A DNA stretch of 64,000 nucleotides from Symbiodinium natans (lineage: Eukaryota; Sar; Dinophyceae; Suessiales; Symbiodiniaceae): assembly GCA_905221605.1 (NCBI GenBank), contig CAJNDS010002386.1, positions 186,001 through 250,000 of the forward strand, given 5' to 3'. Made by a program: the position numbers and the translations under genes. The notes beneath the pieces are model-generated. The model saw only the letters and a list, made by a program, of their open reading frames with translations. It was not told the DNA's origin and did no database searches. Positions 1-64,000 of the stretch are shown in pieces. Position 1 is the stretch's first letter, and each line of letters begins with the position of its first letter.

Positions 1-2690
1 GTCCGCTCTGCTACAACGCATTGCCCGTTACGAGCTGCATGGCTGCAATAGCAAACTGGCAGTCCTCAGGAAGCCGTGTTTAAGTAGCTTGCAGGCTAGT
101 CGACTTCACGATGTGCTTGCGCGTCTTTGTCGGAGACTTAGTGATGACTTCTGACCTGTGGTTTCCTACAGTCTCAAAGAGTCCAAGAAGCACAGGAGGA
201 GCTTTCCTGGGGGGCATGCTGAGTTCGCTTCTATTCAACTTACTCAATGGCGCAGGCCTGCACAAAGCTGAAACGATGCAGGCACCCGTTGGCTCTTTAG
301 CCACTCTTGAACCCATGCTCAGCCTTCCTCTCCCCAAATGCAAAGAGAAAAGGCCTTGCCAGAGAGTGTTCTTGATGAGCACGACGGCTTGCTCTCCATA
401 CCGGCATCCGCCTTCATGCCGGGCATGCGAAACATGTCAATACCACAAAGGAGTTTCTAGAAGACTCGCGCTTTCCCCGCTTGTTTGATCAAGCAACATT
501 TTCCATGACACGCGACGGAAATTGAAGTCACCAGTTTGGAGAATTGGCCCCACAAGGGGATGCACCTGAGTGGTTCTTCCGTCGGTGCGATACCACATTA
601 TGTAGCGGTGCTGGTTGCATGTCCCTGAGGCGAGCTAGCGATGGGTGCCTGCGAAAGCTACAAGGAACTCAAAGAGGACAATTGCGAGCATCCCGTGCAA
701 CAGTTCAACAGCAGAGTCAATGAGGTGGGAGTGAAATATGTCATGCGGTATCAGGACCGGATAGCTTGGGCCATGGGCATTGCCTTGGTTTCTACCTCAG
801 TGGTCAGTCTTGGGAGAGCGCCCATGGAGCACACACTGGGTGTGATGCGGCCGAAGGCCGAGTCTGGAATCCGTGAATCCGAGCTGAGGTGGGCTGGGTA
901 TGGCTGGGGCTTGGGCTAGGTTACGGCAATGGAATCGTATGGTGTCAGTCCTTCGATTCATGGCGAGGCCAAGCTACGCAGTCGTTGTTAGCTCGGGTGC
1001 TGGCCTCAGACAGGCACAAGGTCGAGCTGTCCACTTTCGAACCCACGCAAGATTCCTTGTCCAAACATTCCGAATGATCTCGGATTCAGCTTCCTCAGCA
1101 TTGTACTTCGAGAGCCGTGTGAATGTGTGGCATGATGGAATTGAGCTCAGTCCGGAGTTTGGCAGAAACGTTCACAAACCAGCACCATGTCTTGAAGTGG
1201 TCGCGGGTTGTGCTTGTCCGAGAAGTTGGCTGGACTGTTAGGAAGCCGCCACGCTTTGATGGCAGAAAACGCATCATGAAACAGCAAAATCAGTAGACGG
1301 GGCAACTGTGCTGGTGCACGGCTTCTTTCGATGTTGAACAAAGGGCTGCTGTCTAGCACCAGAAGTACCAGTGCTCCTGCACGAGGATGCTTGGCTGGTA
1401 AAATCGAGTCGCCAACTACGTCATGTCTTACACAGGCAGGGACCTAAGACGCTACTTGTACGGCCGTCACAGGATGTCATACTGCAGCGTGATGCCGAAG
1501 TCTTGTTGTTGACTTCCATTGATTGAAGCGCAGGGTGCAGCTCAGCATGTAGTTTCCGATTCTCCGATTCAGGAGCCGTGGATGAACAGCTGTGACCCGC
1601 TCGAAACTCCCAAGGATCATCATTGAACCCTCGCAAACAATCATGAAGTGTGTTCCTGGCCTTTTTCTGGTGACGCGACAGATTGGCTTCAGGCTTTGAC
1701 TTGGCGTTGGCGACTTGGTTCGGCGCGTTGCCGACCCAGAGACTGTGAGACTGAGAGACCATGGCAGTCGAGAGCTCTCTTCAGGACATCCTAACCTGTG
1801 AATCGCTTTTGCGCCACATGGTGTGCTTGCAGGATTCTCTCTCCCTTCCTTTCCAAGGCGCTGACACCCCGCATCAAAGGAAGGTGGGTAGGAGCCAACA
1901 ATTCGGAGCGAGGGAAGGAGAAGGACCCAAACCAAACTCTCACGCCAATGTGGAGGCCTGCAGATTTCTCTGGTAAGATGGGCGAGGGCATCTCGCGGAC
2001 CTCTGGAGTAATCGCACGCAAAAGAACTATGCTGCTGATGTGTACTTTCATGTAAAGAGCTTCTTGACCTCCATGTCTCACTATTCCTCTGAACTTTATT
2101 GACGCAATTTGCATCTAAGTTTGGGTTGCTTCCGAGCGCATCTTTTCGATTTAGCAGTTAGAGACGTGTCTTCTCCTGATTCCTTGTCCTGATTGCTTCC
2201 TGCAAGTGTATGATCATATCATATTCAGATAACTCCTGCCTTCCTGAGGTGAACATGGTTGGACGGAGTTGCAGAAGGCGTGGATCGAGGCCCATGCATG
2301 ATCTTCCGTCAGCCTTGGGTGGTTTGGGACCAGTTCAAGTGCGACTTGGTGGTCCAGAACCTCGGTAAATTTCATGCCTTTCCTTTCAGCTGCAAACTCT
2401 GAAGTCAAGCCTTGCTGTGCAACAGGTGCTGCGTGAGGCTCGACCCGGTGGCAGCCGCCCCCTCTCGGAGGAGAAAGCTATCGTACGCCCAACACCTCAG
2501 ATGGGGTGTTGGTGCTGGGTGCTAGAGATCCGGAACAGTCCACGGTTGACACTTGGCTGGACAAAGGCGTTCGAGCTGCATGGCAGCGCCAGGCCAGTCG
2601 CTGGACTCCCAGGTCCCAGGCATGGCATAGCGCCAGTATCATGCCTCATGATCCTCATGCGCGGCTTTCATCGACTGCCCCGGAGAGTGT
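1..2690. other. No recognised gene; scattered open frames
   Basis: I see no recognisable domain in this stretch. Frame 2 is open from the left edge to about base 164 and reads like helical protein (for example ALLQRIARYELHG), so an exon of an upstream gene may be cut by the window edge. Plus-strand frames at 111-488 and 641-919 are open but lack family signatures or convincing splice context. Minus-strand frames at 1421-1935 and 1791-2114 are also open. None is better than its competitors on the other strand. Confidence 0.3.
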
Positions 2691-2695
2691 GTGTG

Positions 2696-2711
2696 TGTGT
2701 GTGTGTGTGTG
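2696..2711. repeat. (GT)n microsatellite
   Basis: A short uninterrupted GT dinucleotide tract. It makes overlapping frames on both strands look open (CVCV or THTH), so those frames are not genes. Confidence 0.9.
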
Positions 2712-3261
2712 AAGCCTTGAGGTCGGCAAGCGATAAGGCTGAAATCCGAGGCCTTGCAGTTTGTCTCTGGCCAAGAGATGTTCGGTCTAGGTGTTGTAGA
2801 TCAAGTCTGTTGCTCAGGCAAGTCATGCCTTGGCCTTGTGCGATTTGCGGGCATGAAGATGACGCATGACTACGCCAATTGTGCGCCGGAATCAAAAGTG
2901 AGAAAGCTGGTGTGATGGCTGACAAGATGCTGTTCCCAACCAGGGGTGAAAGATTGGAGCGGGGTGGGCGAGAAGGGGGGAGGGCCAGGGGGGGGAGGGG
3001 GCGAGGGTCTGGCTCTTCTGTGGGAAGGCGGATTTCGCAATTCCACCTTCATCTCAGTCCCGTCTTTGACGGTGTGCAAAGCGGGACATCAGGCGCGCCG
3101 CCGGCAGCGGGCCGAGCACCTCAAAGCATCAGCGCTGCGCAGGTGTGGTGGGGGAGCGAGGCAGACAGAGGCTTTCAAGAGGTCAGAACATTTATCATTG
3201 AAGTTCTTTGAACGCTTTTTCAGGATCTAGCGTCTTTGAGACATGACATTGCCTGCGCTGA

Positions 3262-4215
<954 letters not shown>

Positions 4216-5595
4216 ACCGCCTTCGCCCTCTGCATGCGGTGTGCAGCCGGCGTACGCTGCCTGGTTGCATCGGTCACCGAGTGCAGCTGTGGCTTGACCA
4301 CGGATGTGCAAAAACTACACCATGCAGAGCGCCGTTCGAATGCTGCAAACTGCCCGGGGCAAACTGTAGGCCGTAGTTGGTTCTGGCTCCAGAAGCTGAC
4401 GAGAATATGCCGTCCCCGTGACGTCCAATTGGTTCCCTCTTGCGAATCTTGGCAGGTGCGTGGCTGCGGATGCTCGCCTCAAGGACGGACCTTGCGCTCG
4501 AACGATGTCGAGCGTGGCCACACGCTTGCCACCTTCGTGGGACATGTGAGACCATCTGCGACCTGAGCCAGGTGTTGGTTGCCGAGGCTGGAAAACGATG
4601 GGAAAGGCTTCTGAGCGCAGCAAGCGATAGTGGAAGCCTGAAGAGGTCGAGTTTGGACAGCTGTCATTCTTCCCAGTCGTAGGTTTGCTTGTTGTCAGAC
4701 ATTGAAATCCAGGATTCGCCTCGGCCATCCCAGGTATCCTGCATAAATCGGTGTCATGTGAGTGCCAGCCACAACTCACATCCTTCAGCGGTGCTTGCGT
4801 GCAGCGGCCCGCGCATGCCTGGCATGACTGCGAAGCTTCGCATGGAATGCGCTCTCCTGTTGTGGGACGCGCTTGATTCCGAGACACCCTTGTACCCCAG
4901 TTGTCAGAAGTGTGGCACGAGTACTTCACAGGTGCTGATTTCAAGAAGTCATGTCGGCTGCAAGTCAGCAATTCGTTGAGTTCTTATTGCAAAATACTGA
5001 TTTCCTGGTGCATTATCGTATCACTGCGGCTCAAGGATTACCGAGGAATATCGAGCATTCTGAACTCCAGAACTGAATCGCTGGATATCGCTGGGCCCTC
5101 CGATGCCCTTCTCTTAACCCCTTCGATTCTTCGCTGCAGCCTACTCAAGACGAAGTGCCCACTTGCAACTTCTACTGGTAGTTACTCTAGTTCCAGGACG
5201 CTCCATTATGGTTGCACACAGACAACAACAAAATGATAGTTGAAATTAGCAACATGACCATGATGCGCGCCTGAGCCTCCCGTCAATGTCAAGCTCCCTC
5301 TCGACGTGGAGGCCTTGGAGGCCCATCTCTTCTCCGTGTGCGTGTGTGTGTGTGTGTGTGTGTATCGCCGTGTGAAGTACCGTGAAGTGTCGTGATGTGC
5401 CATGCAGCTGCAAACAGCTTCTTTTGAGTATTGTTCACCTCAGCCAGAAGAGCTCTCACAGCATCTCACAGTCACATATCGCTTCCAGAGAGGACAACTG
5501 CCGCCCAGCAGAAGAAGAAGTACTATGAGGTCCTTGTGTGCGAGCGTTCGGAGCCTTCTTGCTGTTCTGGTGTCAGCTAAAATTCAGTAGTTTCC
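4216..5595. other. Gene-poor stretch with ambiguous ORFs
   Basis: A minus-strand frame of 218 codons (4315-4971) is the longest non-repetitive open frame nearby, and a plus-strand frame (4440-4682) overlaps it. Neither shows a domain I recognise. A short GT tract lies at 5339-5363. Around 5440-5530 one plus frame is acidic and helical (EDNCRPAEEE) and may be the first visible exon of the coiled-coil gene that follows. Confidence 0.3.
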
Positions 5596-5601
5596 CACTA
5601 G

Positions 5602-8600
5602 CCCTGCGCAGACGATCTTGGAGGAGCGGAAGGAGTTGAGGCTCCTGTGGTCTTCTTTACCACACCAAGCAAAATTACAATGCAAGTGAATGGTGTGGTT
5701 GCTTACGGACACTCGCTGTCGCAGTGATGGAGCCAATTTGCAGCTTTTGACTCCGTTCACACTCTTCTGAGAGCTGCGCTTGCAGCTTCCTTCTAGTGTG
5801 TGATCACGGACGCCAGCGGTATCCGCATCACGCTCCGTCTTGATTCTTCAGGAGTCCCTAAATCGTTGTCCAACTATCACCAGGCAACAGCTGGATGCGA
5901 AAGAAGCTCAGCATGTATCTGCCATCAAGGAGGCACCGATGCACAAAGACACCCGGCTTGCTGGCTTGAAATCCTGTGTCAGTCGGTGCAGAGCTGTCCT
6001 TTGGACTTGTCAGCGCAGGCGTCGGATCAACAGCGAGCTCTGTTTGGCGATGCCCGCCCGAGCATCCGAAGTTCTTTCTGTCTGAATGCTACGTTGGATG
6101 GCGTTGGTCTGTCTTGTTTAAGGTTTGATGCTCCCATGTTCCATGGTACCAGCCAGCACGGGAAAGCGTACAGCGTTCTCGCTGACAAATCATTAGCCAT
6201 CGCATGGGTGATACCATGACACACCGGTGTACTCGCCAGGTCACTTGTTCATGTGGAGTCAACTCTCTGATCTGCACAGCAGCGACCTGCAGGTACAGAC
6301 ATTGCAGGAGAAGCTCCGCCAAAAGACCGAAGCTTTGGAAGAAGACAGGAGGCTGAGCTTATGCTAAGCATGGCCGAAACCTGTAGCCGAAGGATTCATG
6401 CCAAGCAAAGTATGCAAAAGCCAGCAGGGCTCGCATCCCTCAATGCCCACTGGGATCTGCGCCTGCCTTTTCTAGTGATGTCACGGTTCTTGCCAACCTT
6501 TTGCACCGAGGGTGAGCCCAAATCATGCCTTTTGCTGGGGCCCCGCATGGCAGAGCGTGCACACCGGCATGTCAATGTGCACATGTGCACATGTGCACAT
6601 ATCTTCCTCGTGCAGAAGATACGCCTGACACGAGACTCTGGCGCCCAGTGTTCAGGCCTCGCAAGTGACGACCCTCTTCTCTGCTCTGCTCGTACCTCCA
6701 AGACTGCCCGGTGAGGGACATCAATGTCGTTGCCATAATCGATGAGCAAGGAACATATATCATATAAAATATATATATATATACATGTATATATGTATAT
6801 ATATATAAGTATATATTCAGTCCACTGTCCGGGACTCTCCACTCCGTGCACGGCCAGCAGAGCGAATGACGGGTTGTTGTCCAAGTTTCGTGAAAGGATT
6901 TCATCAGGTAGCCATAACGGCAGGGGATGTGCTTTGAAGCTTGCGTCAAGCTGGACTGGATGCCTCACGGCTTTTGCTGCTGGGGTGGGGTTGTTGTTTC
7001 GCGCCCGCACCTGGGACGTTGGCTCTCGCCTAATCGAGGCACGGGTTTGCGGTCAATATCACGCTCTCACGGCCTAGGTGCGGGAATGCTTGCCGACTTT
7101 TTGGGCTCCCGAAGCGGGGTTTCCCGTGTTTTTTCCATGGCGAAAAGCATCTTCTTGGAGTGGTCTTGAGATGCTCTCGGGGTGGTCTTGGCATGCTCTT
7201 GGTGTGTTCACGGATTGTTTTGGACACTTTAGAAGTGGTGTTACACTCTGTTACACTTTTTGGGATCTACGCCGCCTCAACTTATTGTTCTGTGACAACT
7301 CCGATGCGCAGCTCTTTTTCAGGGTGGCGCAAGTGGCTGTGTATTGGCTGTGCGATGCCTGAATCTCACTTCGCCACCAAATCGCGAAAGCCTCCTCAAT
7401 TCGAGCAAGTGCCGCTCGAGCACTCGAGGACACTAGAACAGCTATGACAGCTTTGAGAAGTGAAGTCGCTTCATGTCAGGCGCTTGGGGGAGGCAGAACG
7501 CGCTGCTGAAACTGCACAAAGAAGATGCGATGAGGAAGCAGCAACAGATTCTCGGCTATTATGCGTCCCGCGGCTTTCGCACCCTACACATCCCACGATG
7601 TCACGATATTAATATTTCGGTTGCCGAGACTAGCTATATAACTCTTATGCCTGTGCATACTGTTGGAAGCCACAGGCCAGAAACCCAAGTCCTCGGCAAA
7701 GAAAGCGGCCTGTTGACCAAGGCCTTGGCGCTCCGACAAAGCCTCACAGAACTGCAGCGGAACTTCGAGTTGGAGAGGAGGCGAAGCAGACGAAGCATGT
7801 GCGCTTGCACATAAGCTAAGGTTTTGAGAGGCTTGCACTGCATGTAAGAACGGTGCGCCATTACCAAAAGTATCCTTTGCAACATGCCAATGAGTAACGG
7901 ACTTTCGTTCGTTCTCGGAGGGAAGTTTGCACAGGACGGCTGCGAAATACTGAGTCGAATGTTGCCGAACGTTATGCACAAGCTACAGAGTCAGAGCAAC
8001 CACTCCTGCGATCCATAAAATTGCATTTACCACGCATTACCATAGCCATGCTGCATTTCGCAGATGCCCGTCCCTCGTGCCGAAGTCGAATTGTGTGGCT
8101 TTCCATTGGTCTGCAATCAAAACATCACGGCCCATACCCTGCCCTTCGGTGTGAGTCCATCGAAAGCACTTCCTAGCACATCCAACACCATTCTGATCAA
8201 AGCTATGAGCTTTGACATGCAGCAACTCACTCGTCAGCCGAAGTGCTGCCGCCATGCGTCTACACATGCAAGTCCCAGTCAGTGTGCGCTGTTTGTCATC
8301 GCTTTTTGAGGCAAAGAGACGATGCAGAGAGAAAGGCGAAGGAAGCCCGCAGCAGTGCTGAAGAGGCGAGCATGTCGACAAGAACCAGGCTCGAGCAGTC
8401 TCAGGCTTCAAGTGCCCAGGTGGGACAGCTCCAGCAAGCCACCGAGAAGCGCCTTGCAGAAACGGAAGACTTGCTGCGCAAGGAGAAGGAGTCTGCGCCA
8501 AGAAAGAATCGCATCCCTCAAAAGATGATTCATGTTGAAGAACTGCTCGCAGGACAAGACCCGACAGCTGGAATCGCGTCTGCAGGGCCTCGAGCGAACA

Positions 8601-11600
8601 GCGAAGGCGCCACTGCATTGCGCATGGAGTTTTGTCAAGGTTTGTGTGCTGCCAAAATAAAGATCGCATTTAGACCTTGTTCCTGCGCTGCCGAATCGCA
8701 CTAGCAAAGTATGTCCTCCTGCCCTTCCCGATGAGAACGCTGGAAGGCTCTCGAGGAGCAGGCAGCCGCGGCAGCACAGATGGGGCGTGCAGAGGGCGCG
8801 TCAGAATTAGCGGATCTCAAGTCGAAGCGTGGCTTCATATCATGGCTTCTGTGGAGAGGTGAGTTGCGTCCAGGCGAACGTGTGCTTTCCCTGTCTTGTG
8901 GAATGAGGAAATATGCGGAGCTAAGCGCAGCCAAAGACAAGGAGCTGCAGGCATCATGGTTTTCGCATGGTTTTGCATGGTGTTGTATGCACTTGCCATA
9001 GTTTTGCGTGATGAAAGTTGAGGCATGCCGCAGGTCACAGCTTTTCTCTACAGGGCCCGTAACAGCAGCGATCAGCGAAAGAAGTAGTTGAACCGAACAC
9101 AATGCAATGAACAAGGTGGCGCTCTTGGAACTGCAAGCCTTGGCGCAGGGCCAGGACGGACCGGAACCGGAACCTAAAGAGACCTCATGAAGCTCCCATC
9201 CCAAAGCCGAAGTCAGCCTCGGAAAGCCGTGGCTTTAACCCTACATACAGGGGTTCCGAGCCTCAGGGTAGGATGTCCAGGAGTTTGAGCCCGGATAGGC
9301 TCCCTGTCTAGGCCGATCTTCTTCTTGCATTCCTTTTTGGTCTTTGTCTTGGCCAGTCAGGAGCTCCTACGTGCAGAGCTGCGGAATAGCCTCCGGCCGC
9401 TTCCATCGCCGCCATGGCCCAGCCTCTCACCGCCACCCCGCTTGGAGCTGAGCCTGCTGCGGCTTCGTGAAGGCGGCAAAGCTCTGCTCTCTGCCCTTCT
9501 TTCCCAGTTCCCAGGTCCTCTGCCCCGCATTCCTACGATACCCTGGCATGGCCGAATGTCGAAGCCGCTTCGACCGCAACAAGTCAAGATGCGAACTTGC
9601 CCAGAAAAAGAGACCTCGACCTCAAATCTAAGGTCCTTTCTTCCAGCAAAGCGCGGAAAGCTGCCGGCAACTTTGGGCGATCCAATGCTTCCGCAACCTC
9701 TCCCAACTCCTTCCATTCCTTCCATTCCCTCCCTTCCCACAGAGCCACAGGCGAGGCCTTTGGATAGGGAAGAGTCGCTTGGATTGGCTACAGAGCCCGT
9801 GGTTCCAAGACAGTTCGCATAGTTCACCCTTTCTTCACAAGTTGCAGCATCTCGAAGCTCCTGGACAAAGAATCCTGGTGTATCTGGTGTGATTGCAGAC
9901 TGCGGGTCTCCGCATGCAAGAGGTACAGTAGTCCTGGTCTTAACGACCGAGCGCAATGGCGCTTGCAGCTCTTGCACGTGGCAGACGCTCCTGGCACAGA
10001 TGCAGCGGTAGGGCATCACAAATGAGTAGGCATGCGTTTCGCTTTCCGGAGTGGTCACGGAATCTGTGGCAGGGCAGGCATTGTAGGCTAATGTGATAAT
10101 CTTGCATCTTGCAAGCTCGAAGAAACAAAAGCAGAGTGCTCCGCAGCGCTCCGCTCTCAACAAATTGCCAATTCACAGCACCAGGCCGCTTCTCTTCCAC
10201 TTGGACGTCCTGTTTTCGGAAGAAAGCGCATGTGGACATGTACACCTGTGAAATTTCATCGTGTCTGAGTATTCTGTAGGTGCAGAGGCTGTAGAGGCGG
10301 TAGAAACAAAAGAGGCATTCCAGGCCAAGGGGTCGTGGGAACATTGTCGTCTCACGCTTGAGCATGGTTCATTCTGAAAGTCCCATTACTATGAGAGCTA
10401 TCGAACCCAGCCGAACCACACTCAGCCTAGAGGCTCACCCACGAAAGCTTGCTTTCTCTTGCTATGATTAATGTTTGCATGATCTTTCAACTGAATCCCT
10501 TCTCGATGTTGCCCGCCACATCGTGCAATGCTGCAGCCAAGAAATCGATGCCGAACGTTCCGCACTTGGCAAAGAACTGTTCCGAAGCGTGGTCATCCAA
10601 ATCATGAGCATGCAGGCAGAGCACAAAGAGCACAAGGAAGATGCTGACAGTTTGTTTGTTTTTGTTTGTTTTGGTTTGTTGCCGGTGGCCCAGGACCTCG
10701 AGGCTCTCGAGGATCAGGTCGAGGCTCCACGGCCTGCGCCCCGGGCGGCCCAACCGCCACCTCGAGGGAAGCGGATGGGAAGCGTGGATCTTAGATGTGG
10801 GTTTGCAGAGAAGCGAGCGACTCAGAAGCATGCTGCTGCGTCATGGCGTCATGAACGATTGTGAATCGTGCTTCATGGCGTACGTGCATATCGGCCAAGG
10901 TCGCAGCTCTGCGACAAGGACAGGGGCTCAGGAGGCAAACGATTTTCAACGTGTGGACTTTCTCTCGTTGGCTATGCTGAGGCAGGCCAAGCAGCTGAGT
11001 GAGGTGGGGGGGGGTTACAAATGCCAACCGGAAAGTTAAGCAAACACCACGTAGTGGAGTCAACCTGGATTCTCTTGCCGTCGGTCAGGTGCCTCGCAGC
11101 GGTGCCGTTGCACATGCCCCGCCGGAAGGCGGCGTGGCTCTCGAATCAACCGTTTCAGAGAAGTGCATGTTCAAGCAAGACTCTACGGAAAGGCCACACA
11201 AGTCAAGCTTTACAGCCGCCTTCTCCGGAAGCTCCAGGCACGGATAACGTTGCACGACTTTATACAGACACCTCCACCTGTCAGTGCAACCTGTTACACT
11301 GCGCTGCAGATCCCATACCTCTGACAGCGGAACTGGAAGCCTTGATTGGCAAGACCCTCCGCGAAATTCAAGTGTTGGAGAACCAGGACCGGTGTTAGGA
11401 GAACCCGTGGTCTCCAGAAGCACCCAAATGGAATGTGCGATTTTGTGGAATGCGCAGAGGAGAAGCTCTGGTCACAGCCGGAGCCGGACCTTCAGCTGGA
11501 GTTCAAAGCCGAGCAACTCCAGCACAGCTTTTCCAAGGCATCCCTCCATCAGCCTTCCACCACGTTCCATCTCGTTCCTCAATGTTCCTCACTTTCTTTT

Positions 11601-12030
11601 CTCAGGTGAATGTCCCGAGTCCACCTCAGATACCTCGCGCCAAGCGCCCACCAGCAACAGGACAGTGTTGCAGAACGCTACAAGCGAAGGCTGAGTGTAC
11701 CTGTGCGCCTGGAGGCTTGCAGGGCCGGGCCTCGAGCAGAGGGTTCTGAAGCACACACACACACACAAGGGGACACAAGAAAAACACAAGGGTTCACGTG
11801 TTCTGAGAAGCGGAGCACGAGTGGAGCTGGCCCATGCTGGCCACGACAGTTCAGAAGTAAGATGCATGTAAGTGATGTGCTGGCAGCATCAGATTGTCAA
11901 GCGGTGTCAGGATAGCGTACAAGACACGTAAATCCATGCCACGCATATGTTGAGAGGAGCTCGTGAAGCTGAAGAGGAGGCAGTCGAGCACTGCCGGCGA
12001 TTCTTGGCGGAAGCGTGCCGGCCACACGTT
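5602..12030 (+). CDS. Multi-exon coiled-coil protein (gene-level span)
   Basis: A string of short plus-strand islands whose translations are rich in E, K, R, Q, A and L with heptad spacing, the signature of a long coiled coil. Visible islands include about 5602-5660 (ILEERKELRLL), 5884-5975 (QQLDAKEAQHVSAIKEA), 6293-6360, 7376-7540, 7690-7800 (LALRQSLTELQRNFELERR), 8311-8506, 8553-8615, 8736-8858, 9107-9190, 10694-10795, 11310-11390, 11450-11560, 11660-11745 and 11950-12030. Several start directly after CAG or GAG acceptors, and one ends at a perfect GTGAGT donor (8859). There is no catalytic domain, so function is unknown; a structural, cytoskeletal or tethering role is only an inference. 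A frame ending in a stop at 9190 suggests the span could hold two genes. Frame changes without an obvious intron near 7480 may mean damage, an assembly error or a missed junction. Confidence 0.55.
6293..6360 (+). CDS. Coiled-coil exon
   Basis: The exon opens right after a CTGCAG acceptor. It reads VQTLQEKLRQKTEALEEDRR in one frame before a stop just downstream. The heptad pattern and charge alternation are strong. The 3' splice point is not obvious. Confidence 0.6.
8311..8506 (+). CDS. Coiled-coil exon (longest island of this gene)
   Basis: This follows a TTTTTGAG acceptor and gives about 65 residues of almost uninterrupted helix, with cores such as RDDAERKAKEARSSAEEAS and QLQQATEKRLAETEDLLRKE. 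Repeated A/L at heptad core positions and E/K pairs support a parallel coiled coil. It is the clearest single piece of evidence for the 5.6-12 kb gene. The next island (8553-8615, DKTRQLESRLQGLERTAK) is in another frame after its own GCAG acceptor, so an intron of roughly 45 bases or a frame error lies between. Confidence 0.65.
8736..8858 (+). CDS. Coiled-coil exon with consensus 5' splice site
   Basis: The exon starts after a GATGAG acceptor and ends at GAGAG|GTGAGT, a textbook donor. Its translation contains ALEEQAAAAAQMGRAEG followed by ELADLKSKRG, again helical. Both borders are plausible, which makes this one of the better-defined exons of the coiled-coil gene. Confidence 0.6.
9107..9190 (+). 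CDS. Candidate C-terminal exon of a coiled-coil protein
   Basis: A 28-codon frame (MNKVALLELQALAQGQDG, then an acidic PEPEPKE tail) ends at a TGA at 9188-9190. It could be the end of one coiled-coil gene, with the coiled-coil islands from 10.7 kb on belonging to a second gene, or it could be an internal exon whose donor I cannot place. Confidence 0.4.
   Translation: MNKVALLELQALAQGQDGPEPEPKETS
9191..10470. other. Weakly coding stretch between coiled-coil islands
   Basis: A plus frame at 9325-9822 (165 codons, Pro-rich) overlaps a 268-codon minus frame (9357-10163). Neither shows a domain. A DLDLKSKVLSSSKARKAAG reading at about 9607-9665 in a third frame looks more protein-like than either. 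I do not call a gene. Confidence 0.25.
10694..10795 (+). CDS. Coiled-coil / Pro-rich exon
   Basis: It begins directly after a GTGGCCCAG acceptor with DLEALEDQVEAPRPAP and continues as a Pro/Arg-rich linker. An upstream frame around 10476-10640 (ESLLDVARHIVQCCSQEI, then helical) may be the preceding exon. It is part of the same plus-strand series as the coiled-coil islands. Confidence 0.5.
11310..11390 (+). CDS. Coiled-coil exon
   Basis: This follows a GCTGCAG acceptor. The frame reads LTAELEALIGKTLREIQVLE and then reaches a GTGTTAGG sequence that could be a donor. It is short but strongly helical. Confidence 0.5.
11450..12030 (+). CDS. Last visible coiled-coil islands
   Basis: Three islands: about 11450-11560 (EEKLWSQPEPDLQLEFKAEQ), 11660-11745 (SVAERYKRRLSVPVRLEACR) and 11950-12030 (AREAEEEAVEHCRRFLAEA). 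They lie in different frames with intron-like sequence between them, including a short CA tract at 11751-11766. After about 12.3 kb no further helical islands are clear. Confidence 0.45.
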
Positions 12031-13595
12031 AAGATCAGGCCAGGGGGGACAAGGCATGTGTTTGTTCGTTTCTTTCGCGTTTCTTTTTTCATCAGTTCTT
12101 TGGTTTGCCGCAGGATGGCCTATCCAGTACCTCATCTTGAAGTGTCTCAAGTGGCGGACATGCAGCTCAGGCGGCCTTTCGATGCCAGGAGGTGTATTAA
12201 AAGTATCTTCTGGTTCGACTGCGAACTTTTTTTTCTCCAAGACCTTTGGAAGAGAGCAGGACGTTGCGCACGCAGCTGGGTCTAAGGAGAACTCCCTTGA
12301 GTCGATGTCCTTCAACCCGCTGGAGTTCCGAATCCGTAGCCGATCCGTCTGGTGAGATCAAGTGCCAGCCGTTTACCCAAGGGGCCCAACGGGGGGGCCG
12401 GGGAGGGTGGGCGGGCTATGGGGTGGACGTCCGGCTTGCCACAAGCTTGCGCGTCGACGTCAAAAAGCTGTTGTTCTTGATTGCGTTTGCAAGCTTCTCA
12501 GACTTTTCACTTGTGTTAGCTGCTGTGTCTGCGTTCTGCAAGAACGCTGCTCCTTGGAGTGGGGGTGTATGGCCTAGCCTTGCACATGCAGTCGTTTCTG
12601 TTCAACTCGTTGCACCAACGGCATCAACAAATTTTCAGAAGTTGAAGGACCTCAGGAATCCCAAATTGCACTCAAGCAAACTTTTGAAGCAGTCGCCCCG
12701 TGCTTCATAACGCCATGGGCTGCACGCAGGCCGGCCTTGCTGTGTTTACATGCCGCAATGCTGCTGTTCCACGATGCACACTGACAGTGATCAGATTTGA
12801 AGACGTGGTGACGCAACGTAATCACCCATCAAACATCACAAATGCCGGACCTGGGCTCGCAGATGAATAGTGGACAGTTTCTACCCTTGTTGCACAGATC
12901 TTCTTGAGCATATCGGGTGAAGATCATGTGATGAGCTGGTAGCTTGGGTGAGTACGGACAAACGATTCGCTCGGGGTGGACCGATACACCAACAAGCCCA
13001 CGTAAGCCTGGGGCCCCCTGGTTGCACCAGCCTAGAACCTCTCCGCAGGATCCAGAGCTAGTCGCTTTTCTGTGCCACCAGAGACTTTGAGTTGGTGACA
13101 GAACCCCCCGATGGGTGCCTGCGAACGGAGAGACCGGGTGCCCTTGGTGCCATGGCTGGGCCGCCACAAGCCGGCTGGGACCCCTTTGCAAAAAACACCT
13201 CTCTGCTTCGAGAATGAAGAGCGAGAGCTTCTTTGTTTCTTTCGCGCTGAGAGGTCAATCCGATGTTCCGCCACTTCCGGCCATCCTGCGAGGCGCCGCT
13301 AACGGCTTCATACAAGTATGAACAACAAGCTCAGTTCTTGATTGCATGGCTTAGGCTTAGTCGCTGCTTGTCCCTTTATGCAGGTGGACAGAGAGAAAGG
13401 AAGCAGGTGGGACGGCAGCAGTCTCAGAAATTCAAGCATGTTCTGTTCGCATGGGGCTTCTTCAGTGCCTGGTTCGCAAGGCCGGCCGACCCTCAACGGA
13501 TCACGGCCGAAATATCGCGGCTGGGGGTGGACCGCAGACTTCTCAGAAAGAGGAAGTGCACGAGAGTGTACGTTTTGACTGGCCTTGTGGTGTGA
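12031..13595. other. Spacer between coiled-coil and PPR genes
   Basis: Only competing low-quality frames are visible, for example 12246-12710 plus and 12829-13315 minus. No family signature was seen. The promoter or 5' part of the PPR gene may lie here, but dinoflagellate promoters lack motifs that I could use. Confidence 0.3.
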
Positions 13596-13601
13596 GGTGC
13601 C

Positions 13602-13652
13602 TGGCAGGAGGCCCTTCAGGTGGTCGAGTCTTTCCGGGCCAGCGGCGGGCAG
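13602..13652 (+). CDS. PPR exon (helix B half)
   Basis: The translation is WQEALQVVESFRASGGQ, a typical PPR second helix, ending at a CAG|GTGCTT donor. The next exon begins about 135 bases on after a GTCAG acceptor with VNIFHYNAALAACG, a typical first helix. The two join in phase. Confidence 0.7.
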
Positions 13653-15230
13653 GTGCTTTGAAGCGGAAAACTCATGTTAAACTCATTCAGTCCCCTTCTG
13701 TGCCCATTGCCACCATTGTTCGTACTGCGAGCGGTCCGATGAAGAGCGAAGCGAACCGTTCGACGCCATCTGTTCAGACTGGTCAGGTCAATATTTTTCA
13801 CTACAACGCAGCCTTGGCCGCTTGCGGCTTCTAGGTTGATGAGTCGAGTGCGCATTTGCAATCACGTGCATTGACACCGCCATGATTCACGCCCATTGCT
13901 ATTTGCATTGCGCTGACGTTCATGATGCAACGTTTGAATGCTTGCGCTCAACCAAGGCAGGTCAGACCAGCTCTCTGCTGCCCTGGCCTGTGCGAAGGAC
14001 TTTCGAAACCAGTGTCCGCCATTTTCTTGCTAGAAGACAGCATAAGACACACGCTTGCAGACGTGCAGAGATAGGAGATGAAAGCGGGCAGGGTCGCCTT
14101 GGATGTCCATGTCTCAGTTGGATGGGTATGACACTGCGCTGTGATAAACCAGGGCTTCTAGGGCGTTTTTGCTTGCCTGCCGTTTTTGGTTGTCCGATTG
14201 TTGACTGAGAAGAGAACTTTCGACGAGGCCTACAGCTACGGAAGTTTGATGCGAGCGGCTGCTGGCAAGGGCGATGGGGCGACCGCGCTTGCACTCTTCG
14301 AAGACATGCAGACGCAAGGCACGTGGGATGATGAGGGCTGCCGTTACTTTCCACCAGGTTTTCGCACGACAATGCTTTACTTCTTTGGCTCCATCCTGGT
14401 GCTCATGCGTGGGACAGATGCGCTTAGCTTCACTCATCTGCCAAACCAATGCTAAGGCATAGATGCGAACGAGGTGGTGTGCAGCCGCTCGTCTTTAGTA
14501 TATACAGTTACGGACAATGCTGCAACAGCAATGTAGCACAGCGTGGCGGATTCCTGTAGAGTCCCTACTATGCGAAGCTTGGAAGAATCGAGGTGCTGCT
14601 GTTACAGCCCTTGTCCGCAGTGGCAACTGGCGCCGAGCCCTGGAGATTTTTCAGGCGCCTTGGGGTACATTCTTGATCTTCTTGATCTTCTGGATTTTTT
14701 TTGGGATCTGAGAAGGGGGGGGTGTTTTTTCTTGAGAGATGTTCTTGCTTGTTACCATATGTCATGTCATGACTTTGTAACCCTGCGTCCCCTTCGCCAT
14801 GTTTCCTTGTTCATGCTGCCTGCGACGACAATTTCAGGAATCTGTTCTTTGCTGGGACGGGCTGGTGGTTGCAGGGAAGATCTCGGTCTCCCCTCTGCGT
14901 TCCTTCGTTGAGTGTATTAGCAGTAGCAACAATCGACATAGCAATGGTGCTGACAATGGTAGAAATGGTCTTTTGCGCAGATTTTTCAGAAGAAATTCGG
15001 GTGTTCGCGGATTGGCGCACAGAGAGCACAGAGAGCGGAGCCTCGGAGAGCAGTTTCGCGCGCTCTTCGCAGCCTCCACGGGTCCTTCTTTACCGCCCTT
15101 TCTCAGTTTCATGCTTCGAGGATGGCGCGCAGGAAGATATGCAGATATCTTTATTGATATACCTGATATATGTATACGTACACAGATACACTAATGCATG
15201 TATGTGTATATAGATATAGATATGTATATA

Positions 15231-15266
<36 letters not shown>

Positions 15267-18200
15267 TGTATGTATGTATGTATGTATGTATGTATGTATG
15301 TATGTACGGATACATATGGTCACAACCCCCCCTCCCCAAGCCCCGTGGCAACCATCGACATTGACGGTGTTCTTGATTATGTTCATCAACAATACAAACT
15401 CGAAGAGCGCCTGCCTCTCGCGTTGTTTTTGCTGGAGTTCCCGACCGGATTCCGGCTTGACTTTTATCGTTTTACTTATATGATGTTGTTTTTTCGTATT
15501 TACATAAGATTTTTCCTAAGCATGTATGTCTTTCATGTACATTTTAATATACTCTGAGTTAGTTTTTCCAATATGGAGTACGCTCCACACATGTTGTGGT
15601 TTGTGGAAAGTGTAAGAACTCTGCACCCGCCCTCTCTGTAGAGTCCCGTTGCTCGTGTTAACACATAGTCACATAGTACTATGCAGAAGAACTCAGAGCA
15701 CTATGCTTTGAAACCACCCTCTCCCGTCCCTCCAACAAAACAGAACAACAACAAAAGGCAAAACAACCAAACATTGGGGCATCTAGTCGCCCTCGGAGGT
15801 AGTCGCCCATTTTGTTTTTGTTGTTTGGTTTTGGGTCTTAACATAGTACTTTGGGTCAACTTGCAATGCTCGCTAGGCAAGGTAAGCTTCTTAAGAAGAT
15901 TATTCGCGTACAGCGCGCAGCGTTTTAAAAGCAGAGCCCGGGTGTTGTACAGCACATATCCTTGTTTTTGACATCATACAGCCATGTCTAGATCCAACGC
16001 TCCCGTAAGCCTCGAGCTGAGATTTGGTCGAGGGCAGTATGTTTCCACAGCGATAGTTCCGAGAATGTCCTCTGAGGGGTCGCTGATTTGTTTTTTGGGT
16101 TTGTGGTTTAAACAAATTTGCCTCTAGCTAATCTTCTGCTTTTGGAGTCGCCCGCCCACGGACCTCGGTGTGCGGGAGCAGCACGTGACCCTCATTTTTG
16201 TGTTTGGCATCCGTGCTCCAAGTTGTGCACAAGTGAGCAGATTGAGGCCTGCAGATGTTGTTGCTCTTCCGTGGCGTCCTGTCTAGTGCTGCAATGTCGA
16301 CTAGTAAACTTGTTTGCAACCTTCCTTTGGAAATAGTTCAGGAGAAGCTTTGCGCACCTTCCACCCTTGTGGATTGTTTGTTGCCTTCTCCTCTGGGCCT
16401 TGTGGTCTGCCATGCTGTCTTGCGGTTGTCAGTCGACTACTGGCGGTTGTGTCAGTGAAGGCTTGATACAACTCTCCGTAGGTGGCTTCCCGTTTTTGGG
16501 TACATGCTTCTTATGTCGTTGTGTCGCGGCGACGTGGAAGCGGCTTCGCTGTCTGCTTTCGGGCTCTTGCCCCCTGCCCCATCAGTTTTTCATTTCGGAG
16601 CTGCACAGAGTCGGCGGCAGCCCAGGTGAGCAAAGATCGTGGTGGATTGGTAGATGCAGCATTGCTCACTGCTGCTGTTGCAGCCTGTCGCTGTGCTGAA
16701 ATTTGAGGCACAAGCTTCTGACTTGTGTGTTTGCCCCCGTGCCTCCAAACGAGGTGGTGCTGGTGGGCGATGGGAGGAGGCGCAGCCCGGGAAGGAAAAA
16801 TCTTAAGCATCATTCCTTTTGCCATTCCGCTCATTGCCAGAGGCCCTCCAGCTTCTTGAGGATGCGTCTGAGACGTCGGAGCCTTGGGTAAGCCTCTGCT
16901 TCTTTGCAGACCTTATTTTGCACTTCTTTGAAAAAGAGAGGCGTTCTTTTGCCTTGTTCTCTCCTTTGGAAACTGCTGAGGCAGTTGTCGGACGTCCAAA
17001 TTTGGAATGCTGCCATCGCTGCATGTGCAAGGGCTGGCCGTTGGGAAGAGGCAGTGCAAGCCCATAGTATTGCATTTCGGTTTTCATGGCTTGGTTGGAA
17101 AGGCAGGGCTGGTTGGAAGCGCATTAAGGTTGGTCGATATTGGTCGTTTGCCCCTGTTCTTTGCTTTGGCCTGTGTGCCTTTGTGTGCAATTTGTGTGCA
17201 AGTGTGAGAATGACGATATCTATGGGTATCAACTACTTCATTGCTGGCCTCGTGTTGCAGAGAGGCATTCTGGCTTCTGGAGGAGCAGATGACTGTGGAG
17301 CAGCCTAACCCAGCTGTTTTTGCAGACTTCGCAGTGAGATCGAGGGACAGGGATGCTCTCTGTTTAGGGAAGGAAGGAAGGGAGGAAGGGAGGAGAGGGA
17401 TGTTCGCTTCGAGGGCGCTTCTCGAGGCCTGACTTGTACAGCTACAACTCCGCAATCACGGCGTGCGGAGATCGGCACTGGGAGAGAGCACTACAGGTCC
17501 TCTGCACCTTGGAGAACCAATAAGGACATGTTGTACGACATGTCCTACGAAATGTCCATTACTCTGTATCTAAGGCCGGATGAGGGACCGCAATTTGAAC
17601 CCAGATTCTGTCAGCTTCACTGCAGCCATTTGCACCGCCCGGGAGGCGCTTCTGTCACGTGTCACACGCGGGGTTCCCACAAGCGTGAGAGAGAGTGCAG
17701 CAGGAGCATGATGTTGCGCTCGCCTTGCTGAACGAGATGTTTGTCCAGGGCTTGGTCACCCTCTGCAGAGCGACGTGCTACGACTACCATCGTTGTGCGC
17801 TGACTAAGATCCGTAGTGTTCCTCGCACCTCCCGGACATACGCGGCACTCATTGCTACAGCGGGGCAGCACTGGGCGCAGGCTCGGTTCCAGATCCAAGT
17901 GCTACCAGTACTGCAGTCTGACATGCTCGCCGATCGTTTTTCGTCCTGATGGCTGGAGGCCTTGGCTTTGTCACAAGCTCAGCTTTGCCGGTGATCACGA
18001 GCAGACTGCACAGAAATTCTTTTGATTTCTAGCTACAAGTAGCCGGGTTTCCAGTCCCGCGCTCGGCATGCAGTGCGTTGCTTCCCCTGGCTTTAGCATG
18101 ACTCAGGACCAGCACCCTTTCCAGGTTTTCAACTCAAGCCTGAACTCCACCCCCAATAGCACATGTCCCTTAGTTTAGGCACGGCGTATCTTTCTTTCTC

Positions 18201-21200
18201 GCACCACAACAAGTAGAGCTTGTTGGCGCTCCATGACTCGGGCACCAGAACTACCTCCCTGGAATACTTTGCCTTGACGCGAAGCAAGTGCCACAAATCC
18301 TGACGAACAGTACACTTGCAACCTGCTAGAAACCTGCAGAATCCCTCCACCCGTCTCTTTTCGGACAGCTCTTTGGGTAGGGCGGGCTGCGCATAACAGT
18401 TGCTAACAGTTATGTGGTACCTTCTGACCTGATATATTGTTGTGCTTAAAGGTTGGAGTACTCCAAGCAGGAGGCATGTGCTGATCTGATGTGTGTGCAT
18501 GAAGCTGTGCTGCCATTGCATGCAATGTGCACGGATCTCTTGTGCGATCTGCAGGGCATCGAGGAAACAACGCAGCTCTGTGGTGTCCTGGCCACATTCC
18601 CACTTTGGCCTTAGGAAAGTCCTTTAGTTTTGTTGCGCCCCCAGGCCTGTGGGATTCGGTTTGTGACTCTACCCCCCCCCCCACCCCACCCCGAAATTGA
18701 GAAAGTGACTGAGCCAAGCCTATGCTTGACGTGTTTCATCAGTCGCGTTCAGAAGGTCAGGTAAGGTACTGGTAAGATACTCGTAAAGTGCTCGAGAGGT
18801 CTTATGAGCGCTTGTCTGATCAGACTGCCCCAGGCTCTACATTGCGGGCCTATGCCGCTGGGCGCCAGTGGGCTTTGGCAATGGGTCTGCTGGAGGAAAT
18901 GCAAGGACTCCGCTTGGGTGCCTGCTGAGCCTGATGGTTCTGCTACGCCATGGACTCAGGGAATCCACTTGCAGAGCTGCGCAGGACAACGGGTGACCAT
19001 CAATAATGAAGCTTGCCATGCGGCCATCAGCTCATGCATCTTGGCACGGTGTAGATCTGGTTTAAAGCTTGTCTGAATACCGACACGGCAAGATTTTGCT
19101 CCTGCTCGTTGGAGATGCCCAATCCCCCTACCCGGTCCGCCAGGCATTGTTGCCTGGAACGATGACCCAAATGATGAGCCAGGACATTGGCGTGAGGTGC
19201 GCGCCCACTTTGCACAAGCAACTCTGTTGTAGGTTTCACTGCCTCTCACAGTCGATCTTACGGATGACCTACACATAGTGTCAGCTGCTGTCTGCATCAA
19301 CAGCAGGCTTTGGCCATGGCGTCTAAATTGCACACCGCGGCCCTGCAGCCGGATGCTGCAACATGGCGAAGGGGGGAATTGAGTGGCAGATTTGGACCTG
19401 CGATTGTTTAGCATTCCGGCGTTGCAACCGAGAAACATTTGCGGCTGTGGCACTGCAGAAGCTTTTTGCGAGCCCTCCGCTGCCAGTATTGATTTACCAC
19501 TCGTGCCACCCTGTCGATCAAGGAAAGGTCTTCCTGGGATAATTGTAATCGCTTACGCGCGCCTCGCCTCGGCAGTCGGGCCGGCCCAAGCCACGGGACC
19601 TGCACGTCGGCGGTCCAAGCGGTGCACCTCGGAGTTTCGAGTCCGGGCTGCATATCGGCTTGCTGAAGGACCCGTGAAGCCCAGTTTGCCTTGATTCCAA
19701 GCGAACTGTGCAAACCTTCGGTGCGCTGGTAGGCTGTGCTCATGTGCTTGTTGCCAAATGAAATGTGAGTTGCCAAGTGAAGCTTTGGGTGTTGGGAGTG
19801 GGTCTCAGTCAGAAGTTTCAGCGGCTCCAGAAAGTCCCATTTGGCTGTTCACACCGGAAAGGCGGGGGGAGGGGTGGGCGTGGGGAGAGCGGGGTAGGGT
19901 AATCCTGGTCTGCTCGTGTAGCAGAGGCGATGCTCTTCAAAGTTAGACATAGCGTGTTGTAATACAATTCGGCAGGCCCTATGTTCATCGGAAGGCAGCT
20001 AAGCCCTGCGAATTCTGAGGCCACTTGCGTGGCTCTGATCTCTGCGTGTTCTTGCTGCAGCAGGCTTTGAGTACGCTTGAATGCGCTTGCAGATGCGTCT
20101 TGAATTGCGCGTTGCGGCCAATGTTTGTCCCCAGCGCTGCGGGCATCTTTGCACCCTGCATGCCAGCCTTCAGGTGGCAAGAAGCAATGGCGATCCACAC
20201 GGAGGCGCAGCAGGAAGCCATGTCGGAGGCTCGTGTCTGCGCTTGACTTTTGGCTTTCTTGGTCATCGCAATTTCTTCAAGGCGACGAGATGGGGATTCG
20301 GCAGTGTGTTGTCAATTTGGCCTTCTTCTGTGAGCTTCTCATAGACTCTTGCTCTCTGCTTCCTTTACATGCAAGGCACAAACCATGTGTGCCAACGCAT
20401 TGATCACTGCCTTCGGCCGTGGCACAGAGTGGAGGCGTGCACTGGAGGCCAGGGCAAGAAAATTCCAGATTCCCGAAGAAGGTGAACGCTTCGCAGAAGG
20501 TTGCGCAGAAGGTTCAGAAGTAGAGCGGACTCAGTTTGTCTGGAAATTGCATGACTATCCAAGGTTTAAAGTGGGTGATGGCTAACAGAGCCCAGCGATT
20601 CTTGTGTCTAGCAGGCCTTCGAAGCTCTGACTCTTCGCGAGAGGTGCGCTGTTCGGTGGCTGTTGCAGCACTTGGCACAGTGACAACAACGAGACCTTTT
20701 GCAAAACTGCAAAAAAGCCAACTGAAGCTGACAGACTGACGACACAGGCCGACGGTTGTTACCTGCAACGCCTTAATCTCCGCCTTTGCAGAGGGCTCTC
20801 AATGGCCTCTTGCACTTCAGGCACGTGCGACAATGCTTGCTGATTTTGATGCTTGCAAGGAGAGTGTATTGCACACCTGAGTGACTGCGCATGTGCTCGG
20901 AAGGTGCTGCAGAGCTTGCCTGACAGAGCTTTGTCTCCGACTGTGGAGAGCTTGGGATGAACTTGAACCCGTGTTCGGGAGGTGAAGGGACAGCTTGCAG
21001 CAACTCTCAGGTCGTGACGATGAATGCAGCTCTTCATGCCCTTGCTGGAGGCAGCCACTATGCGGCTGCACAGACGTTGCTAGGACAGGGCTTAGATGAC
21101 TGAGCAAGTCTGAAGGCAGGCTGAAAGCGAAAGTTGCAAGTTGCTAAGTTTCCGTCTGCCACATCCGCGCCAACAAGCAGTATGCTGCACGGGAGCACAG

Positions 21201-22325
21201 CATCACTGTCCCACTGGCATCGGCGGCATCAACATCATCAACATCATCATCATCATCATCATCATCAGCGGTAGCAGCAGCGGCAGCGTCAGCGGCAGCA
21301 GCGGCAGCAGCGGCAGCAGCGGCAGCAGCGGCAGCAGCGGCAGCAGCGGCAGCAGCCTCCTAACAGGCGGAGGCCCTTAAAGTCCGGCATCCTGTGGCCT
21401 TTCGGAAATCCGCAGGACGAATGCCTGCTTTCCAGCTGCAGCCAGACTGTTGGAGCTTCACGACTGTGATGACTGCCTGCACGAAAGCAGCATGTGACTC
21501 GATCGCAAGTAAGCAGAGGGGATTCAAATGTATTCAACCCATTTCAGCCCTCATCCAACAGTCGTCCAAGACAATCGCCAGTCGTGCTACCCCTAAGACT
21601 CTGAGGTTGGCAGGCCACGTGCAGCTCATCTGAACAGGGATGAGTCGATCCAAGCCATGATCTGCCCTCGGACAGAGAAAGTGTGCCCCTCGAGGTGAAC
21701 TGCTGACTGAGATGATGAGGAAGCAAATCGATCCAGGTGCAGCTCGCGTCTACACTGTGCTGCTTATGCTTTGTTCCAATGAGAAGACATTCGGGAGACA
21801 GATGTGAGATCAGCTCGAAACAGAAGTAGTTTCATCAATGTATTCTAAGCCTTTGTTGTCCAGATATCTACAGCATCAACAACATGATGACAGCCTTGGC
21901 CGCCTCTCCGAGATGGGAAGAGGCAGAGCGGAGTTCAGAAAAAAGTCATCCTCGCAAAAACATCGCCCATCTCCTCTCTGCTGCTTTCGGTTTTCTTTAA
22001 GATATGCGCTTGCAACGTTGAGTCCTGTGCTCTCTGTAAGTACTCTCTGTGCACTCAGTTCGTCGTTTACAGTTTACACACGCACACACACACACACACA
22101 CATTTGTAGAAAAAGTGTACACAAGCGTCTCTGAGCTGCAGGCATTGGTCCTGCTCAAGAACATGCCGGGGCTCGAGCTGGCATCTCGTATGCAGATGTA
22201 TGCAGCTTTATCGCGCCGGGGGAGGGTGGGGGGGTTGGGCTCGTAGGATGGGGGCGCTCCGCCTGCGGCAGCTTCGAGGCTCCAGATGTGCTGAGCTACA
22301 GCGCCGTTCTGGCAGCCCGCATGCA
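13602..22325 (+). CDS. Pentatricopeptide-repeat (PPR) protein, about 25 visible exon fragments
   Basis: Islands spread over 8.7 kb carry the two halves of PPR motifs as seen in dinoflagellates: helix A as Y/WNAAIxAC or xNALIxAF, helix B as WxxALxLLxEM. Examples are about 13602-13652, 13787-13834, 14212-14325, 14590-14660, 16640-16703, 16843-16890, 16985-17062, 17263-17315, 17427-17522, 17590-17660, 17703-17750, 17821-17885, 18845-18917, 18992-19055, 19300-19370, 20004-20065, 20173-20236, 20392-20455, 20612-20650, 20741-20850, 21008-21090, 21405-21495, 21862-21930, 22136-22200 and 22277-22325. PPR proteins usually bind organellar RNA base by base; target and compartment cannot be read here. 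Introns commonly fall between the A and B helices. Neither start nor end codon is defined. Confidence 0.75.
13787..13834 (+). CDS. PPR exon (helix A half)
   Basis: It starts after GTCAG and reads VNIFHYNAALAACG, the YNAALAAC core being diagnostic of dinoflagellate PPR proteins. A TAG occurs at the very end of the frame next to a GGTTGATG sequence, so the true donor is probably at or just before it. Confidence 0.7.
   Translation, partial: VNIFHYNAALAACGF
14212..14325 (+). CDS. PPR exon (complete repeat)
   Basis: One frame holds both helices: FDEAYSYGSLMRAAAGKG and then GATALALFEDMQTQG. This is close to a full 35-residue PPR unit and is among the longest exons of the gene. Confidence 0.7.
15232..15304. 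repeat. (TATG)n microsatellite
   Basis: About seventy bases of TATG repeat lie inside what should be an intron of the PPR gene. Open frames here on both strands (YVCM, HTYI) are artefacts. Confidence 0.95.
15305..16639. other. Probable long intron of the PPR gene
   Basis: No PPR half-motif is visible for about 1.3 kb. The sequence is T-rich with short competing open frames. A partially similar frame at about 16255-16336 is not convincing. This is the largest gap between PPR fragments. Confidence 0.35.
16985..17062 (+). CDS. PPR exon (WNAAIAAC ... WEEAV)
   Basis: This follows a GAGGCAG acceptor and reads SDVQIWNAAIAACARAGRWE and then EAVQA, a nearly complete PPR unit. It is preceded by EALQLLEDASETSEPW (about 16843-16890) and followed by EAFWLLEEQMTVEQ (about 17263-17315), so consecutive repeats are split by introns of about 95 and 200 bases. 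Confidence 0.75.
17427..17522 (+). CDS. PPR exon
   Basis: It reads PDLYSYNSAITACGDRHWER and then ALQVLCTLE, a complete PPR unit with the P-D-x-x-x-YN start typical of the family. A CTACAG|GTCCTC inside could be the real donor, in which case the last residues are intronic. Confidence 0.7.
18845..18917 (+). CDS. PPR exon (helix B)
   Basis: The frame gives RAYAAGRQWALAMGLLEEMQ, a textbook PPR second helix. It runs into GGGTGCCT, a possible donor. The following fragment at 18992-19055 (TINNEACHAAISSCILAR) supplies the next helix A. Before it, at 18453-18614, a 53-codon open frame (LEYSKQEACADLMC and onward) has no PPR signature and is left unassigned. Confidence 0.65.
20173..20850 (+). CDS. Group of PPR exons
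   Basis: Fragments at 20173-20236 (WQEAMAIHTEAQQEAMSEAR), 20392-20455 (CANALITAFGRGTEWRRALE), 20612-20650 (AFEALTLRER) and 20741-20850 (VTCNALISAFAEGSQWPLAL) each start after an AG acceptor and alternate between helix A and helix B of PPR units. Confidence 0.65.
21008..21495 (+). CDS. PPR exons flanking a trinucleotide repeat
   Basis: The fragment at 21008-21090 reads VVTMNAALHALAGGSHYAAA and that at 21405-21495 reads QPDCWSFTTVMTACTKAA, both PPR first helices. Between them lies the ATC/AGCGGC trinucleotide tract, presumably intronic. Confidence 0.6.
21236..21360. repeat. (ATC)n and (AGCGGC)n trinucleotide tract
   Basis: ATC and ATCAAC repeats pass into AGC/GGC repeats. One plus frame reads as a poly-isoleucine run followed by SGSSGS repeats, and other frames give Q/A-rich runs. 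It sits in an apparent PPR-gene intron, so the encoded low-complexity peptide is probably not made. Confidence 0.85.
21862..22325 (+). CDS. Last visible PPR exons
   Basis: The fragment at about 21862-21930 reads DIYSINNMMTALAASPRWEE, that at 22136-22200 LQALVLLKNMPGLELAS, and that at 22277-22325 PDVLSYSAVLAARMQ. A CA microsatellite (about 22078-22102) lies between the first two. No termination signal for the gene is evident. Confidence 0.55.
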
Positions 22326-24840
22326 GGTGCCCTTCCCTTCTCCAGGTTCTGCAGCTCTTGAGGGCTCTTCAGGGCTCCTGAGGGCTAGACTGGAAGTTCT
22401 TGACGTCTCTGAAAAGAGCAAGCCTGCAGGCTGTGGAGGGCCAGAGCGGTTGATTGTTTAAGACCCTTTCGTTGCTAGGCTTATAGCGGATGCTTGGCGG
22501 CTTTAGTGGGATCGGGTTTGTCGGTGGCCGTTGCAGGCCGCGGTCGGCGAGGCCAACCTGGCGGTGCTGCAAGTGACTCCAGGTGCCCAGAGCTAAGCCG
22601 CCCAGCTGCCAAGCTCCCCAGAACCGCTGGACATTCTGATCGGTGGTAAAGCGGCGACGGGGTCCGCCACGCGTCAGAAAAACGGGTCGGACAACACTCC
22701 GCTACGCCAACGTGACCTGGTTGCGCTTTGTGGAGACCTGACGCGCCTTTAGAGATGCTGCTGCAAGATGCTGTAAGATGCCGCAGACGAGCCATTGCTG
22801 GCCTGGGAAACTAAGGCGACCGAGGTCAAGCAACTCCAGCCTGAGTCACATGGCCAAAGCGACATCGCACGAGCTGGATGATGTTGTTTTCGAATAAGTC
22901 GGCAAAGGCGGCTGAGATGGAGGCTGCGACAAAAAAGTCGTGTGTGTCGACATACCTGGAAGAAGTTGGACATGCATCCAGGACCTGATTTGGTTGTGTG
23001 ACTTTGGCGCAGTGCCGTTTGCCTTCCTGAATCTCATGTGGTATGGCCTGCACAGAGTCGTGAATCACGTTCCACCACTTGTTGCACATGGCAAGGCCAC
23101 GGGGTCCGTGCTCGAGAAGCGTGACGAGGAGCCTAATGACATGTCCATGCAGACGGGTGGCAACCTTGACAACATCCATGTTACCACTGCGCGAAATGCG
23201 CAAGACAATACCTAGAAGCTTGTAAGCTTTAGGTTGGAAAGTGTTGAAACCGGAAAGTGCCATAAATCACCTGTTGTGTTCGAAGTCGCAAAAGCTTCTC
23301 CGAGGAGCTTGTGCTTGAGTATAGAAGTCCAGCGTAAGCTAATCCTTCGAGACCGAGTCCTGTTTTCGGTTCCTGTTGTTCGAGTTCAGGGAGGGGCCTC
23401 GTCGTGGCTGTGCAGCCGTACTTGCAGCCCATGCTGCTCTTCAGTAGCCCTTACCTGCCAGATCTACCTTCCAGACACGCCATCGGATGGGTACCATGAG
23501 CCAAGAACTCAGACCACTCAACTTGCGATGTCTCCTGGTGATCTTTGCTCCCAAACATTTTGTCAATGCTATAAAGTTCTAATGTCCAAAGCTCGCAGTA
23601 AGGAGTGTTGGGTTGCTCTCGGCTTTCCGACAGGTTCCGCCCAGCAGGGCTCGTTTGGCTGCCATAGCAACAGCAAACTTTCGGCATGACAACTGGCGTG
23701 CTTTTGCATGTTTCGTGCTTTCTTTTATGCTGCCATCGGGGTCGCATAAAAAAAGGAAAAACGTGGCAGGGAGGACTCCTGCCTGTCAGGCTCTTTACGG
23801 CGCTGCCGATTCTCTAGGTTGGATTGGCGTACCACAGGTTAAGTTGAAGTGATAGTGCTCCTTTGTCATGGAGCTTCCTAGCACTAGTTACTCTGATGAT
23901 GGCACAGCATATAACAAGCGCAAGGCATAAACCACTTTGTGAACGCTGGAAATGATTGTCGACTGGAGTCTAGTTAGTCAAGGGACATGGACAACAGCGC
24001 TGCTTCAGTTGTGAAGTACAATAAGCCGATGATACATGATGATACTTTGTGAGCCTCGATGAAGCACACAAGAAGAGAACGCAGTGGAAGTCAAAGGCAA
24101 ACTTAGAATAAAGCGAGAAGAAGCTTCTCCCAAAAGAGGAGCTTCCAAGGAAAGCTCCTCCTACTGCTTGCCACTGCACCAGTGCAAAAGAGTCGCACTC
24201 AGTGGAGTGCACAAACATATGTAGTTGCCAAGGCAGGAAGAGACCTGCAACTCAAGAGACTCCTATGTGAGAAGCCAAAGAGAATCAACAGATCCAGCAA
24301 CATTAAGGTTACAACTGAAATGACACAACAAATGACATCGGTCTGAAATGGAGCGAGTACTACGCAAGGAAGTGTGCTGACCAAGCGAAGGTTGCGGGTG
24401 AGGTTTGGGTGGGGAAGTTCCGATACGACTCGCCACTGCAGGTATCTGTTTGTAGTGTTCATCGTGTTTCTTTTCCTGGTCTGGTGTGCGGCCGGGCATT
24501 CGTTTTCAATCCCATCATAACCCCTCCCTTGTTCCTGTTACAGCCCGCGGTAGCTGCTACAAGTGGGGCCTCCTTAATGGTTAATGGGACTTTTGCCCCT
24601 GTTCCGTCGGTTTTTCCTGGTTGCGCCCGTCCCCAGGTCCGAGGCGAGCATCCCACGACGACCCGCACCAGAGGCCACAGCTTGAGGAATTGTTACGAGT
24701 CTGAAGTCAGCTGTATTCCTTGCTTCATCGCTTCAATGAATGTGCTGTTGCTGTTACTTCGTGTGGAGAAAGTGACGTAGCAGGACATGTCCACGAGCAG
24801 GTTGGCACCAAACTTTTGAATTTTCCACTTGTCGTAATAG
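22326..24840. other. Unassigned stretch with a 145-codon minus-strand ORF
   Basis: The region holds a minus-strand frame at 22826-23263 (145 codons, mixed composition with stretches such as LGIVLRISRSGNMDVVKV) and an overlapping plus frame at 22940-23215 (92 codons). Both look protein-like and I recognise neither. A plus ORF at 24409-24780 is hydrophobic but without signature. A short frame (AAVGEANLAVLQVTP, near 22533-22580) lies after a GCAG acceptor and before CCAG|GTGCCC. I call no gene. Confidence 0.3.
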
Positions 24841-24905
24841 CTTAATGCTGGCCAACATCCGAAGACCAACTGTTGCAAGCGTTTTGGCGCGACGGGGGCA
24901 GCGGT

Positions 24906-25120
24906 TCACTTCTGCGCGTCGTGCGGCATAGGGACCCTGGAGTACCATAGCGAGTCCCAGGCGGCCGGCCTCGCCGGCACCTGCCGCAGATGCAACCTGC
25001 CACGTAAGACCCAGATCGTGAAGGCGCCCAAGGAGCCGAACGAGGTTGGCAACTGGGCGCTGTGGCACTGCAGAGGCCACTCCTCGCCAAGCTGCATCTG
25101 CTGGCTACGGCCCACGTCCG
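24906..25120 (+). pseudogene. Zinc-ribbon-like coding relic
   Basis: One plus frame contains HFCASCGIGTLEYH, then CRRCNLPRKTQIVK, then NWALWHC: three spaced Cys pairs or single Cys that look like a zinc ribbon or treble-clef finger. No start, acceptor or continuation is clear, and its 3' part runs into an inverted repeat. I cannot name the family. I call it a relic because the next coding piece (25240-25490) is interrupted by a stop codon. Confidence 0.4.
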
Positions 25121-25187
25121 GCACCTGCAAAAGTCCGCGGCAATACGGAGGTGCAGGAGCACAGGTGGGTCACTGTGAAGGATCCCC
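25052..25187 (+). repeat. Left arm of an imperfect inverted repeat
   Basis: This arm is reverse-complementary to 25493-25607 over about 115-135 bases with small gaps. Shared landmarks are GGCGCTGTGGCACTGCAGAG, CTCCTCGCCAAGCTG, GCCCACGTCCGGCACCTGCA and the ACAGGTGGGTCAC block. The two arms enclose roughly 300 bases of coding-like sequence. Confidence 0.8.
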
Positions 25188-25246
25188 TGGGCCTGTTGAC
25201 AGCCCGGCACCGGCAGAGAGCACCTTTCAGGAGTCGGTGGTGAAGG

Positions 25247-25492
25247 TGGAGTCCTATGATGATGCAGGGCGGCACGACGGTGCAGGGCGTCATGCAGTAT
25301 CTATTGGAGTTCATGGCCAAAGAGGGCAGGTAGTTCATGGACCAGCAGAGCCGCATGCAGGAGTTCGTGCGTGAGTTCATGTGCAAGGAAGGACAACAGA
25401 CCAGGGACCTGCTCAAGCAGCTCTTCCAGTCGTCCCAAGATGCCCGCCCGACGAAGAAGAACGTCTGCATCTTCTCCGGGTCCCGTGAGGAA
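25247..25492 (+). pseudogene. Helical coding relic with an in-frame stop
   Basis: A single frame reads GVMQYLLEFMAKEGR, then a TAG (about 25331), then FMDQQSRMQEFVREFMCKEG, QQTRDLLKQLFQSSQDARPT and KKNVCIFSG. The parts before and after the stop resemble each other (QYLLEFMAKEG versus FVREFMCKEG), so the frame looks like a once-continuous helical repeat broken by a nonsense change. It lies between the arms of the inverted repeat. The function is unknown. Confidence 0.5.
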
Positions 25493-25607
25493 AGGATCCC
25501 AGCCTTAACGGTGACCCACCTGTACTCCTTGCAAAACTTGCAGGTGCCGGACGTGGGCTATAGCCAGCTTGGCGAGGAGTAGCAGCCTCTGCAGTGCCAC
25601 AGCGCCG
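25493..25607 (-). repeat. Right arm of an imperfect inverted repeat
   Basis: Reverse complement of 25052-25187. It shows the same order of landmarks and differs by short indels and substitutions. Some foldback mobile elements have this architecture, but I see no target-site duplication, so its origin is undetermined. Confidence 0.8.
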
Positions 25608-26107
25608 AAGGAGGAAGAGACCGACAGAGCTGGTGGCTGCGGAGCTGGTGCCGGGCCGGCTGGGTGGGCTCCTGGCATCGGTGACTACGGAGACGGAGAC
25701 GTGCTGGCTCCAGAAAAGATCCCATCTACTTCGTGAAGTTCGCTTCTCCGAGACCTTCAAGCAGGAGGTCCTCGCATATCTCGCATGCATGGAGGGTCGG
25801 AAGAAGAACCCAGGAATCGAGCAAGCGGCGTCTCTCAAGCGAGCGGCGTCTGCGAAGTCCAGTGGCTGCGTCAAGAAGAAGCCAGCCATCCGGAGCTGAG
25901 AATGTCTGTGCTCTCTTTGAGAAGCTTGAGCCTGTTCGCACGGCTCGGTGCAATGTCACGAAACCACAAGACCCCACAGCTACAAACTGTTTTAACATAA
26001 GGCCGCTTGCTTCAGCGAGCACTCGGGCAAAGATGTCAAAGAACGCGAAGCTCGCTGTCCCAATAAGCGAGCGCCAGAGGAAGTCAGTGGCAGGTGTTCA
26101 TGCTTAA
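25594..26107 (+). other. Overlapping Lys/Arg-rich ORFs, unassigned
   Basis: One frame (25594-25899) gives a basic 101-residue peptide containing FSETFKQEVLAYLACMEGRK and AASLKRAASAKSSG. A second (25733-26107) reads ENVCALFEKLEPVRTARC further on. They may be exons of the same damaged gene as 24906-25492. No domain recognised. Confidence 0.3.
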
Positions 26108-26324
26108 GCTTGCAGGGTTCAGCCATACTTTTTGTCGTTTCTGGGAGCTTGCGTGCTTCACGAAGCAATATTGGAAGCATCTTTTGAAGATGCTCCGCTT
26201 TGTAGCCCTCCGACTCGACACAAGCTGAAGCTAGCTGGCTGGAGGACAAGCGGTCAAACACACCGTTGTGAGAGTGTGTGAGGCGCCAGGGCCTCGACGC
26301 ACCGAGCCCATCGCAGGCGGCGCC

Positions 26325-26433
26325 CAAAGACATGTGCAGTTCGAACTCCTAAGTAGAGATGAAATCATCGGACACCTGAAACTGGCCGAGCTGGCAAAAG
26401 GACTGGCTCCTGGTTCCTCGGTGCGCGTGCAAG
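26325..26433 (+). CDS. Exon of an LNG/PENL-motif protein (N-terminal part)
   Basis: A plus frame reads VQFELLSRDEIIGHLKLAEL and then AKGLAPGSSVRVQ, ending at CAAG|GTCTGA, a plausible donor. SSVRVQ matches the start of a small beta-barrel (SH3-like) unit found in many dinoflagellate proteins, where a V-x-V-x-GL strand precedes an LNGxxG turn. If the donor is not used, the frame continues open to a stop at 26523-26525. Confidence 0.5.
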
Positions 26434-26690
26434 GTCTGACGGGAGACTCCGTGGCTTTCTCAGTTCAATCTGGGCTTTTCGGGGCAATTCAGTTCACTCC
26501 GGTGACCAACAATACTCGGCAGTGACTGCAAAATGTGAAGGTCACTTCTACATTCCAAGTTTTCCAAGTTTTCGAATTTTTTTGAGCTTCCAAATTTGGG
26601 TTGGAAAAGATCTGGAAGGATATTCCGGGATGTACCGTGATCACCTTACGACTCTACGACCGAGCCTGAAAATGATGTCCTTCCTGAATG

Positions 26691-27125
26691 GCTCTAAGGC
26701 CGCCAGGCTGAATGGGGAGAGGGGCGCCCGACCCCCAGATATCAAAAGCACCCAAGTTGCCCTCTCTGCTTTGAGCAAATTCTGTCACATCAGATCTCTG
26801 CGCAAGCATGCTCCTTGTGCATTTCTGTTGAAGTCAGCTACATGCTCTTGTCTTGCTGATTGGTTCCTCGGGGCTGATGCAAGTAACGGCTTCCATTGAA
26901 ACTCGTTGCAGCTCGTTGCCAGTGTGCTCCCAGGTCTTGGAAAGTTGGAACGCTTCGGCAAATCGCTGGACTGGTCGAGATACCCATAGATGCTTCAGCT
27001 AGTCGAGCCTGACGCGAATTTTGGATGCCGCCCCGTCGGATGCTTTTGGGAAGGAATGTCCGACTTCGCAGCGGAGAAGTCAAAGCCGTTCGGCCCGAGA
27101 ACTTGGAGGAGGCTCGGCCTGATGG
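26691..27125 (+). CDS. LNGxxG and VRPENLE exons (SH3-like dinoflagellate domain)
   Basis: Near 26691-26740 one frame reads GSKAARLNGERGARP. At about 27036-27120 another reads GRNVRLRSGEVKAVRPENLE and then EARPDG. The pattern GLxKAAxLNGxxG, a loop, GRxxVRLxSGEVKAVRPENL is one I know from many Symbiodiniaceae proteins. It is a beta-barrel module often attached to other domains; its ligand is not known to me. The intron between the two is about 300 bases with no obvious coding. Presumably the same gene as 26325-26433. Confidence 0.55.
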
Positions 27126-28360
27126 GTTAACGCTGTCAATGAGAGAGCCGCAAAGGGCCTCTGGGGGGGATGCCTGTTTTGCAGCCCGGGTTTGTTGGTC
27201 ATCTGCGTATAGAAGTCGCATGCAAATAGTGGTGGCTCGTATGTTGGCCCGCACCTGGCTTGCCCTTACACCCCCCCACCTCCGCTCCTTCAAGACGCGC
27301 GCTCCCTCGCATTTTCTCGCTAGACAACCTTTCAACGCAAGCCGCGCAATGTTTCAGACTGCACCCTCTGGGTCTGAAGACCTTTCTCTGTATCTCTTGC
27401 TGTAAAATGTTGTCACAGTGGTTTTGCACTGCCATTCGGTTAGCGTGGTTCCCATGTCTTGACGCTAGCCTGCGCTGTCATGCAATTGAACTCCAGTCAT
27501 CTCTTCATGTGGTCAGTCGTTGCGACGGTTCTTTGTTTTGATACAGGCATCGAGCTTCTGCATTGCAGATTGGGTGAAGCCACGCCAGACGAGCCCGAAA
27601 GCACAAGCAAGTCTAGGGGACAAACGTTCCCACCGCCTTTGGTGGCCCGTAACTGTAGGATGGAATGTTGCTCGAATAATGGTCGACGATCTGCATAAAC
27701 ACGACGCAAAACTCCCAGGACCATGCCAACATGCCATGACCAACCATACTCTCTGCTTACCTTCTGCCTTGCGGCGTGGAGAGCATGGAATTCTTGTTCG
27801 GTTTGCTTGTTAGATGAAGTTTGGCCCCGTAGGTGGCTGGCTGTGCGTCGAAGGCGGGTCCGCCCCATAGACCACGGCATAATTTGTCAGATGAGGCTTC
27901 AAGTTCCTGCATGGCATTGAAGGGCCGGGCTTACGTCTCAAGTCGCCCATGCCCGCTGTAGTGACACATGTCCACGTTCTTTTTACAGAGTTGTTGAAGC
28001 CGAAGGCCAAAGGAGAGACGGCGGTCTAAGGTGAAAGGGCTCTCTGCAAGCCCATGCTTAACCATTCTAAGCTCAGCCTCAGCCTTCGGAACTTCATATC
28101 ACTTCATCTTCTCTGACACCAGTCGCTACAGACATCTCGAAGCACTTCCCGCTATGATGTTGGCCATCCTCGTCCCAGTCCATCACCACTTACTTTCAAG
28201 AGACGTTCGGCGTTTCTTCAACCCATTGCCAGGCTGCGCCAACAACAACATCCGAGCCCTTTGAGGACTCGTTCTCACAGCTGCTGGCAGCGACTGTACT
28301 TCTTCAGTTTATGAGTGGGTTCTCAGGGCTTGCTATTTTCGCAAGACTCCTCATGTCAGC
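27126..28360. other. Unassigned stretch
   Basis: Open frames are present on both strands (for example 27497-27880 minus, 27520-27813 plus), but no signature and no convincing exon borders are seen. Confidence 0.3.
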
Positions 28361-28361
28361 A

Positions 28362-28576
28362 TACTGGTATGTCCACAAGTTTTGCCGGAGGATCCTCCTT
28401 TGTTGGAGGCAGCCGGTACTTTCGAGAAGCTTGGCACATGTATGTACGACCAGAGGAGCCTTCAGACGTACGTCTCGCAGTCCGTAGAACACCGAGATAG
28501 TTTTACAGCGCAACTCCGCAGGTATGGAGCCGACACCGCGAGAATTCGGAGCGCGCCAAGGCTGACTTCAGCGTAA
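28362..28576 (+). CDS. Possible exon, unknown function
   Basis: A plus frame ending in TAA at 28574-28576 reads LPEDPPLLEAAGTFEKLGTC and then a helical, charged stretch (VEHRDSFTAQLRRYGADTAR). A competing plus frame (28375-28500) and a minus frame (28462-28668) also look protein-like. The signal is real but strand and frame are uncertain. Confidence 0.3.
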
Positions 28577-28909
28577 GCGGTTCCAACGTCTCGCAGGACC
28601 TCACATGACGTGTCTCGCAGGCAGCCAAGAAGATCCTCGGTGGCATTGACGCGTGCCCCCCTTAGCATCTCTGAATCGGGATACGGGGCATGATGATTTG
28701 TGGTGATTTATGGTGGGAATGCATGGGAATGCCAGCAGACTGCAGGCCCTTGAAGAAGCTTGATCTCACGGTCCCTCCTGAGCTTTTGGAGCAGGCACAT
28801 ATATATATATATATGGTACCCCCCCCCCAGAACCCACCCTTAAAGACATAAAGCTCGATATTTGGTTGTTTGAGTATCAGAGACCAGTTCAAAAATCCAC
28901 TTTCCCCGG

Positions 28910-29243
28910 GGGCGTGTTAATTAAAACGGGCCCCGTTTTAATTAAAACGCCTGGAACCAAGAACCAAGAACCAAGATTTCCGGAAAAGTCTTGGGACGAA
29001 TCTTGGTTCCTTGGGGATGGGGGCGTTTTAATTAAAACGGGCCCCGTTTTAATTAAAACGCCTGGAACCAAGAACCAAGAACCAAGATTCCCAGAAAAGT
29101 CTTGGGATGAGTCTTGGTTCCTTGGGGATGGGGGCGTTTTAATTAAAACGGGCCCCGTTTTAATTAAAACGCCTGGAACCAAGAACCAAGAACCAAGATT
29201 CCCAGAAAAGTCTTGGGACGAATCTTGGTTCCCGAGGTAGAGG
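28910..29243 (+). repeat. Direct array of three 111-bp units (left half of foldback)
   Basis: Unit starts are at 28910, 29021 and 29132, exactly 111 bases apart. Each unit has a perfect palindrome with two TTTTAATTAAAA boxes around CGGGCCCCG, then GGAACCAAGAACCAAGAACC, then an internal dyad in which ACCAAGATTC pairs with GAATCTTGGT around AGAAAAGTCTTGGG, and a GGGGATGGGGGCG linker. Since 111 is a multiple of three, frames stay open across the array (a 37-residue repeat); I regard this as a by-product. Confidence 0.95.
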
Positions 29244-29288
29244 GCCGTGTGAATTGCCTGGCTCCTCAACCTGACGGACCCAGGTCCT

Positions 29289-29720
29289 GGGAACCAAGAT
29301 TCGTCCCAAGACTTTTCTGGGAATCTTGGTTCTTGGTTCTTGGTTCCAGGCGTTTTAATTAAACCGGGGCCCGTTTTAATTAAAATGCCCCCACCCCCAA
29401 GGAACCAAGATTCATCCCAAGACTTTTCTGGGAATCTTGGTTCTTGGTTCTTGGTTCCAGGCGTTTTAATTAAAACGGGGCCCTTTTTAATTAAAACGCC
29501 CCCATCCCCAAGGAACCAAGACTCATCCCAAGACTTTTCTGGGAATCTTGGTTCTTGGTTCTTGGTTCCAGGCGTTTTAATTAAAACGGGGCCCGTTTTA
29601 ATTAACATGCCCCCATCCACTGGGAAATAAGACTCGTCCAAAGACTTTTCTGGGAATCTTGGTTCTTGGTTCTTGGTTCCGGCCGTGTTAATTAACACGG
29701 GCCCCGTGTTAATTAACACG
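29289..29720 (-). repeat. Inverted array of four 111-bp units (right half of foldback)
   Basis: The same 111-bp unit in reverse orientation. The CGTTTTAATT (or CGTGTTAATT) landmark recurs at 29351, 29462, 29573 and 29684, again exactly 111 apart. The last copy has TTAATTAACACGG changes at both half-sites, showing compensating change within the palindrome. The two halves flank a unique spacer of about 45 bases (29244-29288), so the whole could fold into a very long hairpin, while each unit can also form its own cruciform. Confidence 0.95.
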
Positions 29721-29829
29721 GTGCCCAGACCATGGGCACCAAGAATCCCCGAGTTGGATTGCCCCCCAAAACCACCGTAAGGAAGAAACTCATCGCCATG
29801 AGTTCTTGGGGGTGGGGGGGGGGGGGGCA

Positions 29830-30033
29830 AACTTGAGTCATTTCATGCAGTCAGATTCAGGGCAGCTGTCTTGGTTTGTTGTTCGCTATACAGCAAAGTA
29901 TTAAGTTCATATTTCTTACTATAGCTCAAGAAGTCCTACATAAATATGAGCACAGAAAACTCTGATACGCATATTTGGAAATTACACGTTTTAAGTAAAA
30001 CCGGGTCCGAACCAAGAACCAAGAATAACCCTG
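29830..30033. other. AT-rich junction with a foldback-unit remnant
   Basis: After a G run at about 29814-29827 the sequence becomes AT-rich. At 29987-30028 a degraded piece of the 111-bp unit reappears (ACGTTTTAAGTAAAACCGGG and then AACCAAGAACCAAGAA), directly before the telomere-like motifs. Confidence 0.7.
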
Positions 30034-30090
30034 GACCTCAAAATTTAAACCCGAAACCCTACCCCTAAACCCTAAACAATTTAGGCTTTA
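30034..30090. repeat. Interstitial telomere-like CCCTAAA motifs
   Basis: The sequence holds CCCGAAACCCTACCCCTAAA, then CCCTAAAC, then the reverse motif TTTAGG. CCCTAAA/TTTAGGG is the Arabidopsis-type telomere unit, also used by dinoflagellates. Only a few units are present and both orientations occur, so this is a relic or an internal telomeric site and not a chromosome end. Confidence 0.65.
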
Positions 30091-30099
30091 GGAACAAAG

Positions 30100-31480
30100 G
30101 TTTAGATAGGGCTGAAACATTAAGACCCCGCAGGCACCGAAGCATGATTATTCCTGAACAAAAACCATTGAAACAATCGGGTCTTAGTGCAAGGTTTTGG
30201 ACAAGGCTTCAGCCAGAATGTTTAACAAATAGGGTTCACAGGAGTGGGCCTAAACATGAAGGATACACCCCGCAGGCACAGAAGCAAGAGAATTCCTAAA
30301 CAATATACGTTGAAAGTATGGGAATAGGGTCTGGCTTTAGAAAAAGGTTCTTTAGGGAAAAGGGTGGGCTTTAGCGAAATGCCTTCAGTGGCGAGGGAAA
30401 CGCAAGTTTATAGGCTGGGTTTCAGACGAAATCTTCAATGAATTACAGGGTTTACAGGAATAGGAAGCATGACTATTCCTAAACAATATTCGTTGAATGT
30501 ATGGGAAAAGGGTCTGGGCTTCAGTAAAATGTCCTAGGGGAAGAGGGTCTGGGCTTTAGTGAAATGCCTTCAGTGACGCGGGGAACATAAGGTTTTGGAT
30601 TAGGCTTCAGCCTAAACCTTCAAGAAGTAGGCTGCCTGACTACCAATATTTGTTGAAAGTATGGGAATAGGGTCTGGGCTTTAGAAAAAGTTCTTTAGGG
30701 GAAAGGGTCTGGGCTATAGCGAAATGCCTTCAGTGGCGAGGGAAATGTTTTACAGGAATAGGAAGGCTGAGCATTCCTAAACAATTTCCGTTGAAAGTAT
30801 GGGAATATAGGGTCTGGGCTTTAGTAAAATTTGTTTAGGGAATATGGTCTTTAGTGAAGTGCATCTAGTGACTCGGGGAAACATAAGGCTTTGGACTGGG
30901 CTTCAGCCTACACCTTTAAGAGTTAGGGTGGGAACAAGGGTCTGCGCTTTATAGCTGAGGGACAAGGGTCTGTGCTTTAGCGAGATGCCCTCAGTGGCGA
31001 GGGAAGCCGAAGGTTCTGGACTAGGTTTCAGCCTAAATCTTCAATAAATTTTAGGGTTTTCAGGAATAGGAAGCACGAATATTCCTAAACAGTTTTCGTT
31101 GAAAGTATGGGAATAGGGTCTGGGTTTTATTAGAATGTCTTTAGGGAATAGGGTCTGGGCATTTGCGAAATGCCTTCAATGACGAGAGAAAACAACAGAT
31201 TTTGGACCAGGTGCCAGTCTAAACCTTGAAGAAATAGGCTATGCTACTCGTAAACAATATGCGTTGATATAGTGGGAATAGGGTCTGGGCGTTAGCGGAA
31301 CTTTAGTAGCGAGGGAAAATCTAAAGTTTTGGAACAGGCTGTCAGCCTAAACCGTCAACGAATAGGGTTAAGTGAAATTCTCTCTAGTGGCGAGGGAAAC
31401 TTTAAGGCTTTGGAATAGGTTTAAGCCTAAACCTTTAGGGTCTGTATATCTAAACTTTAAACGAATAAACATAGGGAAGC
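30100..31480. repeat. Degenerate satellite (subtelomere-like)
   Basis: A phrase of the form GGGAATAGGGTCTGGGCTTTAG, then GAAATGCCTTCAGTGGCGAGGGAAA, then TTTTGGACTAGGCTTCAGCC recurs with variation. Landmarks for the GAAATGCCTTCAGTG core occur near 30378, 30560, 30720, 30980 and 31170, with diverged copies between; unit spacing is about 120-185 bases. Many copies contain TTTAGGG. GC is visibly lower than in neighbouring DNA and frames are closed. There is no coding evidence. Confidence 0.85.
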
Positions 31481-31757
31481 TCTTTAATGTTTAGTGGAAC
31501 TCTGGAAGGTTTCAGCCAAGGGCTTGTTTGTCAGCTACTAGAACAACTTCGCGTACAAACGGCTTATCTTGGTGTTCAAATTATTTAGGATGAAAGCTTG
31601 GTGAATTCTGCTGCGTGCGACCCGGCGGGGAGGGTCCAACCTCCACCTCCCCACACTGCCCTTACCCATCAGAATAAAGGGGTGGCCCGCCAGATATGGC
31701 ACTTATTATGTCGCAGCCTTCGGGAAAACACCCCGCCCCCTTACACTGTGCTTACGG

Positions 31758-31954
31758 TGGGGGGGGGGGGGGGGTAGCATATATATATATATATATATAT
31801 AGATATACATATATATGTATGTATATGTATACAAACTGGTGTATCCATATATATATATATGTATATATCTATGTATATATATATATATGTATAAATATAT
31901 GTAAATATATGTATATATATATGTATATATATATATATGTATATATATATATGC

Positions 31955-31989
<35 letters not shown>

Positions 31990-31994
31990 CATGC

Positions 31995-32042
<48 letters not shown>

Positions 32043-32095
32043 GTATATATATATATTTATGTATGTATATATATATATATATATATGCACATATA
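31758..32095. repeat. G run and (TA)n/(TATG)n tract
   Basis: A run of about 16 G is followed by about 315 bases of TA and TATG repeats. Open frames rich in Y, I and H on both strands are artefacts. The tract closes the repeat-dense interval that begins at 28.9 kb. Confidence 0.95.
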
Positions 32096-32099
32096 TCTT

Positions 32100-33540
32100 T
32101 CCAGATATACAATATCGGCATCATTGGTGTAGATCGCCCGGTCTAGTGACGGCCAGACTCAGCCATGTCCCGAACACTTCTTGCCGTCCAGGCCAAGAGG
32201 AGCAGTGCACCAGGCACAGCTTGGAATTGGGAGTCCCATACACTAAGAGCCCAGCGTCGTCATGTCACATAGCTTGCCACTGCAATCATCCACGCTGGCA
32301 TGAGCTGCTGCATGGCTATACTCACAGAAACATGTCGCCCCTTTGATGTTGGAGATGAATCCGCTGACGTTGATCCTGATTCACGGCTGCTGGCATCGGT
32401 CTGGGCCATGTGGCGTGAGCTGATGAAAAATGTTTGCTGTATGCATATGAGAACTCTTGAGAACTTTCGCAGCGCGTCGGATCTTGGAGTCAAGGTCCAA
32501 GACGAGCGGATTGCTTTGGACGACTTGGACTCCGACCTGCAGCTGGAGCCTTAGTGTTTCGCCGATTCCAGTGCGTGTGCATGAGTGTGCCTACGTGCGC
32601 ATGTCTGTCCTGTGGCAAGGCTCCGCGCCACAGGTGTTACCACCCGAAGACCAGTGGCAAGGCACTGGGAGAGCCGGACAAGCCAAAACAGTAGCATATG
32701 CGTATGTCATCGGTGTCCTCCAAATGAGCTGACCAGGCGTGGCCCGTGAGCGGCCCAGATGTCGCACAGGCATCCATTCTTACTGGCATTTCGTGGGTAC
32801 TATTGCAATGTATTGCAAGGATCATCCTAGGGTGAGTGTGGAACTTGCAGGCCTCGCACACGATGGCTGGAATCGAGTTCCAAGATTTCGATCTCACGAA
32901 TTCGACGGTCATAGTCTTAGTTGAGTCTGAGGTGATCTTGCATGAAACATGCCTTGCCGCATCATTGAAGCCAAGCTAAGCATGCTAAGTTATGAAGCGC
33001 CACATTGCAGGACGGCAAGAAATCGGCGAACACCGCCGATGATAAGTTTGGAAGGCGTCCACAAGCTGGACCAGCAAAGAGTCACCGCCACTGCCATGCC
33101 TTTAAAGTCAAGAGTCAACAACGCAAATTTGTGCATTAGCCGATTTGTGCCCGCTGGCCTTTCTTGGCTCCAGCCGATCACGGCACCTTCGCCTGGCTTA
33201 CGCTATCTTACGCTTACGCTCCCATAGCACTAGCTTAGCTTGGCTGCGGAACAGTAGAGCTTCCTGTAGCCTTACTTCAGGCTGACATTGCTTGGCAGAC
33301 GTAGCACGCATACTATGACAAGCGACAACGTACGACTCGTACAAGTTTCCTGAAGCCAACCCGACTCGACACAAACAAGCGGGCAACACCATGGGCAGCT
33401 GTCCCATGACTCTTTCTTTTCGCAAGAAGTTTCCCGCAGCCTTCGAAGACACTCCACCAAGTAATGCTAAGTGCCGTATTGCAGCCATCTCCATGTCATC
33501 TCAATCGTAGTGGACGCTCGGCAGCTGGAGATTTCAGCCT
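32100..33540. other. Sparse coding-like islands, unassigned
   Basis: Frames worth noting: 32300-32554 plus (SADVDPDSRLLASVWAMWRE, then an acidic tail and a stop), 32863-32979 plus (ATG-initiated, FQDFDLTNSTVIVLVESEVI), and 33198-33494 minus (a 98-codon helical frame). None matches a family I know, and they compete across strands. Confidence 0.3.
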
Positions 33541-33544
33541 TTAG

Positions 33545-33698
33545 AGCCTTTGGCCGGCACAGCCCCTGCGGATCCCTGCTGCGGGGGATGCGGCGATGCG
33601 GCGGCGCAGCCGCACACGGAGCCCGCTGAAGCTGCAGCCGCGCCGACCGCGCAGCCGGTCGTCGGGGGACCTGGCAGAAGCGCAGATTGTGTGCTTTA

Positions 33699-33700
<2 letters not shown>
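33545..33700 (+). CDS. Ala/Pro-rich exon
   Basis: A plus frame reads [20 protein letters not shown] and continues as an Ala/Pro/Glu-rich linker before meeting the GT tract, whose first GTGTGT could act as a donor. Its composition resembles disordered linkers of dinoflagellate proteins. It may join the exon that starts at about 33891 after a CCCTGCAG acceptor. Confidence 0.4.
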
Positions 33701-33749
<49 letters not shown>

Positions 33750-33832
33750 TGTGTGTATGTGTGTGTGTAAGTGTGTATGTGTAAGTGTGTGTGTGTGTGT
33801 GTGTGTGTGTAAGTGTGTGTGTGTACAGGTGT
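33701..33832. repeat. (GT)n microsatellite
   Basis: An interrupted GT tract with a few GTAAGT-like insertions, probably intronic. Confidence 0.9.
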
Positions 33833-33914
33833 CATACTAGATTCTCTAGCGTGCTCACTTCCGTGTCCTCCAACCTTCTCTCCCTGCAGGCTGCTGCGCC
33901 GTGGTACACGCGCC

Positions 33915-34085
33915 GAAAGTGACCGTGGCGACCGCGGTGACCGCGGCGACCGCGGTGACCGCGGCAACCGTGGCGACCACGGTGACCGCGGCGACCGTGG
34001 CGACCGTGGCGACCGTGGCGACCGTGGAGACCGCGGCGACCGTGGCGACCGCGGCGACCGCGGAGACCGTGGAGACCGTGGCCGC
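33915..34085 (+). repeat. 9-bp minisatellite, unit GACCGYGGC
   Basis: Eighteen or so head-to-tail copies of GACCGTGGC or GACCGCGGC with occasional GAGACCGTG variants. It lies just after a CCCTGCAG acceptor (exon start about 33891). One plus frame encodes a Gly-Asp-Arg tripeptide repeat leading into an Arg-rich RERERRR tail and stop. A second frame encodes Ala-Thr-Val repeats ending [13 protein letters not shown], and the minus strand is open too. Which frame is used cannot be decided from composition. Confidence 0.85.
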
Positions 34086-34407
34086 GAACGCGAACGGCGT
34101 CGTGCAGCAACCTCAGGATGTGCTAGAAAAACCTGAGATAATTAAGTAGAGATATGTAGAATTATGTAGAGATCCTCGAATTCAACTGGATTGTTTTCAT
34201 TGAACTTCGTGGGACTGCCCTCGGCGGCCTTCTTTGGCGCATCTTCGCACCTTGCCCATTGCTGAGTCCAGAGACCGACAGCCTCAGCGGCAGCAGCCTG
34301 AGATTTGCACAAAAGCACCTGTGCTACATGAGCTATAAGTAACTATAAGTATTAACTACACAGGTATCACGCAAGCATGACAAAGGCCATGATACGGTTG
34401 ATACGGC

Positions 34408-35610
34408 ATGTTTCTACAGAGCCGTGCTGCAGACATTTATAGGCCGCAGGTAGGGCAGGTGGGGAAGGCAATTGAGCCGCGCGGAGCAGCTCTACGGACT
34501 TGCGACCCTGAGACCAAAACAGACAAGCAAAAGAAGCAACAATTCCATATCGCAGTGGCAGAGCAATCTTCCTGTTTTGCTTCTTCGAGCCAACGGCCCC
34601 AAGGTCAGGTTCTCGATCCTTCGGCCGTCATGGAAAGCAGACAACAAGTAGGCCCGGCAGCCGCAAGATGTCCACACGCTTTGGGAACTGAAGATGCAGT
34701 GGGCACCCCGGTGTTGTTGGATATCTTGGATGGTCTTCATGTCTTCTTCTTCCAAGGCGACAAGGAAGAAGTGTATTCTGAATTCTTAGACGTGCCAGGG
34801 AAGCGCTTCCTCGGCGTCGTCAGAGTGAGGAGGTGCGAGGCTCTGAGCCAGTGCCGGAGAAGCCGAGGGAGGCCACGCGCCCAAGTCAGTTGTCAAGGTG
34901 GCGTAATTGTATGCAGCCCTTAACCGAGCGGGTATGCCGCACAAAGTGTATTCTGCAGCAGAGTCCACATGAAGACCGGAGGAGACCCGCCCACCGCGAC
35001 GGAGCAAATGGGACGATCGAGGAGCGGCTTATTGACATCCTTTTAAGGGAAGGGGGCTCGGATATGACCAGGATACGACTCAGTTCTCATGGGAGTTGTC
35101 GCATGTCATGGCCTAAGCAAGGAGACGGCAGTTCTCCTCCAACTCAGACGGCTCTACCCGACTGGCTGAAGGAAGCCGAATGCAAGCATTTTGCCCAAGA
35201 TGTGCATGTTAGATGGAGAGGGTTGAGTGTCGCATGCCCCGCCAGGACTTGGAGGGCCCTATCTCAGGAAAACCGATTCCGAGTCCAGACTGCAAAAAGT
35301 GCTCGATTTGGTATACTATGCCGTGTTTCTCTCGAATGGTTACTCATTGCTTTTCTGTGCTCCTGCCTTAAATACTCTTGTGAACGAAAGCTCTTTTGCC
35401 AGGCTTGGCATAGCTTCACATAGTACACACCGAGTTTCCGCGCTGAGGCAGATTGTGGTTCCAGGCCCGACAACGAGCAGGTGCGGAGACGTTGACGGCA
35501 CACAAAGCAGTCGTGTACAGCTGTGCCATCATGCTTGCAGGGCACAACTCCCGAACTTGCTTGGGCAGAGGCTCAATGTCTTTGAGCTGCTAAACACAAT
35601 CTCATGCTGA
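34408..35610 (+). other. Long plus-strand open frames, possible 5' exons of the KH gene
   Basis: Three overlapping plus frames of 127-196 codons cover this interval. The 34833-35423 frame contains ERLIDILLREGGSDMTRIRL, which recalls the helix-turn seen in LOTUS-like domains, and then LPDWLKEAECKHFAQDV. The 34408-34923 frame contains VYSEFLDVPGKRFLG. These lie immediately upstream of the KH exons and on the same strand, so they may belong to that gene. I cannot place their splice sites. Confidence 0.35.
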
Positions 35611-35906
35611 CTCTGTGAAACACACTGACCCCCACGCAACCCTAATCAGTTGAGGCGTCTACACCCAAAGATCTTCCAGTGATGCCATCGGGCGACAATC
35701 GAAACTCTTCAGCTTCTGTGTGCAGGAACAAGACCATGATGTTGAAGGCTGTGCAGATCAGAGTCCTCCTTGGGAGAGGAGGTGAGACAATCAGGAGCAT
35801 TTGCCATTGCCTTAGTTGAGAGACTACTGCAGAGTCTGCCGCCAGTTGCAACATGTTGCAACGTACATGTGCAGGCAGCCATTGCATGAAAGTGTGGTAA
35901 TGTCAG

Positions 35907-35968
35907 GCGAAAAGGCGAATGCAGAGATCAAGGTGGATCACGACCGTGTTGCCGATGAAGGCTCTTCG
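35907..35968 (+). CDS. KH domain 1 exon (beta-2 strand)
   Basis: This starts after TGTCAG and ends at TCG|GTAGTG. It reads GEKANAEIKVDHDRVADEG, where AEIKVD is the KH beta-2 strand. It joins in phase 0 to the exon at 36060 across a 91-base intron. Confidence 0.65.
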
Positions 35969-38580
35969 GTAGTGATGGGGGCATCCTAGGGCATCCTAAG
36001 GCATCTGCCTCGCACTTGCCATGCCGTGCAGATGGATGGACAAGAACAGATAAGAACAGGCAAAGAAGGGCTCGAATCACACGCGCCAAGGCGAAGTCAC
36101 CATCGTTGGGGATATCGAAAAAGCCGAAGTTCTCATCCGAGAAACTTTGGCGGCCAAAGGCCTGGACGCACAGTTCATGGCAACACAGTTGTGAGGAGTC
36201 GGACGCGGAAATTCCCAGATGCCTCAGGTTGCCCGCTCCCCGAGGATGAGGCCAACCAGCCGGACGAAACGGATCTCGTGGTCCCACCCGACGTGGTAGG
36301 CTCGCAAAAGCCGCAAGCTCTGCAGCGCAAGTCTTCACACGTCCTCTTCAACGCACACGTATGATGCGTGTCCTACCGACGATGATTGCCTTTTCCTCCA
36401 GGGCTCTTTATCGGGAGGGGCGGTGAGCACGTCAAGGCTGGCACCTTAAAGAGGCAGACTCGCAGCTGCAGTCTGATACAATGTATTACAATGTGCAAGA
36501 GCCTGCAAGAACCGAGACTATCCGAGAAGCTTGCGGTGGAAACCTCTTCATCGGAGTCAATCCTCCTGCTCAAGGGAATGGGCCGCACAAAATCCAGATA
36601 ATTGGAGATCAGAGGGCCGCTGGGCTTAAGGATTGTGCAGGGGTTGTGCAGGGGACACCGTTTGGACCGTGTCATGGCTTCGTTGGCAGGAAAAAGCCAA
36701 AGCGATGGTGCGACAGCGCCTGAAGGCCGGGAACAGCACTGGCATTGCTCGAGCACCCACCAGCACCTGCTGGCCACTGCCAGTGAGTTGCAGGTCTTGT
36801 TGAATTTCTTACAGAATCTTGTCATGCCCAGTGGGGGCTTGCAACCTTACAAGCATCCTTAAGCCTACGGGCCTACGAGAGAGTGCCCTCACGACCTTGG
36901 CGGCAAGACCTGACGTGCACAGCTCTCAGGAGCTGGTATGGGAGACGGACGACAAGAAGATCCGGCCAACAGAGATAGCATCTTGTCAAGATCTTGACGA
37001 AACGTGGCACCCTGTCTTCGTTGACGTGCAGCTCCGTTATGAGCCACCTTGCATGTCCTGCTCTGCCGCAATCATTTCAATGTCCCCTTTCATTCTATTA
37101 CGCGTTTCATGCGCAGCCCTGCCCCCCCCCAACAAGGCTGCTGCTCGATCGCAAACTTTGTATTCTATGCTCAATGTTCACCCTGACAAGCCTCGTTTGT
37201 AGACTTCTAAGTCTACGCATATTTAGGTATGCAAGTGTCCGGAAGGCACCTCCGAATGCCTCAAGGCGTGGTACAGCATTGTACAAGCCACATTGAAACG
37301 TACAGGCACAGGCACGACGCCACTGGAACAGTAGTTCAGTGAATCAAGCTTCCTCGTATCAACCTCGGTCATGGGATGTTTTCGCTTGAATCCTCATTGA
37401 TTTACATTCCTCATTTAAATGCTTATTCACCTGTTCCGCTGTTCGTGTGTTGGCGGGAGTTGTGTTGGATAGTCTGCAGGAATTTCCTGAGAATTCTGGT
37501 AGTCCCAGCTCGGTGACATCTGTCAAAGATATTATACCTTACCATCCTTGCATATCCTGTACATATCCTTGCATACTTGGCAGTTCCTTTCATGACCTTA
37601 TATATGGCACATATCAGCACATATTCTTACACGCCCTTACCCCTCGCCCTCTCTCCTTCCTCTGCTTCGTGCCAAGGCAACGGGCGGAAGGCCTGGAGTT
37701 CCTTCGCCGCACCTCGGCCAATCGCAAGAACGTGCGCTCCGAAACGAGAGAGTCACAAGAGAGTCGCAAGAGAATGCGTGGCGCTGCCAGGCAGAGTTTC
37801 CCAGGCCAGGGGAGCTTTCAGATTTTAAACATGTTTTGCAGCCACGCTCGACTGCTAGATCGCTTGGCCTACTCGAGCACTTGCTCAGGCCTTCCACTGA
37901 GGCCTGCCGGAGGTGTGGCACTGCAAGGGCCACCTCTTCCACCAGGGCGAGTTCCCATGCCCTTGACGGTGCCCATGCGCCCCGTCACGCCCATGGTCCC
38001 CCTGAACCCTGTTGTGAGCCCTGGCCCCGGCATGAATCCATTGGTGCCGCGCGCTGTGGTGCGGCCCCGGCCCCATCCAGCACATCCAACACATCCAACA
38101 CATCCAACACATCCAACGATCCATCCAACCCCCAACGTCCCCAACCTCGACAACATCCCCCCCGCACAGCGCCTCCTTGCCGCGCACGCTGCGTCCACGC
38201 CGCTCGGCTCAACAAAAGCTCAGCGGCTCAACATGGAAAAAAATGCAACAGCCTCATCAGATATCTGAATCCAGTCGAGCACGCGTTTGTCATCTGTGCA
38301 GGAGGCCGATGCCCGAGAGTTTGATGCCCGAGCTTGCGAGCTGGGGCACGCATGGCGCACTCGGAGCGGGTGCTTTGGACAAGCAAGTTCACGCAAGTTC
38401 TGGTTGAGCTTCGAGAAACTGCTCTTGTCCCGAGGAGACGCGTTCCAATCGGCCGAAGCAGAGCCGGAAAAAGATGCGGAAGCATCGGAAGCTCAAGAAG
38501 AGGCAATGGGGCCCCCATGTGATTTGCGGAGCACGCACGCCCGGAGGGGCAGTGGGGTCGGGAGTGGCGAGAATTGAGTC
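35907..38580 (+). CDS. KH-domain RNA-binding protein (gene-level span)
   Basis: Exons at 35907-35968 and 36060-36190 give the C-terminal half of one KH domain. Exons at 36402-36436, 36517-~36630 and 36690-~36775 give a second KH domain with the GxxG loop (GRGG). The first intron (35969-36059) and the 36437-36516 intron preserve phase. The later pieces at about 37860-38270 (Pro-rich) and 38301-38560 may be the C-terminal part. KH domains bind single-stranded RNA or DNA. Target and cellular role cannot be read from the sequence. The start codon and the upstream half of the first KH domain were not found. Confidence 0.65.
36060..36190 (+). CDS. KH domain 1 exon (beta-3 and helix)
   Basis: The exon begins after AACAG and ends at CAGTT|GTGAGG. 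It contains GEVTIVGDIEKAEVLIRETL, the beta-3 strand (VTIVGD) and last helix of a KH fold, and then AAKGLDAQF. Both splice sites are strong. The exon after it is unclear: an acidic frame near 36225-36340 (PEDEANQPDETDLVVPPD) is a candidate but the phases do not match with the junctions I can see. Confidence 0.7.
36402..36436 (+). CDS. KH domain 2 exon with GxxG loop
   Basis: A 35-base exon after CCTCCAG reading LFIGRGGEHVK, the KH nucleic-acid-binding GxxG loop. It ends at GTCAAG followed by GCTGGC, a GC donor. Joining to the AG acceptor at 36515-36516 gives EHVK directly followed by TIREACGGNLFIGV, the spacing expected for KH (GxxGExIKxIRExxG). Confidence 0.7.
36517..36630 (+). CDS. KH domain 2 exon (central part)
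   Basis: It reads TIREACGGNLFIGV and then NGPHKIQIIGDQ, the beta-2 and beta-3 strands of the second KH domain. The 3' end is not certain: using a GC donor after CAGAGG keeps phase with the helical exon at 36690 and gives a loop close in length to KH domain 1. Confidence 0.65.
36690..36775 (+). CDS. KH domain 2 exon (last helix)
   Basis: After a TTGGCAG acceptor the frame reads EKAKAMVRQRLKAGNSTGIA, the C-terminal KH helix, parallel to EKAEVLIRETLAAKG in domain 1. It continues into a Pro/Thr-rich linker. Confidence 0.6.
36845..37070 (+). CDS. Possible exon downstream of KH domains
   Basis: One plus frame is open and mixed in composition (LRESALTTLAARPDVHSSQE, then TWHPVFVDVQLRYEP). It may be part of the KH gene or a neighbour. 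No domain recognised. Confidence 0.3.
37860..38270 (+). CDS. Pro-rich exon, probable part of the KH gene
   Basis: The frame that ends at the TGA near 38266-38268 is rich in Pro/Met/Val (GRVPMPLTVPMRPVTPMVPL, then NPVVSPGPGMNPL), followed by an H-P-T repeat and IPPAQRLLAAHAAS. Such disordered Pro-rich tails are common on RNA-binding proteins. The alternative +1 frame has Ser/Thr/Ala-rich content over the same bases, so the frame is likely but not certain. Confidence 0.4.
38087..38122 (+). repeat. CATCCAACA short tandem repeat
   Basis: Four to five copies of a 9-base CATCCAACA unit inside the Pro-rich exon. They encode a HPT tripeptide repeat in the favoured frame. The unit length of nine keeps the frame. 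Confidence 0.8.
38301..38560 (+). CDS. Exon with acidic tail, unknown function
   Basis: After a GTGCAG acceptor a plus frame reads EADAREFDARACELGHAWRT, then FWLSFEKLLLSRGD, then a Glu/Ala-rich stretch. It ends at a stop at about 38575-38577. A competing frame has a very basic KKMRKHRKLKKRQ run. The acidic frame has the better acceptor. Confidence 0.4.
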
Positions 38581-39218
38581 GATTCATCACTCTCTAGCAG
38601 TTCTTGCAGCCGTCCAGGAGAACCCCTGGCTTGGAATTGCATCTCGGCACAATCTGCATCAATCTGCCATGTCCGGGAGTCCCGTCCATCCTCAGCCTCT
38701 CAGTCTGGGCATCTGTTCCGTAGAGTGATCGTCCGCCTGGCCTTTGTGCATGTCCGTCGACTTCCGATATGCCACAAAGGTCCCAGAGTGTGAGCTCCCG
38801 ACTTGAGCAAGCTATAGTTCAAGCGCACCTCACATCGTTTAAGCAAACAAGTTTCGGCAAGTTTGGGGTTGTCTTCGTAAAGAGCCGCATGGCATCGTAC
38901 CAGGAGTTCATGTTCCATCGCTCAGCCGGAGCAATCAAGAGGGCGTCTCACATGCAGAACCGGGTTTCGTGTGGTGCTCGATTAAAAAGGCAGACTTGCG
39001 GAAGCCTTGCCAGTTGCCACCCGCCATGTTTGTGTTGATGGTGAGAGACTTCCGTGTGATCATTTCTGCTCCAGCCTGCCCAAAATTGTGGTGGCATGTC
39101 AGTTCCTGGGCTGCAGACTTGAAGATTAGAAGGCTTAACTGGCAGTGGCAAGAATGTGGAACTCGATTTCTTTAACAATCTCTGTCTGCGTGGAAGGCAA
39201 CATGAATGGGGTGTTAAT
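38580..39218. other. Unassigned stretch
   Basis: Plus (38769-39038) and minus (38700-38918, 38948-39361) frames compete. No signature was seen. Confidence 0.3.
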
Positions 39219-39377
39219 GAGCGAAGAAAGAGGAAGACGAGGTTGAGGTTGCGTGGGTCGGGCTTCTCGGCGATACTTGCACTCTCACCTATGTACCGTA
39301 CGCATTCCGCGGTCCCAAGAAGCGCGCTCCTGCTTCGGTCGGGAGCACGATGTTCGACCACGGACCTGTCTTTTCAC
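39219..39377 (+). CDS. Well-formed exon, unknown family
   Basis: After an AATGAG acceptor the frame reads AKKEEDEVEVAWVGLLGDTC and then TLTYVPYAFRGPKKRAPASV and GSTMFDHGPVFS. It ends near TCACA|GTGCGC, a plausible donor. The mixture of charged start, beta-like core and aromatic residues is clearly protein-like, and the other five frames are poor. I do not recognise the domain. Confidence 0.5.
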
Positions 39378-39735
39378 AGTGCGCATATTCCTGCACATGC
39401 CGGTGGCCTGATCCAACTTGTGGCTATTGGCCTCAGCTACCTGTAGGTTGCAAACACGCGCTTTCAGTGTTAGCACGAAGTTCTCACGTTTGCCTCGGTG
39501 GCGAGTTCACATGAATGACCTCAAGTGTGCAGGCTGGTTTGGCGAAAGCGTGGTAGGAGCAGGCTTATGAATCCGTATGAATCCATAGAATCTCTGTGTT
39601 TATCTTTGTCTGTGTGTGTGCTCGCGCGCTCTCAGTGTGCGCCAGCTTTGCTCGCCAAGGCCAGGGGCAGCGCCCGTTTGGGCCACCTTGCCCTTCACGG
39701 TCTGGTGACTCCAGCTTTCCATAAAGGCCTCTCGT

Positions 39736-39960
39736 TTGCACACGGCGCTGCTTCTGTACAGTGCCAACTTTGCGACGCCACGGTGCTACATTCCCGCTCA
39801 CGAAGCAAGCCGACGCTGGTACGCAAACTTGCCCAGTTCACCCAGGTTTGATGTGGCAGCTCTGGGCACTTCTGCTGCTGGCAGTGCCAGTGACCGCCAT
39901 AGGCTGCTTAGCGAGTTCTTTCGACACTTCGACAGCTTTTTGAAGCTTGCTCTTTCATTG
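39736..39960 (+). CDS. Exon, unknown family
   Basis: One plus frame is open for about 75 codons (ATPRCYIPAHEASRRWYANL, then RFDVAALGTSAAGSASDRHR and LLSEFFRHFDSFLKLALSLW) and ends next to TTGTG|GTGACG. It could be one exon or two, since CACCCAG|GTTTGATG inside could be an acceptor. It may belong with 39219-39377. Confidence 0.45.
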
Positions 39961-39962
39961 TG

Positions 39963-41150
39963 GTGACGTGTTGCGACCTGTTTCAACACGTGTGTCGCAG
40001 AAACGCATGCCGATGCAAGCTCCTTGGTGCGCCGCGGAGATGGCCAACCAGAGCGCAAAGACGACTCCTGGGGCGTTTCAGTAATTTTCAGCATGCGTCG
40101 GGTTCGTACGATGACCACGAAATACCGCAAAGTTATTTTCCTCGTGCTTCGTTTAGGATTCTGAGAAGCATTGTAAATGCTCCTGCTCAGGACTTCGATA
40201 TCAAGTCGTTGTCTGCCAGGCCATTTGGTGAGCAAGGCCATGACAAGTGGGTGCTTTTGTTTGACTGTTGTCGTCAGGGCCGACAAGATGATGGAGATGG
40301 AGGCGGAAGCGCGGCAAAAAAGCAGATGTCAGCTCATGTTTGATTCTTCATGTGATCGAGTGAAACTTTGGCCCAGGTCGAAGCTTCCGGAAGAGTCCAC
40401 ACCAAGGCAGGCTAGAATGGCTAAAAATTGCAGCCGCGTGGTGCCACCCGCTGCAATGCAAGGACACTCGAGGACAAGGCGCTGAGCGGTCATTTGGTGC
40501 AGGATGTGCTTTTCTAACACGACAGGTTTCATGGCATGGTCCCCTCTACGTACAACGCCTTCTTGAGCGGTAGCGCCTTGTGTCAGGTGCCGCGCTAGTT
40601 GAAGCCGCAAAGCCGCGCGAGGTCATGCCGTGGCCTTTGGCTGGTATTCAGCCTCCGTTTCAACACACTGGAACTTTGCTACTCCCTCTCTTTGTTTTTT
40701 TTTGATCTCTCTCTCTCTCTCTCTTCATGTCTGCCGAGGTTTGGTGTCTACTGCAGGTGCACGGCTCATGCTGCATTTTCCGCTCTGCATTGCATAGAGC
40801 TTAGCAGAACTAAGACGGAAGACGGAGAAGAAGGAGCAACAGAAGCAAACGGACAGAAAGACTATTTAAATGCCACGCGACGACACGCGCTTCGCAGAGG
40901 CACGGACATGCACGGAAACATGACGAATGTGCTCCGCTTGAGACATTGCCCGCCCACAGAAAAGAGCACACCGGGCCGAAGGCCTCCCCTTTGAGAGGTC
41001 CTCCTTTTAGAGGCCCCTTCGCTTTTTTTTCCATCCACTTCTGCTTTGTGGCAACTCCCCCTTCTCTGCGACAAACGTAGAGTCGCACAAGCCAATGAAC
41101 TTCATAGGCCTTGACAGGGCAGGTGCATTGGTTCCCTTTGTGTCTCTGAC
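39963..41150. other. Spacer with one possible exon
   Basis: Around 40278-40376 a frame between GTCGTCAG and CCCAG|GTCGAAG reads ADKMMEMEAEARQKS and then CQLMFDSSCDRVKLWP, with good borders at both ends. Around 40820-40960 a plus frame reads EDGEEGATEANGQKDYLNAT. A CT microsatellite lies at about 40706-40725. Neither frame has a recognised domain. Confidence 0.35.
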
Positions 41151-41152
41151 AG

Positions 41153-41214
41153 GCGTGTCTTCGATGTCGATGTCATCAAGAAGACATGGACAGGACATTC
41201 GGCCTGAGAATCAG
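41153..41214 (+). CDS. Channel-like exon (first beta strand), interrupted
   Basis: After CTGACAG the frame reads RVFDVDVIKKTWTGHSA and then meets TGA. Shifting by one base after WTG gives TFGLRIRV, which matches the strand expected there (D-x-T-x-x-a-x-f-x-L-x-x-x-W in the family). Either a one-base change broke the frame or my frame choice is wrong. Confidence 0.4.
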
Positions 41215-42898
41215 GGTGCCCTGATTTTGCTTTCAAACCGAGGCACTGAGAACTTGTTGCGGATTGTTGCGGGTGAGGAGACATCGTGCTGACAGTGAGC
41301 TGGAATGACCCCGAGGTGACGCAGGCTCGGACTGGTCGGACTTCTCACATTTGTCAGACGTGTGGCTTTCTAGATTTTTCTGAGTCTACTGTTGCTGGTT
41401 GCATGTCTTGAACCCAGAATTGCTTGTTTAGGTGCTGCCGCTGGGCAAGGAGGATACCCGCTACTCGACGGACGACGCAAGGACGCCAGCAAGCAAGTTG
41501 ACAGGCAAGTTTGAGAGTTCTGTATTTGGGACACAATGAAAAGTGAAGAGGCGGTCGTTCAAATTGAAGGCTAACAAACGGGCAGTACCGTATGAAGAGG
41601 CCAACATGCATTGGAGTGACGTTTTGGCCCGGCATGTGCAAGCTGGCTAGTTACCTGTATGATAGTCGTTTTTCTGCTGAGATACTCAGCTTGTGAAGCT
41701 GAAAAGCAGGAAACTCATCTGGCTGCCAGACATTGGGGTTCTGCACTAAGATCAGTCGGAGCTTCACACGCGCTGCTGCTCGACACTCATCGCAATTCTG
41801 AGGTGACCAATCGTGATTTCAAGAATGTTGAAGTCATCTCATCTAGTGTGAAGATCTGGTCCTCTGGTTGGGCGACGAAGGTGGGCTTCAAGCTGTCCTG
41901 CCTGCAGTAGCCATACAGTGCCTCCAGGGGTGGCTTGGCAAGCTACCAGCGTGAAACCAGGTCGAACGGATGCTGGTGACCATGACGAACGACTTTGACA
42001 CGTCTGCCACCTTCCTGCAGAATTTCGTGAATCTTTCAGCGAAGGTCGTGTGCAGCTTGACTTGCTGGGAATGGACTCCCAGGCATATCCCTTCGACAAG
42101 CAGACTTTGCAAGTCATCGTGGCTTCTGAGAAGTTGATGGCCGATGAGTTAGCTGGAGCCTTGATGAGCCTCGAACAACACACCATCCTTCTCCTCACCG
42201 CTAACTGGACGTGTTTGCAGCTTTGACGCCCGAGGTTCTGAAACCTCACACAGACACGACGCTGATTGGAGCTGCTTGCCTGAGGCTGTGAAGGAGTTGG
42301 CACATGAGAACATGAGTCCCGCTTGTATGATCTTGTGCCCAATTGATCGAACTCCATTGTCTGAGCTGGTGTGCGTACACGGGATGTCATTGGGTGCGTT
42401 TGCTCTTCTGCTGCTTAGGTGAAGGATGACGTGCTCACTGGACTCCAAGCAGCAGCGGGAGTTGTTGTGTGATAATCGATCGGGTATGGCACCTGCTGGT
42501 TTTCCTTTGCAGGCGTCAGGAGATGAGTTCTTTGGTCTGAGACGCTTGAGCAGGTAACATTAGGCTCGGTTGTGTTCTTTCAGGTATGTCCTTCGATCGC
42601 CCGTTTTTCAGCATGGAGACGTCACTCCATACATCACAAATTTCGTGCTCTCGTGAGTTACCACACTCATGCCACGACGCGTCGGATGTGGGAGGTCCAC
42701 TCACGTCGCCCGACACATCCACGAAGATGGACGGGGGAGTCGGTGGTGACTCTAGGATTTCCTTTGCAGCGGAAGGCGACTCCCAGTCGTCCAAGACGTG
42801 AAGAACGAGAGTTTGCCTTTGGAAAATGCCACGCAAGTCCTCACTAACAGAGAAGAACCCGAGCCAATCTTATCACATCCTGTAGCAGGTTCGCCACC
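41153..42898 (+). CDS. Pentameric ligand-gated ion channel-like gene (gene-level span)
   Basis: Exons at about 41153-41214, 41803-41884 and 42021-~42190 give pieces of the extracellular beta-sandwich of a Cys-loop-type channel, including the hallmark xDSxxYPFDKQTL (family: DLRxFPFDxQxL). The canonical first loop Cys is not evident, as in several protist and bacterial homologues. Downstream exons at 42419-~42465, 42513-42553, 42584-42652 and 42780-42898 chain in phase and continue the reading, but I cannot identify the four membrane helices. An in-frame TGA at 41205-41207 in the first exon suggests damage or a missed junction. The product would be a ligand-gated ion channel of the cell surface, or a relic of one. 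Confidence 0.55.
41803..41884 (+). CDS. Channel-like exon (ligand-binding domain, middle)
   Basis: The exon starts after CTGAG and reads VTNRDFKNVEVISSSVKIWS and then SGWATKV. This segment lies between the WxP loop and the Pro-Phe-Asp motif in homologues. Using a GC donor (GG|GCTTCA at 41885) makes the phase fit the next exon exactly, whereas the GT five bases upstream does not. Confidence 0.6.
42021..42190 (+). CDS. Channel-like exon with PFD motif
   Basis: After CCTGCAG the frame reads EFRESFSEGRVQLDLLGMDS (first residue completed from the preceding exon), then QAYPFDKQTLQVIVASEK. The YPFDKQTL core and its beta strands are the best evidence for a pentameric channel ligand-binding domain. 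The 3' end is uncertain; a helical stretch (LMADELAGALMSLEQHT) follows before a TGA. Confidence 0.65.
42419..42898 (+). CDS. Downstream in-phase exon chain
   Basis: 42419-~42465 reads VKDDVLTGLQAAAGVV. 42513-42553 reads ASGDEFFGLRRLS and splices in phase 2 to 42584-42652 (YVLRSPVFQHGDVTPYITNF). That splices in phase 2 to 42780-42898 (GRRLPVVQDVKNESLPLENA, then REEPEPILSHPVAG), which ends at GCAG|GTTCGC. Every join leaves an open frame. RSP...YITNFVL is faintly like the pre-M1 segment of channels, but the following residues are not hydrophobic, so membership in the channel gene is an inference. Confidence 0.45.
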
Positions 42899-45800
42899 TG
42901 CAAAATCAGGTCAAAGCCAATGATTTCACAGGTTGTTCTAAACCCCCGATGCTTGACAGTAGATGAAAGTGTCCAGAAACTATTTTGGTATGTAGGGGCA
43001 GGGCAGCGAAAACCCTGCGGCGCGCAAGCGCGCGCTCAACGGCGAAGGCGCAAGAGCATACACGACGGACAGAGTGCGCAAGCCTGGCGCAAGCCGTGCG
43101 CAAGCTTTGCGCGAGGTGGCATGGTGGGGGGCAGGGTATGAGTGGAGCTTGTAGGTTATGCTCAGGGATTCCGAAAGGAGTTCCATTGTGAGGGTTTCAT
43201 CTTCAATCTGTGCTGAAGGCTGCAATACGCCATGTGTGTGCACCAACCAAGAGAACGCCGCTTCCAGAAGAACGTATAAACAAGAACCATACTGTGCCAC
43301 CAAGAGATGCTTCACTCGGATTCACTCCAAGTGCGATGGAACAACGTTGAACATGTCTGCGTGGGTGGAGCAACAGCTTGCAATGTACAAGACATACTCG
43401 TAATTTTGGAAACGATCGGCGCTCCTTAGATGTATGAGTTGATGGTCAGAGAAGGGTCATGATGTGAGGAACTGGCTTCGGTGGCGCAGAAGGAGAAGTT
43501 GCGATGTGGGCGTTGGGTGGATGATCCATCCATAGGGCAGGTTAGTATTTTGGTCCGGGGACCCACACGGACTTCTACCATCGAGTTCTTGGTTTTTCAG
43601 GAGCAAAACCAAGTGTCGCCATCAGCAGCTTCAAAGAGACAGACGCCTTGCTGGCAAGGGCCTCAAATAGCAGAAAGTCTTCGTAGAGAAACCTTGCCAT
43701 TTTGGAGCTTTGCATACCTTCCCCCCTTTTTCTTGAGGTGAAGAGCCGCGGACTATTCGAAGTTCACATCGCTCGCGACTTGTCGCAAAATTGCTGGAAC
43801 CTGTGGTTTCAGTTGGTGTGCTTATGTGGCTTCGTGCCGAGGTGGTTTCGGAGCAGCAGGGCGTCAAATCTTTGGGCCCACCATGACCCTGTTGGCCGTA
43901 TCCTACTCCGTTTTCTTTTTCCCCATGGCCCCGTGTCTGCACTGATGACCGCTGATGGACAATTCGGTAATTTTTTTGCATTCCTTGCCTGTGGCTGGAG
44001 AGGTCCCCGCTTTCACCATGCCGCGTGTTGCGTCAAGCGTCATCTCACTGCTAGGCAGCTTGGCAAGCAGTTTCATGAGCGATTGGCGAAAGCCTTCGTG
44101 AGCTGACAGCCTGTTAACGCTGCAAAAGAGTAAAGCCAAGCACCGAGCCTATGAAACGGTACGTGCACCGTTTGCTATGCTTGACACCGTGAAGCTTTGC
44201 CCACACGTGCCGCTAGTCAACCTCTGCAAGCCGTCCCTCAATGCAGATATCGAGCAGTCAGTCTATAACTTCCATGCTTCGTCCAGATGAGGTGAAATGA
44301 CACTGTTGCCCCTCGGCATAAAGAGAGGAGCATCTGCAGAGGGGTATCTTGAGCTTTGCAACTCCGCTCTGCAGATCCGAGGACCAAGAACAGAGTGCCA
44401 GACTCATGGACGGATGTCTATATGGAGATGGTTTGTCTGCTCATAGGCTCCTCGGCACGGGCTTTTTTGGCATGAATACATCACGTCATGTTTTTGACTT
44501 CAGAGTGCCGTACTTGCTCGATGAAAAGCCTTTCACATAAGGTGTTCTTGAGTCCGTGTGCCGATGCGCTGAGGCTCTGTTAGCGTCCTGAGTTTGACCA
44601 TGGAGATGCTTGGTGGTAAATTTGAGACGAGTCGGTTCAAACACCTCTGTGCGCTTTCCTGCGATATTTTGCTGGCGCCAGCACGTGCCAGGAAAACATA
44701 GACACTGTGTGTAGCACGGTCGTGTTACTTTGAGATGCCTCAGAGCAAGAATGCTTTCACCCTTGACGCCTTGAGTACTAAGTCACTAGTGGAGGCCTCG
44801 GTCTTTAGCAAGACATCCAGATGCCTGGGCAGATTTGTGAGGATCTGCTTTCACACGTACAAGAACGAGGTGCCTTGGTCTTTGATGTCTTTGTCAGCCC
44901 GGCAATCACCGAGCCAAGACGGTTCGGATCATCAAGCGGCGCATTCAAATTCTGACAATTTGGAGGTTTTGGGGTGACGTGGGGACAGAGCACGGATACA
45001 GAGCGAAGAGGGGGTTTGCTGTTGGAACGTGGGCCTGTTGCGCAGTTTCCGCTCACTGCAGGAGTTGGCAAAGAAGCTGAGCGGAATATACAAGATCGCA
45101 TTTCCAGCCGCACCGAAGCAGTCAGATCGAATTGAGGAATGGCGAACAGGGAGAGAAGTGTTGGCCGGCTTCAGGTGGTGTTTTTGGTGCTCTTCATCTT
45201 GGTGCTGTGCTTTAGCTCCGGTGCCTTCAACGACCTTTGCACATACTTAGCCACCCGGCGCAGCAGAGACTTTTGGCCTTCTGCAAAACGCCTCAGAAAG
45301 CCACTCTGCTCGGCTGTACACTGTACACTGAGCTTCTGAGATGGCTTTGTTGCCCTCTGGGTGACTGCAGGTTCGGACGATCGTGTGCATTCTGCTTGCC
45401 TCTTGGTCTTGACTAGACCTGAAAAAAGTCCTGAGCAGCGTTTCATAAACCCTCAAATGGCTCAACGGCTCAACCTGCTGCGACTCTTTGCAGTGGTCTT
45501 TGCCCTTTTGCCGCCTTGCCGGTTGTCAACGAAACTTGTGATGTGTCTTTTGCGCGCCCCCGAGGTTGCAAATGTCCTGTGGGTGCGCAGGTGCGCTTTT
45601 TTGGCCGGCGATGTTGCCAACAGCCTTTATGGAGTAGGGTCAGTAGAGTAGCTGTGTTGACTTGCAGTGCAGTACGCGCTGATGGGACGGAAGCCGTGCA
45701 CCACTGCACAGCTTAGTTTCCGACTTGTGCGGGCAGGAGTTTGGCTCCCTCGGAGCCCTCGGAAGCAAAGCCTGAGGAGCCGGCCGCTGACAAGTGAGAG

Positions 45801-46822
45801 GCAAGCGAGGCATGCTTACAAACAAAAAAGCAGAAGAGGATCTCAGAGAACTGCGCGCCACATCAGCTGATAGCAACATGAAGATACTGCGGCTGCATTG
45901 GTGTGGTCCGCCGTGCGGTGGCATTCCCGTCTGATCCTGTCTGCCAGCAGAGTGTTTTACCCCCGTGAGGCTGGGAGAGACACAGCTGAGAGGTCAAAAG
46001 TGGGGGGAGGGGGGAGTTGATTCTTAATTGGTCGTGGCTTCGTTCAGTGACAAGGGACACAGAGGTCTCGGTTCAAACACCAAGAAGCTGGGGCCATGTG
46101 CGATCACCGCCGAATGGCGGGAGATGCACACCATAGGTGTTCTCGCCTACATCGCCCCTTTGATGCATCATATCCAGCTGGTGAGCAGCGCGCTGCATGA
46201 TGTGTCACGTTGCACCTGTATCCAAGGCTCTGATAGCACGTTCGGCTCGTGCGCGTTGCTTTGAAAATGGCGTCGAACCTCAACAGGTGGCAAACTTTGT
46301 GGCCGCCTCTCGTCCGCCTTTGACCCATCAGGGGCAATAGGACTCGATATGAAGGGGATGCGCTGGTTCCTGTGCTCTTGCCTATGACTTATGTACGGTG
46401 CAGGCTGCCCGGAAATCTGAGTTGATCTTTGCGGGGCCCGAACTTGGTCTTTCAGGTTTGTCGTAAGTTTGTGGCTTCACCAGAAACAGAAGTGCTTGTG
46501 CCGGGTTTTCCAAGGTTTCTCTGCTTCTCTGGTGATCTTGCAGTTTTTCATGGTTCATATCTTGGGAGCTGCTGTCAAGGATGGCGATGTATTCCCTCTG
46601 GGCATCGCCGTGGGCGATTGGCAGAAGACCAAGACACATCAGTCCGAGTGCTGCCTTTCGAAGAGTGCTGAGACAGCATCGTCTGGATCACAGCCCTGGC
46701 AAGCCGCATCAAGCAGCCGAAGGCCAGCTGCCCATCTGCTAAGTGGCGCGAGGAGCCCAGAGGCCTAGGAAGCTTAGCAGAAGCCTCGAGCGAGTTCACT
46801 CTGAGCTGCAACATCTACCAAG
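42899..46822. other. Exon candidates without family assignment
   Basis: Plausible pieces: about 43480-43540 (VAQKEKLRCGRWVDDPSIGQ, ending CAG|GTTAGT), 43602-43686 after TTTTTCAG, 44735-44977 (ATG-initiated, 80 codons), 45060-45175 (LQELAKKLSGIYKIAFPAAP), a hydrophobic frame at 45139-45339 (VVFLVLFILVLCF), 45730-45800 (Pro/Glu-rich, ending at ACAA|GTGAGA) and 46100-46220 (ITAEWREMHTIGVLAYIAPL). They may belong to the channel gene or be the 5' end of the next gene. Confidence 0.3.
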
Positions 46823-46892
46823 GTGTCGCAAATCCTTATCGAGGAGCAGTTAGGTGTTAACGTGACCTTGGCAACAGCGGGAGGCGCGCACG
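46823..46892 (+). CDS. Solute-binding domain exon 1
   Basis: After CTACCAAG the frame reads [20 protein letters not shown] and then GAH. This matches the first helix and strand of the domain in this family (I-x-x-L-I-x-E-x-L-G-Y/V-x-V). It ends at CACG|GTGCGA and joins in phase 1 to 46940 across a 47-base intron. Confidence 0.65.
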
Positions 46893-48659
46893 GTGCGAGA
46901 AGATCGAGTGTAGATTCGTGGAAGTGTCGGTATTGCAAGGAAACACCGTGGATGGATTCTACGCCATGGCAGGGTGCACGACACCAAGCCAGGTCACAGA
47001 CCGAGGACAGAAAGAAGCAGAGCTCTCCCCCTCTCCCCCTCTCCCCCTCTCCCCCTCTCTCCCTCTCTCCCTCTCTCCCCTCTCCCCTCTCCCCTCTTCC
47101 TTCTCCCTTCTCCCTTCTCCCTTCTCCCTCTCCCTCTTCCTTCTCCCTTCTCCCTTCTCCCTTCTCCCTTCTCCCTTCTCCCTCTCCCTCTCCCTCTCCC
47201 TCTGCCTCTCTCTCTCTCTCTTTCTCTCTCTCTTCCTTCAGGGATGTAAAACTCACATCACAGGATGTGGGGCAACGACCACAAGGATGCATCTTCATCT
47301 TGAAGCATGGGTCAGCCTCTACCAAGTAGAGTTATGGCCTCAGAACCCTTTTTTCTTTAAGACTTCTTGCCCATGATATGTCTCCTAACCCTGAGGTATG
47401 ACCAAATTCAGAAGGACACGCGCTTGCATAAAGTCTGCGCTCGCCATTCTGATCTTGATTGAGATACAGTGACAAGGATTACCCAACAACTGCTCCAACA
47501 AGTCTGGGCAGAACGACCCTCAGTGCAATGTTTGTCGGCCACAAGGTACCAGTAATGCGCCGCCGAGCCTGCGAGGTATTGGTTATACGGGCTCAATGTC
47601 AATGTACCTGCCGAAACGGATCTTGGACAATGCCTCAATTTCAGAAGGCCTGCCGCAGCCGCCAGCCAAAGTGTGTTGCCAGTGTCAATCGCTTTCGACA
47701 GCTCTGCTGTCTAAATCGCTTTCAATCTGAAACGAAGCTGCTTACAAGACACGCGCTCGGAGTCACATAGGCATACCGCTGGAGTTCTATCGGGCATACA
47801 ATTCCTCCTGGTTTCAGCCTCAGGACATGTGTCCAATCTGTCGACCGTCGCTTGTGGCTGCAAACCCAGGTACGAGCCGTCACATTATTTTGACAACCTC
47901 GGCGCAGTAAACCTCTCACAGGTGCGGCGGTGCTACTTGGGCAGCATTCGTTTGAGCCGCTGCCACAATTCATGAGCATGAAAAGGGTGACTGGGTTTAT
48001 CGTGCGGGCAAGCGGCCGGCATGGGGCGGGACTGCATCTCCATAAACACACATGTACTAGTTTGCTTCACGGTTTTCCCAGAGAAATTTCAGACGTTTCT
48101 GTTGCCCATGATAACTTTCTGACAATGACACCGGTGAACCGGTGAACCGGTGAGCTGTATTTAAATTTAGGAGATGACGCAAACAGCATCTTAGGTCGCG
48201 ATACGCGCTTTGTGCAGAGCCGCAATATGCAGACCTACGTGGAGGCGCGGCTTGGCTTTTTCAATGAGCCCTTGTGGTAGGACCTGGTCAGCTCGGCATT
48301 GGCCATCATTGGTCAGAAGACGGCTGAAACTGCCGCAATGCCCCTTCCCTATGAAGAATAGCACCTGCTTGCACGGCTGTTGTCACATAGGCCGGGGCAT
48401 CCCGCCACACGCAGCTCCAGCCTCTAGAGCTCCGTTTATCCTTGCCCGTTTCCGGCCTTAGCGGTTGATTCTTAGCTGACCCGCCTTTAACCCATGTCCG
48501 CGCCTGCTGTCTCGTCTTGGGCGACGTCTGCTGCCCTGTACTCTTGGGGTATGGGGCGCTCGCCGAGGAGCTAGCTCCGCATAGCATCCCCCAAACGCAC
48601 GTTTGAGATGCTTTCGTGTTCGCGTCCAGGCGTGCTTGCGTTCGCGTTCCAGCTCTGGG

Positions 48660-48703
<44 letters not shown>

Positions 48704-51700
48704 GCATGATCATCACCATCATCAGCAGCACCATCAGCATCATCATCATCATCATCATCCACCATGCCTTGGACAACACCAGCAAAAGCTCTCTGGGCCT
48801 TGGGAAAACCGAAAGTCCTGGGGCGATTTTCGGGATTGGCCTTACAAGGCCCTTGGAAGCCCCCCTAAAGCCAGAAAAATATCCTAGGACGATGTTCGGG
48901 GTCTGGGCTTGAGAGAAGCGAGAATTCCTAGGACAATCAATGTTTGAGGACGATTTTCGAGATTGGCCATACAAGGCCTTTGGAAGCCGTCCCTAGGCCA
49001 GGAAAACAAGCCAGGACAATGTCCTAGGACGATTTTGGGGATGGAGGTTTTTGGAAGCCCTCCTAAAGGCAGAAAAAACATCGAGGAGTATGCTTCAAAC
49101 TGTGTAGCGGCGTAGCGTTCGCTTAAATGGGCACTCGAAGCGCTGAGGAACGAATGGTTTCATAGGTTACAAAGGCAGAAAACACGTTCACTTCGTTCAC
49201 TCCCCAGGGCCTCCATTTCAGCCCTCAAAGTTAACAAAAGGGACGCTTGTTCTTATCACTTCTACGCGTCGCTCACTCCTTGTGCAGCATGGCTGTTGAA
49301 GACACGCCTTCGTGCTGATTTCGTGTCCTTGGTCGACTTGTTTTGGGCAGCTGTTGGAGGACAACGCCCGTGCAAGGCAAGTTCGGAATGTGCCAAACGA
49401 TGTTGATTAGTGGCCGCATCCACCGGAAGACCGCCGTGTGCTGATAGCTCACGAGCAAAAGTGCCGAGGCTGGTTTGCTGCCTCTTCTTGAGGCTGCTCA
49501 GGCTCTGAGCCCTGGAATACCATGTCGTCGTCGACTGGTTCACGCGCATCTCTTTGGCATGGCGGGGCATGGCGGCCGTTGCAACTTTCAGGATGAAGCA
49601 GAAAGCCATGCATACACTTGCCACGTTTGGGAAGGAGTGCTGGAAGCGAGGGTGAACTCCGTGAAAAAAGGAAACTCTCAGGTGCAAAGAGAAATCATAC
49701 CATCTTTGTCAAGACATCTCGGCACAGTAGGTTTGACTCAAATTTATTCACGTGCGCTGAGCGCTTGGCCGACACCTTGAAGGGATGTCATTTGCGCAGG
49801 TCACCAATGACATTGACGGGGTTGAGGCGCATAGTCGTCATGCGTTCACAATCGTTGACAGCTGCACTCAAGTATCCGTTCCAGATTCGCTCTAGGACAA
49901 CGGCGGCTTGCTCATGGCTCGATGCCAGGCTGCCACATCCGAATCAAAACGTTGTTTGTGCGATTCTCATGTGATTGCTAGCTGCATGTGAGAAGTGTAC
50001 AGTAGTGCTATGACGTAGCAACGGATGGCTTTGCCAGTGTCTGACATGTCATGGTTTGTCGTGCTTAAGGTCCAGTAGAATTTGGAACCGGTCCTGCAAT
50101 CTGGAAGCTTGATTCAGCGGCAATCCTGCATTGGTACATGTGTTCCGATGAGCACTTTGTTGCGACACCAGGACGGTTATTTTTGGCGGGCTCCAGCTTG
50201 CCGGCACAACGTGGCGCTCTGCGTTCCTGTGCTGACAGGCACGCAGTTCAATGTACAAGCACTGTAGACGAGTGCCCATGGCCGCACATGTGGAGAACAT
50301 GCTGCATAGCGCATCGCTCACCTGTCAGTTTGCTCGTAGACTTGCCTTGACGTGTTTTGTAGATAGTTCCCAACCACGATGGCTCCTTGGTAGCCCTCTC
50401 GCGAACGCAGAAAATAGTTGCAATTTAGGGATGATTGCCCCGTGCGCTTTGCGCTCGCTGGGAGCGAGGGGGTCGGCATGAAACGGGGGGGTATAGCCTG
50501 GGGGGGGGGCGACTAGACGTCCAGCGCTGTCAGCCTGACCAGAGCTTAGAGCGGGCCGAGCGGGCTTCCAGCTGGTTTCCAGCGTTCAAAGCCGGATGTG
50601 CCCCAGAGATAACTGGCAAGCGCGCGTTGCGCCGATTATTATGCTTTCCCAAAGGCTTGAATGACGCGTGGAAACTTCGCTCCGTTTTGGTGGCAGCCTT
50701 CACGTCAATGCGGTGGGCACAACAAGGCTACACAATCACCGACAAGTTCTATTCATGAACGGCCAAAGATTGAGCGCTGCGGCCGCCGAAAAACAAGAAA
50801 TCATTGAAGCCCAATCTTGAATCGGTAAGCTGCTGAGCTCGAAAGCATGCAGCGAAAAAGGACTGCGGCCAAGCACAATATAGAACGCTGGGCAATGACT
50901 TGCATGTTCCTGATGAGTAAAGTTGGCGTCCGGACCGGAGAAGCAGCAGCGCTCGCTATAGATCAAGTAGCACCAGGAGTTCTGCTGCACATTGTGAAGC
51001 TAAATGCCAGAAAGTACTGGTACTAGTAGCAGTCGAACCGGCAAGATGCCATTGCCATTGTAGTGACACAGTGGGGCAGTGAAACAATGAACCTTTTGCT
51101 GTTAGTCAGTTGCGTGCCGGCGCTCTTGTTTGCCCCATTGCAGCACCAGATAGCTCCAACAACAAGGCGCCCGATCAGTTCTCTCACCGCCACTGCCGTC
51201 ACTGCCATAAATCGGAAATCCAATGTTGCATCTGAGGCACTAGTACTTGTGGCGGGGAGTAGAAAGAGACCTGGGCCAACAAGAACCGAACAGGGCGAGC
51301 TGGGAGTAGTCAGCTCAAGACACGTATTCCCATTCCCTCATCATGTATGCGTCGCGAATACTCTTGGGCGCGGTGCCGTGCCGGGTTTGCAGGCTGCGTG
51401 TAGCCGGAACCATACCTGGTAGTTTGGGCGGTGCTCGGCTACTGGCCAAAAGTCTTGGCCTTGCTGAGCGTAGCATGCTCAGAGCAGGGAAAGTGCTCAC
51501 GACTGCACCTCGTCTCATGTTGGATGAACTCAAAGCTGCTTTGAGAGCGTTTGCCAGGAGGCACCGGTTGGGCCGTTGAGGAAGTCATGCAGTACCTGCC
51601 TTAGCACTCAGGCACTAAGCACGGCACAGCGCGGAGAATGCAGCGGGTACTAGCAGCGCTTCAAGCAATGCTCCGAGGAAAGCTACCTCATTCAGCATGC

Positions 51701-54700
51701 CATTGGCTCTGGGTGTCGCAGCAACTTCGGAAGATTACCGCCAAATTCCACTCCAGGCCGCGTCGCCAGATGGCACCAACTCAGGGAATGATGGGGCACA
51801 CGCTTGGATGGGCTCGGGGGTAAATCCAACACTGTCAGATGGGAGCCGCAAAGCATTGGAGAATGGTAATGACTGACGAGCCACGAAGTACTGGAAGTGC
51901 AAACCTCCTTGGCCAGGTGCGGAGCCTGTTCATGTGGTTTAGGCCGGACGACGCCTTTCTGGATCTCAGCCCTGTGGAGATCCGATTTCCCCGATACGAC
52001 AGGCCAGGGTCCAAAGACAAGCGCATCGGTCAATCTTGTTAGATTTGAGTTAGGCTTCTGCGTGACACGCCTGTCAATTGCAGGGCAGCATGGCTCAGTG
52101 GCGACCTTCGCACTGCTCCGGAACAGGTCAAAATTGCCCCTTGGATTCTCAAGTTCCTCGCCACGAAAGTGGCTGAACATAGAGTTCTAACTTTCATCAT
52201 CACGGGGGCCTTTTGTGTGCCGTGTGGGTTCTAAACCCCAGCCCACCACGGACCCTGCCGCACCGCACCCCTCCCCACAGGTCCGGCCGTGGGCAAGGGT
52301 CAAGGGAGCTTTGGAAAGTTTCGGGTGCTTCGCAGGCGATGGGCGTATCAAGACCGAAAATAGACGAAAGCATGACAATTTTTGATGCAGGCCAGATGGT
52401 CCTAAGCACATGTGCTTTAGCAGCCACAGATTTAGAGGGCAGAGACCCATCGTCCATAGGAGGTCCGTGCAAGTTCCGAAGAAGAAAACAGGGGTTCATT
52501 TTGTAGCTGGACCAGACGAAAGCCATTGCTGCCGTCAGGGAGGAGGATAAAGGAAGTGGGTGGATTTTTTACCCCAATCGAATTTGGGCGTCGACAGATA
52601 CTTCAGTCTGCATTTCCTACGGTGTGATTTCAATGCAGGTTGACTGAACTTTTTCTCTCATGCAAAATTGTCCAGCAAACCCAGGATTACTAAACCTCAA
52701 AGAAGACCGCAAATAGACCATGGCACGTGAATCACTTTGTCTTCTATTTTTTTGGTTTCGCTATGGTTTGGGCTTGGTCCTGCTCTTGAAGGCATCACCA
52801 TGGGTTTCTTAGTGACGAGAGCGTTGATGTCCAAGGAGAAGCTTGTGAGCCAGAACTTGGTAGATCTTGCTCCAGCGGTCCTCGACCTCATTCAGAAGAT
52901 GAGGCGGCCCCAGCCGCTGTAGATCGCTGTAGCCCCTTCCAAAAGGCATCATATGGCCCCAATTGAGACGGTCGTGAGCTCAAAAGTCAGCCTCGTTCGG
53001 GCGCTCCGGCTTGGTCATCCACTTGATGCTTTATGCTTGCGCTTCTGTCTGTCAGAGGTGGAGTGTGGATGACGTGAATCACATGATGATGGACATGAAA
53101 ACAAGCCATGAGCTTAGACCTCTTTGAGTGCTCCTGAGAGCGAACGACCTTCATGTCAGTTGCGATGGCTGGTTCTCCACGGCCTTCATTCAGGTTGCAC
53201 GTTCTGAAGAGCTTGGCTTTGTCGGAGCAGACGTATTTGAAGCCGTACTGTCGTCTGCTAGTCGGTAGCCTCGACAAGACAACACAGCAACGCCTTCTCG
53301 TTACTGGGTTGAGCTCTGCCCCAAACAATCGGATGATGTCGAGTTTCACTGGAAGGGCTCTTCCCCACCCGTCTATGAGTGACCCGTCTCTCACAATGTT
53401 GGAAGTTCTGGGCGCAACCTTCACTCTCCTGAATCTTCAACATGTACAGATATGTAGAGCTTTGGCTGTATCATGTCGGCATTTCTCGTAATCATGCCGT
53501 GTGCGGTTCACATTTCCGAAGGCAATGATTCACCCGCCACTGTTGCTTGCCGCTGGTTGACGGCAAACCCTGACATCTGGTCTTCTTGGCTGCTTGGCGA
53601 TGGTCTGCATGCATTCTGCCGCAGCGGAACCATTCAACAGTGCAGAAGGCTGAGTGGACTGTTGCGAACTTGTTTCAGCCAAGGCTTGTGGGCGAGACGG
53701 CTTGCTTTGCAGGGTTTGGCTTGTTCGATGCGAGCAGCGGCTATGCCTGGAGCTCAACAGCAATGCCACATCATGGGCTACTCCAAGCTGGAATCGAACT
53801 GGCAGCCTCAACCGCGCACCCTCTCTCAACTTCTCTGGCTGCTAACAGGTAGCACATCGAGATGGCACTGCGGAGCTGGCATGCAGGCCAGGATACGAAT
53901 AGAGATGGAAACCTTCGTCACATGAGATCCTTCTTCTCGGCAATTAGGGTCTAAGGGTATGGGGGGTTGTTGCTTTGCTATGCGGGTCGTTCTCTAAATT
54001 GGGTCCCTTTTGGGGGTCCTTGTATGAGGTGCCGTACTATAGGGACCGAAAAAGGGAACCTAATTGAGAAGCTTCCATGTGGTGTTCCTGGGTATGATCC
54101 ACAACGCTTCGGGGCAGGTGGAACTTCCCACCAAGTCGGATACCTCTTCTAGAACCATACAACCGAACGAACTTGACAGTAGCATGCCATTTCTCTTTGT
54201 GAAGCTGCTTGCGCGAAACTGCTTCTGGAATGTTGGAACCTGTTGGAACATATGTATGTCTATGTGCTCGGCAGGCCGTGTGAGAGCGGCAGCTACTCTC
54301 AAGAGCTCCAAGATGCAAAGGGCGGGAACCTCAAGCCTGCCAGCGTGAATCGACGGCGAATGAAGGAGTAAACCTCCCGCCGATCAGAAGCTTCTGCTGT
54401 GCTGACGGGTGTACAATCCTATGCAGCTTTGCCACTTTGTTCATTGGTGAGAAGAAGTGCATCGAGAACTTGACAACACAGCTGCAGGCACGACCCACAT
54501 CTGTCAACTGTGCCGCCCGGGTACATTCCAAAAATCAGGAGCCGTATGGTTGACATTTGAGAGCACTTATTCACGGAGCTTGCTGTCTTGCAGTCATCTC
54601 ATTGCAGCATGCCCGTGGCCCGCGAGCGTGTCGCTTCAGGAGCATCCACAAGCTGTGAACCATGCAGCGAAGGCAATTACCAAGACGAGGAGAGACATCA

Positions 54701-57700
54701 TCTCGCAGCTGTTGCAGCGTGTTTGGAGAAACTCACTGCGTGTTGTTGTCTTGAGACATCTTGAGACCTGCTCTGATCCATCCTCAATGACCTTCATCGC
54801 TAAGCTTCATGCCAGTTCTCGACCTTGCGAAGGAGGGTGCGCTCGACTGCAAGCGCTGTCCAATGGGCCGCTTCCAAGATGAGAAGGTGCCGTAGATATC
54901 CCGAACGGCCGTGGGCATTCCTCAATGGAAGTTCGCCTGTTTCTGCGATCGAGTGCCCAGCACTTGTGCAACTGGGGATCATGATGCAGCAGTGACTTTC
55001 ACCGATTGCTGGTGGTTGCTGGAGATGCCAGGGCAAGTCAGTTTGCAACTTCTGTGGGAATGGCACGACGACCCTTGGACTGGGCTCCTTGTCAGAGCAG
55101 GACGGACTGGGTTCAAGTGAATTCAACATGAAAATCACCAAAGCAGTGCTGACACTCGTGTGTAGATGCAGGGTTTTTTCTCCTCGATTGTGTCTAGGTG
55201 TTGTGTTCGAGCAAATCGACCGACCGGCGAGCAGACAGTCCGAGTGTTCCCACTTCACTTCATAGAAATCGAAGCAGAGACGATGCACAAGGAGTGTGGC
55301 TGCCTCCCTGGCACCATCAACGTGGGCCACAACTCCTCTTGCCAAGCTTGTCCAGAAGGTCCTTGAAGCGGTTCGAAATCCTCGCACCAACGCTCTTTAA
55401 GTCAGGGTCTCCTAAGATAAAGGTCCGCTCCTGCGAAACCAGCATGAAACCCCCCAGCCCTGGCCAGGTTTGAGCTGCCCCGTTTTGTCGACGGTGTCGA
55501 GCACCTGGGCTGCAAGTTGCAAGGTGATTCAAGCGAAAATTCAAGCCGTCTCATCTCTTTCGTGTCGCCCCTTTGCCGACCCACAAAAGAGTGTCCGGGA
55601 AAGGTGCGTGCTCGCGAATTGCGAGACGTGTGGGAAGGTTTCCCACAGGGGCTGTTGAGAACACAGCAAACACAGCAGTCTCGAGAGCAGAGGGCTCATG
55701 ACTTGGGGGCACCCTCAAGGCTCAACTGTGGATTTGGCTACTGGCGCCAGTTGCACCAACCGAAAGCATCTGGATGCTTTTTGTGAAATCCAGGTTCTAA
55801 TCTTGGTGAAGCAATGCAAGACATGATACAAGCAGGATGTGTCAGCAGCCCGATGGCAGAATAATTGAAGCTGCTTATCGGGGGATATGGGACAGCTTGC
55901 AGCAAGGGTAGCCCGTCCCAACAAAATGACTGTGCTATAAGCAGCACCCTTTTGCATTTTTTTGAAGAGGCATCGACGCGTGTTGTTTACAGTTTTTTAG
56001 AGTTAGCTTTGTAGCCTTTGGTGTCAAGGGGCCATACGTGGGCCATTGGCCTGTCCATACTTGGATTCAAGCTTAGGCTTACTGAATGGCTCCACCATTG
56101 CCCACGAGCTCACGCCACAGATCCGTGCAGGCTCGCGGATAAGTTCGCAAAACCACAACGTTTTTCCAGGTGATTGCAGTCGCCCGCATGCCTCAGGTTA
56201 TTTCAGCAGCATGGAGGAGCCACTAGAGATCTTCAAGTGCATCCCAGCGTCGCACTGTCCGGGGGGACCTCCCAACACCTGCTTGGGAGGCGGGACTTTG
56301 GGAGGGCTTGTGAGCAAACAAATTTATGTATCCGTGCTTGCCAGGTCTTTCAGCTCTACCCTGTGCAGCGTGCCTTGACAAGAGAGCAGGAGGTTTGTGT
56401 CAAATTGGGCTTGGACAGACGGCTTTTGGACTCAGGTGCGGGGAAAGAGAGTACTTTGATGGTGAGGCCTGGATTCGGCAGATGTACGCAGATGTTGTCA
56501 ACAGCAAACAGCAGGTATGACCGACAATATGTTATTGCAGAGACCGGCAGCAAGAAAACACGAGCAGCCACACGATGTGATTGCCTTCTGCTTCAAGACC
56601 TGCACCGGCCGGGCGAGGTCCAGGGTACAGTAACTGCTTGCAGAAACAGAGTTTTCTACATCCCGTGACCTCTGAACAGCGCTGGTGAGATGCTGGTAAG
56701 AGCAGCCACGCGCTCCCTAAGACAGAGGCTGCTGACATTACAGACCCTCCCCAAAACCAGATTTTATGAAGGGAGACAAGATGCAAAGATGAACGCATGA
56801 TTGCCTGATGTCAAACTGCGGGCATCTGCGGGCTTAATTAGTTTCTCGCAACGATTGTTTGCACATTTCCTTGCGCCAGGAGTGTGTGATCTGCGTGTCC
56901 TCGCGGAAGGCGCCTGGAACTTGCTTGCATGCTCTCTCACTGCATTGATTTTTCTCTCACGGCATTGATTTTCAGAGCCTTCCATGTGCGCAAGTTTACC
57001 TGTGCTATCTGGCGGTCAGAGATGAGTGACGAGGACATCTTCGTTTTGGGCTTTGTGGCCGGCCTTGTCGGGTTGGGCCCCCGCAAATTTTCACACATGC
57101 GAAGAGCTTGCCATGCCATTTTGCAGCGCAGTCTGAGCACAAGTCTCCTATTCTTCAAGATGCCAAGTGCGGCCCGGGCCATGCTTAGCAAGCATCAGCC
57201 CACAACTTATTGCACAAATTATTCAGGTTGTTGTGGCCCTCCTTCATTTTCTACACTGTCCATAAACTATGACTCGCTGTATCCCGCATCGTGCCGAGCC
57301 CTTTCCTCCTTGCCTGCCGGTAGTGTCGAGGCTGGTGCTGGCGTACTACCTGCTCAACTCGCCCATGTCCGCAAAGGCGTCCGGAGCCCAGCACTCCTCA
57401 CGGACTTTTCTCAAAGTTTCAGCTGTTCAAGAAGTTGCGGTGCATGATGGATGCACCGGGGCTTTTCCACGATGTGTTTCTTTTTGTCGCCTGGGTCGCC
57501 CGGGTGAAAACATGATCGAGAGTTCTAAGGTCTGTAATGCTAACGACGACCACTGCAATGGGCATGATGGTGATGACTCTACAAAAAGTAGGCCAGAACC
57601 CAAGAATACGGTCAGCAGCGGCTTGCTATCATGAGCAAACGCCGAATGTGCCAGCATGAAGGGGATGAAAAGGTGTCATTGGAAACATGACCGTGGACTT

Positions 57701-59996
57701 TCCGTTCAACGTACAGGATCCTTGGGCAGAAGTTCGGACAAAGCGTATGTGGACCTTGATGACTGAACAAGTCAAGCAGTGCTTCGCAGTGCGAAGCGGT
57801 GCGAAGCAGTGCAAAAAGCAGTGCGTGATCTGTCATGCCACAAGAAAGGACCTCCTTCAAGCACTTCAAGTGTTTATCCTGGATCTGGACTTGATGGGTG
57901 CCTCGGCTTCCTTGAGCCGACAACCTCCACAAAGCATCAGAGAGACTCAGCACCCGAAGCTAGAGAACAACGACAAAGAATAATAAGGTTGTGAATATGT
58001 ACGAGAGTGTCGCTTCTAGGGGGAGGTGCCCGAAGCCTTTGCCTCTGAGGCTTCCCGTGCGTGGCGAGTCCTGATCCGGTTCGCCGGTACCTGGCCACAG
58101 TGATGGTCTTCCCTGCCGTTGTGGTGGGCATCCTCTTTTGCCGCATCCCCAGCCTCGACTTAAAAAGGAAAAGGCAGTTTTGTAGTCTTTTTGGCAAAGC
58201 CGCGGCCCCGAGCATCGCGGAGCATCGCGGAGCAGGCTTGCTGTACAAAGAGGCGCTCGGCGCCACCATCCCGATTCAGTCATGCCCCCCCCCTTCCGCC
58301 AGCTTACCAGCTGTTTCCTGACGTGCTTTCTTTTTTCAGGTTCGCAGTCCGAGCAAGCAAGTTCTGGCAAAAGCCGGCTCTGGCCACTCTGTATAATGTT
58401 GGACGGACCCAGTTTAGTAAAGTGGGGGGCTATTAAGCGTTTTTCCCGAAAAACCTATAGGGGACCCCCCCGTTGATGAGGGTGGTCCACAATTGTGCGA
58501 AGTTCGCGGCCCGGGGATGAAGGGTGTGGGGCCGGGGAGCCAAAAACTAAGAAACTCCGGAATTTCTGGTGTCCGGCTTTATTTAAGCTCATTTTTGAAT
58601 TTCATTACGAAACAGGCCCCCAAACAATTTTCCAAGGGAGTAGCCCACGAGCTGCCCTGATTCGCTATTCGCTTGAGTCAACTGTTTCGGTTACGCGCAT
58701 GAATCCGCAGCCGCCCTGGCCAGGGAGCCACAAAGCCTGGAAAGCTTAGACCCTGAAGCCTCAAGGCTTCCCCTCAATCCTCGACCCCTACCCACAGATC
58801 CCAACCCAGTTTATAGATGATTTCCGAAAACCCCAAAATTGTTTGGGGGGGAGGGGGGGGGGGCCCTGGATACTAAAGCGAGTCCAACATTACATAACAA
58901 ATACATATATGACAGGATTAGATAACAAATACATTTATGGCAGGAGTCCTCCTTGAGCCAAACCAGAATCTCGCCCTAGATATCCCTAGCCATGACTCGT
59001 GTTGAGACCCTTGTGTCAGTTGCAGACAGACCCTCTTTTCTCAGGTCTTGCCTTGTCAAAGTTTTTGCCGAAGAAGTGGCGCTGGTCGGCCTCAAAGTCC
59101 CTGAATCTCATCGGGCAATTCTTGCAGATAGGTGACTGGGCGCATTCGATGAGAGGGACGCTTTGCGACAGGGTTTCACAGACAAGGCTGCAACAGTTCT
59201 ACACCAGTTCTACCGTTTGTTGCAGTTGCCGTCTATTGTGGGTTCAGTTGGGCATGGCGAAGCTGTTGTCACGTCGTCAGGTTACACCACTATGAGTGTA
59301 ACCGCCATGGTACCGATGACCTGTTACAGTGGGAGCCCCGGTTACTCAACGCGTGCTGGGTGCTGATCGTACTGTGGCATGCTGAATGAATTTAACTGTA
59401 TCTAAGTCTGAGCCCAGAAATGCCGCTGTTTTGCCATGAGCTGGCATGTTTCATGGATGTTTCAGGAACTGACAAAACTCCAAGCAAAGGTCATCCAAAT
59501 GGCCGTCACAGCTTGCTCAAGTTCCCTGATGTGCTGCTCGACTAAGAACCCTTTCTTCACACTGTAGTAGTCACTGTGTTATCAAAGTGTCCAGGCCGGC
59601 GCTCTGCCTAGCGCGCTCCCATGCGCTCCCCAGATCTCAGGTTCTGTGGGACTTCGGAGCACTCTACGATGCTTGCTCCTGGTCACTGTTGAGGGCTCCA
59701 CTGCCTTGCACTGCCTTGTTGCTGTCAATGTGGAGTTGCTGATGAATCGAGATATCTTCTAAGAAGTGGAGTTCCCCTGTTTTTTCTACACCTCGACGCT
59801 GGGGCCGTGTATCGCATGTCTGCATGTCTCAGCCAAGGCATTTGGTGTCGCGTTGCTGGCTTTCGGCGTTCTGGGCTTTCTTTGCCTGTGCGCATGGGCA
59901 GCCATCCAGGCCTGAACTTGGACTGCATCGACCCGCAACTCAACACAACACTCATGACTCGCCGTCGAGAAACACATCCTCGTCTTTCATCCTGAT

Positions 59997-60044
<48 letters not shown>

Positions 60045-63000
60045 GCGTGTGCGTGTGCGTGTGCGTGCGCGTGCGCGTGCGCGTGCGCGTGTGCGTGTGC
60101 GTGTGCGTGTGCGTGGGCGTTCGCGTGCGCGTGTGCGTGTGCATGGCGTGCGCGTGGGCGTGCGCGTGCGCGTGCGCGTGTGCGTGTGCGTGTGCGTGTG
60201 CGTGCGTGCGTGCCCTTCTTTTTTGCGTGCTCCCTTCTTCTCTTGGGTTTGCAGGTGCCGCTTTGGAGCTCCCAAGGCCTCTCTGAGAGAGTTGCTGGGA
60301 AGCAGACCGTCGAGCGTAAAGCAGCGATGGAGCGACCCCCCTACATGCAAACTCAGCGGCAGAGGGGCAGAGCAGTCCAGCGCTGAGGTCAGCGCCTTTC
60401 GCTTCCTGCTTGCGCGATTCCGCCTGGACGGCTGGTGGTATGGGGTCCCACTGCTGGTGCGCGGCTCCCTGCTCAACCTGCCAGTCGTCCTGGCTACAGA
60501 CTACCCCCCTGTTCAGACGATCGGAGAGGAATGTCAGAGGAATGTCATGCGGTGATTTGTGTATACATAATTAAGTCAGAGCCGTGCTGCATCCGGCACC
60601 ATTACATGCCCACCATCCGCAAAGCAAAGGCTTAAAGTATTGCTCGATGGCCTCGTGTCTCAGTTGTCGCTCAAGGATCGTGTCCATGTCCGTCATCCTT
60701 GTCGTCTTCATGATTGTGCAAACCACGTTCTGGCCATGGAAGCCTCCACTCATCAATGCTTTGGACTGCGACCCGTCATGAAAAATGAAAGGTCAGCAAG
60801 TTTCTATATGTATATATGTATATCTATGTATATATGTATGTATACATACATGTGTGTTGTTGGACTCGCCTCACTTTCTTCAACACCGCTTTTCTGTCCG
60901 TATGCCGAGGCTGGATCTCCGCGTGCGTCATCCTTCTCGTGGTGTCCGCTGCAATGGGTCTCCCGGAGCTTTCAGGCGCGCAGGACTTGGTACGGACGCT
61001 GCCTTTGAGACTCAGCTCGCATCGCTGCATGGCTGGGAGCTGTTATCTATCCCGACTCAGACGACATGCTCAGCTTCCGCGACATCTTTACCATGTTGGT
61101 CATTGTGCTTCTCTTTGGCTCTGTGCTCTTCACACTGGGCTGCGTTGGCCTGGGGACTTGGCATGTCTTTGGACCGCGGGGCACGCAGTGCGGGAACGTC
61201 CAATATGATCACCTGCAGGCGTCTCCCTGCTGTTACGGTCCCTGGGCATCCAGGAGCGTTGACGACTAGTCGAGAAGTTCATTGATCACGGCAGTTCGAG
61301 CTTTATCTCGCTATCCAGGAGATAATCCTCACCCTCGGACCCATCCCGCAGGCGCAGCGCGCCACTTCCATGCACAAATCATGCACACATCATGGGCACA
61401 AATCGAGCAAAGCAGCGGTACTTTGAACCACAGCGATGGCTCAGGTAGCGCAGGCATTGCAGAGTCTGGGCCCAAGAGTGCCAAGTATTGCCAACTCACA
61501 TTTTGACATCTTTTTCCAAGGGAGTGTATGCTCCTAGGGCCGGCTTTATGAAGTCGCTTCGGCACAGTCACAGGAAGGAGTCGGAAGGAGCACGCAGATG
61601 CCCTATCTATGTGTCTATCTCTGTATCGTGTCCATATCTGTATTCACCTGAGGTATTAGCGCGGAGCTTTCTGAGGCGCGTACTTGCACCAGCGTGACAC
61701 CTGGATGTACAAAAGTCAACAGTCGCCTGCAGAAATTTGGTTCCCGCAGATCTTTGGTTTCTTGGGTAACAGCACCAGAGCTTTGTATGTGCAGTGTGGG
61801 CAAATGCTCTTCTTTTCGATTCGCTTGGCCTAGCAACCGTTCCGCTTTCGTGCAAAGAGTCGATGAAGTCGGCTGGCACAGGCAGACGCGGCTGAGATCA
61901 AGTCTCGCGCAGCTCGGCAATGGAAGACAGGTCCACCAGAGCCTTCAGAATTTCTTGCAAGTCCCAATGGCTCTTGACAAGAGAAGGCTTCCATTCTTGT
62001 GGCCAAGGTCGAGGACCTGGCAGTGTACGACGTGACGCAGATCTCTCGTTGCATTACGGTGGTCGCGAAGGAGGCCTCACTGTTTTGCCAGCGTTCCCAC
62101 CATTATCTTCCGTTTGCCGCTTTCTGTTCGAGCCTGTGCCGGACATTGGGTTCTCCCACCGTTAGGTGCTTTGCACCGACAGCCCCGCCTTTGACTTCAC
62201 ACGCCGAGTCAGTGTTCCAGCTGGAGAACATGTTTTGAATATTTCTTCTCTGCTTCAGCTCAAGATAAGAGATATCGTAGTCGACCCGAGTGGACCAAGC
62301 TTGGCAAGTCTTCATCGGGTTGGAACCTATTGGGAACAACAGTTAAAGTCGCTGAGAGAGGGCGGTTATTCGGGAATGTTCGAATTCGGGTTTTGCTGAT
62401 AGACCTCGGCCGTCAGCGCGAAAGAACCAATCCGCTTCCCCATACTTCCCAAGAAGTGGTGATCAAGGTGCAAAGTCTTTCGAGCCTGGACGAAAAGGCT
62501 CCGCATTTGCCAAGGTTTATGTCAAGGTTTCCCAAGGTTCAGCAATTCACTTCGGGTATCTTCGGGTGTTCCAGGTTTGTCAGGAAGCTCCTGGCCAGTT
62601 TTCTGTGTAGCGCATTCTGGGCTTTGGAGAAGATGCAGGGGCGCGAGTGGGGCTTCCATGGATGCAGATGCAGGGGCGCGAGTGGGGCTTCCATGGATGC
62701 AAGTAGGGCTGCTCCGTCTCCCTGTCCTGCTGACATTACAAGCTGAGAGCCAAGAAGGCGGAACTGCAGCTTGTGCGCGACACAAGGTTCAGTCAAAAAG
62801 GAAGACCAAAAAGTCCAAGCAACAGGCTCGGCCATGTGTGCAGCGTCTGCGGTGTGAATTGGAGACCAAGCTGTTCGTTCTGCTCCAGAGTGTACATCCC
62901 TAAGCAGCACCAGCTGTAGGAAAAGGAGAGCCAGCCTTTGACTGAAGAGATTTGCAGAGGCTCCGAAGACTTTGTCGGCATCGCACCCACAGAATCCTGC

Positions 63001-63737
63001 CCAATGGAGCAGGAAGGCCCGAGCGGGGCCTTGGATCAGCCTCTTGGGGGTGAAGTGCTCGAGCCATCAAACACTGCATGCCTCGGCTGAGGGCCCATGG
63101 CCTCCAGGGAGCCCTGAAATCGGAACGCCGACCCAGGAAGCCGCCTCAACACCAACCGCACCAACCAAGAAGCTCCAGAGAAGATGCGTCGAGGGGGAGC
63201 GAGCTGACCCACGAAGAAACTTTCGAACCCTTTGAACATAGCTTTGGCAATCAGCTATATGCAACAGTGCAGTGCTGATATTGAAAACGGTTGGAGTTAG
63301 TGGGATCGAAAGATGGGTAAGGGCCTCCACTCTTCGGGCAGAGCACGGCCTTAGTGGCACGGGAGGCGCAGATCTGGAAGCCGCAGCGCTGGTGGGTGAG
63401 ACGATCGAAGAGGTCGAATCATCCTTGAGCTTGGGCCTTGGTGACAGTTCATGCTCAGGGATTGAAAGTATGCAGTGTGTTTGCAAGATGTGGTTTTGAA
63501 TGGTATTGGTAACAGGGTTTCGCTTTCACAAAGCTCGCGCATTGATTCGACAACGTTGATGGTGCAAATAGCTCAGCAGGTGCCCAGGACGCAGACCAAC
63601 AGCTGCCGGGCGACTGTGACGAAGTCTCGAGCACCTTGGACAGTGAGGCACTTGTGAGGAACTTTGCACAATGCTCCACTCTGCTTCTGCTCTGCATCAC
63701 TGATGTGGCCGAGGCACACCGCGCAGAACTCGCCTGA
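46823..63737 (+). CDS. Solute-binding domain + GCC2/GCC3 + multi-TM receptor-like gene (gene-level span)
   Basis: Exon islands across 17 kb follow, in order, the architecture of a large dinoflagellate protein family. First comes a periplasmic-binding-protein-like (glycine-betaine type) domain: 46823-~46975, 47470-47545, 47771-47869, 51917-52002, 52084-~52215. Then come the W-rich linker and CxxGFGLxD unit (53521-53604, 53680-53770), Cys-rich GCC2/GCC3 (ephrin-receptor-like) repeats (54488-54542, 55240-55368, 56170-56309), and a multi-pass membrane region (57690-61190). A cytoplasmic tail is possible at 61.8-63.7 kb. A surface sensor or adhesion role is an inference from the architecture. No start codon or signal peptide is placed. 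Introns are many, with both GT and GC donors. Confidence 0.65.
46940..46992 (+). CDS. Solute-binding domain exon 2
   Basis: After TTGCAAG the frame continues [17 protein letters not shown], where VDxxYAxAGC is the expected second motif. A likely donor is CCAG|GTCACA. Reading through instead adds VTDRGQ before the CT-rich tract, also compatible with the family. Confidence 0.6.
47028..47240 (+). repeat. CT-rich polypyrimidine tract
   Basis: About 210 bases of CTCCC, CTTCTCC and CTCT repeats with almost no purines on the plus strand. It lies in an intron of the large receptor gene. It could form intramolecular triplex (H-DNA). Frames of 90-180 codons (SPSP or EGEG) across it are artefacts. Confidence 0.9.
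47470..47545 (+). CDS. Solute-binding domain exon
   Basis: The frame reads [20 protein letters not shown] and then FVGHK, ending at ACAAG|GTACCA. YPxxAPxxLG followed by xAMFV is a core motif of this binding domain in the family. Confidence 0.6.
47771..47869 (+). CDS. Solute-binding domain exon (FYRAYN motif)
   Basis: After CACATAG the frame reads [20 protein letters not shown] and then [12 protein letters not shown], ending at CCCAG|GTACGA. The (L/I)xFYRxYN sequence is highly typical of the family. Both borders are strong. Confidence 0.7.
48171..48276 (+). CDS. Probable solute-binding domain exon
   Basis: After TTAAATTTAG the frame reads [20 protein letters not shown] and then [14 protein letters not shown], ending at TTGTG|GTAGGA. 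It is open, with good borders and the right position and strand. I cannot align it confidently to a specific motif of the domain. Confidence 0.45.
48659..48762. repeat. (ATC)n microsatellite
   Basis: ATC repeats with a few CACC and AGC interruptions. They read as poly-His, poly-Ile or poly-Asp/Met in the different frames. No coding value. Confidence 0.9.
48818..49087 (+). repeat. Degenerate tandem repeat, about 85-130 bp unit
   Basis: Three diverged copies share GGACGATTTTCGGGATTGG, ACAAGGCCTTTGGAAGCC and CCTAAAGCCAGAAAA, at about 48818, 48946 and 49030. A CCTAGGACRATG phrase recurs between them. It lies in an apparent intron of the receptor gene. Confidence 0.75.
51917..52002 (+). CDS. Solute-binding domain exon (W-x-P-D motif)
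   Basis: After TTGGCCAG the frame reads [20 protein letters not shown] and then EIRFPRYD. In this family the hallmark is F-x-W-x-P-D-x-x-F-L-x-L-x-P-x-x-I-x-F-P. It ends at GACAG|GCCAGG, a GC donor. The join to 52084 is in phase and creates [11 protein letters not shown]. Confidence 0.75.
52084..52216 (+). CDS. Solute-binding domain exon (TA-rich helix)
   Basis: After ATTGCAG the frame reads [20 protein letters not shown] and then [22 protein letters not shown]-x-x-G-x-x-R-T-A segment follows the W-x-P-D exon in the family, so identity and order agree. The frame is open to 52233; the donor is probably one of the GTGTG sites near 52217. Confidence 0.7.
52360..52922 (+). CDS. Probable exons near the end of the binding region
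   Basis: A frame at about 52330-52505 reads [21 protein letters not shown] frame at about 52760-52922 reads [20 protein letters not shown] and then [19 protein letters not shown], ending in TAG. LVxxxLxxLAPxVLxLIxKM resembles another helix of the binding domain. The stop could be a read-past of a donor; 53194-53264 would then follow. Confidence 0.45.
53194..53264 (+). CDS. Exon of the receptor gene
   Basis: It starts after CATTCAG and ends at AGTCG|GTAGCC. It reads [20 protein letters not shown]. Clean borders and helical content; the exact place in the domain is not certain. Confidence 0.5.
53521..53604 (+). CDS. Exon with A-C-R-W-L-x-x-N motif
   Basis: The frame reads [20 protein letters not shown] and then LLGDG. 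The motif xACxWLxxNxxxWxxW closes the solute-binding domain in this family just before the Cys-rich region. It ends at GATG|GTCTGC. Confidence 0.65.
53680..53770 (+). CDS. Exon with C-x-x-G-F-G-L-x-D motif
   Basis: After a TTTCAG acceptor the frame reads [20 protein letters not shown] and then YAWS. CxxGFGLxDxxG is the linker that precedes the first GCC2/GCC3 repeat in this family. Confidence 0.6.
54488..54542 (+). CDS. GCC2/GCC3 (ephrin-receptor-like) repeat exon 1
   Basis: After GCTGCAG the frame reads [17 protein letters not shown]. CxxCxPGTF is diagnostic of GCC2/GCC3 repeats. A GTATGG donor follows. Confidence 0.7.
55240..55368 (+). CDS. GCC2/GCC3 repeat exon 2
   Basis: The frame reads [20 protein letters not shown] and then QACPEG, ending at AGAAG|GTCCTT. 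CxCLPGTxxxGxxxSCxxCPEG fits a whole GCC2/GCC3 unit. Its upstream border is uncertain. Confidence 0.75.
55490..55606 (+). CDS. Probable Cys-rich exon
   Basis: A frame starting near the TTTGTCGACGG sequence reads [20 protein letters not shown], then [11 protein letters not shown], ending at GGAAAG|GTGCGT. Cysteine spacing is looser than in the neighbouring repeats, but donor and position fit the Cys-rich region. Confidence 0.4.
56170..56309 (+). CDS. Cys-rich juxtamembrane exon
   Basis: After TTTTTCCAG the frame reads [20 protein letters not shown] and then [19 protein letters not shown]. GYxxxxxEPLExFxCxxxxxCPGGxPxTC is the pattern seen between GCC2/GCC3 repeats and the first membrane helix in dinoflagellate homologues. 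It ends at GGGCTT|GTGAGC. Confidence 0.75.
56390..56514 (+). CDS. Exon after the Cys-rich region
   Basis: After GAGAGCAG a frame reads [20 protein letters not shown] and then a charged stretch, ending at CAG|GTATGA. Position, acceptor and donor are good. The phase does not match a direct join to 56309, so another exon must lie between or the frame is wrong. Confidence 0.4.
57690..57983 (+). CDS. Exon of the membrane region (soluble loop and helix)
   Basis: A 98-codon frame contains [20 protein letters not shown], then [20 protein letters not shown]. The LxxFxLDLDLxGxxxSL segment follows the first membrane helix in this family. Short GCGAAGC repeats lie inside (57785-57815). The frame is open to a TAA at 57981-57983; the donor is not placed. 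Confidence 0.5.
   Translation, partial: TVDFPFNVQDPWAEVRTKRMWTLMTEQVKQCFAVRSGAKQCKKQCVICHATRKDLLQALQVFILDLDLMGASASLSRQPPQSIRETQHPKLENNDKE
58061..58200 (+). CDS. Exon with transmembrane helix
   Basis: The frame reads [20 protein letters not shown] and then [16 protein letters not shown]: a clear membrane helix followed by a basic cytoplasmic flank. It occupies the place of an early membrane helix of the family. Splice borders are not certain. Confidence 0.55.
58790..59000. other. G-rich run and AT-rich intron sequence
   Basis: A 25-base G-rich run (58837-58862) followed by AT-rich sequence with two copies of a GATAACAAATACAT-like phrase. No coding seen. An 11-base match to the 3' end of the dinoflagellate spliced leader occurs on the minus strand at 58952-58962. 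Confidence 0.4.
59045..59340 (+). CDS. Exon(s) of the membrane region, with an internal TGA
   Basis: After CTCAG the frame reads [20 protein letters not shown] and RAILADR, then TGA (59133-59135). In the same frame it continues [20 protein letters not shown], then [19 protein letters not shown]. The last part matches the LxPMxCYxHPNGxxS motif that follows a membrane helix in homologues. The TGA may mean a damaged allele, a sequencing error or two exons joined differently. Confidence 0.5.
59780..59922 (+). CDS. Exon with CxxC and transmembrane helix
   Basis: The frame reads [20 protein letters not shown] and then [20 protein letters not shown], a short Cys motif leading into a strong membrane helix. 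It ends near the CAGGCCTGA sequence; a GC donor there (CAG|GCCTGA) would be usable. Confidence 0.55.
60001..60212. repeat. (GT)n/(GTGC)n microsatellite
   Basis: Alternating GT, GTGC and GCGT repeats with Z-DNA potential. It lies in an intron immediately upstream of the exon at 60255. The open frames through it (CVCV, RTRT) are artefacts. Confidence 0.95.
60255..60525 (+). CDS. Exon with transmembrane signature [10 protein letters not shown]
   Basis: After GGTTTGCAG the frame reads [20 protein letters not shown], then [20 protein letters not shown] and [18 protein letters not shown]. The RFRxDxWWWGxxLLxRxxLLxLxPV pattern is one of the most conserved segments of this family's membrane region. 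Open to a stop at 60553-60555; the donor is probably near GATCG|GAGAGG or upstream. Confidence 0.7.
60655..60780 (+). CDS. Exon with transmembrane helix
   Basis: After TCTCAG a frame reads [20 protein letters not shown] and then [12 protein letters not shown] helix followed by W-x-x-P-x-x-N-x-x-D is the next conserved block after the RFRxDxWWWG exon. Confidence 0.65.
60895..61190 (+). CDS. Exon(s) with the last transmembrane helices
   Basis: About 60900-60990 reads [20 protein letters not shown] and ends near GACTTG|GTACGG. About 61022-61190 reads [20 protein letters not shown], then [20 protein letters not shown] and [13 protein letters not shown]. Only about 26 bases separate the first candidate donor from the nearest CTCAG acceptor, and the phases do not fit, so the join is unresolved (short intron or small indel). 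All three plus frames happen to be open here. Confidence 0.55.
61200..61840. other. Probable intron sequence
   Basis: No strong coding. A frame near 61694-61800 is open on both strands without signature. Confidence 0.3.
61863..62238 (+). CDS. Candidate cytoplasmic-tail exon with an internal TGA
   Basis: One frame reads [20 protein letters not shown] and [11 protein letters not shown], then TGA (61975-61977), then [20 protein letters not shown] and [15 protein letters not shown], open to 62238. The two halves look like one continuous soluble domain. Assignment to the receptor gene rests on strand and position only. Confidence 0.35.
62631..62700 (+). repeat. Perfect 35-bp tandem duplication
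   Basis: AGATGCAGGGGCGCGAGTGG and the following 15 bases occur twice head to tail (62631-62665 and 62666-62700) without a mismatch. As 35 is not a multiple of three, an exon containing it would change frame between copies. Confidence 0.95.
62940..63092 (+). CDS. Candidate acidic tail exon
   Basis: A frame reads [20 protein letters not shown] and then [20 protein letters not shown], with TGA at about 63088-63090. Acidic and disordered; it could be a cytoplasmic tail exon of the receptor gene or a separate gene. Confidence 0.35.
63340..63737 (+). CDS. Candidate last exons
   Basis: About 63355-63472 reads [20 protein letters not shown], then [14 protein letters not shown]. About 63546-63737 reads [20 protein letters not shown], then [20 protein letters not shown] and a hydrophobic [18 protein letters not shown] before TGA. 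If the GTGAGG at about 63653 is used as a donor, the last segment is intronic. These acidic, Ser-rich exons end the run of supported coding sequence. Confidence 0.4.
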
Positions 63738-64000
63738 GTCTATAGCTGTAGCTAGGCATAGCTGGCTGTTCGGATTGCGGCATTGCCGTGCCGATGTGCC
63801 ATGTCCTTCCGCAAGCTTTCGCGCGCAACACGTGCAACACTTTCAGCACCTTTTGCTTTGTGAGCTTGTGCTCGGCTCGAAGCGAGATGAAGCGAGAGCA
63901 AGTGAAATCCAAAATGGATTCTGAGGGTGTCCAGGCAGGCACGGAGAGGCCCAGCGTGGATATGTCTGACAGGGTCTGAAAGCGTCCCCTTGCTTACAGA
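63738..64000. other. Right edge, no feature called
   Basis: Short competing frames on both strands. One plus frame (ERPSVDMSDRV near 63950) might be a further exon cut by the window edge. Confidence 0.25.

Follow-up and report, generated by a model that had tools for sequence, protein, structure and literature searches.

A foldback array of 111-bp units in Symbiodinium natans, probably the left-end part of a non-autonomous DNA transposon

Seven copies of a 111-bp unit that face each other around a short spacer raise the question of what kind of structure they form, and to what larger piece of DNA they belong. The locus lies in a stretch of 64 kb from Symbiodinium natans, which was analysed as a whole and is referred to as the window. 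Based on the comparison with related copies in the same genome, the array is very probably the left-end part of a non-autonomous DNA transposon with terminal inverted repeats (TIRs) at positions 28815-31778. An earlier note on this DNA had suspected a foldback or mobile element. The mobility was upheld, whereas the array turned out not to be the element itself, but an internal part at the left end of a TIR transposon.

Anatomy of the array

The seven units extend from 28908 to 29720 and comprise three direct units (28908-29239, plus strand), an inter-arm spacer (29240-29285) and four inverted units (29286-29720, minus strand), which agrees with the head-to-head arrangement described before. 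The outermost inverted unit (29616-29720) belongs to the GTGTTAATTAACAC class. The longest pair of arms has a length of 326 nt, a complementarity of 97% and a separation of 55 nt, while the matches of the innermost units are 47 nt apart. A single copy of the CCAAGAACCAAGA core motif was found 3' of the array (30012-30024, plus strand).

Each direct unit is composed of a 41-bp AT-rich palindrome and a core dyad of about 60 bp around CCAAGA. A perfect palindrome had been claimed for every unit. The motif TTAATTAA was indeed present in all seven units, but all 20 pairs of the 41-bp palindrome are formed in only two of the seven, the other five showing 18-19 of 20 pairs. The second dyad that had been proposed was found in the units as well, and the fold of unit 2 reached a z of -8.4 compared to 200 dinucleotide-preserving shuffles.

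Strong single-strand folds and arms with 97% complementarity could also point to a role as RNA, in which read-through transcription of the 326-bp arms would yield double-stranded RNA as a source of small RNAs or as a silencing trigger. This role is improbable, since no structured RNA in the 64-kb window matched Rfam at the gathering score and since each unit is palindromic in itself, which is unneeded for long double-stranded RNA. The spliced-leader pattern was likewise absent from the window. Another explanation would be a coding repeat, as 111 is divisible by 3 and a minus-strand frame of 313 amino acids (28889-29830) spans all seven units. In none of the remaining 20 array loci does the longest stretch without a stop span the whole array; it comprises 71-247 codons, in frames that vary. 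As the frame is not conserved among the copies, a coding repeat is highly improbable and was rejected.

Borders, target sites and copies of the element

A search with the window array in its own assembly (759.4 Mb, 2543 contigs) showed that the unit is dispersed, with at least 150 matches on at least 40 contigs with related arrays. Among the 39 other array contigs, 20 were fetched, mostly the best-scoring ones, resulting together with the window in 21 array loci that were read. The dispersed copies are located at different sites with different flanks, and their ends are shared with a coding element. In the BLAST comparison of 20 loci, the similarity of the best copies to the window runs from about 28.80 to about 31.8 kb, thus past the array, and stops in the AT-rich flanks.

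The termini read from the copies, GGTACCCC(n)AGAACCCACC on the left and GGTGGGTTCTGGGG(n)TAGC on the right, are mutually inverted repeats. The pattern GSTACCCCCC occurs at exactly two sites of the 64-kb window, at 28815 (plus) and, in opposite orientation, at 31778 (minus). Together with the termini of the copies, this restricts the dispersed element to 28815-31778 (2,964 bp) with the array as its left part, and not to the edges near 28.90 and 29.75 kb that had been expected. At both ends the element carries short terminal inverted repeats of the type GGTACCCC(n) / GCTACCCC(n), and it is embedded in an (AT)n microsatellite. The left TIR GGTACCCCCCCCCCAGAACCCACC (28815-28838, plus strand), as determined from the ends read across copies and the pattern scan, is preceded by ATATATAT (28807-28814), the presumed 8-bp target duplication within an (AT)n run (28799-28814). 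The right TIR GGTGGGG(n)TAGC (31756-31778, minus strand), which in the window copy lacks the TTCT seen in other copies, is followed by ATATATAT again (31779-31786) as the presumed second copy of the duplication, at the beginning of a long AT-rich microsatellite (31779-32096). For both flanks, the length of the duplication was taken from other copies.

The window copy of the element carries no gene. At the place where the gene-bearing relative C1369, described below, has its open reading frames, a non-coding filler with degenerate telomere-like (TTTAGGG-like) interspersed repeats was found (30100-31640). This filler is a patchwork rich in TAGGGTCTGGGCTTTAG that resembles decayed TTTAGGG telomere repeats, and it has at least 109 matches in the genome. 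Besides the AT-rich microsatellite at the right end, the window contains further long simple repeats at 33921-34082, 47023-47237 and 60000-60204, and a (TG)n-type microsatellite of about 950 bp at 3262-4214.

The flanks were scanned by end pattern in 27 sequences (window, L009-L028, L037-L041 and L054). An A+T content of at least 90% in the adjoining 10 bp was determined for 13 of 13 left ends and 17 of 18 right ends, compared to 1.0% of the window positions; several ends escaped the pattern, including the right end of the window copy and the left end of L009, which is altered and has A/T at 8 of its 10 flanking bases, as well as L021, which lacks a recognisable left end. Both ends were found in seven copies. 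The target duplication amounts to exactly 8 bp in L012 (AAATAAAA) and L016 (ATATATTT), neither of which shows a match at 4, 6, 7, 9, 10 or 12 bp. L028 fits 8 and not 10 bp, L015 shows two mismatches at 8 bp, L014 matches at 7 and 9 bp only, and the pure (AT)n sites of L013 and L018 give no readable length. Altogether, the element probably inserts into AT-rich microsatellites with a target duplication of 8 bp.

Compared to the window copy, the divergence amounts to 1.0% for L009, 1.4% for L018, 1.5% for L010, 4.4% for L014, 4.6% for both L012 and L013, and 5.7% for L019, and all pairs among these eight copies differ by 0.6-6.6%. Between L012 and L013, which lie in different flanking sequences, the difference is 0.57%, indicating a spread that is recent on that scale. 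The identical left flank of L011 and L012 probably reflects one duplicated insertion.

Among the 21 array loci, 18 are arranged head to head and three (L023, L024 and L026) are one-directional. Chimeric palindromic reads occur in long-read assemblies, and an inverted half that originates from such a read had been named before as the finding that would overturn the structure. Since the head-to-head plan recurs at 18 of 21 loci, the flanks differ where ends were read and the units match by position between loci, an assembly artefact is extremely improbable. The number of units is variable (for example 3+4, 2+3, 3+2 and 3+6). Together with the three one-directional arrays, this indicates that the precise arrangement cannot be essential.

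When the units of seven well-preserved copies are numbered from the spacer, those with the same number show 92-99% identity between copies, compared to 83-95% for the units within one copy; the position labels of L014 and L018 are uncertain due to missing units. This observation can be explained by an array that was mobilised as one block and underwent little homogenisation later. The matched changes in both palindrome halves of the window end unit, which had been attributed to selection or gene conversion acting on the symmetry, are real. The same paired GTGTTAATTAACA blocks were found in the end units of L009, L011, L012, L013 and L018, and L010 and L014 show them with one or two further changes. 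In total, 11 of 112 units carry both blocks, mostly as the outermost unit of their array. Since the change is common to several copies, it was inherited and not made at the window locus. Local gene conversion of the window end unit was consequently rejected, the matched changes representing an old class of units.

Over 93 distinct units, the palindrome halves pair in 89.1% of the cells, while the best of 300 column shuffles, which treat the units as unrelated and leave their kinship uncorrected, reached 84.8%. This pairing is consistent with a constraint on the symmetry. Among the changed cells, 233 single changes outnumber 54 double complementary ones, and 22 double changes are non-complementary, which counts against such a constraint.

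Gene-bearing relatives and family assignment

Among the copies found, C1369 is the only intact gene-bearing one with a 111-bp array. It comprises the same left end, five array units, ORF1, ORF2, ORF3 and the same right end, in this order. ORF1 encodes a protein of 320 amino acids, ORF2 is an ATPase-like frame of 650 amino acids with the P-loop GWPGVGKT, and ORF3 is a transposase-like open frame of 423 amino acids. C696 and C1888 are degraded relatives, in which pieces of the ORFs, an array unit and AT/terminus sequence follow each other as in C1369. The right terminal repeat behind the ORFs of C1369 and the relics C696 and C1888 argue against a foreign insert, which was rejected, and show that the ORFs belong to the element. 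Judged by these similarities, the window element is part of a lineage in which the copies with genes encode a predicted P-loop ATPase-like ORF2, followed by a transposase-like ORF3. Between its array and ORF1, the C1369 element contains a second tandem repeat (L017 5400-6160) with about 148 bp per unit and inverted motifs of its own.

In the genome, at least 125 ORF3-like and at least 75 ORF2-like matches were found. After removal of second pieces of a locus, 96 ORF3 loci and 66 ORF2 loci remained among the matches listed. For 37 of these 66 ORF2 loci, an ORF3 is located not more than 4 kb downstream on the same strand, compared to 0.035 expected pairs, and ORF3 was never found on the upstream side of ORF2. 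ORF2 and ORF3 are a gene module. On the contig of the window, three transposase-like loci of the ORF3 family lie in a row 2.4-12.5 kb past the right end of the window (C2074:252421-262475). Eleven further ORF3-like copies with identical scores (C292, C657, C868 and eight other contigs) have a frame of 516 amino acids that is 34% identical to the C1369 protein; these apparently represent a recently multiplied family.

An alignment of 13 ORF3 proteins, in which the row of C1369 is without its first residues, showed four invariant cysteines, two invariant aspartates, a third aspartate in 12 of 13 proteins and a third block with GTQxxDRxW. None of the 13 members matched a Pfam transposase, and PDB sequence-profile and NCBIfam searches gave nothing meaningful. 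Searches for relatives in viral contigs (ORF3 and ORF2) and in prokaryote genomes (ORF3) confirmed none.

The order of the ORF3 residues and the acidic blocks presumably resemble the blocks of Merlin transposases. The left end of the element starts with GG, a Merlin trait (5'-GG), while the right end read inwards starts with GC, and the duplication of 8 bp in L012 and L016 agrees with the 8 or 9 bp of Merlin elements. Taken together, the duplication length, the GG start and the residue pattern suggest a membership in Merlin. On the other hand, the domain DDE_Tnp_IS1595 (PF12762) was found in 0 of 13 ORF3 members, and none of its 20 matches in the genome lies at a listed ORF3 locus. The IS1595 zinc ribbon (PF12760) matched weakly in 1 of 13 members (E 0.36), the four cysteines being invariant. 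The ORF3 profile was also compared with a single Merlin domain, that of C791, which is a weak test, and the probability amounted to 1.2%. Due to these four observations the element is not filed as Merlin, yet Merlin is the nearest named superfamily.

As described in the accessible text of PMC8101967, the Merlin family Sy.m_F1 of Symbiodinium microadriaticum has 8-bp target duplications, an IS1595-type domain with an E of 0.2 and a 5' tandem-repeat block duplicated in opposite orientation. It thereby resembles the window element in duplication length, weak domain score and inverted repeat block, while its 51-bp TIRs, its length of 2.57 kb and its 2.3 units of a 52-bp repeat differ from the element with 111-bp units. 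Likened by description, Sy.m_F1 appears to be the nearest precedent for the architecture of the array. The words ATPase, P-loop, helicase and palindrom are absent from the main text of PMC8101967.

Other known systems were compared as well, and for Mutator no transposase model matched among the 13 ORF3 members. The target duplication of Mutator usually comprises 9 bp. According to the accessible text of PMC8227079, the plant families MiMs, MuTAnT and Micron (TA-microsatellite MITEs and Mutator-like elements) are likewise non-autonomous, located in TA stretches and of uncertain driver. This likeness is one of description; these families are linked to Mutator (PMC8227079), and the window-type copies L012 and L016 give 8 bp. 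The missing Mutator Pfam match in the 13 ORF3 members and the 8 instead of 9 bp in L012 and L016 argue against a Mutator-like element, L014 fitting 7 or 9 bp. An 8-bp target duplication is also described for Zisupton / KDZ elements in the accessible text of PMC12730594. The KDZ transposase (PF18758) had no match in the genome, in a search whose control was also silent (0 of 14 genomes). Classical foldback (FB) elements carry inverted arrays of short repeats that are able to fold back. There the array is the terminal repeat, whereas here it is one-sided and lies inside a separate short TIR. The membership in FB elements was rejected, the array being internal and on the left side only, with no long tandem-repeat TIRs at both ends. 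The findings agree with a non-autonomous TIR transposon, with terminal inverted repeats at both ends, dispersed copies at different sites, no transposase of its own and ends shared with a coding element.

Possible role of the array

A more distant family allows a comparison of the array with the genes. Its members C1744 and C2326 have an ORF3 with 52% identity to the one of C1369. Over 5,039 aligned bases the two elements agree to 99.86%; they diverge in the AT run behind GGGGGGGGTAGC and have different right flanks. This likeness together with the different flanks suggests that the transposon lineage has been active lately. The left end of C1744, ATATATAT followed by GGTACCCC(n)GGGACCTACC, is of the same end type and target type as in the window element. 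About 125 bp inside this end, C1744 carries a foldback array of its own, one stretch of which folds to a near-perfect hairpin (z = -20).

The AT-rich palindromes differ between the window-type and C1744 families, while the unit core of about 60 bp around the CCAAGAWC repeats aligns between them with 77-86% identity. For C1744, the core is 81% identical to a window unit over 60-65 bp (E 4e-12), and its local score of 67 compares to 40 for the best of 200 shuffles and 24 for the best of 38 control segments of the window. At E 1e-3, the array core was the only non-coding sequence for which the two families could be matched. The coding identity amounts to 65% for ORF2 and 70-75% for patches of ORF3, so that the similarity of the core is not lower than that of the genes, in a rough comparison since BLAST shows best patches only. 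In the genome, 117 sites with the pattern CCAAGAWCCAAGAWCCAAGATTCC were counted, and none with its reversal. Among 40 core-motif clusters listed from the first 100 sites, four (expected 0.10) have an ORF3 locus at a distance of up to 10 kb, in each case with the cluster 4.3-5.1 kb upstream of the locus; the other 36 have none within this distance.

These observations bear on the question whether the array contributes to transposition. One explanation would be a passenger satellite, that is, a tandem palindromic repeat that was born in the transposon and spread by it without a role in transposition. The variable unit number and the three one-directional arrays among 21 fit this explanation, and tandem repeats inside many Merlin elements are viewed as proto-satellites in the accessible text of PMC8101967. 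Against it stands the distant family, in which an array with this core occupies the corresponding place while the remaining non-coding DNA of the two families can no longer be aligned. The similarity of the core between the families also equals or exceeds that of the coding matches. A mere passenger is accordingly rather unlikely. We tentatively prefer, at somewhat less than an even chance, to read the array as a cis-acting recognition site for a protein of the element. This reading is based on the same place behind the left end, the similarity of the core compared to the genes, and the differing palindromes beside the same core.

Each unit would then act as a double dyad, and its many copies would be bound by a protein of the element, perhaps via the zinc ribbon of ORF3 or by ORF1. 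The bound array would mark the left end and help to assemble the transposition complex, and dyads in many copies would fit a dimeric protein within this complex. The non-autonomous copies retain the ends and the array, as would be expected if the proteins of another element need both for mobility. ORF2 may steer the insertion toward AT-rich DNA.

Alternatively, the ATPase-like ORF2 could use the array as an origin-like site or for strand opening during replicative transposition. Palindromes beside AT-rich DNA are common at origins, and ORF2 comprises, besides its P-loop, a weak match to DUF5906 (E 0.055). Since the 14.6 bits of this match are far under the curated cut-off of 27.6, such a site is improbable. 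For the chromatin-site and replication-hotspot readings of the earlier note no support was found, a role in replication keeping just this small probability.

Mu (MuB), Tn7 (TnsC) and IS21 (IstB) combine a transposase with a partner P-loop ATPase, and MuB favours AT-rich DNA. The likeness of ORF3 and ORF2 to these systems is one of plan. It is conceivable, if doubtful, that the lineage represents a eukaryotic DNA-transposon superfamily of its own with two genes, for a zinc-ribbon D-D-D transposase and for a partner ATPase directing the insertion into TA microsatellites, and with a conserved multi-dyad foldback loading site near the left end, in parallel to Mu or Tn7.

With the array as part of a transposon, an unexplained foldback becomes a defined part of a transposon lineage. 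With this lineage it could be studied how a eukaryotic transposon gets into microsatellites and whether a partner ATPase contributes to this. It also points to one route by which inverted satellite-like arrays spread and join AT microsatellites. A larger foldback relative was observed at C2009:153205-155509, where a 2.3-kb array of diverged units is 66-71% identical to the window array, with matches on both strands.
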